Shown piece by piece: positions 1 to 64,000 of a stretch of DNA of 64,000 nucleotides. This stretch comes from Gemmatimonadales bacterium. GTDB taxonomy: Bacteria > Gemmatimonadota > Glassbacteria > GWA2-58-10. The notes under the pieces are model-generated. The model did no database searches. It saw only the letters and a list, made by a program, of their open reading frames with translations, and was not told the origin of the DNA. The translations under genes were made by a program, and so were the position numbers. How positions within the stretch are numbered: the stretch's first letter is position 1; every line of letters starts with the position of its first letter. The stretch is taken from NCBI GenBank assembly GCA_024278175.1, contig JAJRTS010000071.1:1-64000 (forward strand). The letters are read 5' to 3'.

Positions 1-100
1 CAAACGAATCATTCCACTGCCCGGCTGCTTCGGTAAGCCTTTTATACAGTTGAGCGATATTATTCTCTTCATTAAAGATAGGCACTACAACCGATATCAT
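1..100 (-). CDS. Family 2 glycosyltransferase, N-terminal fragment
   Basis: Only the first 33 codons lie in the window; the gene runs off the left edge. The reading starts at an ATG (98-100) and gives MISVVVPIFNEENN, followed by a helix with LYKRL. A short hydrophobic beta strand ending in VVPxFNEExN is the signature opening of GT-A fold family 2 glycosyltransferases, especially the dolichol-phosphate mannosyltransferase or undecaprenyl-phosphate sugar transferase type. The next ATG upstream in the leader is closed at once by a stop, which supports this start. The acceptor and sugar cannot be inferred from so little sequence. The type of enzyme usually acts at the cytoplasmic membrane in envelope glycan synthesis. 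Confidence 0.8.
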   Translation of the reverse strand, partial: MISVVVPIFNEENNIAQLYKRLTEAAGQWNDSF

Positions 101-961
101 TGTTTCATCTCGATATTTTAAGTTAACAAACTGCAATGGACTGCTTGGAAGTTAACTACGGAACAATCCGCTTTAATCTAATTCCGGTTAGTGGCAATAC
201 CTGTCACCGGCATATATATATCCGTTTTTCTCTCATTCCACAATAGTTCAAGAGTTGATTCAAAAGCCGGTTGTACCGGTCCGCGTGGCAGCTTTTTCAG
301 CGAATCAACAATCAAATATCCGGCTGCTAGAAGCGAGTTGAAATATTCGAAAGTATGGGAGTAAAGGTTGTCAAGGGCCGTTTCTCGTGATGCTGCTTAA
401 AGCTGGCGGGAGCAACGCAACAGCTTGGGAAAATACAATTAGCCGAATCAGTATAAAGAAACGGCTTGTCTTGCCCTTGACAACCAGCGGAGAGAAATTT
501 TCACCATAGGGCGTTGAATGTCTTTATTTCAACGCCCCTCTAAAACTACGGAACAGGGATGGATTGAAAAAAGAACAAACGCCGCGGAAGGGGGCAATTA
601 TGCCTTGCAGGGCACACGAATCCCCCTTTTCGGGCATTCCATGCCGCGCTTTGCGCTCAGTTGACGGCAGGGCTGGAGTGCGTCTTTATCCGCGGTAAAT
701 CGGGGATTGTTTGCCGGTTAGCGGGATGTTTTATCCCTTTCGCCAGGCCGGTCAACCGGGGTGGGGGGGATCTTACACCGGCACCGCCAAAGCGGCGCCG
801 GCGTACTTCCGGACGTGCACTGACGGAGCTGCGGCGTATGCAGTCTGGTTAAAGCCGGCCCTGTCAATATGCCTGCGCGCTTAAGGGAGAGACTTTGGTA
901 TGTTAATTGCTATGGTTATAGTAAAACGTTGAAGGTCGTTACCGGGGCGGGGATTACTCTT
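101..961. other. Intergenic region with a repeat copy, no convincing gene
   Basis: This 860-base stretch lies between the glycosyltransferase start and the small zinc-ribbon gene. It contains the inverted-repeat element at 325-543. The 12-mer AACTACGGAACA occurs at 154-165 and again at 544-555, directly after the element. The only open frame of note (661-852) is arginine- and proline-rich, lacks a ribosome-binding site and resembles random GC-rich translation. I see no RNA gene here. Confidence 0.6.
325..543. repeat. MITE-like inverted-repeat element, copy 1
   Basis: About 219 bases are clearly homologous to 21540-21758. Shared landmarks, in order, are GTTGAAA(T/A)ATTC, the arm GGTTGTCAAGGGCCGTTTC, its reverse-complement partner GAAACGGCTTGxCTTGCCC followed by TTGACAACC, and a 3' hairpin with arms GGGCGTTGAA and TTTCAACGCCC. 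The 5' end also resembles the reverse complement of the 3' end, so the unit looks like a non-coding element with imperfect terminal inverted repeats. No open reading frame is carried. It may be a non-autonomous transposable element or a large REP/BIME-type repeat. Confidence 0.7.
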
Positions 962-1156
962 ATGGAACAAGAAAAAACGAAGCAGGACAAGAAAATGTGC
1001 AAGCACAAGCGGCTCACTTTCCTGGGCAAGCAGGATATGCCAACGGAAAGTACTTTCCTGGCACTGTTCAACTGCGAGGATTGCCGGTCGACTATATCGC
1101 TGAAAATGGTCAACAGGAATTACAAGCGCCGCACAGGGCTGCACAAGTCCGCCTGA
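962..1156 (+). CDS. Small zinc-ribbon protein
   Basis: A 64-residue protein with a charged N-terminus, then MCKHKRLTFLGKQ and LFNCEDCRST. The Cys-x-His and Cys-x-x-Cys pairs look like a small zinc-binding knuckle. Two starts are possible: ATG at 962, preceded by GGGGA, or ATG at 995, preceded by AGGA at a good 7-base spacing. The second would give 53 residues that begin exactly at the conserved-looking part. A hairpin with a T-rich arm follows at about 1208-1257. The protein resembles short uncharacterised zinc-ribbon proteins common in bacteria; its function is unknown. It sits alone between the repeat region and the tRNA gene. Confidence 0.6.
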   Translation: MEQEKTKQDKKMCKHKRLTFLGKQDMPTESTFLALFNCEDCRSTISLKMVNRNYKRRTGLHKSA

Positions 1157-1207
1157 GCGCAACAAGCTGCAATCATCCGGATTGAGGTCGAACCTGAGTC
1201 CGGGGTG

Positions 1208-1257
1208 AAAAACGGATCAACGGGGCTTTTCCAGTCGATCCTTTTTTTGTCCGTTTT
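1208..1257 (+). terminator. Possible terminator hairpin
   Basis: AAAAACGGA near 1208 pairs with TCCGTTTTT ending near 1257, with a T-rich inner strand. It lies 50 bases downstream of the small zinc-ribbon gene. The long loop makes this weak. Confidence 0.3.
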
Positions 1258-1272
1258 TCGGGCAAAAATTCC

Positions 1273-1300
1273 TTGATCGAATTAAGCTCTGCTATTATAT
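1273..1300 (+). promoter_or_regulatory. Possible promoter of tRNA-Lys
   Basis: TTGATC (1273-1278) and TTATAT (1295-1300) are separated by 16 bases, about 80 bases before the tRNA. The match to sigma-70 consensus is moderate. Confidence 0.35.
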
Positions 1301-1382
1301 TTCCGCCCTCTTTGGCAGATAAAGGCTATCAGTTTTCCCTTCCGTGAGGTTCATCCAGCCTTTTCCTTGTTTGGATCAATGT

Positions 1383-1458
1383 GCGCCGTTAGCTCAATTG
1401 GCAGAGCAAGTGACTCTTAATCACTAGGTTCGGGGTTCGATTCCCTGACGGCGCACCA
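1383..1458 (+). tRNA. tRNA-Lys (anticodon CTT)
   Basis: A complete 76-base cloverleaf. The acceptor arm GCGCCGT pairs with ACGGCGC, followed by discriminator A and an encoded CCA. The D arm is GCTC..GAGC. The anticodon stem GTGA/TCAC encloses the loop CTCTTAA, which gives anticodon CTT and reads AAG lysine codons. The T arm contains GGTTCGATTCC. The era gene follows 144 bases downstream. Confidence 0.95.
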
Positions 1459-1602
1459 TTTATTTTCCGCCACCGCATTGCTATATTTTATAAATATTCG
1501 CCTCACCCGGTACGCTCTGCTCCGGGGTGCGGCTTGGCTTGTAATATCCGCATCGTTTGGAATGGGTGCTGGCGATAAGCCCGAACCACAGAGGATAACC
1601 TT

Positions 1603-2541
1603 TTGGCCGATGATAATCATCCGTATCCGCAACAGCATGAAAAAAATGCAACCCATAGTGGGATAGTGGCCCTGGCCGGCAAGCCGAACGTGGGCAAAAG
1701 TACGCTGCTCAACGCCATGCTGGGCCAGAAAATATCGATTGTCAGCCGCAAGGCGCAGACTACCCGTCAGCAGGTGTTGGGCATCCTGAGCCGTGAGCAC
1801 TGGCAGGTTGCCTTTATCGACACTCCGGGGGTGATGGAGCCGAGGGACCGGTTGCAGGAGTTCATGGTTAAGTCCAGTTTCAAGGCGGTCAGCGGCGCGG
1901 ACCTGGCCGTGGTGATGACCGATGCGCGCAGAGGCGGGGAGGAAGAGTTCGACGAGTTGCTTGGCAGGCTGGCCCGGATGGATGTTCCCCGCGTGCTGGC
2001 GATCAACAAGATGGACCTGGTTGAGAAAACCTCGCTGCTGCCCCTGATCCGGCGCTTGGGCGACTCGGCCCTGTTCGAGGCGATCGTGCCTGTCAGCGCG
2101 CTGCACGGCCAGGGAGTGGACGAGTTGCTGGGCGAGATTTCCAGTCGTCTGCCGGCCGGGCCGTTCCTCTACGACCCGGAGCAGATCGCCACCCAGCCGA
2201 TGCGGTTTTTCGCCGCCGAGCTGGTCCGGGAAACAATTTTCGAGCAGACCCGCGACGAGCTTCCTTACGCAACCACCGTGGCGGTGGATGAATACAAGGA
2301 GCGCGCGGCGGGCAAGGTCTATATCAGGGCCTTGATATATGTGGAGCGCGAGAGCCAGAAAAAAATCATTATCGGACGCAAGGGCGCTTTGCTCAAGCTG
2401 ATCGGGCGCGAATCACGCCAAAAAATCGAGGAGTTCACCGGAACCGGTGTCTTTCTTGAACTGTGGGTCAAGGTCCGCGAAAAATGGCGCAGGGACCAGC
2501 CCTTTCTGCATGAGAGCGGTTTCGATAAAAATCAAATCTGA
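1603..2541 (+). CDS. era: GTPase Era
   Basis: Era is a ribosome-assembly GTPase that binds the 3' end of 16S rRNA and couples 30S maturation to growth. The 312-residue protein has G1 GKPNVGKS (26-33), G2 region KAQTTR (50-55), G3 DTPG (73-76), G4 NKMD (135-138) and G5 SAL (165-167). A C-terminal KH domain has the nucleotide-contacting loop GRKG (258-261). Length is normal for Era. The start is TTG at 1603, preceded by GAGG at suitable spacing; the nearby ATGs are out of frame. A Trm112-like gene follows after 32 bases. Confidence 0.95.
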   Translation: MADDNHPYPQQHEKNATHSGIVALAGKPNVGKSTLLNAMLGQKISIVSRKAQTTRQQVLGILSREHWQVAFIDTPGVMEPRDRLQEFMVKSSFKAVSGADLAVVMTDARRGGEEEFDELLGRLARMDVPRVLAINKMDLVEKTSLLPLIRRLGDSALFEAIVPVSALHGQGVDELLGEISSRLPAGPFLYDPEQIATQPMRFFAAELVRETIFEQTRDELPYATTVAVDEYKERAAGKVYIRALIYVERESQKKIIIGRKGALLKLIGRESRQKIEEFTGTGVFLELWVKVREKWRRDQPFLHESGFDKNQI

Positions 2542-2573
2542 GTCTATCAACCCTTAAAGCCCGTGGAGGAGTT

Positions 2574-2738
2574 ATGCTTGACCAGAAACTGCTGGAAATC
2601 CTGGTTTGCCCCAAGTGCAAGGGTGAGCTGGCCTACGACACTGACAAGAGTGAACTGACCTGCAACGCCTGCAGCCTGATCTACGATATCAAGGACGACA
2701 TCCCGATCATGCTGATCGACGAGGCGCGCTCATTCTGA
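2574..2738 (+). CDS. Trm112/UPF0434-family zinc-ribbon protein
   Basis: A 54-residue protein beginning MLDQKLLEILVCPKCKGEL, with a second pair CNAC at about 31-34 and the ending typical of the UPF0434 (YcaR) / Trm112 family. In eukaryotes and archaea Trm112 activates methyltransferases; the bacterial role is poorly defined. A strong GGAGGAG sits just before the ATG. Its TGA stop overlaps the proposed start of the next gene. The two pairs of cysteines should bind one zinc ion. Era upstream and the secretion genes downstream run on the same strand. Confidence 0.9.
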   Translation: MLDQKLLEILVCPKCKGELAYDTDKSELTCNACSLIYDIKDDIPIMLIDEARSF

Positions 2739-5700
2739 ACCGTTCACCCTACAGCAATTTTTTTTTCAAGCCGGTTCTCGGGGTTATTTTGCTGTCTTTG
2801 TCCCTGGCCGGTGTTCTGCGCGCCGGAGCGTTCGAACTCGTGAGCAGCGGCAACGCTCGGGTTACGGTAGCCTTCAAGCTGCCCCGCTGGAGCCTGGAAC
2901 CGGTGGAGAGCGCGGAGAGTGTTTTTTACCGGCTCCGTGCCCCGGACGGGGAGTACGTCCTGGGCGACGGTTACCCCGATCTGCCGCAGTTCAAGGCCAC
3001 TGTCGCCGTGCCGCCGGGAGCGACAATTACCCCCGGATGGAACGTCCTGGACAGCCGCGTTGTCAACTCCGGTAATATTTTTGCCGTGCAGAGAGTGCAG
3101 AGCGATGAGCGGGAGCGGCCACTGGCCACGCGCTACGCTGACTCGGTTCTTGCCGGGGGTGGGTATTCCCCCGTGCAGGTGGAGGTCAACGGGCCAATGC
3201 GGTTGCGGGACTATGCGGTGGCCGAGATAATCGTCCGTCCGTTTGCCTGGGATATGCGCAACGGTACCTTGCGGGTAACAGAGTCGCTGGAGGTGTCACT
3301 AAGTTTTAGCGGTGGGGAACTCTCCTCATTGACGACTTCCGCCGCCGGTCCCGTGGAAAAAATATTCGAGCCACTGTACCGCAAGCTGCTGCTCAATTAC
3401 GAGCAGGCTTCCCGCTGGCGACACCGACCCGCCGCGAGAGCGAGTCTGCTGGCCGCCGCTGGTCCGTTCGATACCGGCGGCGAGTGGGCCGAGGTGCGGA
3501 TCGACAGCAGCGGCATGTACGCCCTCACCGGTGCGCAACTGAAGCAGGCCGGCATTAATCCGGGGCAGATAGAACCCGCCACGCTCAGGATGTATAGCGG
3601 CGGCAACGCCATGCTGGACCAAAACCGGATCGGGTTTCAACCTGAGTTGCGCGAGGTGGCGATAACCGTCCTCGATGGCGGCGACGGGCGCATTGACGGT
3701 AACGACAGGATTCTGTTCTACGGCCGCGCCACAGACAGGTTCACAGTCTCGAACACCGGCGCTGTATCCTACGAGCGCCACCGCTACGAGAACCACGCGG
3801 CCTACTGGCTTAACTGGTCGGCGGGTGCTGGCGGAGGCCGGCGGATTCCCGCAACCGCCGGTGAAAACTCCGGCGCCGCTGATACCACCGCAGAGCGCTG
3901 GCTGCACTTCGAGGGCAACACCGAGTACCTTGCCCTTGAGCGCTACCCCGGCGGGCCGACACTCAATCCCGCGCCGGACTATTGGGGCTGGGTGCTGGAC
4001 CAGGATCAATCGGGGTTGACCTCACGTTCCTTTGCGCTGAGCGCGGCCCCGGCATCCGGAACTCACAGTCTGCGCTTCCAGATTTACGGGCGGGGCCTGA
4101 CTTTTCCCGAATCCTGGAGTGTAGCGCTCAACGGAAATACGCTGGAAAGTGGTACCAACCGCAATGTGCAGGCCGTTACGAGCAGTTGGATTCAGTTACC
4201 GGCAGGCTCGCTGAGCCAGTCGAATAATGATTTCACGCTCACAGCGCGCGGCCAGTACCTGGGCTGGTACGAATTGCGCGCCGAGCTGCCCCTGGAGCTC
4301 GAGAACGGCTCCCAACTGGAATTTCATAAACGCCTGAAGCTCAGCCCGTCGTTTTCATTCGGTGTGGCCGTGCCGGAGCAACTCGTTCTTTACGAAGTAA
4401 CCGACCCGGAAAACCCCGTTCAGGTCCCAAGGAGCAGCGGCGCCGTGTTTCATGCGCCCTTTTCGGCTAACCTCCTGATCCGGCCCCGTTCGTTCGTGGC
4501 GGTGGCGGGCGAGGGCTACCGAAGCCCTGTTGCCGTGAGGCTCTATCAGCCCGCCGGGCTTAAAACATTCGGAGGAGCGGAGTATCTTGTTATCACTGCA
4601 AAAATACTTGCCGCACAGGCCGCTGAACTGGCCGACATGCGCCGGCAGCGCTTCAGCACCAAAGTTGTAACTGTGGAAGATATCTACGCCGAGTTTTCCC
4701 TGGGCCCCGCGGACCCGTCCGCCGTGCGCAATTTTCTGTCCTACGCGGATAGCAACTGGGCTGTACGGCCCCAGATCGTGGTGTCTTTCGGCGATGGCCA
4801 CGTGGATTTCCGCGGAGTGACTACCCAGGGCCGTAGCAGGCCGAACCTTCTGTTGCCCTGGGTTAACGAGAAGGATATCGCGGTGGAGGAATGGTTCGTC
4901 AGATTCGACACCACCGGCCTGCCGCAGATGGTCACCGGTCGTATTACGGTGAAGAACGCGGCTGAGGCCCGGACGGTACTGGATAAAATCGCGGCCTACG
5001 AGCAGGGGCGCGACGCCGGAGAGTGGAACAATCGGGTGGTGCTGGTGGCCGACGACGGTTACGTGCTGGGCCGGCGCTGCGATCTGGTGGCCAATCACGT
5101 GCCCGGCTCCGAGCTGATCGACTCGATCCTGCCCGCTGCGCTGGTGCGGCGCAAAATCTATCTCGATTCCTACCCGTTCGATCCTCCCGGGATCGGTACG
5201 CGCAAGCCCCAGGCCAACCAGGACCTGCTGGGCTGGTGGAACAGGGGAGCCCTGCTGATCAACTACCTGGGCCACGGCAGCAACATTCACTGGGCGCAGG
5301 AGCGGGTGTTCGACGGGGAGCGGGACGTGACGCTGCTTGGCAACGGCTACCGTCTGCCGCTGGTGCTCAACGCATCCTGCTCTATCGGCCATTTCGACGA
5401 TTACCGTCAGGAGGCCATGGGTGAGCGGGTTTTGCTCAAGAGTGGCGGCGGTGCGATTGCAGTGTTCGCGGCAACGAGGATCTCTTACGCGTTCCAGAAC
5501 CAGGCGCTGAACCGCCGCTTTGTGGAGTACCTTTTTGCAGACGAGAAGTTGCCGCTGGGTCTGATTCACCTGCAAAGCAGGCTTACCCTGGCCGCCGGCG
5601 ACCGCGGCAACGCGGAGCGCTACACGATTCTGGGTGATCCGGCACTGATCTTGCATAGACCGAGCAGGGAGCTGGTTCTCTCTCCCGCCGGGGGACAGCG

Positions 5701-6754
5701 GATCGTTCCGGGGGCGAAAGTGGAATTCAACGGTACGGTTAATTCTCCCGGCGGCGGTGTGGACGGTGGTTTTTCCGGAGTGGCCCGGGTCAAGTTTCTG
5801 CTCACCGGCCAGCCGGTAGATATTGCCTATCAGTGTACCGGAAATAACGGACAGTCCAACAGGAATATTGCCTTTAAGCGCACGCCGTCGGTGCTGTTCG
5901 ACGGGCCGGTGACCGTGGCCGGTGGAGCGTTCAGCGGAGCTTTCGTGCTGCCGGTAAGTCTCACCGGAGAATTGCCGGCCGATACGCTGCGGGGGGCGCA
6001 GGGAGTGTTCGTGGCCTACGCCACCAGCGAGGCCGCCGACGCGGCCGGGGCGGGCGCGAAGATAGCGTTGCCGCTGCTGGGTGTGGCGCTTGACGACACG
6101 CTGGCCCCGTCGATACGCGTACTCAGTGCGGGCCGGGAACTCTCCGACGGGGACCGGATAAGTCAGGACAAACCGCTGACGCTGGTCGTCAGCGACCGGA
6201 GCGGGATCAACACCACGGGCCGTCCCGGTGAACAGCTGACAGTGGAAGTGGACGGGGGAACCACCTGGTCGGCGGATCTGACCGGGCTGTTCAGCTACAA
6301 CAGGGACAGCTACCAGGATGGTACGACCGAGATACTGCTGAACAGGGTGCCCCGAGGAGTGCACAGCTTCCGCTTCCGGGCCGTGGACAACGCGCTCAAC
6401 GTGGCGCGACTGGAGTTGATGCTCAACGTTTCCCAGAGCGCGGGTGCGCTTGCACTGAGCGAGGTTGTCAACTATCCGAACCCGTTCAGCGAGAAAACAT
6501 CGATTTGTTTCGTGCTTAATCAACCTGCTGAAGTGTTGATCAGAATATTTACGGTGGCCGGCCGGCCGGTAAAGCAGTTGAGAACCTTCGCACCGACAGC
6601 GGGGTTTCATTCTGTGGACTGGTACGGCACGGATGAATACAAACAAAAGGTTGCCAACGGGGTATATTTGTATAAAATTACCTGCAAAAGCGCGGTAGAT
6701 AATTCGTCTTCAGAGGAGGTGGGAGCCGTCGGCAAAGCACTACTTAGTCGCTAA
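2735..6754 (+). CDS. porU: PorU-like C25 (gingipain-family) peptidase with type IX sorting domain
   Basis: A large cell-surface protein of about 1339 residues. The signal peptide is followed by beta-rich N-terminal regions, a caspase-like C25 peptidase domain (about 615-975) and a C-terminal FlgD-like/type IX sorting domain (about 1245-1339) with YPNPFSE and NGVYLYKI. The catalytic dyad is present: His847 in NYLGHGS and Cys882 in LNASCSIGHFDD. PorU of the type IX system removes sorting domains from cargo and attaches A-LPS; the same role is inferred here. The first conventional start is TTG at 2789, but that cuts the basic part of the signal peptide. A CTG at 2735 overlaps the previous stop, follows GAGG, and gives a complete signal sequence. 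The PorV-like gene follows. Confidence 0.8.
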   Translation: MNRSPYSNFFFKPVLGVILLSLSLAGVLRAGAFELVSSGNARVTVAFKLPRWSLEPVESAESVFYRLRAPDGEYVLGDGYPDLPQFKATVAVPPGATITPGWNVLDSRVVNSGNIFAVQRVQSDERERPLATRYADSVLAGGGYSPVQVEVNGPMRLRDYAVAEIIVRPFAWDMRNGTLRVTESLEVSLSFSGGELSSLTTSAAGPVEKIFEPLYRKLLLNYEQASRWRHRPAARASLLAAAGPFDTGGEWAEVRIDSSGMYALTGAQLKQAGINPGQIEPATLRMYSGGNAMLDQNRIGFQPELREVAITVLDGGDGRIDGNDRILFYGRATDRFTVSNTGAVSYERHRYENHAAYWLNWSAGAGGGRRIPATAGENSGAADTTAERWLHFEGNTEYLALERYPGGPTLNPAPDYWGWVLDQDQSGLTSRSFALSAAPASGTHSLRFQIYGRGLTFPESWSVALNGNTLESGTNRNVQAVTSSWIQLPAGSLSQSNNDFTLTARGQYLGWYELRAELPLELENGSQLEFHKRLKLSPSFSFGVAVPEQLVLYEVTDPENPVQVPRSSGAVFHAPFSANLLIRPRSFVAVAGEGYRSPVAVRLYQPAGLKTFGGAEYLVITAKILAAQAAELADMRRQRFSTKVVTVEDIYAEFSLGPADPSAVRNFLSYADSNWAVRPQIVVSFGDGHVDFRGVTTQGRSRPNLLLPWVNEKDIAVEEWFVRFDTTGLPQMVTGRITVKNAAEARTVLDKIAAYEQGRDAGEWNNRVVLVADDGYVLGRRCDLVANHVPGSELIDSILPAALVRRKIYLDSYPFDPPGIGTRKPQANQDLLGWWNRGALLINYLGHGSNIHWAQERVFDGERDVTLLGNGYRLPLVLNASCSIGHFDDYRQEAMGERVLLKSGGGAIAVFAATRISYAFQNQALNRRFVEYLFADEKLPLGLIHLQSRLTLAAGDRGNAERYTILGDPALILHRPSRELVLSPAGGQRIVPGAKVEFNGTVNSPGGGVDGGFSGVARVKFLLTGQPVDIAYQCTGNNGQSNRNIAFKRTPSVLFDGPVTVAGGAFSGAFVLPVSLTGELPADTLRGAQGVFVAYATSEAADAAGAGAKIALPLLGVALDDTLAPSIRVLSAGRELSDGDRISQDKPLTLVVSDRSGINTTGRPGEQLTVEVDGGTTWSADLTGLFSYNRDSYQDGTTEILLNRVPRGVHSFRFRAVDNALNVARLELMLNVSQSAGALALSEVVNYPNPFSEKTSICFVLNQPAEVLIRIFTVAGRPVKQLRTFAPTAGFHSVDWYGTDEYKQKVANGVYLYKITCKSAVDNSSSEEVGAVGKALLSR

Positions 6755-6841
6755 ATCACTGTTAATTGGCCGTGTAAATCCTGATAAGTATCATTTGGCT
6801 ATGAATATATGAAATAATCCCCCTGGAAGGAGCAATATCTG

Positions 6842-7837
6842 ATGTTGAGTAAATTCCTGACGTTTGCCGCCGTTTTCGCTGTAATGACCCTGACGGCGCA
6901 GAATTCTTTTGCCCAGGGTGTCAAGAGCGAGTTCAGCGAGAAGAACGGTGCGCGTGCAATAGGAATGGGGCACGCCTACACCGGCGTGGCAGAGGGCCTG
7001 AGCGGTATCCTGTGGAACCCGGCCGGCCTGACGTCGATCAGTGCCCCTTCGTTCTACTTTTCGCGCTATAATGGTTTCTCGTTTACGGTAAGCGATCCCA
7101 CGGGCGGTGAGACAGAGGACCAGATCAGCTTCAACCTGTTCAACTTCGGCATGCCGGTCAAGGACATCGGCACGTTCGCCATCTCGATGAACCTCTGGGA
7201 TTTGGGCTCGAGTGAAATCACCAGCACGGGACAGGACCTGACCGGCCTCGACAATCAGAGTCTGTGGATCATCTACGGCTCGTTCGCAACCAAGTTCAAC
7301 AAGAAAATCGATATCGGCATATCGATGAAGTATATCCGCGAGAAGCTTTCCAGTTCCGATGGTGGTATCGGTTCAAGCGTTGCGGTGGATCTGGGTATGC
7401 TCTACAGGCCGCTCGAGGGAGTGCCGGTCCAGTTCGGCGTTGCTCTGCTGGACCTGGGACCCAACATGCAGTTCAAAAACGAGTACCAGTCCGACCGTCT
7501 CCCGCGCAGGCTCAGGGTGGGAGTTGGCTACAACATCCTCAAGCACCTGCTTGAGCAGGACCGCTTCAACCTGCTGCTCAGCGCCGATTACGAGCGGTTT
7601 CTGGTCGGTAACCCGGCCAACACGGGCTATTTCTTCGGCACCGAGTTTTCGATCGAAGCGGTGAACGATATGTTGCTGAGCCTTCGTTCCGGTTACATGA
7701 GCGAAGAAGGCGATCTTAACGGCGCGCTGATCGGTTTCGGTCTGGACTGGCGCGGTTTCAGTTTTGATATCGCACGTGAGCTGGGTGTCAACCCGCTCAG
7801 TGACCGTACATTCTATTCGCTGTCCGCCAGGTTCTAA
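6842..7837 (+). CDS. porV: PorV/PorQ-family outer-membrane protein
   Basis: A 331-residue protein with signal peptide (cleavage near residue 24-25) and the hallmark segment ARAIGMGHAYTGVAEGLSG followed by WNPAGL. This is typical of the PorV/UPF0164 group of FadL-like 14-stranded barrels. The rest alternates hydrophobic strands and ends in SLSARF, a C-terminal aromatic typical of outer-membrane barrels. In Bacteroidota PorV shuttles type IX cargo to PorU, and porU-porV are often adjacent, as here (87 bases apart). AAGGAG precedes the ATG. A strong terminator follows the gene. The family is also found outside type IX secretion, so the exact role is inferred. Confidence 0.8.
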   Translation: MLSKFLTFAAVFAVMTLTAQNSFAQGVKSEFSEKNGARAIGMGHAYTGVAEGLSGILWNPAGLTSISAPSFYFSRYNGFSFTVSDPTGGETEDQISFNLFNFGMPVKDIGTFAISMNLWDLGSSEITSTGQDLTGLDNQSLWIIYGSFATKFNKKIDIGISMKYIREKLSSSDGGIGSSVAVDLGMLYRPLEGVPVQFGVALLDLGPNMQFKNEYQSDRLPRRLRVGVGYNILKHLLEQDRFNLLLSADYERFLVGNPANTGYFFGTEFSIEAVNDMLLSLRSGYMSEEGDLNGALIGFGLDWRGFSFDIARELGVNPLSDRTFYSLSARF

Positions 7838-7870
7838 GACCGCGGCAGCCACGGTTTTTTTGATTACACA

Positions 7871-7930
7871 ACGACAGGGCGCTCGCCGGGTTCGTTTTGA
7901 AACCTGTCCGGGCGCCCTGTTGTTATAATT
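7871..7930 (+). terminator. Terminator hairpin after porV-like gene
   Basis: ACAACGACAGGGCGC near 7871 pairs with GCGCCCTGTTGT near 7912-7923 around a loop that can itself pair (GGGTT/AAACC). The last arm runs into TTATAATT. It probably terminates the porU-porV transcript. TATAAT at 7924-7929 could double as a -10 element for the next gene. Confidence 0.6.
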
Positions 7931-7938
7931 CTCAAACA

Positions 7939-8916
7939 ATGCGGGATACGATGCGGATACTCTTAGCGGCAACTAGCACGCTGGTGTTGTGTTTTCTGCA
8001 ACTCGGGGCGGCGGCGCCACAGCCAGGCGGTAACAATCAGGGGCCACGGCTTCAGGCCTCGCTGGCCGGCCAGGTGGAGATGGCCTGGAGTAATAATTCT
8101 TCCGCCGGACAGGTCTACGCCCAACGCGGCAGTGCTGAAAAGGGCACGGAGTTAAGCCCCGGGGTCCGTCTGCTGCTTGGCGCGCTTGTCCCCGGACTTC
8201 CACAGTTTCTTGACGGGCGTCCGCGCGCGTGGGCATATTTCGTGGCCGAGGGCGCGGCTGTCGGCGGGCTCGCCCTGCTCAACTCACGTGGAAAATCATA
8301 CGAGAATCGCTACAAAAACCTGACCAGGGCCGCACGGGGCAATTTCGTTTATCCGGGCCTGCGCAATAACCCCACCGAAGACGTAAACCTGATTGCCACG
8401 GGCTACGGTGAGTACTACGAGGACATGCTCAAGTGGCCCTCCAGCGGGGACTACGACAACGATCCCGATCAGGGCGGAGTGCAACCGGAAACCGACCCAC
8501 GCACCTACAACGGCCACCAGTGGGACATCGCGAAAATTAACAACTACACCGGAACGAGCGGCGGCCTGCCCGTGCCGCTCAGCGCGGCCGAGCGGCAGGC
8601 GGCGCTCGACGCGTATCTGGCGCAAGTTTACAACAAGGAGCTCAACTGGTACTGGACAGGGCTGGAAGCGGAAAGCGATGAGTACCGGCGGCTGTTCGAC
8701 CGTAGCGAAAAGAGCTACCGCAACCGGAACAAGTTTATCACCCTGCTGATCGCCAATCATCTGGTCAGCGTGCTGGATGTGCTGATCACCCAGCGGCTCA
8801 ACAGCAGCGAAGCGTTGAAAGGCAGAGGAATGAATCTCGGCCTGCTGATGTACACTCCCACCGCCGGCGCTGTTGCCGGGCAGATCCCGATGCTTGTGTT
8901 CGGCAAAAAGTTCTGA
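7939..8916 (+). CDS. DUF5683-like exported protein
   Basis: A 325-residue protein. ATG at 7939 (or 7951 in the same frame) opens a signal peptide ending near GAAA at about residue 25. The segment PGVRLLLGALVPGLPQFLDG followed by a hydrophobic AWAYFVAEGAAVGGL stretch resembles DUF5683, a group of small exported or membrane proteins common in the FCB group. A long hydrophilic insert lies between residues 110 and 250, then two more hydrophobic segments near the C-terminus. Function is unknown. Its position after the PorV-like gene suggests an envelope role, but a terminator separates them. Confidence 0.6.
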   Translation: MRDTMRILLAATSTLVLCFLQLGAAAPQPGGNNQGPRLQASLAGQVEMAWSNNSSAGQVYAQRGSAEKGTELSPGVRLLLGALVPGLPQFLDGRPRAWAYFVAEGAAVGGLALLNSRGKSYENRYKNLTRAARGNFVYPGLRNNPTEDVNLIATGYGEYYEDMLKWPSSGDYDNDPDQGGVQPETDPRTYNGHQWDIAKINNYTGTSGGLPVPLSAAERQAALDAYLAQVYNKELNWYWTGLEAESDEYRRLFDRSEKSYRNRNKFITLLIANHLVSVLDVLITQRLNSSEALKGRGMNLGLLMYTPTAGAVAGQIPMLVFGKKF

Positions 8917-9083
8917 TTTTATTACCGACCCGGCGGGTCCTGAAAGTTTCAGCGCATTGTCGGGAGCGTCCGCTGCAATGGTCTTATTTTCCTGATGAAG
9001 GCCGCCTGAAAAAAATATTCAACGGCCACGATGATCAAATTATTTTTCTTTTTCGCCGCCCAGGGGCGTGTGTATCAACCTTT

Positions 9084-9125
9084 GGCCGACCCTGGAGGAA
9101 CTAAATTCCCCCGGCGGCCTTTTTT
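9084..9125 (+). terminator. Intrinsic terminator
   Basis: GGCCG (9084-9088) pairs with CGGCC (ending 9119), extended inward by TGG-AGGAA and TTCCCCC-type pairing, and followed by TTTTTT. It closes the transcript of the DUF5683-like gene. Confidence 0.75.
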
Positions 9126-9158
9126 ATAGACGAGACAATGTAAATAATCCGGAATCCC

Positions 9159-9185
9159 TTGACTGCGGCTCTCCCCCCGTATAAT
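9159..9185 (+). promoter_or_regulatory. Sigma-70-type promoter of dctP
   Basis: TTGACT (9159-9164) and a perfect TATAAT (9180-9185) are separated by 15 bases, slightly short of the ideal 17. They lie about 70 bases before the dctP start. Confidence 0.6.
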
Positions 9186-9252
9186 TTCTTTCTGTATTCC
9201 CGCCATCGATCTAAAATACGTCTTGTGAACGCAGATTATACACGGATCCCGG

Positions 9253-10236
9253 ATGAGATTTGTTAATCGCTCCATTTGCCTTCCATTGCTGCTCTCCTTA
9301 TCCCTTATCGCATGCGATAGTTCCTCTGGGCGCGTTGTCCGCTTCAAGCTCTCCCACGGTCTCGACATCGTGCATCCCGTGCATAAGGCGATGGAGTACA
9401 TGTCACGGCGCCTGCGGGAGCTTTCCGGCGGCGGGATGACTATCGACATCTATCCCAGCGAGCAACTGGGCAGCGAACGCGAGTCTATCGAGATGGTGCA
9501 GCTCGGCAGTATCGATATGACCAAGATCAGCGCGGCGGTGCTCGAAAGCTTCGAGCCGTCATACAAGGTCTTTTCGCTGCCCTACCTGTTTCGCGATTCG
9601 CGCCATGCCTGGAGCGTGTTCCTGGGTCCGGTGGGCAGGGAAATCCTGCTCTCCGGCTCCGGGGTGGGCCTGCGCGGCCTTTGCTACTACGACTCAGGCA
9701 GCCGCAGTTTCTACACCAAGGACAAGCCGATCAAGCACCCGGACGACCTGGTGGGGATGAAAATCCGCGTGCAGAAAAGCAACATGGCGGTCAGGATGAT
9801 CCAGGTCCTGGGCGGCTCGCCCACGCCGATCGACTGGGGAGAGCTGTACACTTCGCTCCAGCAGGGAGTTGTGGACGGGGCCGAGAACAACCCGCCGTCG
9901 TTTTACACTTCGCACCACTACGAGGTCTGCCCTTTTTACTATCTGGACGAGCACACGACTATTCCGGACGTGCTGCTGATGAGCCAGGTGGTCTGGGACC
10001 GTCTCAGCCCGGAGCAGCGCAAGATGGTGCAGACCGCCGCCGACGAGAGCGCGGTTTTCCAGCGCAAAATCTGGCGGGAGATGGTGCAGGAATCCCTGGA
10101 CTCGGTAAGAGCCGCCGGGGTGGAAGTGGGCGTTCCGGACAAGGAACCGTTCATGAAAAAGGTTCAGCCGCTTTACGACGAGTTCGAGGGTACGCCGGTG
10201 GCGGAACTGGCCCGGCGGATCAGGGCGGTAAAATAG
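9253..10236 (+). CDS. dctP: TRAP transporter substrate-binding lipoprotein (DctP family)
   Basis: The extracytoplasmic solute receptor of a tripartite ATP-independent transporter, 327 residues. The signal sequence ends in a lipobox LIAC with the lipidated Cys at about residue 21, so the receptor is membrane-anchored rather than free. It has the family's GSIDM and LPYLF segments, the substrate-contacting Arg region MKIRVQKS and SLQQGVVDGAENN. DctP proteins usually bind organic acids through that arginine; the actual ligand cannot be told. DctQ and DctM follow only after a foreign-looking gene, which separates this receptor from its usual partners by about 1.1 kb. Confidence 0.9.
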   Translation: MRFVNRSICLPLLLSLSLIACDSSSGRVVRFKLSHGLDIVHPVHKAMEYMSRRLRELSGGGMTIDIYPSEQLGSERESIEMVQLGSIDMTKISAAVLESFEPSYKVFSLPYLFRDSRHAWSVFLGPVGREILLSGSGVGLRGLCYYDSGSRSFYTKDKPIKHPDDLVGMKIRVQKSNMAVRMIQVLGGSPTPIDWGELYTSLQQGVVDGAENNPPSFYTSHHYEVCPFYYLDEHTTIPDVLLMSQVVWDRLSPEQRKMVQTAADESAVFQRKIWREMVQESLDSVRAAGVEVGVPDKEPFMKKVQPLYDEFEGTPVAELARRIRAVK

Positions 10237-10318
10237 GCTTGATGTTTATTGTAAGGTGATTTAGTGTAGCATTAGCTATTTATAGTGTTAAGTCTTAATA
10301 TATTGGCTTGGACTGTAG

Positions 10319-10340
10319 GGGCGGACCCATGTGTCCGCCC
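10319..10340. repeat. Short palindrome of dispersed-repeat type
   Basis: GGGCGGAC (10319-10326) and GTCCGCCC (10333-10340) form an 8-bp stem with a CCATGT loop. It sits at the left side of the AT-rich HEPN-like gene and marks the junction between dctP and the insert. A partly similar sequence (CTGTCCGCCC) lies near 49146. Confidence 0.5.
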
Positions 10341-10360
10341 AAAGTGTGATTGGAACAGCA

Positions 10361-11278
10361 ATGATATTTTGCGATCTTATTTCCGAGTTGGAGAGTGATG
10401 TAAAGGCGGCAGTGGATGAACTGTTCAAAGCTGCATGGACCAACCAGACCCACGAACAAGATTTGCTTCTAACAGATCAACATGGCTATTACTATGATCT
10501 TCTGGCTAAACCAGCTGTTAGAGAGAAGGGCAAACTAAGTCCATATGTTATTGGACAAGGTGAAATAGGATTTGGTGAAGACACTTTCTATAGGTTTATA
10601 GACTGGTACCGCAAATCACCCTCACTCGCCAAGTCTGATTTTGAAAAACAATTGGTAGACGACGAGGAAAAAAGAGAGCAAGAAGAGCTAACTGTCCAAT
10701 TAGAGCAAAGCATCTACCTTCGATTCTGGGAATCTGAAACACTCCTAAAGCAGTATTACCAGTTAAGCGCTCTTGCCTCCGGCAAGCCATACGACTGGCA
10801 CCTGAAAATACCAGGTAACCCCCGTGTGGGGAAGCATTATGTGATCCGGGAGCAAATAAGAGACCAGGTAAAGACAATATGCCCAGCGTTTTACGATCTG
10901 GTAAAAGGCAACTATCTAACACAATTACGCAATGCTATAGCCCACTCCCAATTTTATATTTTTAAACGGAACATATATTTTCTAAATTTCAGTGAAGACT
11001 CCAAAGATTTTGCACTACTGAAAGGGATGACTTTCGATGAATGGTACCGCACATTTCATACAACATTGCTCTTACACAACGCAACCATCGGCGCTTTTCA
11101 CCATTACCGCGAGCTTTATAAAGAGCGTACATTGGCAAATGACAACCGAATCAGTATTAGAATTACAAAACAAGACGGCTCAGAGTCATTTCCCGATTTC
11201 GGCATTCGCCGTGATTGCAACAAGTGGATTTATCGCCAAAACCTCGATGAAGAAGACCTTAAACAGTCAACTGATTAA
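10361..11278 (+). CDS. HEPN-like hypothetical protein inserted in TRAP locus
   Basis: A 305-residue soluble protein that I do not recognise as a named family. It has a coiled, charged middle region (about 95-120) and the motif RNAIAH at 190-195, embedded in YLTQLRNAIAHSQF. This fits the R-(polar)-x3-H signature of HEPN domains, which are often RNases in toxin-antitoxin, Abi and CRISPR-linked systems. The gene is strikingly AT-rich compared with its neighbours and uses different codons, so recent transfer is likely. It separates dctP from dctQ. ATG at 10361 is preferred over GTG at 10331, which falls inside a palindrome. No antitoxin-like partner is adjacent. Confidence 0.6.
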   Translation: MIFCDLISELESDVKAAVDELFKAAWTNQTHEQDLLLTDQHGYYYDLLAKPAVREKGKLSPYVIGQGEIGFGEDTFYRFIDWYRKSPSLAKSDFEKQLVDDEEKREQEELTVQLEQSIYLRFWESETLLKQYYQLSALASGKPYDWHLKIPGNPRVGKHYVIREQIRDQVKTICPAFYDLVKGNYLTQLRNAIAHSQFYIFKRNIYFLNFSEDSKDFALLKGMTFDEWYRTFHTTLLLHNATIGAFHHYRELYKERTLANDNRISIRITKQDGSESFPDFGIRRDCNKWIYRQNLDEEDLKQSTD

Positions 11279-11348
11279 CAGCGGCATCAGATAATTTAAA
11301 TTGTCTAATAGAAACTTGCGTTGACAATGTTAAGAGAAGAGTCTCCGG

Positions 11349-11882
11349 ATGTTTCGCACACTACAAAAAATACTCGATAAAGCGCTCGAAACCGGCCTGT
11401 GGGTATCGATGCTGGCGATGACCCTGACCGTGATCTGGCAGGTGTTCACCCGTTTCGTGATGCGAGATCCCAGCAGTTGGACCGAGGAGCTGGCGATTTT
11501 CCTGCTGATCTGGATCGGCCTGCTGGGCTCGGCTGTGGCGCTGCGCCGTAAAGCGCATCTTGGCATCGATATTATCGTTACCCGGATGAGCGAGCGCTGG
11601 GCGCGGATCACGGCTATTTTCGTGTATTGCTGCGTTATTTTTTTCGCCCTCGGCGTGCTCCTGGGCGGCGGGATCAAGATGGTGGCCGTGGTGCTGGCCA
11701 ACAACCAGATCAGCCCGGCCCTGGGCATCAGGATGGGATACGTCTATCTGGCCCTGCCGATCAGCGGTTTTTTCATCACTATTTACGCCGTGGAATTTAT
11801 TATCGTAGAAATCAAGCTGCTCCGCGGCAAGGCTGTCGAGAGCGAGCCCGAGGCCGCGCGGATCGACATACTGATAGAGTAA
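11349..11882 (+). CDS. dctQ: TRAP transporter small membrane subunit (DctQ family)
   Basis: A 177-residue protein with four predicted membrane helices and the DctQ-family motif VFTRFVMRDPSSWTEELAIF near residue 32-51, followed by RRKAHLGID. The small subunit pairs with DctM to form the membrane part of the secondary transporter that uses a sodium or proton gradient to import the ligand delivered by DctP. The gene is 28 bases upstream of dctM and almost certainly co-transcribed with it. Its own link to dctP is broken by the HEPN-like insert, so it may rely on read-through or a promoter at the end of that insert. Confidence 0.92.
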   Translation: MFRTLQKILDKALETGLWVSMLAMTLTVIWQVFTRFVMRDPSSWTEELAIFLLIWIGLLGSAVALRRKAHLGIDIIVTRMSERWARITAIFVYCCVIFFALGVLLGGGIKMVAVVLANNQISPALGIRMGYVYLALPISGFFITIYAVEFIIVEIKLLRGKAVESEPEAARIDILIE

Positions 11883-11910
11883 ACCGGTTTTCTATTTTGG
11901 AGCGAGAGGC

Positions 11911-13209
11911 ATGGAATACCTGCCGTTGATAGTGATGGTGCTCACGTTTATCGTCATGCTGCTGCTGAACGTGCCGATAGCGTTCAGCATCGGTCTCTCC
12001 ACGCTGGCGGCTCTCTGGGCTATCGGCGGGCGGCCGGAGTTTGTCACCGTGGCCCATCGGGTCGCCACCGGCATCGACAGTTTCGCCCTGCTGGCCATCC
12101 CGTTTTTTATCCTCTCCGGCATGTTGATGGGCAGGGGCGGGCTGGCCCGGCGCCTGATCGATTTCGCCGGCACTATCGTGGGTCGTTTCACGGGCGGGCT
12201 GGCGTTTGTCAACGTGGTCACCTGCATGTTGTTCGGCTCTATCAGCGGCTCGGCTGTCGCGGCGGTCAGCTCTATCGGCGGATTCATGATCCCGGTGATG
12301 AACCGTAAGGGTTACGACCGCGATTTCAACGCCGCGGTCACTATCACCGCCGCCACCACGGGGCTGCTGATCCCGCCGTCGAACATAATGATAGTCTACA
12401 GCCTGGCCGCCGGTGGCCTGAGCGTGGCTGCGATATTTCTGGCGGGTTTCCTGCCCGGGATCCTGATGGGCCTGGGGCTGATGTTCGTCTGCTGGTTGAT
12501 TGCCCGCCGCAAGGGTTACGGCGAGGGCGAGAAAAGCAGCATCAGGCAGGTGCTGATCAAGTTCAAGGAAGCGTTTTTAAGCCTGCTGCTGGTGGTGATC
12601 GTGCTGGGTGGGATTATCGGGGGAGTGTTTACCGCCACGGAGGCCAGCGCGGTGGCGGTGGCCTACGCGTTTTTTCTGGTGGTGATCCTCTACCGCGAGA
12701 TCAAGTGGAGCGACCTGCCGGGAATCATGCTCGAGTGCGGGATTACAACGGCGGTGGTGATGTTGCTGATCGGCACGTCGGTGGCGATGAGCTGGGTGCT
12801 GGCCTACGAGAACATTCCGCAGACCATCTCCGCGTTCCTGGTGGGTCTGACCGATAACAGGATTGTGATCTTCATGATCATCAACATTCTGCTGCTGATT
12901 GTCGGCACGTTCATGGACATGACTCCGGCCGTGCTGATTTTCACGCCCATTTTCCTGCCGGTTGTGCTGGAGCTGGGCATGCATCCGATCCATTTCGGGA
13001 TCATGATGATTTTCAACCTTTGCATCGGTCTCTGCACGCCGCCGGTGGGCACCTGCCTGTTTGTCGGCTGCGCTATCGCCAAGACCTCGATAGGCAAGGT
13101 CACGCGCCCGCTGCTGCCGTTTTTCGCGGCGATGGTGGTCGTGCTGGTGCTGATCACCTACCTGCCTCAGCTTTCCCTGTTCGTGCCCCAGCTTTTCGGC
13201 TACAAGTAA
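11911..13209 (+). CDS. dctM: TRAP transporter large membrane subunit (DctM family)
   Basis: A 432-residue integral membrane protein with about 12 helices. The repeated family signatures are visible: FSIGLSTLAAL, PFFILSGMLMGRGGLA, TTGLLIPPSNIMIVYS in the first half and GLCTPPVGTCLFVGCAIA in the second. DctM forms the ion-coupled translocation path. Length is normal. GGAG precedes the ATG. The gene ends the TRAP cluster. Confidence 0.95.
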   Translation: MEYLPLIVMVLTFIVMLLLNVPIAFSIGLSTLAALWAIGGRPEFVTVAHRVATGIDSFALLAIPFFILSGMLMGRGGLARRLIDFAGTIVGRFTGGLAFVNVVTCMLFGSISGSAVAAVSSIGGFMIPVMNRKGYDRDFNAAVTITAATTGLLIPPSNIMIVYSLAAGGLSVAAIFLAGFLPGILMGLGLMFVCWLIARRKGYGEGEKSSIRQVLIKFKEAFLSLLLVVIVLGGIIGGVFTATEASAVAVAYAFFLVVILYREIKWSDLPGIMLECGITTAVVMLLIGTSVAMSWVLAYENIPQTISAFLVGLTDNRIVIFMIINILLLIVGTFMDMTPAVLIFTPIFLPVVLELGMHPIHFGIMMIFNLCIGLCTPPVGTCLFVGCAIAKTSIGKVTRPLLPFFAAMVVVLVLITYLPQLSLFVPQLFGYK

Positions 13210-13349
13210 CCCCATGCTCCCCCTCTGGCCAGGTTGCCGGATAACGGCGGCCGTGTTATATTTGTGAAAACATTCCCGCCCCTGGCGTGTATATACTAAT
13301 GACCTGCCCCTGATTCAGATCAGCCGGTTACTATGAGGTGCTCTCACCG

Positions 13350-14972
13350 ATGAAAAACAGGTTTTTTGCATTCGTTCTCCCGTTGCTTCTGCTAATGGCC
13401 ACGGGTGTGTCCGCGCAGACCGAATTTGCGGACACGCTTTCCAGCGCCCGGTTGTACGAGTTGGCCGAAGAGGCTTTGGCAAACAAGGGTTGGGAACGTG
13501 CCCGCGAAGCGCTGAAGAAGTGGATGAAAACCGAGGAGCCCACTGCGGAGTCGTGGGTCAATCTTGGCACGGCGCACCTGTTTATGAAGGATGAGAAGGA
13601 TGCGGAGAAAGCTTTCAAAGAGGCGCTGGCCAAGGATAAGAGTAACATGGAGGCCCTCGAGGGCCTGTGCGAGGTATATCTTATCCGCGATAAAGAAAAG
13701 GATATGCTCAAGACTTTGGAACGGATCGAAAAACTTACGCCTGACAGCCGCAAACTGACCTACTACAAGGCTCTGGCCGCCGACAAGTTCAAGCTCAAGC
13801 AATACCCGGAAAATTACTTCTGGGATACTCTGGAAGAACTGGTTCGCAGCAACCCCGAGGATACTCCCACCCTGGAAGTGCTCTGCGACGCCTATATCAA
13901 TGATCGCTTTCTGGAGCGCGGGATCCTGTTTCTCACCGAGATGCAGGACCTTCACGGAGAGCGCAGCGAATACCTCTTTCAGCTCGCCAGGATTTACACG
14001 CACACGGGCGACAAGGATCTGGCCAGAGATATGTTCCGCCAGGTGGAAGACGCGGGGATAGACAACCTGACGCCCCGTCAGTTGGTGATGATGGCCCAGG
14101 AGCTGTTCGCGCTGGAGGATGACAACCTGGCCTGCGAGGCTTATTTTAACGCCGCGCGCAGGATGGACGACAATCTGGCCCTGGAGATGTTTCAGGACCT
14201 GCGCGACCTGACCACCAGTGACCAGAGACGCGAGTTCAAGCTTACTCCCACCGGCCGCAAGGGGATTTTCCTGATCTCGTTCTGGGGCCGCAAGGACCCC
14301 ACGCTCACCACGATCAAAAACGAGCGCCTGGTGGAGCATTACAAGCGGCTGCGTTTCGCGCGCAAGGAGTACTACAGCGCGCTCAGGCCGGGCTACGACG
14401 AGCGGGGCAGGGTCTACATCAAGCACGGCGAACCGGACCAGAAAACAAGCCTCAGCGGCAACTGGGCGATTCGTGACAATATAAGCTGGCTCTACAGCAA
14501 GAATCGCTCAAATCCGCTGATATACCATTTTGTCGCCCGCAACAACTACTACAGGATGGCTTACTCGCTGGAAGAGGCCCTGATTCCCGATATCGAGTCG
14601 GAGATGAACATGGGCGGCCGTAACGTGGAGGAGCTTTTCCGCAGCCGCGCCGAAATTCATCCCAAGTACGATCAACTGGCCAATGCGGTCCGCAATTTCC
14701 AGGGTGGAAGTTTCGAGTACGCCCGCCGCACTTACCTCCAGGACCTGTTCCGCGATGAGTCGCTGCTGACCGAGCGCGGGTTCACCGAGGGCGAGGTGAC
14801 CGAAACCTACCAGTACGAGTACGAAGAAGATCCGATGAATTTCTACTACTTCCCGGCTTCGCTCAAAGGGCCTGATTCACTGAGTGCCGTGGGTGTGTAT
14901 TTCGGCCTGCCCACGGACCAGATCAAGATCCCCGATCCGTTTGGCACGGTGGAGGTGCCGGTGGAGCTGTAA
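13350..14972 (+). CDS. GWxTD-domain protein with TPR region, 5' part (in-frame stop)
   Basis: A 540-residue exported protein. The signal peptide ends at VSAQ (about residue 22). TPR-like helical repeats follow (about 30-290), and then the GWxTD domain, here in the form PGYDERGRVYIKHGEPD (about 350-370). The domain is typical of the FCB group and related phyla and is uncharacterised. The open frame stops at TAA (14970-14972), but the same frame continues without interruption for another 231 codons that read as the rest of the family. The gene is therefore split by a nonsense codon. ATG at 13350 is chosen over GTG at 13338 because it follows an AGGTG at good spacing and starts a clean signal peptide. 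Confidence 0.8.
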   Translation: MKNRFFAFVLPLLLLMATGVSAQTEFADTLSSARLYELAEEALANKGWERAREALKKWMKTEEPTAESWVNLGTAHLFMKDEKDAEKAFKEALAKDKSNMEALEGLCEVYLIRDKEKDMLKTLERIEKLTPDSRKLTYYKALAADKFKLKQYPENYFWDTLEELVRSNPEDTPTLEVLCDAYINDRFLERGILFLTEMQDLHGERSEYLFQLARIYTHTGDKDLARDMFRQVEDAGIDNLTPRQLVMMAQELFALEDDNLACEAYFNAARRMDDNLALEMFQDLRDLTTSDQRREFKLTPTGRKGIFLISFWGRKDPTLTTIKNERLVEHYKRLRFARKEYYSALRPGYDERGRVYIKHGEPDQKTSLSGNWAIRDNISWLYSKNRSNPLIYHFVARNNYYRMAYSLEEALIPDIESEMNMGGRNVEELFRSRAEIHPKYDQLANAVRNFQGGSFEYARRTYLQDLFRDESLLTERGFTEGEVTETYQYEYEEDPMNFYYFPASLKGPDSLSAVGVYFGLPTDQIKIPDPFGTVEVPVEL

Positions 14973-15665
14973 GTGGTGCTCTACGACTCGTGGTGGCAGG
15001 AGGTGACCAGGGTCACCCAGCCCAAAACCTACAGGGTGCCGAATTTCAGTCCCTCGCGCGATGCGATGGTGCCGGACCTGCTTTCTCTTGCCGTCAAGCC
15101 CGGTTATTACCACATGGCCGTCCGGCTCAAGCAGACCGTGCCCAACCTGATGCAGATCTATAAAAGCAATTTCTACGTGGATAACTATCAGGATCGCGAC
15201 AGCCTGCATCTGAGCGATCTGATCCTTGCCGCCAATGTGGCCGAGGGCGGTCCTCCGGGGAAATTTTCCATCAGGGGATACCGTCTGGCCCCGCTGCCGT
15301 CGTCCTCGTTCCAGAGCGACATGCCGGTGTTCGTTTACTACGAGCTCTATAATCTGCAGCCCGATTCCAGCGGGTCGAAACATATCAAGGTGGAATACCT
15401 GGTTAGCTCCAGCAGCCGCGATCTCAGCACGGCCCGCAGGATAATCAATACGCTGGGTCGCTTTATCGGTGTGCGCAACGAGGTCGGCAAGGTTGTGACC
15501 ACATTTGAGCATGACATCAGCAACGATGGCGACGTGGACCCGATCTACATCTCTATCGACGCCTCCAGCTATCCGGGTGGACAGTACAACCTGCGGGTCA
15601 CTGTGCACGACACTGTCTCCGGCCAGCAAACCACCAAGGACGTCACTTTCATTGTCAGCAAATAG
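14973..15665 (+). CDS. GWxTD protein, 3' part in the same frame
   Basis: A 230-codon segment that directly follows the TAA at 14970-14972 in the same frame. It starts with GTG GTG CTC TAC GAC, so re-initiation at the GTG is conceivable, but no ribosome-binding site stands out. The sequence VVLYDSWWQEVTRV and the later beta-rich segments (LRVTVHDTVSGQ near the end) look like the natural C-terminal half of a GWxTD protein. Together with 13350-14972 it would form a protein of about 771 residues. Most likely this is one gene with a nonsense mutation or a base error. Confidence 0.7.
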   Translation: MVLYDSWWQEVTRVTQPKTYRVPNFSPSRDAMVPDLLSLAVKPGYYHMAVRLKQTVPNLMQIYKSNFYVDNYQDRDSLHLSDLILAANVAEGGPPGKFSIRGYRLAPLPSSSFQSDMPVFVYYELYNLQPDSSGSKHIKVEYLVSSSSRDLSTARRIINTLGRFIGVRNEVGKVVTTFEHDISNDGDVDPIYISIDASSYPGGQYNLRVTVHDTVSGQQTTKDVTFIVSK

Positions 15666-15740
15666 GTGTGTCCGGGCGAACCGGCCGGGGAAAACGCTAG
15701 CCGACGGACTGGACTGCGTGAGTGGGAGCCGGGAGGGATG

Positions 15741-15899
15741 TTAGATAGTGGTAATGTTCAGCAGCGAGGTCATGTTACCAAGAACCTTCGCGGCTATCAG
15801 GTAAATGAGCGCGAATATGGAGATGGTCGCCAGGAAGTTGACCGTGGAGTGAAAATAGTAGAGCCAGTCATCCTGCAACAGTATCCCCGCTTTTCCCAA
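15741..15899 (-). CDS. Possible small single-helix membrane protein
   Basis: A 52-residue frame read from TTG at 15897-15899 to TAA at 15741-15743. It contains a convincing transmembrane helix, FLATISIFALIYLIAAKVLG, flanked by DDWLYYFHS and polar residues. No strong ribosome-binding site precedes the TTG. It lies in the gap between two plus-strand genes. I do not recognise a family. It may be a real small membrane protein or the tail of a decayed gene. Confidence 0.4.
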   Translation of the reverse strand: MGKAGILLQDDWLYYFHSTVNFLATISIFALIYLIAAKVLGNMTSLLNITTI

Positions 15900-15956
15900 G
15901 TTGTACGTTTTAAGTGATAAACGAATACCTCAATGCCTGAAATTTCCCTGATACAC

Positions 15957-15985
15957 TTGACAAAATATGACAAAAAGTTTATTTT
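15957..15985 (+). promoter_or_regulatory. Sigma-70-type promoter upstream of lytic transglycosylase
   Basis: A perfect TTGACA (15957-15962), a 17-base spacer and TATTTT (15980-15985). It lies in an AT-rich stretch about 290 bases before the transglycosylase start. Confidence 0.5.
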
Positions 15986-16158
15986 AAGGCAACTTTTGTG
16001 GAATAAAAGTGTAATACTAATATCAATATTGAAAAAACGGGAGTTTCGTTTCAAGCTGTTACAACTAGTTGAAGGTTAATATAGAGCGATTAGGCAGGCA
16101 ATCTTTTTCTTTCAGGACTTCTTGCAAGTTTACGGCGAGGAAAGGTTGCTTTTTTTTA

Positions 16159-16174
16159 TGGCATGTTTTCTGCA
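16159..16174 (+). promoter_or_regulatory. Sigma-54 (-24/-12) promoter
   Basis: TGGCATGTTTTCTGCA fits the -24/-12 consensus TGGCACG-N4-TTGCA with two mismatches. The invariant GG and GC are present at the right spacing. It lies about 100 bases before the lytic transglycosylase, leaving room for a leader. It implies control by RpoN and an enhancer-binding protein encoded elsewhere. Confidence 0.6.
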
Positions 16175-16271
16175 TTTAGTAATCAGGGAAGGCAAGACAG
16201 CAGTTTAAAGACAGGGAGCAAGTCACAAAACGAGGCCCCTTGAGGCCCGATTTACTTAGGAGTTGGTAATA

Positions 16272-16997
16272 ATGGGAAGAAGTAAGCTGGATGGCGCTAT
16301 CGATGCGAGTACCCGCAAGTGCCTGAAGCAAGGCCGTTTGAGGGTCAGCAACGGAGCCGGCTTGTTGGCCCGGTTCGGCAACACCGTGTTCTCTATCGGC
16401 GCTGTCGCCATGATGGTCACAGTGGTGCTGGGCGTGTACCGTCTGCCGGATTCGATTCCGGTCGAGACAATGATCGAGGCGGGCAGCGTTATCTCCGACA
16501 GCGAGGTGCCGGCAATTGCGCAGGTCGCCCACTGGCACGAGGTGGCAACCAGTGAAGCCGGCAAGATTCAGTTCAACAGCCAGGTGCGGCATTTCGCAAA
16601 CAGGTTCAACACGGACCTTCAGCTTGCGCGTCTGATTTACGATATCAGTACAGATGAGGAAATAGACCCCGAGTTGGTGTTCCGGGTGATCCGCACCGAG
16701 AGTCGCTTTGTCACCGATTGCGTGGGCAAGGTAGGCGAGATCGGGCTGATGCAGGTACGCTACGGCACGGCGCTCACTGTCGACCGCGGCGCCACCCGCA
16801 AGAAGCTCTACGATCCGGCGTACAATGTCCGGATCGGCATCCGTCACCTGAAGGATCACCTGCACTACTACCGTGGTGACCTCAGGCTGGCCCTGCTGGC
16901 TTACAACCGGGGCCGGGGCCGGGTCAACGAACTGCTGGGCATGGGTATGGACCCGGCCAACGGTTATGCCCGCCGCGTGCTGGATACGAGGTTGTAA
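16272..16997 (+). CDS. Membrane-anchored lytic transglycosylase (SLT domain)
   Basis: A 241-residue protein with one N-terminal membrane helix (about 33-55) and a C-terminal lysozyme-like SLT domain. The catalytic glutamate is Glu143 in RTESRF, followed by GEIGLMQV and later LALLAYNRGRGRV, the usual SLT motif order. Such enzymes cleave peptidoglycan to 1,6-anhydro products, for wall turnover or to insert envelope machines. Start ATG 16272 is favoured because AGGAG lies 9 bases upstream. A sigma-54-type and a sigma-70-type promoter precede it, so expression is probably conditional. A bidirectional terminator follows. Confidence 0.9.
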   Translation: MGRSKLDGAIDASTRKCLKQGRLRVSNGAGLLARFGNTVFSIGAVAMMVTVVLGVYRLPDSIPVETMIEAGSVISDSEVPAIAQVAHWHEVATSEAGKIQFNSQVRHFANRFNTDLQLARLIYDISTDEEIDPELVFRVIRTESRFVTDCVGKVGEIGLMQVRYGTALTVDRGATRKKLYDPAYNVRIGIRHLKDHLHYYRGDLRLALLAYNRGRGRVNELLGMGMDPANGYARRVLDTRL

Positions 16998-17023
16998 GGA
17001 CCGCAGCGAATGTTGCAATAGAA

Positions 17024-17056
17024 AAAACGCCGCTTCCTTACGTGGAGCGGCGTTTT
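17024..17056. terminator. Bidirectional terminator
   Basis: AAAACGCCGCT (17024-17034) pairs with AGCGGCGTTTT (17046-17056). With A-runs and T-runs on both sides it can serve the lytic transglycosylase gene on plus and the CvpA-like gene on minus. Confidence 0.85.
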
Positions 17057-17104
17057 ACTGTTTAGAGCGTATCGTTAACATCGCCGCTTCGTGAACAATC
17101 CGGG

Positions 17105-17614
17105 TTAGTTTGTTTTTACTGCGGGGAACTCGCTCAGGTCCGGCAACTCCGGGAACAGGCCGGCGCTTTTCAGTGTTTCCACGACCTGTTTGCTTACCTG
17201 CGTTGAGCGGTTGCCGCCGGTGATCTTGTTGTCCGGCCAGACGCTTTCAGCCAGAAAAATGATCAGCGACAGAAACAGGACCGCCTTTGCCAGGGCCAGC
17301 GCCCCGCCGGCGATCCTGCTCAAGGGGTTGGTCATGGCTTCGCCGAGATTGCGGTTCAGCACCCAGCTCAGCACTTTTATCAACAGCCAGACGGCCACGA
17401 ACACCGCCGCCTGCCCGGCTGCGTTGCGGCTGGCCCCGGCGGGGAAGATGCTCTTGAACCATCCCGCGGCCAGCGGGTAGTAATGGATGGACGCCAGAAA
17501 ACCCGCTACCTGGGCCAGGATACTGAATATTTCCATCAAAATGCCCCTGAAAAGTCCTCTGAGGACGAAAAAGAGGCAAACGATCAGCAGAATAAAATCG
17601 ACAACGGTAACCAT
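17105..17614 (-). CDS. CvpA-family membrane protein
   Basis: A 169-residue protein with four predicted helices, beginning MVTVVDFILLIVCLFFVLRG. The opening with an Asp near residue 6, the RGLFRGILMEIFSI segment and the RIAGGALALAKAVLF helix fit the CvpA family. Members are linked to colicin V production, purine-gene loci and envelope stress or bile resistance; the biochemical role is unclear. ATG at 17614 has AAAGG upstream; the longer frame to 17677 adds a non-conserved polar stretch. It is convergent with the transglycosylase gene. Confidence 0.85.
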   Translation of the reverse strand: MVTVVDFILLIVCLFFVLRGLFRGILMEIFSILAQVAGFLASIHYYPLAAGWFKSIFPAGASRNAAGQAAVFVAVWLLIKVLSWVLNRNLGEAMTNPLSRIAGGALALAKAVLFLSLIIFLAESVWPDNKITGGNRSTQVSKQVVETLKSAGLFPELPDLSEFPAVKTN

Positions 17615-17699
17615 TTGAAGTAAACCTTTGGAAAATAGCGGCCTCGTGCGGGATGAGTGTGAAGCGTGGCCGTTCAACGAACCATTTTAAGCTCCCCGC

Positions 17700-17728
17700 T
17701 TGACATTGTCAACCGCGGTGCGTAATAT
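17700..17728 (+). promoter_or_regulatory. Promoter of ssrA
   Basis: A perfect TTGACA (17700-17705), a 17-base spacer and TAATAT (17723-17728). The mature tmRNA 5' end is 19 bases further on. This is a near-ideal sigma-70 promoter. Confidence 0.8.
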
Positions 17729-17746
17729 CATGAAGAACAACAATAT

Positions 17747-18103
17747 GGGGGCGATCTGGTTTCGACGGGGGCAATCGGCGAGATCGGGTTGCATGCCGGG
17801 GTCCCGAGCCTCGTTACCAAACGGGAAAATCATAATTGCCAACGATAACTTGGCTCTGGCTGCCTAACTAAGGTAGCCACGTCCGTTGCGAACTCCCTGC
17901 CTGTGGAGACGCTTCGGGCGCCGATAAAGCAGGCTGGTCCCGCGTGGCGCCGGAACGCAAGGGATGAGATCTTCTCCGGCTAACCGGGTGGCGCGTTCTG
18001 TCGGTGGAACTGCCATCTGTCGACGACTAAACATCGACTAAGCATGTAGTGGCCCTGTCTGGCCTGTCTTCGGACGCGGGTTCGATTCCCGCCGCCTCCA
18101 CCA
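17747..18103 (+). ncRNA. ssrA: Transfer-messenger RNA (tmRNA)
   Basis: A 357-base tmRNA of the one-piece type, which rescues stalled ribosomes and tags the nascent chain for proteolysis. The 5' end GGGGGCG pairs with CGCCTCC at the 3' end, followed by an encoded CCA. The 5' segment GGTTTCGACGGGGGC and the 3' T-arm GGGTTCGATTCCCGC are canonical. The tag frame runs from the resume codon GCC at 17838 to TAA at 17865-17867 and encodes ANDNLALAA, a typical hydrophobic degron ending in LAA-type residues. Confidence 0.97.
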
Positions 18104-18109
18104 GTTTTC

Positions 18110-18138
18110 GTTTCCCGAAGCGCCGTGTTTCGGGAAAC
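18110..18138 (+). terminator. Hairpin after ssrA
   Basis: GTTTCCCGAA (18110-18119) pairs with TTTCGGGAAAC (18128-18138) seven bases after the tmRNA CCA end. No strong T-run follows, so it may be a terminator or a processing hairpin. Confidence 0.55.
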
Positions 18139-18230
18139 TTCGCCTAGGCAAGCCGTTCAGGCGAGCCGACGGCTCGTTGCCGCCCGAGCGCGCTACGGTC
18201 ATTATTACTCCCAGCCCTGATCGGCGAGCG

Positions 18231-18288
18231 GTAAAAACACACCGGGACCGGGTGTGGGTGGAAGAAAACCCGCCCCGGTCCCGGTGTG
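18231..18288 (-). terminator. Terminator of the mercury operon
   Basis: A perfect 15-bp inverted repeat: CACACCGGGACCGGG (18238-18252) with its complement at 18274-18288. On the minus strand the stem is followed by TTTTTAC, giving a textbook intrinsic terminator for the genes starting at 19786. Confidence 0.85.
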
Positions 18289-18307
18289 CGCGTGATGTTG
18301 GGCTTGG

Positions 18308-18577
18308 TCAGCTTAGCGGCTGACCCAGCCCGGCCGAGCGAAGCGTTGTCTCATCGGGACCGCGTCCCGAGCAACAATCGGCCAGCTTCCCGTCGATCGC
18401 CACCGCCGGCACGCGGCGGATTCCCAACTCTTTTGCCCGCTTCGCCACCGCGGTGTCCTGCATGTCCAGCACGCTTACCTCGCACGATGAGCATGCCACA
18501 CTATTGACCAGTTGAACAGTCTCTTCACACGCAGGGCATCCCGCGCTGAAAACCTCGATTTTGCGCCTGGTATTCAT
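18308..18577 (-). CDS. Thioredoxin-fold protein of mercury cassette
   Basis: An 89-residue protein with a thioredoxin/glutaredoxin fold. The redox pair is CPAC (Cys14, Cys17) after the first beta strand, and the cis-proline segment is RVPAVAIDG (about 55-63). Extra cysteines stand out: CSSC (29-32) and a vicinal pair in ADCCSG (68-69). The last gene of the MerR-led operon, it is 22 bases after the MerC-like fusion, with AGGAGG before ATG 18577. The cysteine richness suggests binding or passing of mercury or another thiophilic metal in the cytoplasm. This role is inferred from context. Confidence 0.8.
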   Translation of the reverse strand: MNTRRKIEVFSAGCPACEETVQLVNSVACSSCEVSVLDMQDTAVAKRAKELGIRRVPAVAIDGKLADCCSGRGPDETTLRSAGLGQPLS

Positions 18578-18599
18578 GGTAATGCCTCCTTGCTTTCGT

Positions 18600-19382
18600 T
18601 TACACGCCCCCGCTTGCATCGATTACGACCTCTGCCGCTGCGGGAGCGCAAGCTGGACAGGCGTCTCTGCCGGTACCGGCATTCTTTCTCGGCCATGCAT
18701 TCCAGAGAGACGCGACGATTAACATCGCTATTCCCGTGTACATGGCTGTATCGGATTCCAGGCTGAACTTGCCGGCGAGCACGATAGCGGACGCCGCCAG
18801 TCCCAGCACAAACGGTCTGTATCCTCTGCGGGTTCCCGCCTTATAGGCCAGCGCCGCCACTGCTATTGCAAGAAAAAGGGTTGTCAGGGGCAGGAGATAT
18901 GCCGTCTCAAACAAGAAACCAAAACCTAAAGAACTCAGCAGGCCTGCGTAGGCGGGCCAGCAGGCCGGGCATACGCCGACCGGCAACAGAGAAGCTCCGA
19001 TTCCGGGTAAAACCGCTAGGGGGCTTCGCCACCCGGTTGCCTTGCTCTCAGCGCCCTTTGGCGCCGGGCTGTCAGCAGCCTTTTTCAGGGCCGCTGCGAT
19101 TGTCTCCACCGACGGTGCTCCAGCGAAACCGCCATTGGCGGCAGCGTAGAGCCTGCAACTGGAGATGCTCTCCGAGGGGTCGATACCCGCGACATCCGTC
19201 CCGTCAACCAGGACGGTTGGAGAACCGTAAGCCCGGATGTGGGATGGACCGGCGGGGTCTCCTCTTTCCCATTCCACCCAGCGGGCGGGAACTCCTGTTT
19301 CAGCAAATGCCCGCAGCAGCCGGGTGCGGGCCAGTTTCACATTCGGGCAGTCGTGGTCGTATATCAATTCAACTGTTTTCAT
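18600..19382 (-). CDS. Thioredoxin-like domain fused to MerC-like membrane transporter
   Basis: A 260-residue two-domain protein. Residues 1-100 resemble a thioredoxin-fold domain seen in mercury loci, with DCPNV (Cys12) and cis-proline GSPTVLVDG (53-61). Residues 120-230 form about four membrane helices of the MerC type, with the paired cysteines VCPACWPAYAG (Cys138, Cys141) in the first helix. A further CPAC (242-245) lies in the cytoplasmic tail. MerC proteins import Hg(II). The fusion could hand metal from the pore cysteines to the attached fold. Its ATG overlaps the merR stop by four bases (ATGA), so translation is coupled. GGAG lies upstream. Confidence 0.8.
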   Translation of the reverse strand: MKTVELIYDHDCPNVKLARTRLLRAFAETGVPARWVEWERGDPAGPSHIRAYGSPTVLVDGTDVAGIDPSESISSCRLYAAANGGFAGAPSVETIAAALKKAADSPAPKGAESKATGWRSPLAVLPGIGASLLPVGVCPACWPAYAGLLSSLGFGFLFETAYLLPLTTLFLAIAVAALAYKAGTRRGYRPFVLGLAASAIVLAGKFSLESDTAMYTGIAMLIVASLWNAWPRKNAGTGRDACPACAPAAAEVVIDASGGV

Positions 19383-19786
19383 CGTTCGTCGCTCTCCATC
19401 GCTTCAAGGACCGGGCACTCACTTACCGGACCGCGTCCGCGGCAGGCCAGGGTCAACTTCATGAGTGCCTCTTTCATGCTTTTCAGCGTCCGGATTTTCT
19501 GCTCGATGTCGCTGATTTTCGCTTCCGCCCGCCCGCGAATGTCCTCACAGGTCGTTGCCGGTTCGATCCGCAGGGCAAGGAGTTCTTTTATCTCTTTCAG
19601 GGTGAACCCGAGCTCCTTGGCGCGCCTGATTGAGCGCAGCCGGTGGACGGTATCTTCGGGATACTGCCGGTACCCAGACTCCCTGCGCGGCGGCTCATCG
19701 ATCAGTCCCTTCCGCTCGTAGAATCGGATCGTTTCCACCCCGACCTCAGCGAGCCGGGCAACTTTTCCGATTGTCAGTGATTCCAT
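19379..19786 (-). CDS. merR: Mercury-responsive MerR-type regulator
   Basis: A 135-residue MerR-family regulator with an N-terminal winged helix (LTIGKVARLAEVGVETIRFYERKGLI) and a dimerisation helix. The three cysteines that bind Hg(II) in MerR of Tn501 (82, 117, 126) are matched here by Cys80, Cys115 and Cys124 with identical spacing of 35 and 9. That spacing is the strongest evidence for mercury rather than another metal. ATG 19786 has AGGAG seven bases upstream; the GTG just before it is less likely. The gene leads the operon and is preceded by a typical MerR operator, so it is autoregulated. Confidence 0.9.
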   Translation of the reverse strand: MESLTIGKVARLAEVGVETIRFYERKGLIDEPPRRESGYRQYPEDTVHRLRSIRRAKELGFTLKEIKELLALRIEPATTCEDIRGRAEAKISDIEQKIRTLKSMKEALMKLTLACRGRGPVSECPVLEAMESDER

Positions 19787-19811
19787 CACGGTCTCCTTTC
19801 ATTCTGATTTT

Positions 19812-19843
19812 ATTATAAAGCCTGTACTATACTACAGAGTCAA
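19812..19843 (-). promoter_or_regulatory. MerR-type promoter-operator
   Basis: On the minus strand TTGACT (19838-19843) and a perfect TATAAT (19812-19817) are 20 bases apart, the overlong spacing that MerR regulators untwist. The spacer holds the dyad CTGTACTATACTACAG (19822-19837). This is the expected architecture for metal-inducible control of merR and the two genes after it. Confidence 0.85.
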
Positions 19844-20016
19844 GGGTTGACTGCAAGTTTTTTCTGTTTTTTTAGTACGCCGGCAGGCGCGCATTTCGTG
19901 GCTTTTTGTGAGCATGGGATCGTGCCGTGGGGAAGGGCTGTTGTAAAATACGGGCGGATCGATTATAATTCTCGTATTATATAAAGATTATCATTCTCTC
20001 TTGGGGTAGAGATCAA

Positions 20017-21015
20017 ATGAGCGAGGTGGAATCACACTGGGGCCAGGCCAGCAGGGCGCTGCGCGAGGAACTGCGCGCCACGCTTGATCAGGACCAGATC
20101 AAGCGGCTGCACCGCAAGCGACCTTGGCTGCATTTTGTCGTGGCTGCCCGGCAGTTCGCCTTTCTGGGCCTGTCCAGCTGGCTGCTGATCGAGTTCGTCA
20201 ATCCGCTGGTGGTCATCCCGGCCGCGCTGCTCTCCGGGTTCACTGTGTTTAATTTCACCGTGCTGCTGCATGAGCAGTTACACAACCTGGTGTTTACCGG
20301 ACATCATCCCAGGCTGAGCGCGGCTCTCGGTCGGCTCTATGCTTTTTGGGGCGGAATCAGCGCCAGTCAGTTCACGCGCTGGCACCTGGACCATCACCTC
20401 CAACTGGGCTCGGACACCGGAGACCCCAAGCGGCATCACCTCTCGCCCAGGGGCAACAGCCGCTGGCTTAAACTGGCTTACTTTACGCCCGCACTGTTTT
20501 TCCTCTATTTCCGCGCCGCGTCCAGAGAAACCGCCACCTACGATTCGGTTCTCCGGACAAGAATCGCCCGTGAGCGGGTACTGTCAATCGGCGGGCACGT
20601 TGTGTTGCAGGCGATATTGTTCATGGTGGCGGGAGCGAGTGCCTGGCTGAGGGCCTACGCGCTGCCTGTGTTTTTCGTCTTTCCCTTGGCATTCGCGATA
20701 AACAGGGTCGGCCAGCACTATAATATCAAAGAGAGTGATCCGGCGGGCTGGACCACCTGGGTGCGTGGTCACTGGTTCTGGGATTTCCTGTTCCTGAACT
20801 CCGATTACCATCTGGAGCACCATTACTATCCCGGTGTCCCGTTCTACAACCTCCCCGGCTTGCAGAGCATACTGGCCCCTGTGTACCGCGCGCATAAACT
20901 GAAGCCGCACTCGTATCCTGAGCTGCTCTACGGATACCTTGTGGACAACAACGTCCCGCACCGGGACTGGGATTTTGCCGCTGCCCGGCTGAGCGGCTTG
21001 CCATCCGGCGGCTAA
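20017..21015 (+). CDS. Fatty acid desaturase
   Basis: A 332-residue membrane di-iron enzyme of the FA_desaturase superfamily. Three histidine boxes are present: HEQLH (85-89), HLDHH (123-127) and HLEHHYYPGVP (265 onward). A further His in VGQHYNI (about 234) may complete the metal site. Hydrophobic segments fit two helical hairpins. The family introduces double bonds or hydroxyl groups into acyl lipids or carotenoids; the substrate is not evident. GGGGTAGAG precedes the ATG. An AT-rich region with TATAAT-like sequences lies just upstream. The enzyme needs oxygen, so it points to at least occasional aerobic life. Confidence 0.85.
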   Translation: MSEVESHWGQASRALREELRATLDQDQIKRLHRKRPWLHFVVAARQFAFLGLSSWLLIEFVNPLVVIPAALLSGFTVFNFTVLLHEQLHNLVFTGHHPRLSAALGRLYAFWGGISASQFTRWHLDHHLQLGSDTGDPKRHHLSPRGNSRWLKLAYFTPALFFLYFRAASRETATYDSVLRTRIARERVLSIGGHVVLQAILFMVAGASAWLRAYALPVFFVFPLAFAINRVGQHYNIKESDPAGWTTWVRGHWFWDFLFLNSDYHLEHHYYPGVPFYNLPGLQSILAPVYRAHKLKPHSYPELLYGYLVDNNVPHRDWDFAAARLSGLPSGG

Positions 21016-21049
21016 GTCCTTATTTTAACGGGATAAAAGACGGTTCGCT

Positions 21050-21526
21050 TCAGTGGGCGTAGAATTCCTCGATGTAGTTCCTGAATGTTTTGTTGCGCAG
21101 GTATTTCTTGGTGCTGTCCGAGAGGATGGCCAGGTTTTGCTCGATTGTGGCGTTATCGGCTGACCTGCCCCCGGCGTAATTGAATCCCCGGATCAGGCCG
21201 AAAGTTTTTGGCTCAAAGTGCAGTGTGAAGTTGTATGAAAAGATGTCGCAGGGCACGTTGAGGTCCAGTTCGATATAGATAATCTCGCCGTTGATGTTCT
21301 GCACGGTTACCTGCTCCGGTTCCAGCGGAATCCCCAGTGATTCCGCCTTATCGATAATTTTTGCTTTCAGCGCCTGCGGAGATTGGGCGACGAAATACAG
21401 CCGGGCCTGGTTGTGGACGATGTCGTCCATCAGCCATTTTTTACTGTAAGGAACCCAGAAACAGACTCCCAGATAGACGGCGAGCAGTAATCCCAGCAAA
21501 GCAAGCTTGCGCGAGTAAGCATCCAT
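21050..21526 (-). CDS. Single-pass membrane protein, DUF4845-like
   Basis: A 158-residue protein with an N-terminal membrane helix (about 8-26, LALLGLLLAVYLGVCFWVPY) and a soluble alpha/beta domain outside. The segment ALKAKIIDKAESLGIPLEPEQV followed by a beta strand resembles DUF4845-type proteins. No catalytic motif is visible. The start is 15 bases from the inverted-repeat element, which occupies the space between this gene and the divergent DUF4159 gene. Function is unknown. Confidence 0.6.
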   Translation of the reverse strand: MDAYSRKLALLGLLLAVYLGVCFWVPYSKKWLMDDIVHNQARLYFVAQSPQALKAKIIDKAESLGIPLEPEQVTVQNINGEIIYIELDLNVPCDIFSYNFTLHFEPKTFGLIRGFNYAGGRSADNATIEQNLAILSDSTKKYLRNKTFRNYIEEFYAH

Positions 21527-21539
21527 GTTATTAGACAGG

Positions 21540-21758
21540 CCTCTAAAAGCGTGTTGAAAAATTCAAAAGTATGGGCACCTGGTTGTCAAGGGCCGTTTCC
21601 CGCCAGGCCGGTTCAAAATGGCGTGAGCGATGCAACTGCCTGATATAACACAAGTAACGTGATCGGCAAAAGAAACGGCTTGCCTTGCCCTTGACAACCA
21701 AACGAGCGCAATTTTTCATCGCAGGGCGTTGAATGTCTTTATTTCAACGCCCCTCTAA
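21540..21758. repeat. MITE-like inverted-repeat element, copy 2
   Basis: The second copy of the element at 325-543, the same length and orientation. It is flanked by CCTCTAA on both sides (21540-21546 and 21752-21758). The long arms (GGTTGTCAAGGGCCGTTTC with GAAACGGCTTGCC etc.) and the 3' hairpin (GGGCGTTGAA / TTTCAACGCCC) are well preserved, whereas the sequence between the arms has diverged. That pattern suggests selection for, or recent formation of, the paired structure. It fills the intergenic space between two divergent genes. Confidence 0.75.
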
Positions 21759-21783
21759 GCTGAAGATAAGGACAGGTTGACAG

Positions 21784-22542
21784 GTGGCTGAACACGTAGA
21801 AAACTACTATCCAAAACGGGTAAAAACCAGCGTCTTGAGCGGATTTCGCTTTCCGAGAGTGTATTGCAGGGCAGCGTTGCTGGCTTTGCTGCTGCCGCTG
21901 TGCGCCCTGGCGAGTCTTTACGGGCAAAGCCCAGCCGATAAAAGCCGCCGGCTGACCGTGGCGCGGATAATCTACGAGGGCGGGGGCGACTGGTATTCAA
22001 ATCCCAGCTCTTTGCCGAACCTGCTGGAGGAAATTCGCAGCTCAACCGGCCTGCCCGTTGAAAAGGAAGAGGTCCAACTCAGCCTCAAAAGCCCTGAGCT
22101 GTTCAACTATCCTTACCTTTATATCAACGGCCACGGGAACATCAGTTTCGACGAGCAGGAGGTGGTCAGGTTGCGCACCTACCTGGACCAGGGCGGCTTC
22201 CTTCATGCCGATGACAACTACGGGATGGATGAGAGCTTCCGCCGGGAGATGAAAAAAGTATATCCGGATGCGGAGTTTGTCGAACTGCCGTTCGAGTTTC
22301 CGATCTATCACAGCGTGTTCGAGTTTCCCGACGGCCTGCCGAAAGTGCACGAGCACGACGGGGGCCCGCCCCATGGACTCGGATTGTTCTCCAACGGCCG
22401 GCTGGTGGTGTTTTACAGCCTGAACACGGACCTCGGCGACGGCTGGGAGGACCAGCAGGTCCACAACGACCCCCAACCGGTGCGGATGCAGGCCCTGCGG
22501 ATGGGCGTCAATATTTTTGTCTATGCGATCGGGATGATCTAA
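21784..22542 (+). CDS. DUF4159 domain protein
   Basis: A 252-residue exported protein. A GTG start at 21784 is followed by an N-terminal hydrophobic segment (about 28-44). The DUF4159 domain includes ARIIYEGGGDWYSNP, YINGHGNISF, LDQGGFLHADDNYGMD and HSVFEFPDGLPKVHEHDGG. The domain has a glutamine-amidotransferase-like fold but no recognised catalytic triad. In many FCB-group genomes it sits in the aerotolerance (Bat) locus with MoxR, DUF58, BatA and DUF4175. Here only the DUF4175 protein follows, 25 bases away. Confidence 0.85.
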   Translation: MAEHVENYYPKRVKTSVLSGFRFPRVYCRAALLALLLPLCALASLYGQSPADKSRRLTVARIIYEGGGDWYSNPSSLPNLLEEIRSSTGLPVEKEEVQLSLKSPELFNYPYLYINGHGNISFDEQEVVRLRTYLDQGGFLHADDNYGMDESFRREMKKVYPDAEFVELPFEFPIYHSVFEFPDGLPKVHEHDGGPPHGLGLFSNGRLVVFYSLNTDLGDGWEDQQVHNDPQPVRMQALRMGVNIFVYAIGMI

Positions 22543-22567
22543 TCCGGGCTAATAAAGGCTTTCATTG

Positions 22568-25500
22568 ATGAGCGTGCGTGGAAAAAAGATGACGGATGCC
22601 CGCGGGGCTCTTCGCGAGCGTATGTCCTATGTGCGGCGCTATTCCATCCGGATTGCGCTGGCGGAGGCGACGCTGTGGTGCGCCGTGGTTGTTTGCGCCT
22701 CGGCCCTTGCCATGCTCTGTGCCGAGAAGTGGTTTTACTTGCCCGCGGCCATCAGGATCTGCGTCCTGATACTGTTCGGCTCGTGCCTGTTGACTGTTGC
22801 CTTCTGGCGCTTTACGCACGCTATAACGCGGTTCGGCGCCCTGGCGGGTAACGCCCGCGAACTGGAAAAAACACACCCCAAGCTCAAAACCAGGCTGAGT
22901 TCCGCCCTGGAGTTTTGCGCCTTGAGCGGGGCGAAGTACGGACAGTCCACCGCATTGATGGACGCGGCCGTGGAGCAGGCTTGCGCTCTGATTGAGGACC
23001 GGGCGGAAGTGCGTAAGCTGTGCGCCGGTGTCCTCTCCGATGTACGGAAGCGCTCCGGGAGGGCGCTTCGGATCGCCGTGCTGCTCGCTGGCGCTTTCAT
23101 GCTCACCGGCGCCCAGGATCCGCTTGCCCTCTACCGCGCCCTGGAGAGCTATTCCCACCCGCTGAAGCTGCTGGAGCGTGAAAAGTCCTACCAAATCCTG
23201 GTTCGCCCCGGCGACAGGACCATCCTGCGCGGAGACAGCCTGCGAGTTACCGCTGTCGGTACTATCGGCAAGCCCGGCGGGATGAGCCTGCAACTCAGCC
23301 AGGCCGGACAGCCCTCCCAGTGTCTGGAGATGGCCTATAATCCCGGCCAGTTCGAGCACACGCTCACAATTGCAAGCGTGCAGAACGATTTTCGCTACCA
23401 TGTAACCAACGATGGCGTTAGCTCGGATACTTTCAGCGTCACGGTTACCAACAACCCGTTCGTCACCCAACTCTCGCTGACCTACGAATACCCGTCGTAC
23501 ACGAGCCTGGAGAGCTATACCACCACCAGGGAGAAAGCAATCCAGGGCCTTCGCGGCAGCAGGGTTATTATCAGCGGCCGCTCCAGCAACCCGCTGGATT
23601 CGGCGTGGATCAGGCTGGAGCCCGACAGCATTCGCTCCGCGGCAATCACGGATCAGCGCGGCTTCAGCGACACGCTGACCCTGGCCGGCGACGGCAATTA
23701 CAGTATCCTGCTGCTCGACCACTGGGGGCTTGCCAGTTCAGACACCCTCACATACCCGATCACGGTCATTGCCGACGAGCGCCCGGCCGTGGCGCTGCGC
23801 CATCCCCGGGGCCAGAGTGACCTGAACGAGGAAATGGTCCAGCCGCTGGTGTACGAGCTGGCCGATGATTTCGGCTTGTCGCGGCTGCGGCTGAACTACC
23901 GCAGAATCAGGCCCTCCGGCGATGAGGGAGAACCCCGCTCACTCACGGTTGCCAGCTGGCCCGGCCCCCACAGGCCCGCGCACGTTCTGGAGCAGTACAA
24001 CTGGAACCTCAACTCGCTGGGCCTGCTGCCGGAGGATGAGGTGGCCTACAGCCTGACCGTGTTTGACAACGACCGTGTCAGCGGCCCCAAGTCGGCCTCA
24101 ACGGCCGAGTACAGAATCCGCTTCCCCTCGCTGGAAGAAATATTCGAGCGGGAACAGGACCGCCAGCAGCAGATCGTCACCGAACTGAGCGAGCTTGAAG
24201 AGCAGGGCGAACAGCTTCAGGAACAGGTTAAAAAGCTCAATGAGACAATCGAACGCGGCGAGCAGTTGCAATGGGAGGACAACCAGCAACTGAGCCAGGC
24301 ACTTCAGCAGCAGCGCAAGATGCTGGAGGAGGTCAAACAACTTTCCGAGGACCTTCAGCAGAGCCTGGACCAGTTGCAGCGCGGCGACATGATGAGCTCG
24401 GAACTGATCGAGAAAATGCGGAAGGTGCAGCAATTGATGGCGGAAGTGTCCACGGAGGAGCTGACCGGGTTGATGAGTCAGATCCAGCAATCAATCGACA
24501 GGATGGACCCGCGCGCGCTGGAGGAGGAGATGGCGAAGTTGCAGGTTTCCCAGGAGGGAATCCTGCAGAAGCTGGACAAAACCCTGGCGCTGCTGGAGCG
24601 GCTGAAGCTTGAGCAGAAGCTGGACGACCTGGTCCGCCAGACCGAGGAAATAGCCCGGGCCGCGGCGGCTCTGGCCGACAGTACCGGCTCGCTGCTCGAC
24701 AGCAGCGCTCTGGCAGCGGCCGATAGTGCCGCCGCCCGGTTCGACCCGCCCTCCGCAGCGGCGGGAGACACGCCGGGCGCGCCCGGTTCCGCTCAGGCGG
24801 AGAAGTCCCCGGAACCTGACAGCACGACCTCCGCCGGAGCGCGACGGGAAGAAGGGGCCGCCTCGGAAACATCCGCATCGGTTCCCGAAAGCAGAGGCGC
24901 AAACCCTGACACTGCTGTTGTAAACGACGGAAGCACCGATCCTGAACTGATGAGCAGAATGGTGCAAAACACTTCGGCGGTGGGGGAGCGGACCGCCGGG
25001 CTGTTCGAGCAGATAGAGCAGGCAGTGCAACCCTTCGGCGAGGCCGGTGAGCTGGAGACGGCCGCCGCTCTGCTGGGCGAGAGAGTTAATCAGCAAGGCC
25101 CCGCGGAGCGGAATATCGAGCAGGCGCTGGCAGGCTACCGCCAGGGGCAACCGGAGCAAAGCTACCTGGCGCAGCGCAGCCTGAAGCACACAATGCAGCA
25201 GATGAGCGGACGGATGCGGAAGTACCGCGAGGAGCTCCGGAGCAAGTGGCAGGGGGAGGTGGCCGAGGCGTTCAAGCGGGCGTTCGATCAACTCAGCTAC
25301 CTGTCGGAAAACCAGGAGGCTGTGCTGATCGAAGCGCGGGCGGAGCCGGATTTCAGCCATCCCGACATACTCTCATACGCGGCCCGGGAACAGGAGATCG
25401 TCCAGGGCCTTGACGCGGTACGCCGGGAAATGGTTGAGGCGGCGAAAAACAATTTCTTCGTCAGCAACCAGTTGCTCAGCATCCTCTACATGGCCACCAG

Positions 25501-26257
25501 CCAGGGTGAGCACTCGATGCGGCAACTGGGCAGCGAGACCAGGCTCAAGGCACCGGCCCTTAGTAGTTTGGAGCGCTCGCTGACGGTGATTAACGCCGGG
25601 ATGCTCACGTTGTTGCAGGACAGCGATAACATGCAGCAATCCTCCTCGGCCACTGGCATGGACCAGATGCTCAAAAAGATGAAAGAGATGGCGCAGCGCC
25701 AGCAGCAGTTGAACCAGGCCGGCAAAGACGCCCTGGGGCAGCAACAGCAGGGCCAGGGTGGCGCTCCGGGTTTGGGACAGGGACAGGGGCAGCAGAGTGG
25801 CGAGCTGATGGAGATGCTGCGCCAGATGGCGGCTGAGCAGGAAGCTATCCGCCGGCAGCTCGAACAGATGGCCTCCCGGGCCGGCGGGCGGAGTGAGAAA
25901 ATGGGCAACGTGCTGGAAGGAGCCGCCAGGGAAGCGGCAGAGGTAGTAAAGGAGCTACGGGAAAGAGGTCTCAGCAGGGAAGTGCTGGAGCGGCAGAACA
26001 GGATATTCAACCGCCTGCTGGATGCACAAAGGGCAATCCAGGAGCGTGAGTCCGGACGCAGGCGCAAGTCGGAGCGCCCGGAGGATTTCACGATCTCGAG
26101 GCCGGAAGGCTTGCCGCAAGGGTTGCTGGAGAGCGAGGACGGCCAGGAACTGCTCCGCCAGCAAATGAAGCGCTGGAAGGGTGGTTACCCGGATAGCTAC
26201 CGCAATCTGATTCGCCGTTACTACGAGTTACTCAAAATAAAGGGGCTGGAGCAGTAA
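22568..26257 (+). CDS. DUF4175-family membrane protein
   Basis: A very long protein of about 1229 residues. Two N-terminal membrane helices (about 33-75) and a third near 170 precede a beta-sandwich region (about 210-500). Then comes a long glutamine-rich coiled coil (about 520-700), a low-complexity Ala/Ser/Pro linker (about 705-790) and another helical region with QQQGQGGAPG repeats (about 1055-1080). This order is typical of DUF4175 proteins. They are thought to be large periplasmic scaffolds linked to the Bat/MoxR locus; the function is unproven. ATG 22568 is used; an in-frame ATG eight codons on (MTDARG) is an alternative. Translation is probably coupled to the DUF4159 gene. Confidence 0.8.
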   Translation: MSVRGKKMTDARGALRERMSYVRRYSIRIALAEATLWCAVVVCASALAMLCAEKWFYLPAAIRICVLILFGSCLLTVAFWRFTHAITRFGALAGNARELEKTHPKLKTRLSSALEFCALSGAKYGQSTALMDAAVEQACALIEDRAEVRKLCAGVLSDVRKRSGRALRIAVLLAGAFMLTGAQDPLALYRALESYSHPLKLLEREKSYQILVRPGDRTILRGDSLRVTAVGTIGKPGGMSLQLSQAGQPSQCLEMAYNPGQFEHTLTIASVQNDFRYHVTNDGVSSDTFSVTVTNNPFVTQLSLTYEYPSYTSLESYTTTREKAIQGLRGSRVIISGRSSNPLDSAWIRLEPDSIRSAAITDQRGFSDTLTLAGDGNYSILLLDHWGLASSDTLTYPITVIADERPAVALRHPRGQSDLNEEMVQPLVYELADDFGLSRLRLNYRRIRPSGDEGEPRSLTVASWPGPHRPAHVLEQYNWNLNSLGLLPEDEVAYSLTVFDNDRVSGPKSASTAEYRIRFPSLEEIFEREQDRQQQIVTELSELEEQGEQLQEQVKKLNETIERGEQLQWEDNQQLSQALQQQRKMLEEVKQLSEDLQQSLDQLQRGDMMSSELIEKMRKVQQLMAEVSTEELTGLMSQIQQSIDRMDPRALEEEMAKLQVSQEGILQKLDKTLALLERLKLEQKLDDLVRQTEEIARAAAALADSTGSLLDSSALAAADSAAARFDPPSAAAGDTPGAPGSAQAEKSPEPDSTTSAGARREEGAASETSASVPESRGANPDTAVVNDGSTDPELMSRMVQNTSAVGERTAGLFEQIEQAVQPFGEAGELETAAALLGERVNQQGPAERNIEQALAGYRQGQPEQSYLAQRSLKHTMQQMSGRMRKYREELRSKWQGEVAEAFKRAFDQLSYLSENQEAVLIEARAEPDFSHPDILSYAAREQEIVQGLDAVRREMVEAAKNNFFVSNQLLSILYMATSQGEHSMRQLGSETRLKAPALSSLERSLTVINAGMLTLLQDSDNMQQSSSATGMDQMLKKMKEMAQRQQQLNQAGKDALGQQQQGQGGAPGLGQGQGQQSGELMEMLRQMAAEQEAIRRQLEQMASRAGGRSEKMGNVLEGAAREAAEVVKELRERGLSREVLERQNRIFNRLLDAQRAIQERESGRRRKSERPEDFTISRPEGLPQGLLESEDGQELLRQQMKRWKGGYPDSYRNLIRRYYELLKIKGLEQ

Positions 26258-26376
26258 CGCCCGGGATGTTCCCCGAGAACGCAAAAAGGGCGCTGCACGC
26301 CGCCCCACAAGGATAATCACCTTCCCCCGGCCGGTAATGACCGGTCTGGTTTCCGGTCCGGAGGTAATCGAACCGC

Positions 26377-27075
26377 TTATTTTATCAGACCGCCGTATAA
26401 CCTGATTTTCAACTCATTCTCGTGACTGTCGTTGAAAATCGTCAACTCTCCGGTCAACTTCATGCCCTTCTCCACTTTGGGAATTTTCAGCCTGAGCCGC
26501 GTAACCTCATCCGGTTCCAACAGTTGCTTGTCCAACTGCACTTCCACCGCGCCCACCGTGGAGGCAATCTCGCTGATCCGCACCTGTTTTCCGGAAAGAT
26601 TCCTGATCTCTATCTCGCGCTGAACCGATTCGCCGGTTTTTAGCCCCGCGAAATAAATCGAGGCGGGGGAGACCTGCAGGTCCTGCTTTATATCGGCGTG
26701 GATACTGAGCTTGGTGACCGGGTTTTCCTCGTCGTTGGAATACACGTAGATGTTCTTGGTCACCGAACCGCGGAACCTCCCGGAGTCGAAAATAGCCGTC
26801 AGAGTTGTTTTTTCGCCCGGCGCAAGCTTGCGTTTCTTTATCGATGGCACCGTGCAGCCGCAACTGCTGCGAATATTTGTGATTTGCAACGGGATGTCGC
26901 CGCTGTTGGTGATGATGAAATCATGCCTGGCCTCGCTGCCACGATAGATTGATTTGAAATCGAAGTCCGGCTGGTTCACCTCCAGCCTGGCGGCGGCTCT
27001 GGCCGGGGCAGCCGTGAGCAGGGAGGCTAAAAACAGCATGGTTATCGCAACGCTAAGACCCCGGATAGATATCAT
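26377..27075 (-). CDS. DUF1573-family exported protein
   Basis: A 232-residue protein with a Sec signal peptide (cleavage after about residue 27, ARA). It has two immunoglobulin-like domains. The first holds the DUF1573 signature FDFKSIYRGSEARHDFIITN and SSCGCTVPS with paired cysteines; the second repeats the beta pattern. DUF1573 proteins are common in the FCB group, and their fold is like ASPM/SPD-2/Hydin domains. They probably act in the periplasm; the role is unknown. The TPR protein gene lies 59 bases upstream on the same strand and may be co-transcribed. Confidence 0.85.
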   Translation of the reverse strand: MISIRGLSVAITMLFLASLLTAAPARAAARLEVNQPDFDFKSIYRGSEARHDFIITNSGDIPLQITNIRSSCGCTVPSIKKRKLAPGEKTTLTAIFDSGRFRGSVTKNIYVYSNDEENPVTKLSIHADIKQDLQVSPASIYFAGLKTGESVQREIEIRNLSGKQVRISEIASTVGAVEVQLDKQLLEPDEVTRLRLKIPKVEKGMKLTGELTIFNDSHENELKIRLYGGLIK

Positions 27076-27134
27076 CGAACTTCTCCATATGTTATCGGCG
27101 CGTTTCTCTTAAGTACATGGGACTGCCCGGCGTT

Positions 27135-27800
27135 TTACAATTGCAGCTCGGCGGGATTTTCACCGGAGTTTTCAAGCGCCAGCGGTTGAGTTTCACCGTT
27201 CTTGTTGATTCTGCTATCCATTTCCCAGGACTGCTTATATGCCTTCATCGCTTCATAAAACTGCCCGTTGCAGCGATAGGCCTCACCGAGGTAATAAAAA
27301 ATTCCCGGGTACTCCGGCCTTTTGTCGGTTACCTTCTGGAACTGGATGATCGCCTTTTCGAACTGGCTGAATCTCAAGTATGCTACCCCGAGCCTGAACT
27401 CCGGTTCCAGGTCGAACGGATTGACGCTTTTTTCCGACAGGTACTCGGAATAGATGGTTTGCAGATCCTTGCCTTCCAGGTTGAGTAGACCACCGGCGTT
27501 ACCCAGTTGCTCGTTTATTACCATATCGTACGGTGTTTCTCCCAACGCAACGCCCGCGCTGTCCTGATCGAGCAGGGTATCGGTCAGGACGCCAGACTCG
27601 TCGGGACCGCTATCGATCACAATCTGGCGGAACTTGGCGGTGTCAAGCGCCCCGATTCCCGTGTTCATTTTTTCCAGCAGGTTTTTCGGGCGCTGGCTTT
27701 CCTTGATCTTCAGTGCGGTGCTGAATTGCTGGGATACGAACCCGGCGATAAGCAACAGCAGAAGGATAAACACCGCGGCTATGACCAACATGTTTACCAC
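27135..27800 (-). CDS. Membrane-anchored TPR protein
   Basis: A 221-residue protein with an N-terminal membrane helix (MLVIAAVFILLLLLIAGF, about 4-21), a variable linker and two or three tetratricopeptide units in the C-terminal half (EFRLGVAYLRFSQFEKAI; GIFYYLGEAYRCNGQF). GTG at 27800 is chosen because GGAG lies eight bases upstream; ATG at 27791 has none at the right distance. The longer frame to 27884 is not supported. The repeats suggest protein-protein interaction outside or along the inner membrane. It is divergent from the Crp-like gene. Confidence 0.7.
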   Translation of the reverse strand: MVNMLVIAAVFILLLLLIAGFVSQQFSTALKIKESQRPKNLLEKMNTGIGALDTAKFRQIVIDSGPDESGVLTDTLLDQDSAGVALGETPYDMVINEQLGNAGGLLNLEGKDLQTIYSEYLSEKSVNPFDLEPEFRLGVAYLRFSQFEKAIIQFQKVTDKRPEYPGIFYYLGEAYRCNGQFYEAMKAYKQSWEMDSRINKNGETQPLALENSGENPAELQL

Positions 27801-27890
27801 TGTCACGACTCCAGAAAAAGAAGCACTGCTTAAACAATATACCGAAACCAACCCCCGCAGGCAAGCGGCTGTCGGCGCACCCATTACTTA

Positions 27891-27919
27891 TTGACAAAGA
27901 TTAGCGTTAAGGCTAAAGT
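27891..27919 (+). promoter_or_regulatory. Promoter of Crp-like gene
   Basis: TTGACA (27891-27896), a 17-base spacer and TAAAGT (27914-27919), about 50 bases before the Crp-like start. Confidence 0.55.
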
Positions 27920-27967
27920 TAAATATCTACACAAAAGGGCTGTCGCTTGCAACCAGGCGCGCAGAGT

Positions 27968-28471
27968 ATGCAAAAGCGAAGTTTCCCGATCAAAAAAACA
28001 TACAGGCCCGGTGAGATAATCCCGCGGGAAAACACCACGGGCGGCCGGACGCACATCATTGAATCAGGCAAACTAGAAGTTAGTAAGAATATCGGCAGGT
28101 GGCGAGTAGTCTTTACCACCCTGGCAAGAGGCTCCATATTCGGAAGAATGAGCCCGATGGACAATTCCCCCAGCCCGGCCACTGCTAGCGCTAACGAGGA
28201 CACCGCAGTCACCGTGACGGGCAAGGCCGGTTTTCAGGCTATGCTCAAGCCGCACCAGCCGTTGCGGAGCATTTACGATGTCCTGGCCGACCGGCTTCGC
28301 AAAACCGGCCGGCAGGTCAATCCGCTCAAGCCGACAAGCTATTATTGCAGCCTGTGCAGCCTGGCTTTTTATCTGACCCGTTCCCTCGGCAATCGCCAGG
28401 CTGAGCGGATAACAGTGGAATTGGACTGCCTGCCCAAAGAAAGTTGCACGATTCTTGCAATCCAAAATTAG
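27968..28471 (+). CDS. Cyclic nucleotide-binding (Crp/Fnr-like) protein, truncated by TAG
   Basis: A 167-residue frame. The N-terminal half is a cyclic-nucleotide-binding jelly roll (YRPGEIIPRENTTGGRTHIIESGKLEVSK, then GSIFGRMSPMDNSPSPATA), in which the usual FGE is FGR. A long helix (SIYDVLADRLRKTGRQV) and the beginning of a winged helix (ELDCLPKESCTILAIQ) follow. The frame then hits TAG exactly inside the DNA-binding domain, and the same frame continues for 54 more codons with a plausible recognition helix (VEQVLARLFFAGWIQVG). The gene is probably a decaying transcription factor. Start ATG 27968 is chosen over TTG 27947. Confidence 0.7.
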   Translation: MQKRSFPIKKTYRPGEIIPRENTTGGRTHIIESGKLEVSKNIGRWRVVFTTLARGSIFGRMSPMDNSPSPATASANEDTAVTVTGKAGFQAMLKPHQPLRSIYDVLADRLRKTGRQVNPLKPTSYYCSLCSLAFYLTRSLGNRQAERITVELDCLPKESCTILAIQN

Positions 28472-28884
28472 CTTGTGGAGCAGGTGCTCGCCAGATTGTT
28501 TTTTGCCGGTTGGATACAGGTAGGCAAGGCATATGTTGCCGGTGCGCTCACCGCGAGCCTGTCATTGCCGATGAGCGTAAATTCAGTAATTGGACCGTGT
28601 TTCCTGCGCGGCAATCAGTCCGAGTACGAATAGTACTCTCTCGGCTGCGGCAACTAGCTGCAAGCCGTGGATAACACGCTCAATGTTGGCGCCAAGCAGG
28701 TCGATATATTAAAGAAGCCATGTTTTTCGCCTGAGGACTGTTCCAGCTTCCGTTTGATCAGCAAGTAGCATCTGTGCCTTAATGGTAGAAAACAGCCCAG
28801 GAAGCGTTGGAGCTGAAGGCAGGCCGGTTGAAAAAATCGTACCGTAAGATGGTGGAACTTTTGAAGGTCATTGCCTCCAACTAA
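28472..28884 (+). pseudogene. Remnants downstream of the Crp-like gene
   Basis: Directly after the TAG, the same frame runs to another TAG at 28631-28633 and encodes the end of a winged-helix domain. Further on, a different frame ending at TAA 28882-28884 encodes EALELKAGRLKKSYRKMVEL, a charged helix that looks like the C-terminus of a real protein, but it is closed upstream by stops. The 466 bases between the Crp-like stop and motB therefore look like degraded coding sequence rather than a promoter region. Confidence 0.4.
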
Positions 28885-28937
28885 TTTGTTTATATGCAGA
28901 TAACGCCCTTGATTAAAGTTGCGGCGGAAATACTGTA

Positions 28938-29648
28938 ATGGCAAAAAAATGTCCAGAATGCGAGATCGGATCACCCGCGTGGATGACCACGTTCAGCGAT
29001 CTGATGAGCCTGTTGCTGTGCTTTTTCGTGCTGATCGTCTCGATGAGTAGTGTCGACCCGCAGGACTTCAGCAAAGCCAGCGGAGCTCTGCGCGGTTCGC
29101 TGGGTATCCTCAGCGAGGACCCCTCGACCATGGAGCTTGTCCACGTGATCGTGCCCAAGGTGAGCGATGTTGACCTTGGCGAAATATCCACGGCCGTCTC
29201 CAAGCTGCAGGATTTCGTTGAGCAGCAGAAGCAGCAGGAGAGTATCAAGATTGTAATCACTTCCAAGGGTATTGCCATCCGCATCCTGACTCCACTGCTG
29301 TTCGAGCGCGGAATGGCTGAGTTGAATCCAAGGGGAATGCCTTATCTGGCCAAGGTTTATGAAATAGCCCAGGGCTGGGACAACAAGATAAGGGTGTCCG
29401 GGCACACCGATGACCAGCCGATTGACAATATGCTCTACGACTCCAACTGGGAGCTCTCGTTCGCCAGGGCGAAAAGCGTGATAGATTTCGGCGTCAACTA
29501 CACCGGCTTGCCCCCGGAGCGATTTTCGGCCGTGGGCTACGGCGAATACAGACCCGCTTTTCCCAATGACTCTGAACAGAACCGGAAAAAGAACCGGCGA
29601 GTGGAAATCTTTATCGAATACGATGTTGCTCCGGACCCGCTGACATGA
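28938..29648 (+). CDS. motB: MotB-type flagellar motor / OmpA-domain protein
   Basis: A 236-residue stator-type protein. The N-terminus KKCPECEIGSPAWM is followed by the single membrane helix FSDLMSLLLCFFVLIVS with the proton- or sodium-binding aspartate at residue 21. A plug region and a C-terminal OmpA domain follow, with peptidoglycan-binding residues in SGHTDDQPIDN and NRRVEIFI. This is the normal MotB layout and length. No MotA gene is adjacent, and the upstream DNA is decayed sequence. It may pair with a distant MotA or work in another ion-driven complex. Confidence 0.85.
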   Translation: MAKKCPECEIGSPAWMTTFSDLMSLLLCFFVLIVSMSSVDPQDFSKASGALRGSLGILSEDPSTMELVHVIVPKVSDVDLGEISTAVSKLQDFVEQQKQQESIKIVITSKGIAIRILTPLLFERGMAELNPRGMPYLAKVYEIAQGWDNKIRVSGHTDDQPIDNMLYDSNWELSFARAKSVIDFGVNYTGLPPERFSAVGYGEYRPAFPNDSEQNRKKNRRVEIFIEYDVAPDPLT

Positions 29649-29703
29649 ATTCCCGATAGTTTTTCTGCTGCATTATTCTTCCATTAAAGTGGGAGGGACG
29701 TAA

Positions 29704-30282
29704 ATGAAATCCTGTCCAGTCTGTTACGGCGAGATTTACGAGAAAGCCCTCAAGTGCCACATTTGCAAATCCTTTGTCAAGCCAAGGGTGAACGAGGGCC
29801 AGTTCTGGGGTACGCTCCTGATGGTCACCGGTATCCTTGTAGGTATTTTCAGTTACGTCTGGTTCCTCGGCAAGACCGACAGTATCTGGCTGCAGGTTAT
29901 GATCGCCGGGGTGATCCTGGCTTATCTAGGCTTCCTGGTCTATGGCTTCGGCACCTTTTACAGTTGGTTCAGCCTGAAACCAAACGATGCCGACAGCATG
30001 GATGAAGAGGGCAAGAAGCGTTGCTTCTACTGTGGAGGCATTATTGACGACAGGGCGATAAAGTGCCCTCTGTGCCAGGGATACCTTCGCCAGGAGCGCG
30101 GAAAAATTCTCGCTACGTTCGCGGTGGTCAGCGGGATACTGATCATGACCACGGCTTACATTGTCGGATTGGCCAAGAGTACATATCCGGAAAGTTACAT
30201 TCAGGTCGGCTTTACGGTGATAGTGGCCGGACTACTGTTATTCATGGTGCAGGCCCTGAGGCATCGCTACACCACATACTGA
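29704..30282 (+). CDS. Duplicated zinc-ribbon/membrane protein
   Basis: A 192-residue protein built from two similar halves. Each half starts with a zinc ribbon and continues with two membrane helices: CPVCYGEIYEKALKCHIC (4-21) then helices at about 35-54 and 62-85; and CFYCGGIIDDRAIKCPLC (107-124) then helices at about 137-157 and 165-184. The internal repeat shows an ancient duplication. GGGAGGG precedes the ATG. No enzymatic motif is visible; the ribbons may sense or organise partner proteins at the membrane. It follows motB by 55 bases. Confidence 0.7.
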   Translation: MKSCPVCYGEIYEKALKCHICKSFVKPRVNEGQFWGTLLMVTGILVGIFSYVWFLGKTDSIWLQVMIAGVILAYLGFLVYGFGTFYSWFSLKPNDADSMDEEGKKRCFYCGGIIDDRAIKCPLCQGYLRQERGKILATFAVVSGILIMTTAYIVGLAKSTYPESYIQVGFTVIVAGLLLFMVQALRHRYTTY

Positions 30283-30311
30283 CACGAGTGAATTACTTTA
30301 GTCGCAACCTG

Positions 30312-30346
30312 AGCCTGATGGTGATAACCCCTGTCAGGCTTTTTTC
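30312..30346 (+). terminator. Intrinsic terminator
   Basis: AGCCTGA (30312-30318) pairs with TCAGGCT (30334-30340) and is followed by TTTTTT. It closes the motB and zinc-ribbon transcript. Confidence 0.75.
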
Positions 30347-30541
30347 TGGTTGAAGGTTGTTTACACTGACAGGATGAATCGATTTCAGTCTCCGAAAATA
30401 TGTATTATATTCTCAAAATACAGGAATTGTCCCGGATGATAACGGGTTTTGCAAAAAAGTGTTTGTTGCTCCACATTATTCAGTGTAATAATCAGCCTCT
30501 GTTCGCTCCTGTTAACTCGCTATTATAAGGAAAGTGGGAAG

Positions 30542-31915
30542 ATGTTCGAGAAACGGATACTTTGTATCGGAGCCGGTTATGTGGGTGGTCCGACAATGGC
30601 CATGATAGCCGCCAAATGCCCCCATTACGAAGTGACTGTGGTTGATGTTAACGCAGAAAGGATACAAGCCTGGCAAAGTGACCATCTGCCGATCTATGAG
30701 CCGGGATTACTTGAAGTAGTCAAGGAGGCGAGGGGGCGCAACCTCTTTTTTTCCACAGAGATAAAGGCCAACATCAAGAAGGCGGATATTATTTTCGTGT
30801 CCGTCAACACGCCGACAAAAACCTTCGGCGAGGGCACGGGGATGGCTGCCGACATGCAGTATCTCGAGAAAACCGCCCGCGATATTCTCGAATCGTCCGA
30901 GAGCGGCAAGATCATCGTGGAAAAAAGCACCGTGCCCGTGCGAACCGCCATGGCGATGGAGAGTATCCTGGTAACGAACACCAAGGGCCTGCAGTTCGAC
31001 GTCCTTTCCAACCCGGAGTTTCTGGCCGAGGGTACGGCTGTCGCCGACCTCAATAACCCGGACAGGGTGCTGATCGGCTCCAGGGAAACGGAGCGGGGGA
31101 TTGCCGCCCGCGATCAGATCGTTGAAATTTACCGTAACTGGGTGCCGGCTGAAAAGATCATCACGAGCAACGTCTGGAGCTCGGAGCTCTCTAAACTGTG
31201 CGCTAACGCTTTTCTGGCCCAGCGTATTTCCTCGATCAACAGCCTCTCGGCCCTCTGTGAGAAAACGAAAGCCAACGTAATGGAAGTCAAGCGCGCTATC
31301 GGGGCCGATTCCAGGATCAATCCCAATTTCCTTAACGCCAGTGTCGGATTCGGCGGCTCATGCTTCAAAAAAGATATCCTCAACCTGGTCTATATCTGCC
31401 GTCACTATGGTCTTAGCGAAGTTGCCGACTATTGGGAAAGCGTTGTGAAAATTAACGAGTACCAGCAATCGCGCTTCGTTTCCAGGATGCTGGGGGCCAT
31501 GTTCAACACGGTCGTTAATAAAAGGATCGCCATCTTCGGTTTCGCTTTCAAGAAAGACACGGGTGATACGCGCGAGTCCCCGGCGATTTTTATCGCGGGA
31601 AAGCTGCTGGAGGAACATGCAGCGCTGGTAATTACCGACCCGAAAGCCCTGGAGAATGCCAAACAGGACCTTGCCGGATGTGATGGCGACGTTTCTTTTG
31701 TGGATGATCCGTACGAGGCCGCCAGGGGCGCGCATGCGATCGCCGTGGTAACCGAGTGGGATTGCTACAGGGAACTGGACTACCGGAGGATTTTTGACTC
31801 GATGGCCAAGCCGGCTTATATTTTCGATGGCCGTAATATTCTTGACCACGAGCAGTTGTATGAAATCGGCTTCAATGTCTATCCGCTGGGGAAACCGGAG
31901 CAGGCGCATTTCTAA
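30542..31915 (+). CDS. UDP-glucose 6-dehydrogenase, eukaryote-like type
   Basis: A 457-residue enzyme that oxidises UDP-glucose to UDP-glucuronate with two NAD+. The NAD-binding motif GAGYVGG is at 10-16, and the catalytic cysteine is Cys274 in [10 protein letters not shown]. The protein begins [19 protein letters not shown] and contains [18 protein letters not shown], both features of the animal-type branch rather than the shorter bacterial Ugd. The C-terminal domain [17 protein letters not shown] completes the fold. ATG 30542 is preceded by GGAAAGTGGG; the longer frame from 30449 is not conserved. UDP-glucuronate feeds capsule, exopolysaccharide or lipopolysaccharide sugars. A terminator follows. 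Confidence 0.92.
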
Positions 31916-31920
31916 AAGCA

Positions 31921-31960
31921 AAGAGGGAGGGAGACCCGGCAGGAGCCTCCCTCTCTCTTT
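31921..31960 (+). terminator. Intrinsic terminator of UDP-glucose dehydrogenase gene
   Basis: AAGAGGGAGG (31921-31930) pairs with CCTCCCTCT (31946-31954) and runs into CTCTTTT. It lies six bases after the stop codon. Confidence 0.8.
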
Positions 31961-32045
31961 TACGAGCGTAAGTTTACATAATATATCTTATGTGACATCT
32001 ATTTTTTGATTAATATTGCCACTCAAGGGTTTACTGTCAAGAAAA

Positions 32046-34580
32046 CTATCTCACCACGAAATTCACCAGTTTGTTCGGCACGTGGATTTCCTTGCGGATT
32101 GTATTACCCTCCAGGTAACTCGCCGCCTTCTTATCGGCCCTGGCCGCCGCCAACACTAGTTCCTTGTCCTGGTCGCGCTGTACTGTGATCTGGCTGCGAA
32201 GTTTACCGTTGATCTGGATTACGACAGTTACCTGGTCGGCCACAAGCATTGCGGGGTCGTATTCGGGCCACTCGCTGAGGAACACGCTCTTTTCGTGTCC
32301 AAGAGCTTCCCGCCAGAGTTCCTCGCTGAAATGTGGCGTGAACGGCGCGAATATTTTTACCAGTACATCCAATGCCTCGGCCAGAAATTCCAGGTCAACG
32401 TCCTCGTTGCCGCTTTCCTCGCCGGCGTACGGCACCAGCTCATTGACCAGTTCCATGATCCGGCTCACAGCGGTGTTGAAATGCATCCGCTCCAGGTCCT
32501 CGCCAACGCACTTGATCGAGTTGTGCATCACCCGTGATATTTTTCGCTCACTTTCGCTCAGCGCAACGATATTCGTGTTATTCGTTTGGCGGCGCTGCAG
32601 GCCGCTGACTCGCCCGGCGTTGAACTGCACCAGCCGCCAAACCCTCATCAGGAAGCGGAACATGCCCTGGATGCCCGTATCATCCCAGTCGCCGCCCTGG
32701 CTGTAGTCGCCCATGAACATCAGGTAGCAGCGGAACGCATCGGCCCCGAACTTATCCAGATACAACCTGGGATTGATCACGTTGCCCCGGCTCTTGCTCA
32801 TCTTGGCGCCCTGGTTCGTGATCGTGCCCTGATGGCTCAGGCGCTGGAACGGCTCCTCGAACCCGAGATGGCCCAGGTCGTGGAGCACCATGTTGATAAA
32901 ACGCGCGTAGATCAGGTGCATGGTGGCATGCTCGGCCCCGCCCACATAATGATGCACCGGCAGCCAGCAGTCACACAGCTCTCGCTCGAATGGTTTGTCG
33001 TCCAGGCTGGGAGTCAGGTAGCGCAGGAAATACCACGAGCTGTCCACGAACGTGTCCATCGTGTCGATCTCGCGTCTGGCCGGTCCTCCACAGGTGGGAC
33101 AGGTTGTGTTGACAAACTCCGCGTTGGTCGCCAGCGGGCTGACTCCCTTTACCGCGCCCTTGAAATCGACATCGTAGGGCAGCTCCACGGGAAGCTGGTC
33201 CTCGGGCACTGTCACTTCGCCGCACTTATCACAGTAGACCACCGGGATCGGCACGCCCCAGTAGCGCTGACGGCTGATCAGCCAGTCGCGGATACGGAAA
33301 TTGACCTTGAACCCGGCCAGCCCTTGCTCCCGCAGCTTTTCAACCACCTTGCGCGCACCCTGGGCCGACTGCTGGCCGTCGAACTCAGCGGAATTGACCA
33401 TCACGCCTGGCCCGGTGAAAGCCTCCACCGGCTCTTCCCCACCGGTGCTCTCCCCCGCCGGGGCGATCACCCGGCGCATGGGCAGGCCGAACTGCCGGGC
33501 GAATTCAAAATCGCGGGTATCGTGGGCGGGCACGGCCATGATAATCCCCGTGCCGTAGGAGAGCATCACGTAATCGGAAATCCAGACCGGGATTCGCTCA
33601 CCGTTGACCGGGTTGACAGCGCAGGCCCCGGTAAACACGCCGGTTTTCTCCTTGGCGGTGCTTGTGCGCTGAATCTCGTTGAGGCGGCTTGTTTTTTCAA
33701 TATACTGCTCCACTTCCGCCTGCTGCCGGGCGGTGGTGATCTTGCGCACCAGCGGATGTTCCGGGGCCATCACCATGTAGGTTACCCCGAACAGCGTATC
33801 GGGCCGGGTGGTGAACACTTTGAACGCTCTCTCATCCTCGGCCAGCTTGTCCACGCCGGGAGTGCCCTCAGCAAAAGTGAACGTAATCTCGCCACCCTCG
33901 CTACGGCCGATCCAGTTGCGCTGCATGGCCTTGGTCTTCTCCGGCCAGTCCAGCTTGTCCAGACCGGAAAGCAACCTGTCGGCGTACTGGGTGATCCGCA
34001 GGAACCATTGGACCATCTCCTTGCGCGTCACGGCGGACTCGCAGCGCTCGCAGGTCCCGTCGGCCATCACCTGCTCGTTGGCCAGCACGGTCTGGCAGCT
34101 TGGGCACCAGTTAACCTGCCCGGCACTTCGGTAGGCAAGCCCCGCCTTGTAACACTGTAAAAAAATCCACTGGGTCCACTTGTAGTATTCGGGCGAGCTG
34201 GTGTTGACCTCGCGGTCCCAGTCGTACATCGCGCCGATTTCCCTGAGCTGTTCGCGGACCACGCGTACGTTTTCGCCGGTGGAGTCCCAGGGATGCACAC
34301 CGTGCTTGATCGCGTAGTTCTCGGCCGGCAGCCCGAACGCATCGTAACCGATCGGCTCGAACACGTTGTCGCCGTGCATCCGACGGAACCTGGCCCAGGT
34401 GTCGGTGGGGCCGTAGTTATACCAGTGGCCGATATGGAGCCTGTCGGCCGATGGGTAGATAAACATCACCAGGCAGTAACACTTCTGCCCGTCGCGGTGG
34501 AAATCCGTGTGGTGCAGACCCTCGTCCTCCCACGCTTTACGCCACTTGCTCTCAATTTGCTTGAACTCGTACTTTTGCAT
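32046..34580 (-). CDS. leuS: Leucyl-tRNA synthetase
   Basis: An 844-residue class I synthetase that charges tRNA-Leu. The HIGH motif is present as LHIGH (48-52) and KMSKS at 593-597. A zinc-binding insert with CPSC and CERC follows the first Rossmann half, and the CP1 editing domain is intact (TGIIMAVPAHDTRDFEFA). The anticodon-binding C-terminal helices are present. ATG 34580 begins the conserved MQKYEFKQIE; the frame extends to 34643 but that part looks like leader. The gene is divergent from prmC and has a strong promoter with an overlapping palindrome. Confidence 0.96.
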   Translation of the reverse strand: MQKYEFKQIESKWRKAWEDEGLHHTDFHRDGQKCYCLVMFIYPSADRLHIGHWYNYGPTDTWARFRRMHGDNVFEPIGYDAFGLPAENYAIKHGVHPWDSTGENVRVVREQLREIGAMYDWDREVNTSSPEYYKWTQWIFLQCYKAGLAYRSAGQVNWCPSCQTVLANEQVMADGTCERCESAVTRKEMVQWFLRITQYADRLLSGLDKLDWPEKTKAMQRNWIGRSEGGEITFTFAEGTPGVDKLAEDERAFKVFTTRPDTLFGVTYMVMAPEHPLVRKITTARQQAEVEQYIEKTSRLNEIQRTSTAKEKTGVFTGACAVNPVNGERIPVWISDYVMLSYGTGIIMAVPAHDTRDFEFARQFGLPMRRVIAPAGESTGGEEPVEAFTGPGVMVNSAEFDGQQSAQGARKVVEKLREQGLAGFKVNFRIRDWLISRQRYWGVPIPVVYCDKCGEVTVPEDQLPVELPYDVDFKGAVKGVSPLATNAEFVNTTCPTCGGPARREIDTMDTFVDSSWYFLRYLTPSLDDKPFERELCDCWLPVHHYVGGAEHATMHLIYARFINMVLHDLGHLGFEEPFQRLSHQGTITNQGAKMSKSRGNVINPRLYLDKFGADAFRCYLMFMGDYSQGGDWDDTGIQGMFRFLMRVWRLVQFNAGRVSGLQRRQTNNTNIVALSESERKISRVMHNSIKCVGEDLERMHFNTAVSRIMELVNELVPYAGEESGNEDVDLEFLAEALDVLVKIFAPFTPHFSEELWREALGHEKSVFLSEWPEYDPAMLVADQVTVVIQINGKLRSQITVQRDQDKELVLAAARADKKAASYLEGNTIRKEIHVPNKLVNFVVR

Positions 34581-34658
34581 CTCGCTATAGCCCTTCGGGT
34601 ACGCCGAGGCCCACGCCGGACAACGGCTATATACAGGTAACATCCTGATCGGGTTGGA

Positions 34659-34677
34659 ATTAGAATGTGATTCTAAT
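34659..34677 (-). promoter_or_regulatory. Palindrome overlapping the leuS promoter
   Basis: ATTAGAATGTGATTCTAAT is a perfect dyad with 8-bp arms and a 3-base centre. It covers the -10 element and likely start site of leuS. It may be an operator; the arms resemble a PerR/Fur-family box, but the spacing differs. Confidence 0.5.
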
Positions 34678-34698
34678 ATAATCGCGCGGCGAAGTCAA
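34670..34698 (-). promoter_or_regulatory. Promoter of leuS
   Basis: On the minus strand TTGACT (34693-34698), a 17-base spacer and TAGAAT (34670-34675). About 85 bases of leader precede leuS. Confidence 0.75.
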
Positions 34699-34828
34699 TC
34701 AAAAGCCCGCCCCGGGCGCGGCCGGGCAGATTGCCTTCCCGGCCCGATCCGGCTATATTGAGGCCATTATCGCACGTACACGCCCGGCGGGATCATTTAT
34801 ATTTTTTAGCGGACCAGGCATTGTCAGA

Positions 34829-35710
34829 TTGAAAAAAATACTCGAAGTGCTCAGGCTGGCCGAGAAATACCTGGCGGAGCGCGGTGTGAAGTCCGCCAGG
34901 CTCAACTCCGAGAGGCTGCTGGCCGCGGTACTGAATATTGAACGGCTGGAGTTGTACCTTCAGTTCGACAGGCCGCTGGAGGAGAACGAACTGGCCCTGT
35001 TCCGGGAGTTCACTCGCCGCCGGGCCGGTGGTGAGCCGTTGCAGTATATTCTGGGCGGCGCCGGCTTTCGTGATATCACACTGCGGGTCGGCCCGGGGGT
35101 GCTGATCCCCCGGCCGGAAACCGAGCAGCTTGTCGGGTTGGTGCTGGAGCGGATGGACGGGCTTTGCGCCGGGGGTAGCAGCCCACTGTGCGTCCTCGAC
35201 CTCTGCGCCGGCAGCGGCGCGGTGGGGCTGGCGCTGGCGGCGGAGCGGGAAAACCTCTGGTGCGTGATGGTGGAGCTTGCGGGCGAAGCCACGGCCTGGG
35301 CCACGAGCAACCTCAAAGCTAACAGGCAAAAACTCAAAAGCCCGGTGGCGCTTATCCGCGCAAACTTGTTCGGAGCGCTGTCAGCACGGAATCCCTTTGA
35401 CGTCGTGGTCTCCAATCCTCCCTACGTGAGCAGAAGCGAAATGGCCGCTCTGCCGGTGGAAATCCGCGAACACGAACCTCGTTGCGCACTGGAGGCGGGT
35501 GCGCGCGGGCTGGGCGTTGTCAGCGCAATAGTGGACAAGGCCGCCGGTTATATTCGCCCCGGCGGGTTGCTGGCGATGGAGATCGGGGAAACACAGCAGA
35601 GCGGTATTGAGGAGCTGTTCTCGCGCCAAGCTCCCGGCTCTTACGGAGAACCGGAATTCCATCACGACCTGGCGGATAAAATCAGGTTTGTTATCGCCTA
35701 CAGACTATAA
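34829..35710 (+). CDS. prmC: Release factor glutamine methyltransferase PrmC (HemK)
   Basis: A 293-residue SAM-dependent methyltransferase that methylates the GGQ glutamine of release factors 1 and 2. The N-terminal helical domain is followed by the substrate-binding loop GVLIPRPETEQ (90-100), the SAM motif DLCAGSGAVGLAL (124-136) and the catalytic NPPY (196-199) in VVSNPPYVSRSE. The start is a TTG at 34829, giving MKKILEVLRLAEKYL, the usual N-terminus. In many genomes prmC follows prfA; here it lies between divergent leuS and murA, 18 bases before murA, so the last two form an operon. Confidence 0.9.
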   Translation: MKKILEVLRLAEKYLAERGVKSARLNSERLLAAVLNIERLELYLQFDRPLEENELALFREFTRRRAGGEPLQYILGGAGFRDITLRVGPGVLIPRPETEQLVGLVLERMDGLCAGGSSPLCVLDLCAGSGAVGLALAAERENLWCVMVELAGEATAWATSNLKANRQKLKSPVALIRANLFGALSARNPFDVVVSNPPYVSRSEMAALPVEIREHEPRCALEAGARGLGVVSAIVDKAAGYIRPGGLLAMEIGETQQSGIEELFSRQAPGSYGEPEFHHDLADKIRFVIAYRL

Positions 35711-35728
35711 TGATAGAAGCGGGAGCTA

Positions 35729-36997
35729 ATGGACAAGTTTAAGATAGAGCGGAGTGAGCCCCTGTGTGGCAGGGTGCATATCAGCGGGGCGAAAAACAGT
35801 TGCCTGCCCCAGATGGCGGCCGCACTGCTTACGGAGGGAACGGTACGGCTGGAAAATACCCCGGACCTGGTGGACGTGCGGACCATGACCCAGGTCCTGG
35901 AAAACCTTGGCGTTGTCGTGGAGCGCGCCGTTGACGGCGCTCTGGAGCTCGATCCCTCGCAAGCCCGCCGGGTAACCGCTCCCTACGAGCTTGTACGCAG
36001 GATGCGAGCCAGCTATTACGTGATGGGTCCGCTGCTGGCCCGTCACGGTCAGGCCGAGATGTCTCTGCCCGGTGGCTGTGCAATCGGCCAGCGCCCGATA
36101 GACCTGCACCTGAAGGGTCTGGCCGCCCTGGGAGCGGAGATCAGCACCAGTGAGGGGTTTGTCCATCTCCGGGCGCCGGGTGGCCTGCGGGGCGCCCGGA
36201 TCGATCTGGCCGGCGAGCATGGCACCAGCGCGGGCGCTACTATCAACGTGATGATGGCCGCGTCGCTGGCCGAGGGCCGCACGGTGCTTACCTCGGCGGC
36301 ACGGGAACCGGAAGTTGAGGATGTGGCTGTGATGCTCAACGCCATGGGAGCGTCGATAACCGGCGGCGGCGAGGGAGTGACCGAGATCGAGGGCGTGCGG
36401 CATCTGTCTGGAATTACCCACAGAGTGATTCCAGACAGGATCGAGGCCGGTACGTTCGCGGTTGCAGCGGCTATCACGGGCGGCGACGTTGTAATCTCGG
36501 ACTGCAATCCGGCTCATCTTACAGCCGTGCTTGAATTGTTGCAACAAATTGGAGTTGATCTGGAGCAGGGGCGCAAAACTCTGCTGGTTCGCAGCCACGC
36601 TCCCCTGCGCCCTTTTCAACTGGAAACCAAACCTTATCCCGGCTTCCCCACCGACATGCAGGCCCAGTTCTGCGCGCTGGCAACATGCTGCCACGGCACC
36701 AGCACGATTGTGGAGAGTATTTTCGAGAATCGGGCGATGCACGCACCCGAACTGGCGCGGCTGGGCGCGGATATCGAGGTACACGGCAGGACGATAACCG
36801 TGCGCGGGCCCTGCGCTATGACCTCGGCCCCCGTGATGGCCAGCGACCTGAGAGCCTCGGCCGCGCTGGTGCTGGCGGGGCTGGTGGCTGCTGGTGGCTG
36901 CCTGGTCAACCGGATCTATCATCTGGACCGCGGTTACGAAAATCTGGAATCCAAGCTCGTTCGCCTCGGCGCCGGTATTCTTCGCATTTCCGAATAA
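35729..36997 (+). CDS. murA: UDP-N-acetylglucosamine 1-carboxyvinyltransferase (MurA)
   Basis: A 422-residue enzyme for the first committed step of peptidoglycan synthesis, transfer of enolpyruvate to UDP-GlcNAc. The conserved Lys22-Asn23 (GAKN) and the catalytic loop GGCAIGQRPIDLH with Cys117 are present. A Cys at this position usually means sensitivity to fosfomycin. Both inside-out alpha/beta domains are complete, and GTSAGATINVMMAA and PGFPTDMQAQ are typical. GGGAG precedes the ATG. It closes the plus-strand pair with prmC, and a bidirectional terminator follows. Confidence 0.95.
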   Translation: MDKFKIERSEPLCGRVHISGAKNSCLPQMAAALLTEGTVRLENTPDLVDVRTMTQVLENLGVVVERAVDGALELDPSQARRVTAPYELVRRMRASYYVMGPLLARHGQAEMSLPGGCAIGQRPIDLHLKGLAALGAEISTSEGFVHLRAPGGLRGARIDLAGEHGTSAGATINVMMAASLAEGRTVLTSAAREPEVEDVAVMLNAMGASITGGGEGVTEIEGVRHLSGITHRVIPDRIEAGTFAVAAAITGGDVVISDCNPAHLTAVLELLQQIGVDLEQGRKTLLVRSHAPLRPFQLETKPYPGFPTDMQAQFCALATCCHGTSTIVESIFENRAMHAPELARLGADIEVHGRTITVRGPCAMTSAPVMASDLRASAALVLAGLVAAGGCLVNRIYHLDRGYENLESKLVRLGAGILRISE

Positions 36998-37034
36998 AAA
37001 AACGGTTTCCACCGTTAAGGCGGAAACCGTTTTG
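36997..37034. terminator. Bidirectional terminator
   Basis: AACGGTTTCC (37001-37010) pairs with GGAAACCGTT (37022-37031), with an A-run before and TTT after. It serves murA on plus and the HEAT lipoprotein gene on minus. Confidence 0.85.
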
Positions 37035-37057
37035 CTGACTAAGCCGTGGAACTGATT

Positions 37058-37783
37058 TTATTCGCCGCGCTTGATTTTAGCCACTGTACTGTCCGCAAGC
37101 TCTCCCACCCAGTCGGAATCTTTGTCGGCGTGTAAGCGGCTGCTGATTTCCTCCAACACCGGCAGGGCTTTCTGCCCGCCGATAGCACCCAGCGCCGAAA
37201 CAGCCTTGGCCACGATTTCGGGGTCGGAGCTTTTCGACAACTCCACCACGTCATCGAAAATCTTCTCGTAACCCCTGTTGGCAAGAACCTGCACGGCCTC
37301 GGATTTCATGAATTCCAGCGTAACATCGCTCGCCTTGAGCCCCAGCGTATAGCCCGGCTCAAAAATTTTGGCCACATAGTTGGTCGAAAGAGTGTCATCG
37401 AACTCGGCCAGCGTATACAGGGCGAACAGCCGCACGGTGTTGTACGGGTCCTTCTGCAAGGCCCGTCCCATGAAAGGAATCAGTCCGGGGCCGGCCTTCC
37501 CGATCATTTCCTGGGCCTGGAAATATAACTGCTGGGCGTAATCGATCGTTTTGCCGCCCTGGACCAGTTGTACTTTCCAGACCGTGGTGATAGAGGCCAG
37601 GTCACCGGGATCCTTACCAAGGTTGTAGCGCGCCACACTCATTGCGTTCTTGTATTGCTCCTGATCGTAAAGCTTTTCGACCTCACTTAGCTTGCCACTA
37701 TCGGGTACGCTTACCGAACACCCTACTACCAGCATGCAAGCAGCAAGCATAAGCGATGCAACAGATACGAGCCTGTGAATCAT
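37058..37783 (-). CDS. HEAT-repeat lipoprotein
   Basis: A 241-residue lipoprotein. The lipobox LVVGC places the lipidated cysteine at residue 22. The mature part contains TPR-like helices (about 30-70) and HEAT-like repeats (LIPFMGRALQKDPYNTVRLFALYTLAEF; EIVAKAVSALGAIGGQKALPVLEEI), probably a protein-binding solenoid in the periplasm. The gene is the third of the bactofilin operon. ATG 37783 has GGAGG just upstream. No enzyme motif is visible. Confidence 0.75.
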   Translation of the reverse strand: MIHRLVSVASLMLAACMLVVGCSVSVPDSGKLSEVEKLYDQEQYKNAMSVARYNLGKDPGDLASITTVWKVQLVQGGKTIDYAQQLYFQAQEMIGKAGPGLIPFMGRALQKDPYNTVRLFALYTLAEFDDTLSTNYVAKIFEPGYTLGLKASDVTLEFMKSEAVQVLANRGYEKIFDDVVELSKSSDPEIVAKAVSALGAIGGQKALPVLEEISSRLHADKDSDWVGELADSTVAKIKRGE

Positions 37784-37843
37784 CACTCCTCCAAATTGAA
37801 TAAGCTTCCGGCAATATCCGAATTGAGGATTGCGGCATAACGA

Positions 37844-38209
37844 TCAGCGTACCATGTTGCACTTGCCGTTGAACACAACTCCTTCCTCCACAGTTAGTTC
37901 GGCCGTTTCCACGTCACCGATCAACTGTCCCGGATCCTGAATAGCCACCCGGCTGGAGGCGTAAATGTTCCCATGCACATGGCCACTGTTGATCACGGTG
38001 TCCGCGCGGATGTCGCCGCTGATATAAGCCTGTTCGCCAATGATCAGCGTATTCTTCACTCCGTTTTTCTTCTCACCGTATATTTCACCTTCCACGTTAC
38101 CATCGATCCGCATGGTGCCGGAAAACACCAACCGTCCATTGAGCTTTGTGGATTCGCCCAGCACGCTGTTGATGCTATCGATAACCAGCTTGTTTTTTTT
38201 GTTGAACAT
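37844..38209 (-). CDS. Bactofilin
   Basis: A 121-residue protein with a short N-terminal tail and a right-handed beta-helix of DUF583: TKLNGRLVFSGTMRIDGNVEGEIYGE, then TLIIGEQAYISGDIRADTVINSGHVHGNIYA. Bactofilins polymerise into nucleotide-independent filaments that localise cell-wall enzymes and shape cells. GGAG lies seven bases before the ATG. The membrane coiled-coil protein upstream may be its membrane partner; in many bacteria that slot is filled by an M23 peptidase. Confidence 0.93.
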   Translation of the reverse strand: MFNKKNKLVIDSINSVLGESTKLNGRLVFSGTMRIDGNVEGEIYGEKKNGVKNTLIIGEQAYISGDIRADTVINSGHVHGNIYASSRVAIQDPGQLIGDVETAELTVEEGVVFNGKCNMVR

Positions 38210-38236
38210 TGCTCATCTCCGGCGGCCAAACTTTGT

Positions 38237-38938
38237 TCAAGAGGTGGGCACCGGCTCCTTGACATGTACTATCAGCTTGCCCGTATCCGAATATACCAGT
38301 ATCTCCAGGATTCTGGCGTCCGGTGTATACTCCAGTGCTCCCCGGTAGCCTTTGAATCTCCGGATTGCGTAACGGTCCCCCTGATGATAATCCGCAGGCA
38401 AACCGTCCTTGAAAACGACTTCGGGAAACGAAGACAACTTGTCGTTAGTTTGCCTCTTCAGTACAACAAACAGGTAGCCGCGCAGCAGGCTGCCGTCTTC
38501 AGTAGTATTGTCAAGGACGAACGAAAAGTTCAAACTTCGGGTGCTGCGGTCTGTTTTGAGCGCCAGTTGAGTAATCGCCACTTCCCCTGTCATTTCCCGT
38601 ACCGGTTCGCCGGGAACAGCCAGCGCCGCGGGCTGGTCCTGTTCGGTAGCGGTTTCAGGTTGTACAACAGCGGTTTGATCTGGTTCGGCCTGTTGTTCCC
38701 TGAGGTGGCTGATCGTTGTCTGCAGGGTACCCATGTCCGTTTTCAGAGTTCTTAATATTTCCTCCAACTGCTTATTATCGCGGTAAAGAGAGTAGTAACC
38801 CCTGATGAAAAAAGCGTAGGTCGAGGCTATTCCCACCACCAGGACAACAGCCATGATCAGCAGTCTTACGGATATCTGGTAAGTCTGCGGCTGATTGGTG
38901 TCCTTCATGAAGATAACTGTCAGGTGGTTTTTCTTCAC
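38237..38938 (-). CDS. Membrane coiled-coil protein upstream of bactofilin
   Basis: A 233-residue protein with a GTG start (GAGG eight bases upstream). The N-terminus MKKNHLTVIFMKDTNQPQTY followed by a membrane helix (about 24-47) and a short coiled coil (about 52-85) recalls the start of the M23 endopeptidases often next to bactofilins. The C-terminal domain (about 115-233) is beta-rich and shows no HxxxD or HxH zinc site, so no peptidase activity can be claimed. It probably links bactofilin to the envelope. A strong promoter lies upstream. Confidence 0.65.
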   Translation of the reverse strand: MKKNHLTVIFMKDTNQPQTYQISVRLLIMAVVLVVGIASTYAFFIRGYYSLYRDNKQLEEILRTLKTDMGTLQTTISHLREQQAEPDQTAVVQPETATEQDQPAALAVPGEPVREMTGEVAITQLALKTDRSTRSLNFSFVLDNTTEDGSLLRGYLFVVLKRQTNDKLSSFPEVVFKDGLPADYHQGDRYAIRRFKGYRGALEYTPDARILEILVYSDTGKLIVHVKEPVPTS

Positions 38939-39068
38939 TGCTCGTACCTCAATCCTCCCTTAGTATTTAAGGGAATCGCGGTTGACAGTGAGGCTTCATA
39001 ACGTATCAACTCTCGGCGGACAAAACTCTGTCAGATTGCCAACGATTTCCCAAGAAGACCGTAAAACA

Positions 39069-39097
39069 AATCTACCCCAACCGCCGGATCAAGTCAA
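39069..39097 (-). promoter_or_regulatory. Promoter of the bactofilin operon
   Basis: On the minus strand TTGACT (39092-39097), a 17-base spacer and TAGATT (39069-39074). It is about 130 bases upstream of the coiled-coil gene and just after the phosphatase stop. Confidence 0.7.
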
Positions 39098-39118
39098 TTT
39101 AATTTACCCGCGAACCTT

Positions 39119-39640
39119 TCAGTTCCGGCGTTTGCCGCTTTTGGCCCCAGGCTTCTTCCTTATGTATTTGGTTAAACCGTCGATGCATTGAGCTATTGTG
39201 GTGAAAGCCTGTTCGTAGGCTGCCCTGTCTCCTCCAAAGGGATCGGGGATACCGGATCCCGATTCCGCTCCTGAACCGCGGAATTCCACTAGCAAACGAA
39301 ATTCAGGTTTCCCGCGGTTTTGCAGCGATTCCAGTGGAAAGAGGTGGCTGGGCTGCATGCCGATCACCAGATCGGCCCCGGAGAGAATTTTCTCCGTCAA
39401 CTGACGGCTGCGATGACCACCGAGCTCAAGGCCGTTTGCCGCTGCAATCTCCACCGCCATGGCACTTGCGGGCGCTCCATCGGTTGCAAACAGTCCCGCG
39501 GATGATACTTCCACCCGCTGCCCCAGTTCCTCGCGGTCGATTCTCTCGCGCAACAAGGACTCGGCCAGCGGACTACGGCATGTGTTGCCCGTACAGACAA
39601 ACAGTATTTTGATATTTTCCCTGCTTCCTCTGGCCGACAT
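39119..39640 (-). CDS. Low-molecular-weight protein tyrosine phosphatase
   Basis: A 173-residue phosphatase. The P-loop CTGNTCRS has its catalytic cysteine at residue 16 and arginine at 22. The general acid region is DPFGGD near residue 133, where the usual DP motif is kept. A basic tail (KKPGAKSGKRRN) ends the protein. The family removes phosphate from tyrosine kinases of capsule export or from arginine residues (YwlE type). The neighbouring YrdC-like gene is a common partner of the YwlE type. The ATG lacks a strong ribosome-binding site. Confidence 0.9.
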   Translation of the reverse strand: MSARGSRENIKILFVCTGNTCRSPLAESLLRERIDREELGQRVEVSSAGLFATDGAPASAMAVEIAAANGLELGGHRSRQLTEKILSGADLVIGMQPSHLFPLESLQNRGKPEFRLLVEFRGSGAESGSGIPDPFGGDRAAYEQAFTTIAQCIDGLTKYIRKKPGAKSGKRRN

Positions 39641-39668
39641 AGACTAAAGTCCCGGTGGATTATTGCGA

Positions 39669-40358
39669 TCAGTTGGAATGCTCGATTTTATAACCGATAG
39701 CCAGTTCTATCTTTTCGGCCGGAACCGCACCGGCACGCAGCAGCCGCGCCCTGCCGGCAACGCTGGCGTCAACCAGGGTCGAGGGCAGGTGATTGGCGCC
39801 TGCCAGTTTCCTGTCCAGTACAGCCAGCTCGGGAGGTTCGATTCGCTTTTGAGCTGAATGTAAATACAGACTGCGTGTAAATTCAAGGCTGTCAATGGGA
39901 ACCGGCTCACCAGAGCGTCCCAGGCTGGTGCTGACAAGCGGAATCGCCAGTTTGTCGAGCAGGGCGGCTGTAAACGGATGAGCACTCTGACGCAGGGCCA
40001 CGGTGGCGCCCGGCCAGCAACACTGCTCGCGGAACTGCCGGGAAGCCTGCAACACCAGGGTCAATCCCGCGGGCCAGAATTTCCCGGCCAGAATCCGGGC
40101 TTCGTCGGGAATCCGGCGGCAAAGCCTGTCGAGCCAGCTTGCCGAGGGGACCAGCACAATCATCGGCTTGCCGCTGTCGCGGCCCTTGTAGCGCCTTATT
40201 CGCTCCACCGGCTCACTCATGTCGAAGCGGCAGCCGTAGCCGTGGACCGTGGCGGTGGGGTGAATCAACACGCCCCCATCGCGCACCACCCGGCAGGCTC
40301 TTGACGGCAGGCCGGAGGGGAAATCTGCGCCCGTTATCTCGACAACAGGCTCAGCCAC
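39669..40358 (-). CDS. YrdC/Sua5-family threonylcarbamoyl-AMP synthase
   Basis: A 229-residue YrdC-domain protein that makes threonylcarbamoyl-AMP from threonine, bicarbonate and ATP for the t6A modification of tRNAs reading ANN codons. The motif RIRRYKGRDSGKPM carries the basic residues for nucleotide binding, and HPTATVHGYGCRF is the usual early strand (commonly PTET/S). GTG 40358 overlaps the purE stop by eight bases, so the two are translationally coupled. The protein lacks the Sua5 C-terminal extension. Confidence 0.85.
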   Translation of the reverse strand: MAEPVVEITGADFPSGLPSRACRVVRDGGVLIHPTATVHGYGCRFDMSEPVERIRRYKGRDSGKPMIVLVPSASWLDRLCRRIPDEARILAGKFWPAGLTLVLQASRQFREQCCWPGATVALRQSAHPFTAALLDKLAIPLVSTSLGRSGEPVPIDSLEFTRSLYLHSAQKRIEPPELAVLDRKLAGANHLPSTLVDASVAGRARLLRAGAVPAEKIELAIGYKIEHSN

Positions 40359-40761
40359 GGCGGGTTTTTCCCAGGATGCGAAGGGCCAGGTGGGCCGCGT
40401 TCCTGGCCCCGTCGATACCAACAGCGGCCACGGGCACCCCAGGGGGCATCTGCACTATCGCCAGCAGAGCGTCGATTCCCTGCAACGCCCCCGAAGCGAT
40501 CGGCACGCCGATAACCGGCAGCTTGCACAGCGATGCGCAGTAACCGGGCAGGGCCGCCGACATCCCCGCTCCCGCGATAATAACCTCAACGCCGTTTTGC
40601 CCGGCGGCTTCCACGAGAGTGCGGGTACGGTCAGGGTCGCGGTGGGCGCTGGAGACATGAGTTGCGTACTCAACTCCCGCCTCGCTCAGGATCTTTTCCG
40701 CCCGGGCCATCACCTTGCGGTCCGACTCACTGCCCATGATAATCATCACCTGCTCAGCCAT
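40351..40761 (-). CDS. purE: N5-carboxyaminoimidazole ribonucleotide mutase PurE
   Basis: A 136-residue class I PurE, which converts N5-CAIR to CAIR in purine synthesis. GSESDRKVM, SSAHRDPDRT and GAGMSAALPG are the substrate-binding loops, with the catalytic His in SAHR. GGAGGGATAGCGGAG precedes the ATG. It is slightly shorter than many PurE proteins but complete. Its partner PurK is not in the window. It leads a tight cluster with the YrdC-like and phosphatase genes. Confidence 0.93.
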   Translation of the reverse strand: MAEQVMIIMGSESDRKVMARAEKILSEAGVEYATHVSSAHRDPDRTRTLVEAAGQNGVEVIIAGAGMSAALPGYCASLCKLPVIGVPIASGALQGIDALLAIVQMPPGVPVAAVGIDGARNAAHLALRILGKTRRG

Positions 40762-41087
40762 CTCCGCTATCCCTCCTGTATATTACTCGATCATAGGGTT
40801 CACGCCATTAACAATAAGAGACCTTTGATTTAATCAAAGACTTGAAAGAATTGTCACTCCCCCTCTTTTTTTCCAAAACTTTTTGTTAAGAGGCATATCT
40901 GTAATGAAATCATGTAATCACAATTAATATGCCTGAATTTTATTTTGATGCATAAAAAATGAGTGATCTGAAAAACTTCCTCATAACAATTCAGTCGTCC
41001 AATTTTTCAAAGGTCTCAATAACAAATTCGGGAACTCGAATTTAGGCCCGCCCGGCAGGCATGTCAACATGATGACAAAAAACGCTC
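40762..41087. other. AT-rich intergenic region with a palindrome
   Basis: This 326-base stretch is much more AT-rich than its surroundings and should hold the purE promoter. The dyad CTTTGATTTAATCAAAG at 40823-40839 has perfect 8-bp arms and may be an operator or a small hairpin in the purE leader. I see no gene or riboswitch fold that I can name. Confidence 0.5.
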
Positions 41088-41999
41088 TCAAGACTCTGCG
41101 CAAATCCATTCCCGCCAGTTGTCGCCAATTCGCCCCTGGCGACGGTAGCGCAGCATGGCCTGGGCGCAGGGACAGTTGCGCCGGGCCGTGGGGTCATGCC
41201 GCTCAGCCAGCAGACGGACGATATCGACAAACCCCCGCACGGCGTCTTCCACCCGCTCCACGCGCTCCTGCTCCAGCATGCCCTCGAACAGTTCACCACC
41301 CCTGAACGGCAGCTCGCGCACGCCCTCCGCCCAGTTGGCGATATAGCAAACCGGGTGGTAGCAGATTTCCAGTTCCCTGGCCAGGAAAGCCTCGGGAGCC
41401 AGGGTCATTCCGACCAGCTCTCCGCCCAGGCGGGAGATCATCCTCACTTCGTCGGCCGTTTCCAGCCGGGGGCCTTCGGTGACTGCGTACACCGCGCCGT
41501 CGTGATATTTGCGCTCCGTACCGGCCAGCACTTCCAGCAGCCGGTCATGAAGGACCGGGCAGAACACCGGGTTCTGCCGGATGAATCCCAGGCCCGTGCC
41601 GCGATAAAAAGTATCTTCCCGCTTGCGGGTAAGGTCGATCAGTCCGGAGGGCAGCACATAGTCTCCCGGCTCGAACAAGGGATTGACCGCGCCGGGTCCG
41701 CTCCAGGCCACCACCCGCGAAGTGCCGATTTCCTTGAGCGCGAAAATCAGCGCCCGGTAGTTTACATCCCAGGCCCCCACCCGGTAGCCCTGGGGCCCGT
41801 GACGGGAAACGAACGCCAGCGAGCCCTCGCCCTGCCGGGGTTCGATCAGCAGGATCTCCTCCACGCGGCCGAACGGAGTCTCTACCGCCAACTCGCCGGT
41901 TACCGCGCCGATCCGGCTCAGGTCCAGATTGTACGCTCCGCTGCCGCCGATAACGGCCAGCACGCCGAACGAGTCGGGAACCGCTGTTTTTTCCGCCAC
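41088..41999 (-). CDS. MTAP/PNP-family nucleoside phosphorylase in menaquinone context
   Basis: A 303-residue member of the methylthioadenosine/purine nucleoside phosphorylase family. AVIGGSGAYNLDL near the start, FVSRHGPQGYRVG, TEGPRLETADEVR and GMTLAPEAFLARE are the phosphate- and nucleoside-binding loops. It differs from common MTAP in a C-terminal tail with CPCAQAMLRYR. GTG 41999 is chosen because GGAGG lies five bases upstream. It sits 51 bases after mqnC, with mqnE in the same region, so the substrate may be aminodeoxyfutalosine rather than methylthioadenosine. That is inference from context. Confidence 0.75.
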   Translation of the reverse strand: MAEKTAVPDSFGVLAVIGGSGAYNLDLSRIGAVTGELAVETPFGRVEEILLIEPRQGEGSLAFVSRHGPQGYRVGAWDVNYRALIFALKEIGTSRVVAWSGPGAVNPLFEPGDYVLPSGLIDLTRKREDTFYRGTGLGFIRQNPVFCPVLHDRLLEVLAGTERKYHDGAVYAVTEGPRLETADEVRMISRLGGELVGMTLAPEAFLARELEICYHPVCYIANWAEGVRELPFRGGELFEGMLEQERVERVEDAVRGFVDIVRLLAERHDPTARRNCPCAQAMLRYRRQGRIGDNWREWICAES

Positions 42000-42050
42000 A
42001 GAGACCTCCACGGTTTCTGGCGGGGCGTGTGATTTTTTTCAACACCCCTG

Positions 42051-43082
42051 CTATAAATAACGGATTATCGAATAATCCTGCCGCCGCAGAGCGGGCTTGA
42101 ACCCCGCCTGGCTGATCAGGGCCGCGATTGTCTGCTCGTCCATCACCTTGAACCGGCAGCCGGCGGCGCGCACCACGTTTTCCTCCAGCATCGTGCTGCC
42201 GAAATCGTTGGCGCCAAAATGGAGCGCAAGCTGGGCGATATCCGCTCCCTGGGTGACCCAGGAAGCCTGGATGGAGCTGAAGTTGTCCAGCAGCACCCGG
42301 CTGACCGCCAGCACGCGAAGGTAGTAGGCCGGGAACGTGCGCCGCCGTGGCATGCGCGTGTTCGCAGGCTGAAAACTCCAGGGGATAAACGCGGTAAACC
42401 CACCTGTTTTCTCCTGCAGCGTATGCAGGTGCCGCAGGTGGACCACCAGCTCGCGGCTGGTCTCCCCCAACCCGTACACCATCGTGGCGGTGGTGCGCAT
42501 TCCCATCCGGTGGGCCGTTTCGTGGATTTTGAGCCACGCGCGCACACCGACCTTGTTAACGCTGACTGCTTTTCTCACCCTGGCGCAGAGCATCTCCGCG
42601 CCAGCGCCGGGGATCGAGTCCAGACCGGCGCTGCGCAGGCGGCCGAGTACCAGCTCGTGGCTCAGGCCGGAGAGCCGGCTGAAGTGGTCGATCTCAGGAG
42701 CGGAGAAAGCGTGCGTGTGGATCGGATGGTTGATTTTGATATAGCGCAGCAGGCCCTCGTACCAACTCAGCGGCAAATCGGGATGAAGGCCGCCCTGGAG
42801 CAGTATCTGCACGGCGCCCAGACTCTTCGCTTCCGCTATTTTCTCGCCGATTTTTTCGTATTCCAGCACGTAACCTCCGTTCTGGCCCGGCCTTTTATGA
42901 AACGCGCAGAAACGGCAGCGGCTGATACAGACGTTGGTATAATTGATATTGCGGTCGTTGATAAAAGTGGCCACACCGTCCGGGTGCAGCCGCCGCCGGA
43001 GCTCATCGGCCCGGCTGGCCAGCTCGTGAAGCCCGGTGCGCTCGATCAACTCCGTTCCCCGACTTAAAAAACTGCGGCTCAT
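42051..43082 (-). CDS. mqnC: Cyclic dehypoxanthinyl futalosine synthase MqnC
   Basis: A 343-residue radical SAM enzyme of the futalosine menaquinone pathway. It cyclises dehypoxanthine futalosine. The iron-sulfur cluster ligands are Cys52, Cys56 and Cys59 (VCISRCRFC). The segment FINDRNINYTNVC, HTHAFSAPEI, SIPGAGAEMLC and TATMVYGLGET are characteristic of MqnC. Length is typical. The distinct mqnE lies about 3 kb away on the same strand. The MTAP-like gene is immediately downstream. Confidence 0.92.
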   Translation of the reverse strand: MSRSFLSRGTELIERTGLHELASRADELRRRLHPDGVATFINDRNINYTNVCISRCRFCAFHKRPGQNGGYVLEYEKIGEKIAEAKSLGAVQILLQGGLHPDLPLSWYEGLLRYIKINHPIHTHAFSAPEIDHFSRLSGLSHELVLGRLRSAGLDSIPGAGAEMLCARVRKAVSVNKVGVRAWLKIHETAHRMGMRTTATMVYGLGETSRELVVHLRHLHTLQEKTGGFTAFIPWSFQPANTRMPRRRTFPAYYLRVLAVSRVLLDNFSSIQASWVTQGADIAQLALHFGANDFGSTMLEENVVRAAGCRFKVMDEQTIAALISQAGFKPALRRQDYSIIRYL

Positions 43083-43233
43083 GCCAGACCCTGTCCGCTA
43101 CGCCTGGAAGAATAAGTGAACAAAAACGCAGCCGGGCAGTTGTGTAGCACCGGCGCAGCCAAAAGATGATTAATAGAGGTTCCCTAAATATAAAAGACAA
43201 GCGGCGGCGAACCAACCAAATTGCCTGCCGGAG

Positions 43234-43270
43234 AAAAAAAGCGGAAGCCCGGCTGGGGACTTCCGCTTTT
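43234..43270 (-). terminator. Intrinsic terminator of nhaD
   Basis: GCGGAAG (43241-43247) pairs with CTTCCGC (43260-43266). On the minus strand the stem is followed by TTTTTTT. It lies 32 bases after the nhaD stop and separates it from mqnC. Confidence 0.85.
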
Positions 43271-43301
43271 CATGATTTTCTCTGGTACTTATTCGTCGGC
43301 T

Positions 43302-44765
43302 TTAGAAAAATACCAGCGCGACGATAAAGAACAACGGCAGCAGAATGCCACCCGAATAAAGCATGTAGCCGAAAAAGCTCGGCATTTTGATCCCGCTTTC
43401 CTCGGCAATCGAGCGTACCATGAAGTTGGGAGCGTTGCCGATATAGGTGTTGGCTCCCATGAACACCGCGCCGCAGCTTATCGCTTCGAGGAAAACCTTG
43501 TGCGTGGTCATCAAATCGGGTACGGCGACAGCCTCGGGTACTCCGGGCAGGAGCTGGCCGAGAGCGCTGTTAAAAAACGTAAGGTACGTTGGCGCATTGT
43601 CCAGGAAGCTGGAAAGGATGCCCGTGACCCAGAAATAATGGTGCGGCTCCTTAACCGCCATGACCAGAAACGCCAGTGCACCGTGCTCGCCTGCCCGCAG
43701 AATGGCCAGAGCGGGAATAATAGTCATGAAAATACCGGCGAACAGGTAAGCCACTTCCTGGATTGGAAACCAACTGAACTCGTTCTCTTTTCTCAGTACG
43801 CTGGGCGTGAACTTGAGCGAGAGCAGGCCCATCACCACGATCAGCACATCGCGCAGAAGGCTCTGTACATCCATCTGCACACCGCCGATATTGACCTCAC
43901 CCAGATGGACCGTTCCGCTCATCAGCACGCTGCCGATGATTCCCAGCAGGAAAATCATGTTGTAGAGGCCGACAATCTTGATCTTTTCCTGCTCACCGTC
44001 CTGCGCCGCCGCGCCGGAAGGTGGCTCTTTTTTGTACAGGACCGTGTCGACCACGAAGAACAGCACCAGCAGAATCACCGCCACGAACGACATCATCGGC
44101 AGCAGCTTCATCGTCCAGAAGAACGAGACGCCGTGCAGGAAGCCCAGGAACAGCGGCGGATCGCCCAGCGGGGTGAGACTGCCGCCGATATTGGCCACCA
44201 GGAAGATGAAGAAAACGATAATGTGAACCTTGTTCTGACGCTCCTTGTTCGAGCGGATTATCGGCCGGATCAGCAACATCGCCGCCCCGGTGGTTCCAAC
44301 CCAGGAGGCGATAACCGTACCGATCAGCAGAAACGTCGTGTTAACGACCGGGGTACCCTTCATCTTGCCGCGCACCAGGATCCCGCCGCTGACAGTATAC
44401 AGGCCCCAGAGCAGGATGATGAACGGGATATAATCGACGAGGTAAATATGCAGGATTTCGTGCCAGGCCTCACCGCCGTAGGCGATCATGAACGGCACGG
44501 CAAACAGCAACGCCCAGGCCGCGCTGATCTTGGGAAAATGGTGATGCCAGAGATCCGGTGCAACCAGCGGGAAAATCGCGATACTGAGCAGAATCCCGGC
44601 GAAAGGGACAATCGACCAGAGGGGAAGAATGCTGCCCAGCTCCGGCCCGGCTTGCTGGCCTCCGCCCTCGGCGGCCAGCAACACTGCTCCGCCGGTAAGA
44701 GAATCAATAGCGGTCAACGCGGCGGCTGACAGTACCGCGAGGGCTAAAAACTGTAATTTTCGCAT
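43302..44765 (-). CDS. nhaD: NhaD-type sodium/proton antiporter
   Basis: A 487-residue membrane protein with about 12-13 helices, of the ion-transporter superfamily NhaD branch. Family features include WVGTTGAAMLLIRPIIRSNKER, FFIFLVANIGGSLTPLGDPPLFLGFL and SSFLDNAPTYLTFFN. It exports Na+ (or Li+) in exchange for protons. An N-terminal hydrophobic segment may be an extra helix or signal. GGAGCGACGAG precedes the ATG. It suggests a saline or alkaline habitat or a sodium cycle. A terminator follows. Confidence 0.92.
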   Translation of the reverse strand: MRKLQFLALAVLSAAALTAIDSLTGGAVLLAAEGGGQQAGPELGSILPLWSIVPFAGILLSIAIFPLVAPDLWHHHFPKISAAWALLFAVPFMIAYGGEAWHEILHIYLVDYIPFIILLWGLYTVSGGILVRGKMKGTPVVNTTFLLIGTVIASWVGTTGAAMLLIRPIIRSNKERQNKVHIIVFFIFLVANIGGSLTPLGDPPLFLGFLHGVSFFWTMKLLPMMSFVAVILLVLFFVVDTVLYKKEPPSGAAAQDGEQEKIKIVGLYNMIFLLGIIGSVLMSGTVHLGEVNIGGVQMDVQSLLRDVLIVVMGLLSLKFTPSVLRKENEFSWFPIQEVAYLFAGIFMTIIPALAILRAGEHGALAFLVMAVKEPHHYFWVTGILSSFLDNAPTYLTFFNSALGQLLPGVPEAVAVPDLMTTHKVFLEAISCGAVFMGANTYIGNAPNFMVRSIAEESGIKMPSFFGYMLYSGGILLPLFFIVALVFF

Positions 44766-45065
44766 CTCGTCGCTCCGTTGATGTGATTTTGATCAATCTC
44801 CCGTTTTATGCGAAGGATTCAATTTATACTAACGGAATCTTTTTGCCAATGTTTAAACAATTGTCGTGCATCAGCATCCATTATGCAGATCTTGCCCCGA
44901 ACAACATTTCGCTGGCCGGGCAGCACCGGGGCGAGAGGCACACAGGAATGAATTCAGTCGGCCGGATGCACGTTGGAGACCGCAGCCATGCGTTCCCCGG
45001 ACAATAGCAGGAGACAGGTATAGTGAACATCCACCCGACGGCCAAGGCTCAACATATCCAGTCGA
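44766..45065. other. Intergenic region between nhaD and esterase genes
   Basis: 300 bases hold the nhaD promoter region. On the minus strand TTGGCA and TATAAA lie about 15 bases apart near 44825-44852. No convincing gene or RNA is seen. Confidence 0.4.
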
Positions 45066-45986
45066 TTACAGGTTTTCCTTCAACCATAGCATGATGTCAT
45101 GGTTGTATTTATCCGGAGGCAGAAAATGCTGCTCGTCGTACTCGATAAGCTTTTTTCCCCCCCCCACGAGCTTGAATAGCTCCCGCGCCCTTGCGATGCG
45201 AAGCTCGGAGTCCCGCAGGGCAATCACCACCATCAGCGGGCTGGTGATCCGCGGAAAATAGTTGCTCGAATTCACGACCATTCCCGGCGCATCCTGCCTT
45301 GTACCAAAATCGGTTGCCGGCACCGTGAGCACCGTGGTCTTGATTCTCGGCTCCACGGCCGCCAGCACGGAGCCGATCCAGCCGCCCAAGCTCCCGCCTA
45401 GCACAGCGATACGCTCCGGGTCGATTTCCGGCCGCTGCTGGAGGTAATCGATTCCGCGCCTGAGGTCCACCACGGTCTGGGCCATCCAGTCACGGGTGGA
45501 GTACGGGCCGAAATCGTAATCGCTCTCTGAGGTGTCCTCGCGGCGCCGCTCACCGAAAAGGAAATGATCCGGCACCAGCACGGCGTAGCCGTTCGCGGTC
45601 AGGATCGGCAGCCAGGCCTGGACCCAGTCCTCGTTTTTGCCCCAGAACAGGTTCCAGCCGTGCATCAGCACAACAACAGGCAGTTTCTTGCCTTCGCTGT
45701 CCTTGGGGATGGCCAGATAGGCCGGCACACGTTGTCCGCGCACACTGCTGTAGGAAACCTTGGTGATCACCTGGGGCCCGCGCCAGGGCCACTTGTCGAA
45801 CACCTTCGGGTTGAGCGGCAGTTTTTTGTCGTACTTAAAATACTCCCTGATCAGCTCGAAAGTGGCACTGTCCACCGGGGTCTCGATAGCCGAACCGTCT
45901 GATTGAGCCTTGCCAGTAGCGGCAAACCCGAGCGAGAAAAAAACAGTAAATAAAATTGCCGGTAAAACGCAGCGTTTGCCGTACAT
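45066..45986 (-). CDS. Exported alpha/beta hydrolase (dienelactone hydrolase/esterase-like)
   Basis: A 306-residue hydrolase with a signal peptide (cleavage near KAQS, residue 28). The catalytic serine lies in LGGSLGGW (about 200), with a probable acid in ALRDSEL and a histidine in DEQHF or KYNHD near the end. HGWNLFWGKNEDW carries the oxyanion loop. The fold is like acetyl-xylan esterase/dienelactone hydrolase. The natural substrate is unknown. It lies between nhaD and mqnE with no evident link to either. Confidence 0.8.
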   Translation of the reverse strand: MYGKRCVLPAILFTVFFSLGFAATGKAQSDGSAIETPVDSATFELIREYFKYDKKLPLNPKVFDKWPWRGPQVITKVSYSSVRGQRVPAYLAIPKDSEGKKLPVVVLMHGWNLFWGKNEDWVQAWLPILTANGYAVLVPDHFLFGERRREDTSESDYDFGPYSTRDWMAQTVVDLRRGIDYLQQRPEIDPERIAVLGGSLGGWIGSVLAAVEPRIKTTVLTVPATDFGTRQDAPGMVVNSSNYFPRITSPLMVVIALRDSELRIARARELFKLVGGGKKLIEYDEQHFLPPDKYNHDIMLWLKENL

Positions 45987-46009
45987 GATATGCTCCCTCA
46001 GAAAGAGAT

Positions 46010-47074
46010 TCAGCGCTGTAGAGGATTATAAAGCGTATCGCGCTCCACCGGTGTGCGGCCGGCGTCGATAATTATCCGTTCCAGTTCCTCGCCGGGCATG
46101 TGTTGCGGTGTGTCGGCCCCGGCCTCGTGGGTAATTTTCTCTTCAAGCACGGTCCCGTTAACGTCGTCCGCCCCGAAAAAGAGCGCCATCTGGGTCAGCG
46201 CAACACCGAGCATAATCCAGAACGCCTTGATATGATTGATGTTATCCAGTATCAGCCGGGCCGCCGCCATCGTTTTCATCACGTCAATCCCGCCTGTTTT
46301 GCTCAACTGCTCCAGGCGCGTGTTCCAGGGATGAAACAGCAGCGGAATAAACGAGTTGAACCCGCCGGTCTCGTCCTGAAGCTCACGGATGGCCAGCATG
46401 TGGTCCACCCGGTCCGCCGCCGACTCGATATGGCCGAACAACATGGTGACATTGGTGGGAATATCAAGTTGATGGGCCTGACGCATCACTGCCAGGTAGC
46501 GCTTGCCGCTGATCTTTTCCGGGCAGATTTTACCGCGGACCGCGGGGGCGAATATCTCTCCCCCGCCTCCGGGTAACGATCCCAGGCCGTTTTCACGAAG
46601 GGCCGTGAGCGTCTCGCGCACACCAACCCGACTGACCCGGGCGATATTATCGATCTCCACAGCGGTGAACGCCTGCAGGTGAGCGCCGGGATAGGCTTTC
46701 TTCAGGGCGCTCAGCATCTTGCAGTAGTAGCTTAGCTTCGCCCGGGGATGGCAGCCGCCAACGATGTGGAACTCCACCGCCTTGCTATGCCAAAGCTGTG
46801 CCGCCTTGGCCAGCACCTGCTCGACAGGCATGTTAAACGCGTCCGCCTGTTCCTGCTTGCGACGGTAGGCGCAGAACGCGCAGTCGTTGACACAAACGTT
46901 GGTGTAGTTGATATGCAGGTTGTTTATGTAATAAACCCGGTCATCGTTTTTGAGGCGGTTGGCGTAATCGGCCAGCCGTCCCAGGCCGAGCAGATCATTT
47001 GTTGCAAACAGAGCCAGCCCGTCTTCACGACCCAGGCGTTTTCCCGCTGACAGCTTTTGGGCCACCACGGTCAA
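46010..47074 (-). CDS. mqnE: Aminodeoxyfutalosine synthase MqnE
   Basis: A radical SAM enzyme of 354 residues from the TTG at 47074. It adds a SAM-derived adenosyl radical to the MqnA product to form aminodeoxyfutalosine. Cluster ligands are Cys61, Cys65 and Cys68 (VCVNDCAFC). HIVGGCHP, AFTAVEIDNI, SLPGGGGEIF and the final AGRTPVERDTLYNPL are typical of MqnE. Codons before the TTG keep reading family-like sequence (ELAQGLFDPAL) back to the stop of the acyl-CoA dehydrogenase, with AGGGGGAGG at 47120-47128 but no ATG, GTG or TTG. The true start may therefore be a rare codon upstream. Confidence 0.9.
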   Translation of the reverse strand: MTVVAQKLSAGKRLGREDGLALFATNDLLGLGRLADYANRLKNDDRVYYINNLHINYTNVCVNDCAFCAYRRKQEQADAFNMPVEQVLAKAAQLWHSKAVEFHIVGGCHPRAKLSYYCKMLSALKKAYPGAHLQAFTAVEIDNIARVSRVGVRETLTALRENGLGSLPGGGGEIFAPAVRGKICPEKISGKRYLAVMRQAHQLDIPTNVTMLFGHIESAADRVDHMLAIRELQDETGGFNSFIPLLFHPWNTRLEQLSKTGGIDVMKTMAAARLILDNINHIKAFWIMLGVALTQMALFFGADDVNGTVLEEKITHEAGADTPQHMPGEELERIIIDAGRTPVERDTLYNPLQR

Positions 47075-47128
47075 TGCCGGATCGAAAAGGCCCTGCGCAA
47101 GTTCCCTTTCGATCTCGCGCCTCCCCCT

Positions 47129-48283
47129 TTACCTGCTGGCCAGTTCCCTGACCAGCGCACCGGCGATAATCTGGCGCTGAATCTGATTCGTGCCCTCGTA
47201 GATCTGGCAGATCTTGGCGTCACGGAAGAACTTCTCCGCCGGGTAATCTTTCATGTAACCGTAGCCGCCCATGATCTGGATCGCATCGGTAGCCACCCTC
47301 ATCGCCACATCGCTGGGGAACACCTTGCACATGGCGCTTTCCTTGCCGTAATGGCGCGCGCCGCTGTCGATCATGCGGGCGACCTGGTAGGTAAGCGTGC
47401 GGGCCGCCTCGATCTCGATGGCCATGTCGGCGAGCATGAAACTCACAGCCTGGAAATTGAGGATCGACTGACCGAACTGGTGGCGCGTGTGGGCGTACTC
47501 AAGCGCCGCCTCGAACGCACCCTGAGCGATACCGATCGCCTGAGCGCCGATACCGGGGCGGCTCTTGTCGAAAGTACGCATGGCGATCCCGAAACCGCCT
47601 CCCTCGCGGCCCAGCAGGTTCTCTTTCGGAATGACGCAGTCCTCGAAAACCACCTCGAAAGTGGCGGAGCAGCGGATCCCGAGCTTGTCCTCTTTTTTGC
47701 CGAAAGAGAGGCCCTTTGTGCCCTTTTCCACCACGAACGCGCTGATCCCGCGAGCGCCCTTGTTCTTGTCGGTCTTGGCGAACACCGTATAGACGTGGGC
47801 TTCCTTGCCGTTGGTGATCCACTGCTTGGTACCGTTGAGCACATACCCATCGCCTGTTTTTTGCGCCACTGTCTGGATATTGCTGGCATCGCTGCCCGCT
47901 CCGGACTCCGTGAGGCAGAACGCGGCGTATTTCTCGCCGGAAGCGATGTCGGGAAGGAAGCGTTTTTTCTGCTCTTCGTTGCCGCCGATGATGATCGGGA
48001 AACTGCCCAGGGCGCTGGCTGCATAGGTTACGCCTACACCGCCGCAGGCCCGGCTGATCTCCTCGGTGGCGATAGCCAGCTCAAGCACGCCCATGCCGAT
48101 CCCGTCATATTCCTCCGGGATATAGATCGCGGGAAGACCGGCCTCGGCAATCTCAGCCATGATCTTGTGGGGGAACTGTGCATCGCGGTCGAGCTGTTCG
48201 CGTTGGGGTACTATATGGGTTTCCGCGATCCTGCGCGCAAGTCGTTTGATTTCAAGCTGTTCTTCCGTCAGAAAATATTCCAT
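47129..48283 (-). CDS. Acyl-CoA dehydrogenase
   Basis: A 384-residue FAD flavoprotein. It oxidises acyl-CoA to trans-2-enoyl-CoA and passes electrons to ETF. The FAD-binding segment CLTESGAGSDAS, the substrate-loop RHQFGQ and IQIMGGYGYMKDYPAEK are present. The catalytic glutamate is in QIYEGTNQIQR near residue 365, the position of short-chain and butyryl-CoA dehydrogenases. Length is normal. It lies between rnc and mqnE. The preferred chain length cannot be told. Confidence 0.92.
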   Translation of the reverse strand: MEYFLTEEQLEIKRLARRIAETHIVPQREQLDRDAQFPHKIMAEIAEAGLPAIYIPEEYDGIGMGVLELAIATEEISRACGGVGVTYAASALGSFPIIIGGNEEQKKRFLPDIASGEKYAAFCLTESGAGSDASNIQTVAQKTGDGYVLNGTKQWITNGKEAHVYTVFAKTDKNKGARGISAFVVEKGTKGLSFGKKEDKLGIRCSATFEVVFEDCVIPKENLLGREGGGFGIAMRTFDKSRPGIGAQAIGIAQGAFEAALEYAHTRHQFGQSILNFQAVSFMLADMAIEIEAARTLTYQVARMIDSGARHYGKESAMCKVFPSDVAMRVATDAIQIMGGYGYMKDYPAEKFFRDAKICQIYEGTNQIQRQIIAGALVRELASR

Positions 48284-48309
48284 AGCGGCTCCCTGAGTGG
48301 TATTGGTCT

Positions 48310-49110
48310 CTATGAATCATCGTCAGAGCTGTTATCTTCGTTGGCGTTCAACAAAATTTCATCCAGATTGTTCACGGCCTGCATGGCCGCGGCCTTTTCA
48401 GCGTCTTTTTTACAGGCCCCACTGCCACTGCCCATCAATTTTCCAGCCACCCGGACCTCGCAGAGAAATTCCCTGGCGTGCTCGGGACCGTTGATCGCCA
48501 CTATGCGGTAGCAGGGCTGGCAACGGAAATTGACCTGGGCCAGATGCAGCAGCCGGTTCTTGGCCTCCTGGAAATCATCGTAACCCACCTCGCACTTGCC
48601 ACTGTCCAGGATTTTCTCGAAGACGAAACTGCGTGCCGCCTCCAGCCCGCCATCGAGATAAATCGCCCCGATGACGGCCTCCAGCGAGTTCGACACCATG
48701 GTCTGCTTTCCGCGCTCCAGCTCGCTGAAATTCTCACGCGAGTAGATAACGAATTTTTCCAGTTCGATCCTGGCGGCCGGTCCTGCCAGCGCACAGCGGG
48801 AAACGATTGAGCTTTTCAGGCGGGTCAGTTTGCCTTCCCTGGCGTTTTTGAACCTGGCGTAGAGATAGTCGCTCACCACCAGATCGAGAACAGCATCGCC
48901 CAGGAACTCCAGACGCTCATTGCTGTCGTTGTAGTCGCCACCCCGCTCGTTTACCCAGGAGAGATGAGAAAGCGCCTTGCGCAACAGCGAACGGTCGTTG
49001 AAACGGTAACTGATCTTTTTCTCCAGGCGTTCCAACTGCCTGCCGGAGGACTCCTGCCGCCCGAGCTTTCTCAGCAGCGCCGCCAACATTTTTTTAGGCC
49101 AGCCCAGCAT
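48310..49110 (-). CDS. rnc: Ribonuclease III
   Basis: A 266-residue double-strand-specific endoribonuclease that processes rRNA and mRNAs. The signature NERLEFLGDAVLDLVVSDYL carries the first acidic metal ligands, and NSLEAVIGAIYLDGG the catalytic glutamate. The double-stranded RNA-binding domain covers about 185-255, followed by an acidic tail. ATG 49110 is preferred over TTG 49122; neither has a clear ribosome-binding site. A GC-rich hairpin sits just upstream. rnc is the last gene of the fab block, a frequent arrangement. Confidence 0.93.
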   Translation of the reverse strand: MLGWPKKMLAALLRKLGRQESSGRQLERLEKKISYRFNDRSLLRKALSHLSWVNERGGDYNDSNERLEFLGDAVLDLVVSDYLYARFKNAREGKLTRLKSSIVSRCALAGPAARIELEKFVIYSRENFSELERGKQTMVSNSLEAVIGAIYLDGGLEAARSFVFEKILDSGKCEVGYDDFQEAKNRLLHLAQVNFRCQPCYRIVAINGPEHAREFLCEVRVAGKLMGSGSGACKKDAEKAAAMQAVNNLDEILLNANEDNSSDDDS

Positions 49111-49128
49111 CCATTGATCCAAGAAGGG

Positions 49129-49166
49129 AACCGGGCGGGAGCAATCTGTCCGCCCACCGCCCGGTT
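49129..49166 (-). promoter_or_regulatory. Hairpin between fabF and rnc
   Basis: AACCGGGCGG (49129-49138) pairs with CCGCCCGGTT (49157-49166), a 10-bp GC-rich stem about 20 bases before the rnc start. There is no T-run on the minus strand. It may be a processing site, possibly cut by RNase III itself as known for E. coli rnc. Confidence 0.5.
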
Positions 49167-49223
49167 AATTATGTCCTTGCGTGCCGGAAAGCTAAGCCGC
49201 CGGCGGGGCTGCGCTTTGGAGCA

Positions 49224-50468
49224 TCAGACAGCCTTGATCGCAATAGAGATATTGTGGCCACCGAAACCGAGCGAATTGCTGAGGGCGGCGTCGATTTTAA
49301 GCTGGCGCGCCTCGTTCGGGCAGTAATCCAGGTCACACTCGGGATCGGGTGTTGTATAATTGATAGTCGGTGGAACGATTCCGTGGTAAATCGCCAGCGA
49401 TGTAAAAATGGCCTCCGCACCACCGGCCGCTCCCAACAGATGACCGACCATCGATTTAGTGGAGCTGACAACCAGGCCGTTTTTCGCCCGGTCTCCGAAC
49501 AGGCTTTTGATCGCGGCGGTCTCGGTGGGGTCGTTGTGTGGTGTGGATGTGCCGTGGGCGTTGATATAATCGATCTCCTCGAGCGACACGCCGGCTTCCT
49601 GCGCAGCCAGCTTCATCGCCCTCATCGACCCCTCTCCGCCGGGCACGGGTGCGGTGATATGGTAGGCGTCCGCCGTGCTGCCCGCTCCGGCTATCTCAGC
49701 GTATATTCTCGCTCCACGAGTCTTTGCGTGCTCATATTCCTCAAGCAGCAGCACACCCGCACCATCGGAGAGCACGAACCCATCGCGTTCCTTGTCGAAA
49801 GGCCGCGAGGCTGCCTGAGGTGAATCATTGCGGGTGGAGAGCGCCTTACAGGAACAGAAGCCGCCCAGACCCATCGGTGTCAGCGAGGCCTCGCAGCCAC
49901 CGGTAAGCATCATGTCGGACTCGCCGTACTTGATCGAGCGGAACGCCATCGCCACCGCATGGGCCGAGGAGGCGCACGCCGCAACCGTACAGAAATTGGG
50001 CCCCCTGGCCTTGCAATGGATCGAGACATAACCGGCGGCCATGTCAGAGATCATCATCGGCACGTAGAACGGGCTTATCCTGCCGGGGCCACCTTTAAGA
50101 TACCTTGAATGCTGGGTTTCGTGTGTATGTATTCCCCCTACTCCGGAACCGATAATCACGCCGAAGCGCTCCTGCTCGGCCGGGTCGGTGATCTCGCCGA
50201 GACCCGCATCCTGCATGGCCATCGCACTGGCCGCCACCGCAAGCTGGACAAACCGGTCGGTTCGCTTGATCTCCTTGCGATCCATGTACTTGGCCGGGTC
50301 GAAATTCCTGATCTCGCCGCCAAACCGGGTAGAAAACAGGCTTACATCAAATGACTCGATGGCCGCGATCCCGCTCTTACCCGCGAGTATCCCATTCCAG
50401 GTGGTTTCTATGTCATTGCCCAGCGGGGTTAATGCACCGACCCCGGTTACCACGACTCTTCTGGCCAT
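49224..50468 (-). CDS. fabF: 3-oxoacyl-ACP synthase II (FabF)
   Basis: A 414-residue condensing enzyme that elongates acyl-ACP with malonyl-ACP. The Cys-His-His triad is present: TVAACASSAHAV (about 164), NAHGTSTPHND and GHLLGAAGG. ATG 50468 starts the conserved MARRVVVTGVGALTPLG and has AGGA eight bases upstream; the longer frame to 50558 is not conserved. It follows acpP by 185 bases, with a terminator-like hairpin in between. Confidence 0.95.
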   Translation of the reverse strand: MARRVVVTGVGALTPLGNDIETTWNGILAGKSGIAAIESFDVSLFSTRFGGEIRNFDPAKYMDRKEIKRTDRFVQLAVAASAMAMQDAGLGEITDPAEQERFGVIIGSGVGGIHTHETQHSRYLKGGPGRISPFYVPMMISDMAAGYVSIHCKARGPNFCTVAACASSAHAVAMAFRSIKYGESDMMLTGGCEASLTPMGLGGFCSCKALSTRNDSPQAASRPFDKERDGFVLSDGAGVLLLEEYEHAKTRGARIYAEIAGAGSTADAYHITAPVPGGEGSMRAMKLAAQEAGVSLEEIDYINAHGTSTPHNDPTETAAIKSLFGDRAKNGLVVSSTKSMVGHLLGAAGGAEAIFTSLAIYHGIVPPTINYTTPDPECDLDYCPNEARQLKIDAALSNSLGFGGHNISIAIKAV

Positions 50469-50565
50469 CAACAGTTCCTTTACTCGTTTAGCAGTTACAA
50501 CTGACTTACAGATCCTGCCATGGCAGCAGGCCCCTGCGCTTAAACAGACGCAAAACACCGGCTAT

Positions 50566-50635
50566 CGACAAAAGGGCGCCGCTTCACCGCCAGGTGCGCG
50601 CCAGGCGCGCCCGAGAAAAAAGATGAAACGGCGCC
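50566..50635 (-). terminator. Hairpin/terminator after acpP
   Basis: GGCGCCGCTTCA (50575-50586) and TGAAACGGCGCC (50624-50635) form a long stem with internal GC-rich pairing. On the minus strand it runs into CTTTTGTCG. It probably attenuates transcription from acpP into fabF. Confidence 0.5.
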
Positions 50636-50653
50636 AGAGAAAACTCCGGGAAA

Positions 50654-50899
50654 TTATCCCTTGGAATCGAGTTTCTCCTGAAGATACTTGATCGCGGAAC
50701 CGACAGTTACCAGCTTCTCGGCTTCTTCATCGGGGATCTCGAGATCGAACTCTTCCTCGAAATCCATCACCAACTCGACAGTATCCAGACTGTCGGCACC
50801 GAGATCCTCCACGAAAGAGGCGTCTTCAGTAACTTTTTCAGCGTCCACGCCGAGCTTTTCAATAATGATTTCCTTGACCTTGGCAGCGTAGTCGGACAT
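50654..50899 (-). CDS. acpP: Acyl carrier protein
   Basis: An 81-residue acidic helical protein that carries the growing acyl chain on a phosphopantetheine arm. The attachment serine is Ser37 in [11 protein letters not shown]. The sequence [20 protein letters not shown] and [16 protein letters not shown] are canonical. It is the most conserved marker of the fab block. Confidence 0.97.
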
Positions 50900-50977
50900 C
50901 TATCATCCTCCATAGAATTAAGGTTTAGAGGTATTTCGGTTAGTTACCAGTTTTATGTTTTCCGCTGATAACAAAAA

Positions 50978-51721
50978 CTACATTATCATTCCGCCATCGA
51001 CCTGCAGCACCTGACCGGTAAGATACGACGAATCAGGACCAGCCAGGAACGCCACAACCGCGGCGACTTCTTCCACCGAGCCGCCACGACCCAGCGGAAT
51101 CGAGGTCAGCCAGTTCTGTTTTACTTCATCGTCCAGGTCGACAGTCATCTCGGTTTCGATAAAACCCGGCGCCACCGCGTTGACCCTCACACCCCGCGAG
51201 GCGAACTCCTTGGCGGCCGACTTTGTCAAGCCCAGCAGCCCGGCCTTGGAGGCCGAGTAATTCGCCTGGCCCGGATTGCCCATCAGGCCGACCACGGAGG
51301 AGATATTAATCACACTGCCCGCGCGCTGCTTCATCAACTGGCGGCTGGCCGCCTGGATGAGGTTGAACGAGCCCGTGAGGTTTATCGACAGGACCAGGTC
51401 CCAATCCCCGGGCTTCATTCTCATCAACAGCCCATCGCGGGTGATCCCGGCGTTATTGACCAGTACATCCAGAGTACCGAACTGCCGCACTACCTGTTTC
51501 ACAACCTCGGCGGCCTGGCCCGGGTCGGCGACATCGCATCTGTACGCGGCTGTTTTCCTGCCGGTTTTTTCAGCGATTTCCACAGCCGTCTTTTCAGCCT
51601 GCGCAAGGTCGATATCGACCACCGCTATATCAGCGCCATCGGCTGCCAGCCTCAGCGCGATCGCTTTTCCAATGCCGCGCGCCGCGCCTGTTATCAGGGC
51701 TGTCCGGTCTTTGAGCACCAT
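50978..51721 (-). CDS. fabG: 3-oxoacyl-ACP reductase (FabG)
   Basis: A 247-residue short-chain dehydrogenase that reduces 3-oxoacyl-ACP with NADPH. The cofactor motif is TGAARGIGKAIA near residue 11, NNAG is present, and the catalytic Ser, Tyr and Lys appear in NISSVVG and YSASKAG. ATG 51721 begins MVLKDRTALITGAARG, the usual N-terminus. It lies 39 bases after fabD in the transcript. Confidence 0.95.
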   Translation of the reverse strand: MVLKDRTALITGAARGIGKAIALRLAADGADIAVVDIDLAQAEKTAVEIAEKTGRKTAAYRCDVADPGQAAEVVKQVVRQFGTLDVLVNNAGITRDGLLMRMKPGDWDLVLSINLTGSFNLIQAASRQLMKQRAGSVINISSVVGLMGNPGQANYSASKAGLLGLTKSAAKEFASRGVRVNAVAPGFIETEMTVDLDDEVKQNWLTSIPLGRGGSVEEVAAVVAFLAGPDSSYLTGQVLQVDGGMIM

Positions 51722-51760
51722 ATTAATAAAGCCCCCCCCAAAAGTAAAGATCAAACTCGC

Positions 51761-52687
51761 TCAGAGTCCAAAGCGTTCGAGTTCCTCGAGCTTGCCTACA
51801 GTCGCAGTGGCTGCCGAACGCTCGATCCGGCGCATCAGGGCGCAGAGCACGTTTCCCGGCCCCAGCTCGACAAACGAGGTAACCCCGCTGTCGATTATCG
51901 TACGCATACTCCCGGTCCAGCGTACCGGACTGGTAATCTGCTCAAGAAGCTGCGTACGCACCGTTTCCGGCTCGTTCCGGCTGCGGGCCGAGACATTGGC
52001 CACCACCGGAATCCGTCCGGAAGAGATCTTCGCTCCGGCCAGCTTTTCCTTCATAGCTGCGGTGGCGTATTCCATCAGCGGGCTATGGAACGCGCCGCTG
52101 ACATTCAGTTTTTTAACCATTCTGGCCCCGGAGTCTTTCGCCGATTTCATCACCCGCTCCACGGCAGCCACCTCTCCGGAGATAACCACCTGTCCCGGCG
52201 CGTTAAAATTGGCCGGCACCACAACGCCGCTGTCCCGGGAACACAACTTTGCAAGATCCTCATCCGCCATGCCGATAACCGCGGCCATCGCTCCGGGCGC
52301 TTTCTCGCCGGCGGCCTGCATCAGTTCACCGCGAAGGCCCACCAGCTCCAGTCCCTGCTCGAAAGAGAGAAAGCCGGCAGCCACCAGTGCGCTGTATTCA
52401 CCCAGGCTGTGCCCTGCCGCCACCACCGGCTCGAAACCCTTAGCGCGCAGAAGGCTCCAGACCGCCAGGCTGTGGACGAAAATCGCCGGTTGAGTGATCC
52501 TGGTCCGGGACAACTGCTCGTCCGGGCCCTCGAAACAAACGGCGGCCAGATCAAAACCGAGCTTGTCGGCAGCCAGTTCGTACATCCGCCGGACTTGCTC
52601 GAAGCCGTCATACAAATCGCGGGCCATGCCCACATACTGAGACCCCTGGCCGGGGAACAATACTGCCGTTTTAACAACAGAAGGCAT
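51761..52687 (-). CDS. fabD: Malonyl-CoA:ACP transacylase (FabD)
   Basis: A 308-residue enzyme that loads malonyl groups on ACP. LFPGQGSQYVGM is near the N-terminus, the nucleophile serine is in GHSLGEYSALVAAG (about residue 93), and the catalytic histidine is in SGAFHSPLM (about 202). Length is normal. It stands between fabH and fabG. Confidence 0.95.
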   Translation of the reverse strand: MPSVVKTAVLFPGQGSQYVGMARDLYDGFEQVRRMYELAADKLGFDLAAVCFEGPDEQLSRTRITQPAIFVHSLAVWSLLRAKGFEPVVAAGHSLGEYSALVAAGFLSFEQGLELVGLRGELMQAAGEKAPGAMAAVIGMADEDLAKLCSRDSGVVVPANFNAPGQVVISGEVAAVERVMKSAKDSGARMVKKLNVSGAFHSPLMEYATAAMKEKLAGAKISSGRIPVVANVSARSRNEPETVRTQLLEQITSPVRWTGSMRTIIDSGVTSFVELGPGNVLCALMRRIERSAATATVGKLEELERFGL

Positions 52688-52714
52688 CGGCGACGTCCCT
52701 CCCCAATAAAAATA

Positions 52715-53698
52715 TCAGCCCCGGATCAGCACTCCGCCCCAGGTTATTCCACCGCCGAAAGCAACCAGCAGAATGTTGGAATCATGATCGTACCGCCCGC
52801 CCGCCCTCACTTCGTGGTAGGCGATTGGAATCGAGGCGGCACTCGTATTACCAAAACGGTCGATATTGACAAAAACCTTTTCTTTTTCGACCCCCAGCCT
52901 CTTGCCCAGGGAATTGATAATCCTGATATTGGCCTGGTGCGGGATCAGCAGATCCACGTCGGCAAGGTCGATTCCGGCCTTTTCGGCAGTCCTGGTCGCC
53001 GCCACTTCCATCGACCGCACGGCCACCTTGAACAACTCGTTGCCGTTCATCTTGATGAAATGCTGACCACTGTCCACGGTTTCCCGGCTGGCTGGCATCC
53101 GGCTACCGCCCGCCGGCAGATTGAGCAGCTTGGTTAAACTGCCGTCGCTGCCCAGGTGGCTGGCGAACAAACCCTTGCCGTCCGTGCCGGGTTCGACAAA
53201 CATCGCCCCGGCGCCATCGCCGAACAGGATACAGGTAGCACGATCGGAATAGTCCGTAATTTTGCTCAGGGTCTCCGCGCCGATAATCAGCGCGTTACGG
53301 TAGACTCCGGTGCTGAGCAGGGAGTGGACAACCGTCAGGCCGTAGAGAAAACCGCTGCAGGCCGCCGAGAGATCGAACGCGGTGGCATTGACCGCGCCCA
53401 GCTTGTCCTGAACGATACAGGCGGTGGAGGGGAAAAGATGATCGCCAGTGGCGGTGGCCACAATGATCAGATCTACATCCTCCGGAAGTTTAGCGGCGCC
53501 GGCGAGCGCCATCCTTCCCGCATCGGCGGCCAGGTCCGACGTGGCCACGTCTTTTTCCGCGATTCTGCGCTCACTGATACCGGTACGGGTCAGGATCCAC
53601 TCGTCGCTCGTCTCGACCATCCGCTCCAGATCGGCGTTGTACAGCACTTTATCCGGGAGAGCAATACCGGTTGCCAAAATCTTAAGATAGGTTTCCAT
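52715..53698 (-). CDS. fabH: 3-oxoacyl-ACP synthase III (FabH)
   Basis: A 327-residue initiating condensing enzyme that joins acyl-CoA to malonyl-ACP. The active-site cysteine is in SAACSGFLYGL (about 113), followed by the histidine in IPHQANIRII and the asparagine in FGNTSAASIP. The N-terminal RTGISERRI is conserved. Its start overlaps the plsX stop by 17 bases, so it is translationally coupled. Confidence 0.95.
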   Translation of the reverse strand: METYLKILATGIALPDKVLYNADLERMVETSDEWILTRTGISERRIAEKDVATSDLAADAGRMALAGAAKLPEDVDLIIVATATGDHLFPSTACIVQDKLGAVNATAFDLSAACSGFLYGLTVVHSLLSTGVYRNALIIGAETLSKITDYSDRATCILFGDGAGAMFVEPGTDGKGLFASHLGSDGSLTKLLNLPAGGSRMPASRETVDSGQHFIKMNGNELFKVAVRSMEVAATRTAEKAGIDLADVDLLIPHQANIRIINSLGKRLGVEKEKVFVNIDRFGNTSAASIPIAYHEVRAGGRYDHDSNILLVAFGGGITWGGVLIRG

Positions 53699-54713
53699 TC
53701 GTGGAATTTTCCATCTGGTAATTCTTGACTTCTTCGCTGATTACCTTGTTGACTTTATTGAGAACCGCGAGCCGAGCGCTCCTGATTGCGTTACGGATCG
53801 CCCGCGGCGGCGAACCGCCGTGGCAGATAATAGTAGTCCCGTCTATGCCCAACAGAGGCGCTCCGCCATATTCCGCATAGTCGAAAGTTTGTTTCATATC
53901 GTCGAACACACCCTTGAGCATCAGAAAGCCCATGGCGGCCAGCGGGCTGGCCTTGATCTGATTTTTCAGGTGTCCCACCAGCAGATTGAGCACCCGCTCG
54001 CTGAGCTTAAGCACCACATTGCCCACGAACCCGTCGCAAACAACCACGTCGGCCTCGCCCTCGAAAATGTCTCCACCCTCTACATTGCCGATAAAATTCA
54101 GCGGGCTGGCCGCCAGCAGCTTATTGGTGGCCACCGTGAGCTCGTCGCCTTTCGAGGGTTCCTCGCCGATACTGAGCAATCCCACCCGGGGGCTGGAGGT
54201 TCCGAGCACTTGTCTGGAATAGATCGACCCCATCATGGCGAACTGAAGCAAATGGATCGGCTTGGAGTCGACATTGGCGCCCACATCAAGCACAACGCAG
54301 GAACTGCTTGTAGTCGGGAAAACGCTGCAGATAGCCGGCCGGACAATCCCGCCTATCCTGCCCAGGCCCCTGAGCGAAGTGGCCATCACCGCACCGGTGT
54401 TACCCGCGCTGATAAAGGCGTCGGCCTTGCCCTCGGCCTGCAGAGCGATACCCACCGCAATCGAGGAATTCTTTTTTTTACGCAGGGCGGCCGAAGGGCT
54501 TTCCCCCATCTCGACAACCTCGGCGGCATGGACGATTTCGATCCTGGAGGTGTCGAGCCCATCAAAACGCTCGAGATACCCGGCTATCCGGGTATCGTCT
54601 CCAACCAGGCACAACTCGAAATCGGCTTCCAACTCCTGAATCGCCTGGACAGCGCCCTTGATCGGCACTGATGGTATCTGGTCGCCCCCCATCACATCGA
54701 GAGCTATCTTCAT
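53682..54713 (-). CDS. plsX: Phosphate acyltransferase (PlsX)
   Basis: A 343-residue enzyme that makes acyl-phosphate from acyl-ACP, the donor for PlsY in phospholipid synthesis. The N-terminus MKIALDVMGGDQIPSVPIKG and the motifs NTGAVMAT, DVGANVDSKP and VVCDGFVGNVVLK are diagnostic. Length is typical. It lies 70 bases after rpmF in the conserved order. Confidence 0.95.
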   Translation of the reverse strand: MKIALDVMGGDQIPSVPIKGAVQAIQELEADFELCLVGDDTRIAGYLERFDGLDTSRIEIVHAAEVVEMGESPSAALRKKKNSSIAVGIALQAEGKADAFISAGNTGAVMATSLRGLGRIGGIVRPAICSVFPTTSSSCVVLDVGANVDSKPIHLLQFAMMGSIYSRQVLGTSSPRVGLLSIGEEPSKGDELTVATNKLLAASPLNFIGNVEGGDIFEGEADVVVCDGFVGNVVLKLSERVLNLLVGHLKNQIKASPLAAMGFLMLKGVFDDMKQTFDYAEYGGAPLLGIDGTTIICHGGSPPRAIRNAIRSARLAVLNKVNKVISEEVKNYQMENSTNGNLS

Positions 54714-54783
54714 GCAGCAGCACCCCGTCCCGTATTAGGCGTGTGCGGCAAGCAGCCGCCCGCACTGTGGAGAGCTATCCGGG

Positions 54784-54963
54784 TCACTCTGTTACTTCGA
54801 CCACTACACGGTTCTTGTAATATCCGCAATGAGGGCAAACACGATGCGGCTGCTTGACCTGTCCGCAGTTGGAGCATAAGCTGGACGCGGGCGAATCAAT
54901 TTTATAGTGGGTTCTTCTCTGACGCTTGCGCGACTTGGACGTCCTTCTCTTGGGTACGGCCAT
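54784..54963 (-). CDS. rpmF: 50S ribosomal protein L32
   Basis: A 59-residue basic protein starting MAVPKRRTSKSRKRQRR, with a zinc-binding CxxC pair motif CSNCG and CPHCGYY. This is the zinc-binding (C+) form of L32. It is too short for a usual ORF cut-off but sits in its classical place between yceD and plsX. AGGAGG precedes the ATG. Confidence 0.95.
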   Translation of the reverse strand: MAVPKRRTSKSRKRQRRTHYKIDSPASSLCSNCGQVKQPHRVCPHCGYYKNRVVVEVTE

Positions 54964-54987
54964 CGATCCTCCTTGAACGGCTAATAA

Positions 54988-55024
54988 GATGCGGCTTTAA
55001 CCGGTAAAGCGAAAAAGCCGCATC
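54988..55024 (-). promoter_or_regulatory. Hairpin between yceD and rpmF
   Basis: GATGCGGCTTT (54988-54998) pairs with AAAGCCGCATC (55014-55024), an 11-bp stem in the 74-base gap. Both flanking genes run leftward. It may be a processing or attenuation structure that sets L32 expression relative to the rest. Confidence 0.55.
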
Positions 55025-55037
55025 AGCAAAGTTCTGT

Positions 55038-55580
55038 TTATTTCCTGTTTTTCAAGTCCAGCAATTTAGACCAGCGGGGATCTATAAATTCCTCCCGGCA
55101 GTCGCAACTGTCAGTGTTAAGTTCTTTCCCGCACTTCGGGCATAGCCCTCTGCAATCATTGTCGCACTGGAAAAAACGGGGGTATTCCAGAATAATATTT
55201 TCTCTCACCATCGCTGTCAGGTCAATTTCCCTGGCATTATTCTCAAGTGGGAAGATACCCTGTTCCCGGCGCTCTTCTTCGCTTAGCGCCAATTTGTCGA
55301 GCGCCCCGGGAAAAGCAAACATCCCGCGCAGCTCGTTGACGACTTTGGTCGTGACCCTTTCCAAACAGCGACGGCACTTACCCTCGGCCGTAAAGGTAAG
55401 TCCACCCGCAACATGAAAACTCAGGTGATCGGTGGTGCTGAGACGAACATCCAGCCTCAATGGTCCGGAAAACCCGAACCGCGGTTCGCCCTCAAGCTCA
55501 ATCTCAGCGGGCACAAGATCGCCCCTTTGGCGGCACGAGCCGTGCTTGATCTTATCCAAGTCTATTACCAGCACAGACAT
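55038..55580 (-). CDS. YceD/DUF177-family protein
   Basis: A 180-residue DUF177 protein, the universal neighbour of rpmF. In bacteria and plastids it is linked to 23S rRNA accumulation. Two cysteine pairs (CRRCLERV near 80; CDNDCRGLCPKCGKEL and CDC near 140-160) suggest metal binding. The core GLTFTAEGKCRRCLE is the family signature. The start is ATG 55580. It follows nnr by 72 bases. Confidence 0.9.
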   Translation of the reverse strand: MSVLVIDLDKIKHGSCRQRGDLVPAEIELEGEPRFGFSGPLRLDVRLSTTDHLSFHVAGGLTFTAEGKCRRCLERVTTKVVNELRGMFAFPGALDKLALSEEERREQGIFPLENNAREIDLTAMVRENIILEYPRFFQCDNDCRGLCPKCGKELNTDSCDCREEFIDPRWSKLLDLKNRK

Positions 55581-55652
55581 AACAAATTATCTCCATTCAA
55601 CTCTATTGTCAAGTAAAAGCTGCGCCGGGCAGCCACGCACGGTGAAAACGGC

Positions 55653-57218
55653 TCAACCCTCACCCAGCACCGTCCTGATTGCCTCCGGCAGCGCATCGCT
55701 CAACCCGGTGGCCATCAAGCCATACTCCCCGAACGCCTCGGCGGCAAGCTCTCCTGCCAGTCCGTGAATATAAGCGCCACAGTAGGCGGCCTCGAAAGGC
55801 TCCATGCCCTGGGCGATCAGCGCGGCGAGAGTACCGGTAAGCACGTCACCCGAACCGGCCTTGGCCATCGCGCTGCAACCCGTGGGGCTGATCACCGCCG
55901 GTTGCCCGTCGCTGCATACCACCGTGGGCGGGCCCTTGAGCAGCACCACCGCGCCGCTTTGGGAGGCCAGGCGTCGGGCCGCCTCAAGCGGCGCTGCCAC
56001 CACGTCCCCCAGCGGCACGTCCAGTATTCTCGCCATTTCCCCCGGATGGGGGGTCAGCACCAGTGGCCCGGCGAAAGATGACAGCGCGCGCGCCTCGCCG
56101 GCGAACGCGTTCAGGCCATCGGCGTCCAGCACCACCGGCACCTCGATACAGGGAGCGAGTTTTCTGATAAACTCAACTGTCCGCCCGTTCCTGCCGATTC
56201 CCGGTCCAAGCGCCACCACGTCCATGCCATCAGCGATAAACCGCGCGGCAACCTGAACGGCCCGCCCGCTAAAATTACCTCGCCCGTCGTCGGGTAACGG
56301 CAGGGTCATCACCTCGGTCAGCCGGGTCTCGAACACCTGGTTCAAGGATTCCGGCACCGCCGCCGTCACCATTCCGGCCCCCGAGGACATCGCGGCCAGC
56401 GAACTCATCACGGGTGCGCCCGTCAGGCCGGTGGAGCCACCGATAACCAGCACCTTGCCGTAGTCACCCTTGTTGCTGAAATCCCGCCGGGGCGGCAGCA
56501 GGCCGCACACGTCCTCGCTCTCACAGACAAACAGGTCACATCCCGCCTCGTCAATCGCCCGTTGGGGAAAACCGATATCCGTGCGGATCACCTCGCCACA
56601 ACATTCGCGGCCGGGATAAAACCGGTGGCCCGGTTTCTCGCAGCCGAACGTGACCGTAAGCCGGGCGGCAAGGCTGCAGCCCGGTACCGCACCGCTGTCC
56701 ATCTCCACACCGGTGGGCGAATCCACGGCCACCACGGGCAGGGAGCGCCCGCTCACTTCGGCGACTATCGAAGCGATCAGGCCCCGGGGCGCACCGGAGG
56801 CTCCGGAGCCAAGCAGGCTGTCGATCACCAGATCGCTTTCGTCCAGAGCGTCGGCCAGCGGCCGCAGGTTATCCTCGGCAAGCTCGAACACTTCCACGCC
56901 GAAATTGATCGCCGCCGAGGCCATCAGGGCGGCATCGCCCGCAAGTTGATCGAGCTTTCCGGTGAGAAACACTTTCGGCCAGAGCGGCGCGCAACTGGCG
57001 AGCAGCCAGCGGGCAACCACAAAACCATCCCCGCCGTTGTTACCCGGGCCACAGAGAACCACGGGGGCGCGGCAAGCGGCGCTGGCCGGGAACCGGCGCA
57101 GGGAGTCGACAACCGAACGTCCGGCGCCTTCCATCAGCACCGCGCCGGGAAGCCCCAGTTGCCCGATAGTGAAAGCGTCCACGCGCTGCATTTTTTCGGC
57201 TGTGAGTACGGGAATCAT
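55653..57218 (-). CDS. nnr: Bifunctional NAD(P)H-hydrate repair enzyme
   Basis: A 521-residue fusion of an epimerase (YjeF N) and an ADP- or ATP-dependent dehydratase (YjeF C). It restores hydrated NADH and NADPH. CGPGNNGGDGFVVAR (56-70) is the N-domain nucleotide loop, and LVIGGSTGLTGAPVMS, LTPHPGEMARIL and AKAGSGDVLTG belong to the kinase-like C domain. Length is normal for the fusion. It stands at the head of the yceD-rpmF-plsX-fab series. Confidence 0.93.
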   Translation of the reverse strand: MIPVLTAEKMQRVDAFTIGQLGLPGAVLMEGAGRSVVDSLRRFPASAACRAPVVLCGPGNNGGDGFVVARWLLASCAPLWPKVFLTGKLDQLAGDAALMASAAINFGVEVFELAEDNLRPLADALDESDLVIDSLLGSGASGAPRGLIASIVAEVSGRSLPVVAVDSPTGVEMDSGAVPGCSLAARLTVTFGCEKPGHRFYPGRECCGEVIRTDIGFPQRAIDEAGCDLFVCESEDVCGLLPPRRDFSNKGDYGKVLVIGGSTGLTGAPVMSSLAAMSSGAGMVTAAVPESLNQVFETRLTEVMTLPLPDDGRGNFSGRAVQVAARFIADGMDVVALGPGIGRNGRTVEFIRKLAPCIEVPVVLDADGLNAFAGEARALSSFAGPLVLTPHPGEMARILDVPLGDVVAAPLEAARRLASQSGAVVLLKGPPTVVCSDGQPAVISPTGCSAMAKAGSGDVLTGTLAALIAQGMEPFEAAYCGAYIHGLAGELAAEAFGEYGLMATGLSDALPEAIRTVLGEG

Positions 57219-57339
57219 CGCTCACCCGTCTTCCTGGAGAATAATCACTGGCAGGAACCGCTCGGCGGCCCGGGCAGCCGGAGCGATTGTGCTTGCCCGG
57301 GTCCCCGGCTCGTTCACTGCGGGATGAGAAACGCCTGAT

Positions 57340-57368
57340 GAGCGCCGGGTTTTACGTTCCCGGCGCTC
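57340..57368 (-). terminator. Hairpin after the zinc-ribbon gene
   Basis: GAGCGCCGGG (57340-57349) pairs with CCCGGCGCTC (57359-57368) about 16 bases after the stop of the 57385 gene. No T-run follows, so termination is only possible. Confidence 0.5.
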
Positions 57369-57384
57369 TGAAAGAGCTAAAGTT

Positions 57385-57576
57385 TCACTTGAAAGATTGT
57401 CCGATATCCTTGCCGATACTGACCTCTCCGTTATCGATCCGCAGGTGAAACCCGCAATCCGGATTGGTGCAGACCCATGCCTTATATCGGATCGACGCGC
57501 CGTCGCGACCGTAATCGCTCAGCGGAATCAGGATTCCGATATCGCATTTCTGGCATTTCGGAAAATTGCTCTCCAT
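57385..57576 (-). CDS. Small zinc-ribbon protein
   Basis: A 63-residue protein with CQKCDIGILIPLSDYG and CTNPDCGFHLRIDNG, two pairs of cysteines that should bind one zinc ion in a rubredoxin-like knuckle. ATG 57576 is chosen because GGGGG lies at a good distance; the six codons before it are not needed. It lies 41 bases after the lipoprotein gene. The function is unknown; such proteins often act as adaptors. Confidence 0.65.
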   Translation of the reverse strand: MESNFPKCQKCDIGILIPLSDYGRDGASIRYKAWVCTNPDCGFHLRIDNGEVSIGKDIGQSFK

Positions 57577-57617
57577 CGTGTTCCCCCATCCCATAGAGGT
57601 TCGTAATTACCCGGCTA

Positions 57618-58169
57618 TCAGGGTATTGGCTCAGGCAGGTAAAATTTCTTCGGATCGTAGTCGCCCCTCAGAATGTTTAATTGGACGAATTCGTTAAGGT
57701 CAACAATATACCACTTTCCTTTATCCGGATACAATTTCATTTTGAGAGTGAATTGTTTCCTTGTCGTCTTCTCCCCCGCCGCTTTCCGCCGCGATGGGGA
57801 TTCAAACAGAACAATCGCATTGCTTATGTCACGGTCCACGTAAACCTTGTCAATCGTATAGGATGCGGCCGATGCGGCCGGGAGATAGTCCTTGAAGAAT
57901 ATCTCCCGGAAAGAATCGATAACTCCCTGTTGCTCCTCCCGCGAAAGCCTGTTGAAATAGTCCCTGCCCACATAGTACTGATTAATCGCCACTTCATCCC
58001 AGGCCATCAGGGTATCGAGCACCTGTTCATTACGCTCGCCGACACTGCTGACAAACTGTTCCACAACCTGATGCGGGCTGTTATCCGCCCGCTGGCAACC
58101 CGCGGCCAATACCAGAGCGGCCATCGCCGTGGCTCCTGTCAATCCGCCAGCCAACCTGAAGCGAACCAT
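57618..58169 (-). CDS. Hypothetical lipoprotein
   Basis: A 183-residue lipoprotein. The signal sequence ends in the lipobox LAAGC with lipidated Cys at about residue 25. The mature part begins with the helical pattern SPHQVVEQFVSSVGERNEQVLDTLMAW and continues with a mixed alpha/beta fold resembling the nuclear-transport-factor-2-like cone (DUF4878-type). No catalytic residues are evident. ATG 58169 has GGAG eight bases upstream. It follows the response regulator by 17 bases and is probably co-transcribed. Confidence 0.65.
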   Translation of the reverse strand: MVRFRLAGGLTGATAMAALVLAAGCQRADNSPHQVVEQFVSSVGERNEQVLDTLMAWDEVAINQYYVGRDYFNRLSREEQQGVIDSFREIFFKDYLPAASAASYTIDKVYVDRDISNAIVLFESPSRRKAAGEKTTRKQFTLKMKLYPDKGKWYIVDLNEFVQLNILRGDYDPKKFYLPEPIP

Positions 58170-58186
58170 TGTACGGTCTCCGCCGG

Positions 58187-58552
58187 TCAGTAGTCTTCCG
58201 GGAGCCACTCGGCCAGTTTGTCCCGGATTTTAGCGGCGGTCAGCGGCTTGAGCATAAAATCATTGCAGCCACGCTCAACCGCGCGCCTCGCACTGACAAC
58301 GCTATGGGCCGTAATCGCGATCACCGGAACGCCAAAGAGCTCGTGATGCTTGCGCAGGGCGGCAATAGTTTCCAGCCCGCCCATGCCCGGCATCGAGACA
58401 TCGAGAAATATCAGGTCGGGCTTATCCTGCTCGGCCACCGCAAGTCCCTCGGCTCCGTCGGCGGCTTGCAGCACCCGGTAATCGTCCTCCAGGCTGACTG
58501 CGATAACATCCCGGTTCTCCGGAACGTCGTCGATGATTAGAATTGTCTTCAT
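58187..58552 (-). CDS. Stand-alone response regulator receiver (CheY-like)
   Basis: A 121-residue receiver domain without an output domain. The phosphoacceptor is Asp51 in LIFLDVSMPGMGG. The acidic pocket is IDDVPENRD (6-14), the Thr/Ser switch is in ITAHS and the lysine in MLKPLT. It ends with LPEDY. Such single-domain regulators act by protein contact. The ATG is 58552. No histidine kinase is in the window, so its partner is elsewhere. Confidence 0.9.
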   Translation of the reverse strand: MKTILIIDDVPENRDVIAVSLEDDYRVLQAADGAEGLAVAEQDKPDLIFLDVSMPGMGGLETIAALRKHHELFGVPVIAITAHSVVSARRAVERGCNDFMLKPLTAAKIRDKLAEWLPEDY

Positions 58553-58691
58553 AAGCGCGTCAAAAAAACGGTCGCAATGGGAATTAAGTTGCTCAAGGTC
58601 AGCCAAAGGGGTGATTCACACGTCCCTGGGCGGCGGAAAAATATGAAATTTTATTTCAGCGGCCGTTGAGTGCTTTTTTCAGGCGGCCCCT

Positions 58692-61901
<3,210 letters not shown>

Positions 61902-61969
61902 TAAACCATCTTCTCAAGCTATTGGTTGTAAGATATTATAATAAATGCAGTTGACGTGCATTGTCGTCT

Positions 61970-62497
61970 TTATCCATCGATCCTCCTGCCCGGTTCGAGC
62001 GTGAGGTCGATTATTGTCACCCGGCAGGTATCGGTATCGAGAATCGCCGCGGTGCAGCGGCCGCTGAGCCAGCCCCCGCACTCGCCGGGATTGAGGCCGA
62101 TCGGCAAGCTCTGTCCGCTCAAGGTTTCCACCACGGTCTCGTGGGTGTGGCCGAATATGACCACGTCCGCCCCGTTGCCCGCTGCTTCGGCTTCCCAGTC
62201 GGCGCAGTCGTGAACTACCCTGATTGTCAACTCACCGGCAGAAAACTGGATCGGCGGCTGCTCGATAGATCCGCCCACCGAAACGGCCTTGATTTTCAGC
62301 CCGACCTTCTCGCCGTCGTTGTTGCCGTAGATCGCGCGAAACGGGCAGTTCAGCCCCTCCAGAGCCGCCATCGCAAAGGGCGCGACCACATCTCCGGCAT
62401 GGATCACCAGCTCGCAGAGCCCGGCGTTGAAATGCTCCACGGCCCGGCGGAGCATGGGGACATTGTCATGGCTGTCGGAAACTACGCCTACGATCAT
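61970..62497 (-). CDS. YfcE/MJ0936-type metallophosphodiesterase
   Basis: A 175-residue calcineurin-like phosphoesterase. Metal-binding motifs appear in order: GVVSDSHDN (5-13), HAGD, YGNND and the double histidine GHTHE. The family hydrolyses phosphodiesters such as cyclic nucleotides or model substrates; the physiological substrate is unknown. ATG 62497 begins MIVGVVSDSHDN. Codons upstream in the frame belong to the end of proS and are not part of this protein. It lies 36 bases after the true end of proS. Confidence 0.85.
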   Translation of the reverse strand: MIVGVVSDSHDNVPMLRRAVEHFNAGLCELVIHAGDVVAPFAMAALEGLNCPFRAIYGNNDGEKVGLKIKAVSVGGSIEQPPIQFSAGELTIRVVHDCADWEAEAAGNGADVVIFGHTHETVVETLSGQSLPIGLNPGECGGWLSGRCTAAILDTDTCRVTIIDLTLEPGRRIDG

Positions 62498-62533
62498 GCC
62501 GCCACCATCGCTCCCAAGTATAACACGGCCGTT

Positions 62534-63970
<1,437 letters not shown>

Positions 63971-64000
63971 TTAGTTTTTTGCATATTAGCCCGGATTAAC

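Follow-up and report, generated by a model that had tools for sequence, protein, structure and literature searches.

The question raised by this locus is how a bacterium handles Hg(II) when a mer-type regulator and a mer-type carrier are encoded without a mercuric reductase (MerA) beside them. On the minus strand of the window (the whole 64-kb stretch of DNA analysed here), a single mer-type promoter precedes a three-gene operon consisting of merR, a gene for a thioredoxin-MerC fusion protein (fusion) and a gene for a small thioredoxin-like protein (trx), and no match to MerA was found within these 64 kb. A first-pass annotation had read this cassette as uptake and thiol relay without a reductase, and as an alternative way to handle the metal.

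Organization of the operon and its regulator

The features of the operon and of its flanks are as follows.

19812-19843, minus strand: mer-type promoter/operator, read from the sequence
19379-19786, minus strand: merR, with ATG start and AAGGAG upstream
18600-19382, minus strand: fusion, 260 residues, sharing 4 bp with merR
18308-18577, minus strand: trx, 89 residues, thioredoxin-like
18238-18288, minus strand: hairpin and T-run, likely operon terminator, between trx and the tmRNA gene
17747-18103, plus strand: tmRNA gene, on one flank of the operon
20017-21015, plus strand: fatty-acid-desaturase-like gene, on the other flank, named by eye from histidine motifs

The promoter features a -35 element TTGACT (19838-19843) and a -10 element TATAAT (19812-19817) separated by 20 bp, with the dyad CTGTA-N6-TACAG inside this spacer, and fits a mer operator (19-20 bp spacer and dyad). 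The same operator, with consensus TTGACYCYRWASTNNNNTWCRG and a predominant 20-bp spacer, lies upstream of about 65 of 74 merR homologues, so the promoter and dyad described in the first-pass annotation are not a chance occurrence. Moreover, the operator pattern gave 26 exact sites in 40 genomes carrying the cassette and none with a reversed control, and the sites examined in such genomes all stood at mer genes, i.e. the cassette, a second cassette copy, merTP-merA or merR-merP. Clear ribosome sites are apparent ahead of merR and trx. The hairpin downstream of trx, with perfect arms of 15 bp (18238-18252 and 18274-18288; RNA fold of -43.7 kcal/mol), is the likely transcription terminator of the operon. 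Integration linked to the tmRNA gene, as in a mobile island, was considered and dropped, since the tmRNA 3' end is present only once in the window and the 9-kb stretch around the cassette of a congener (G003) holds no tmRNA or tRNA gene.

In MerR, the metal cysteines Cys81, Cys116 and Cys125 (136-residue listing) display the spacing C-x34-C-x8-C, in agreement with the earlier claim of three Hg cysteines at exact spacing, and are 97-100% conserved among homologues. A similar spacing occurs in some Pb/Cd regulators. Among the profiles for metal-responsive MerR proteins, that for mercury (TIGR02051) scores highest, with 137.5 bits and thus under its equivalog cut-off of 150.85, and the ZntR, CueR and CadR-PbrR models score too; the more general PF13411 gives 73 bits. 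Of three PF00376 matches in the genome, only the MerR of the window carries the metal cysteines.

The fusion protein and the six-cysteine mini-thioredoxin

The claim that a thioredoxin-like domain is fused to MerC-like helices is borne out by profile searches and structure prediction alike. The N-terminal domain (residues ~1-105, with C12 and C76) has a DF-like thioredoxin fold and aligns with positions 1-96 of NF049942, a 'DF family (seleno)protein' model, at 44.8 bits (9.1e-12; cut-off of 70 not reached). The C-terminal MerC domain (residues ~119-245, with C138/C141 and C242/C245) matches PF03203 at 40.6 bits, above the gathering score of 27.6, and stays under the equivalog cut-offs of NF033784 and NF010318 (39 vs 140 and 43 vs 170 bits, respectively). 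None of the Pfam or NCBIfam models spans the entire fusion. Its AF2 model (mean pLDDT 83) features a confident alpha/beta N-terminal domain, with blocks mostly above 90, and a helical bundle at residues 119-229; thioredoxins were the best structural matches found by Foldseek, as weak matches only.

All six cysteines of the fusion are 85-100% conserved among about 70 homologues; in a 64-member alignment C12, C76, C138 and C141 are invariant, and C242 and C245 are retained in 85% and 96% of members, respectively. The CPAC motifs noted earlier in the membrane part and in the tail are indeed present (138-141 and 242-245), yet they occupy the usual cysteine positions of MerC and are not an added feature. 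Cysteine stands at the DF active site in all members aligned, with no selenocysteine; in-frame TGA codons in relatives from the same phylum, which might have indicated a selenoprotein form of the DF domain, proved to be the normal termination codons of DF genes that stand alone.

The product of trx matches Thioredoxin_3 (PF13192) at 40.2 bits, above the gathering score of 24.8, and adopts a thioredoxin fold according to AF2 and Foldseek. Its six cysteines are arranged as CPAC (C13-P-A-C16 in 88-residue numbering), CSSC (C-x2-C) and CC, the three motifs listed in the first-pass annotation, and each is at least 90% conserved in a 59-member alignment; over the wider set of homologues their conservation is 94-100%.

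A merA split by an insertion sequence elsewhere in the genome

The absence of MerA holds for the 64-kb window and does not extend to the genome. One MerA above the curated cut-off (470.9 vs 454.45 bits, model positions 2-414) is encoded on another contig (C53:6214-7449), behind a merT-P fusion gene; beyond merA, the rest of the contig is DNA of an insertion sequence. The complementary situation is evident on contig C32, which read in reverse begins with insertion-sequence DNA and continues with a C-terminal piece of MerA (model positions 405-464, tail SCCAV), located at the end of that contig, and then merB. The insertion-sequence ends on the two contigs are inverted repeats around a common target sequence, and two further copies of the C53 end occur in the genome. 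Thus, in the assembly an IS3-like element interrupts the merA of this genome, which makes MerA function doubtful here. Two other proteins with high scores against the MerA model (on C101 and C74) have no CC tail at the C-terminus and resemble FAD oxidoreductases of a general kind.

Upstream of merT-P on C53 lies TTGACTCTATACTTAGGTACAG-N4-TATAAT, with the same 20-bp spacer, and then about 22 residues left over from a merR. A merA behind the same operator is the very case that the first-pass annotation had named as refuting its reading. Genome-wide, the operator pattern occurs at the window site, at this site before merTP-merA and once on C7, the last being a chance match within a long open frame, whose product we take for a glycerophosphodiester phosphodiesterase. 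Given the common operator, the remnant state of the C53 merR and the sole metal-cysteine MerR being that of the window, the natural reading is that this MerR probably controls the merTP-merA-merB operon in trans. The C53 mer locus (5302-7588) adjoins a CusCBA/CzcA-like efflux operon. The G+C content of the C53/C32 mer locus is 0.51, compared to 0.57 for the window.

Distribution of the cassette

A scan of genome contigs yielded 118 relatives of the fusion, of which 80 were examined together with one congener locus (81 loci in total). The order merR-fusion-trx, with all genes co-directional, is found in 64 of these loci; trx is present in 70, and 72 have a MerR that bears the cysteine triad or a variant close to it. 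The cassette occurs in at least 13 phyla: Pseudomonadota, Planctomycetota, Myxococcota, Acidobacteriota, Verrucomicrobiota, Gemmatimonadota, Nitrospinota, Armatimonadota, Cyanobacteriota/Melainabacteria, Hydrogenedentota, Krumholzibacteriota, Eiseniibacteriota and Thermodesulfobacteriota. It is a real and widespread variant of mer systems. The tree of the relatives follows host phyla in part only (25 label changes, with a minimum of 11 and a shuffled mean of 34.5), a pattern that would be compatible with repeated transfer and is no proof of it.

A merA-like ORF is located near only 2 of the 81 relatives. A scan for recurring neighbours returned mostly antisense ORFs of the cassette itself; RND pump genes alone stood out, within about 6 kb at 14 of 81 loci (raw count). 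One genome (G307) has a second, shorter cassette behind the same operator (L162), in which merR is followed by a MerC apparently devoid of the thioredoxin-like domain and by trx.

Mercuric reductase in genomes carrying the cassette

MerA above cut-off was found in 13 of 50 cassette genomes and not in the other 37, with a gap in scores from 484 to 413 bits; MerB was found in 6 of the 50. The carriers with MerA include the cultured species Sinimarinibacterium flocculans and Tautonia sociabilis. The corresponding background in the phylum is 25 of 296 genomes, so that MerA is about 3-fold enriched among carriers (Fisher p = 0.0009), in a comparison of two genome sets that are unlike in taxonomy. 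The 50 genomes are mostly MAGs, some of which may lack MerA through incompleteness, but this cannot easily explain all 37 absences. Indeed, no MerA above cut-off was detected in the congener G003, which is 99% complete and has the cassette, and G301, which carries the cassette on one chromosome record of 2.5 Mb, has only a paralogue scoring 327 bits. Enriched with the cassette and yet absent from about three quarters of carriers, MerA marks the cassette as associated with mercury systems and not dependent on MerA. The location of the operator at mer genes and the company of such genes likewise tie the system to mercury by regulation and association.

These data bear on whether the cassette belongs to an ordinary split mer system, i.e. 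an accessory uptake module feeding MerA and MerB encoded elsewhere, with no reductase-independent role of its own. The merTP-merA-merB genes behind the same operator in the genome of the window agree with this explanation, as do the operator sites near merA in three other genomes (G326, G344 and G342) and the enrichment of MerA in carriers. It nevertheless appears rather unlikely in view of the 37 carriers and the congener without MerA above cut-off, of G301 with its paralogue only, and of the split state of merA in the genome of the window itself. Uptake and thiol relay without a reductase, as first proposed, therefore does not describe this genome, where merA stands behind the same operator, and stands as an idea for those others in which MerA was not detected.

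Parts of the cassette in other settings

The components of the cassette recur in other combinations. In four loci of the same phylum (L038-L041), each half of the fusion has a gene of its own, the two standing side by side behind merR, and in four others (L042, L043, L055 and L056) DF and/or trx genes are part of merR operons with MerT, MerP and MerB, MerA not being beside them. In Geobacter argillaceus (L129), merR-merC-trx is followed by merT-like, merB and merA genes. A mini-thioredoxin gene adjoins merR-merT-merP and a gene for a GDCCVxC protein on a plasmid of Burkholderia contaminans, and merR-merF on a plasmid of Stanieria. The latter (L148, NC_019750.1, 3998-6040) features trx-merR-merF-CopZ without merA, and then a class I SAM-dependent methyltransferase gene.

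Two further arrangements were noted. In Tautonia sociabilis (G342; L173 and L176), merR-operator sites precede a gene for an HMA (MerP-like) protein and a gene for a membrane protein resembling CcdA/DsbD, a set that is possibly another merA-free mercury module. In mer operons of two genomes of the same phylum as the window, two MerP-like HMA proteins (L054, 5328-5496, and L052, 2952-3363, both on the minus strand) carry a TGA in frame at the position of the first metal-binding cysteine (GMT-U-DGC and GMT-U-TSC, respectively), and are probable candidates for a selenocysteine MerP, judging from their reading frames.

Other relatives are found outside mer operons: arsenic genes are the neighbours of standalone DF genes on plasmids of Rhodococcus and Mycobacterium, and a trx relative in Hymenobacter adjoins metal ATPase and multicopper oxidase genes. 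These neighbourhoods, together with a MerR that scores under the mercury equivalog cut-off and also with the ZntR, CueR and CadR-PbrR models, could point to another thiophilic metal or metalloid (Cu, Cd, Pb or As) as the substrate instead of Hg. This is highly improbable, considering that the mercury model is the best for this MerR, that the cysteine spacing is of the Hg type, that the partner is a MerC, and that the operator is common to merTP-merA and stands at mer genes in other genomes.

A proposed route for Hg(II)

The most satisfactory account of the cassette, which we regard as probable, is that of a self-contained, MerR-controlled Hg(II) response operon with MerC-type uptake and a thiol relay to the mini-thioredoxin; within it, we infer the specificity for Hg, the direction of transport, the order of hand-off and the identity of the sink. 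Binding of Hg(II) to the three cysteines of MerR would activate merR-fusion-trx from the 20-bp-spacer promoter. The fusion would act as an Hg carrier of MerC type in the inner membrane, to which a cytosolic acceptor domain with a thioredoxin fold (C12/C76) has been added, and Hg(II) may pass from the membrane CPAC pair to this domain and the tail CPAC, and from there to the mini-thioredoxin. The latter would serve as an intracellular Hg chaperone or buffer, its CC pair receiving Hg(II). MerA, too, has a vicinal CC at its end, which accepts Hg. In the genome of the window, MerA with MerB, encoded by the second operon with the same operator, would have been the natural terminal acceptor before merA was split. 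With no MerA detectable in most other carriers, the relay must end in another sink, for which thiols (of proteins or of low molecular weight), a different reductase and efflux are candidates.

Uptake of Hg with no reduction is known to make cells hypersensitive. An importer without a reductase should sensitise the cell to Hg, and the benefit of the cassette in merA-less genomes is the main difficulty of the model. This benefit would be explained by export from the cytosol or by protection of membrane and cytosolic thiols, in which the mini-thioredoxin and the DF domain strip Hg from proteins and the MerC part carries it back to the periplasm, with a possible hand-over to RND pumps such as those near 14 of the 81 loci or the CusCBA/CzcA-like operon adjoining the C53 mer locus. 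We consider it distinctly unlikely that the cassette works in this direction, because a pump is lacking in the vicinity of most loci, general types are found among the RND relatives (as in G003), and MerC is known for uptake: according to work cited in PMC5715351, it is an inner-membrane Hg(II) uptake protein, known from Tn21. Returning to uptake and relay, that the cassette provides an alternative way to handle the metal, in general terms, is plausible. Its more specific form, a widespread and horizontally scattered Hg detoxification without mercuric reductase, in which the fusion imports Hg(II) and the mini-thioredoxin holds it or passes it on, is put forward tentatively, as a possibility short of probable.

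According to Christakis et al. (2021, PMC8261052), many genomes encode MerB without MerA, and cells must have evolved other means for dealing with Hg(II). A mer-regulated, MerA-independent uptake and relay cassette in at least 13 phyla represents a concrete candidate for such handling; if true, it answers how Hg(II) is dealt with in cells that have genes for mer uptake or for MerB and no MerA. It also suggests that a large part of the microbial mercury response goes unnoticed when surveys count merA (and merB) alone.

Relation to known systems

Every module of the cassette belongs to a known superfamily, and it is the fusion and the three-gene combination that are apparently undescribed. Neither was found in open-licence literature on MerC-thioredoxin fusions, GDCCVxC proteins and selenoproteins with mer genes, an absence that is no proof of novelty. 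Canonical mer operons (merRTPCADE of Tn21/Tn501; Gram-positive operons, with merR first) share with the cassette a MerR with three metal cysteines, a MerC-type carrier, and -35 and -10 elements with a 19-20 bp spacer and dyad. The cassette differs in the absence of merA, merT and merP, in its co-directional layout with merR first, in the fusion of the carrier to a thioredoxin-like domain, and in the additional six-cysteine mini-thioredoxin.

The fusion resembles MerC (PF03203; NF033784, NF010318) in its helical membrane part, the cysteine pair near TM1 and the pair in the C-terminal tail, and is set apart by scores under the equivalog cut-offs, an invariant CPACWPAY motif and the N-terminal thioredoxin-fold extension. 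That extension aligns over the full 96 positions of the DF model NF049942, but below its cut-off, in the cysteine form with no in-frame stop at the active site, and fused to MerC. The trx product shares the fold and the N-terminal CxxC with Thioredoxin_3 and MTH895/ArsE-type mini-thioredoxins (PF13192, TIGR00412), and differs in scoring under the TIGR00412 cut-off (31 vs 62), in two more conserved cysteine pairs (C-x2-C and CC) and in its mer-type gene neighbourhood. As for the genomes with merB and without merA, the cassette is not described in the portion of PMC8261052 drawn upon here and MerB accompanies it in only 6 of 50 carriers; what the two have in common is the handling of Hg without MerA.
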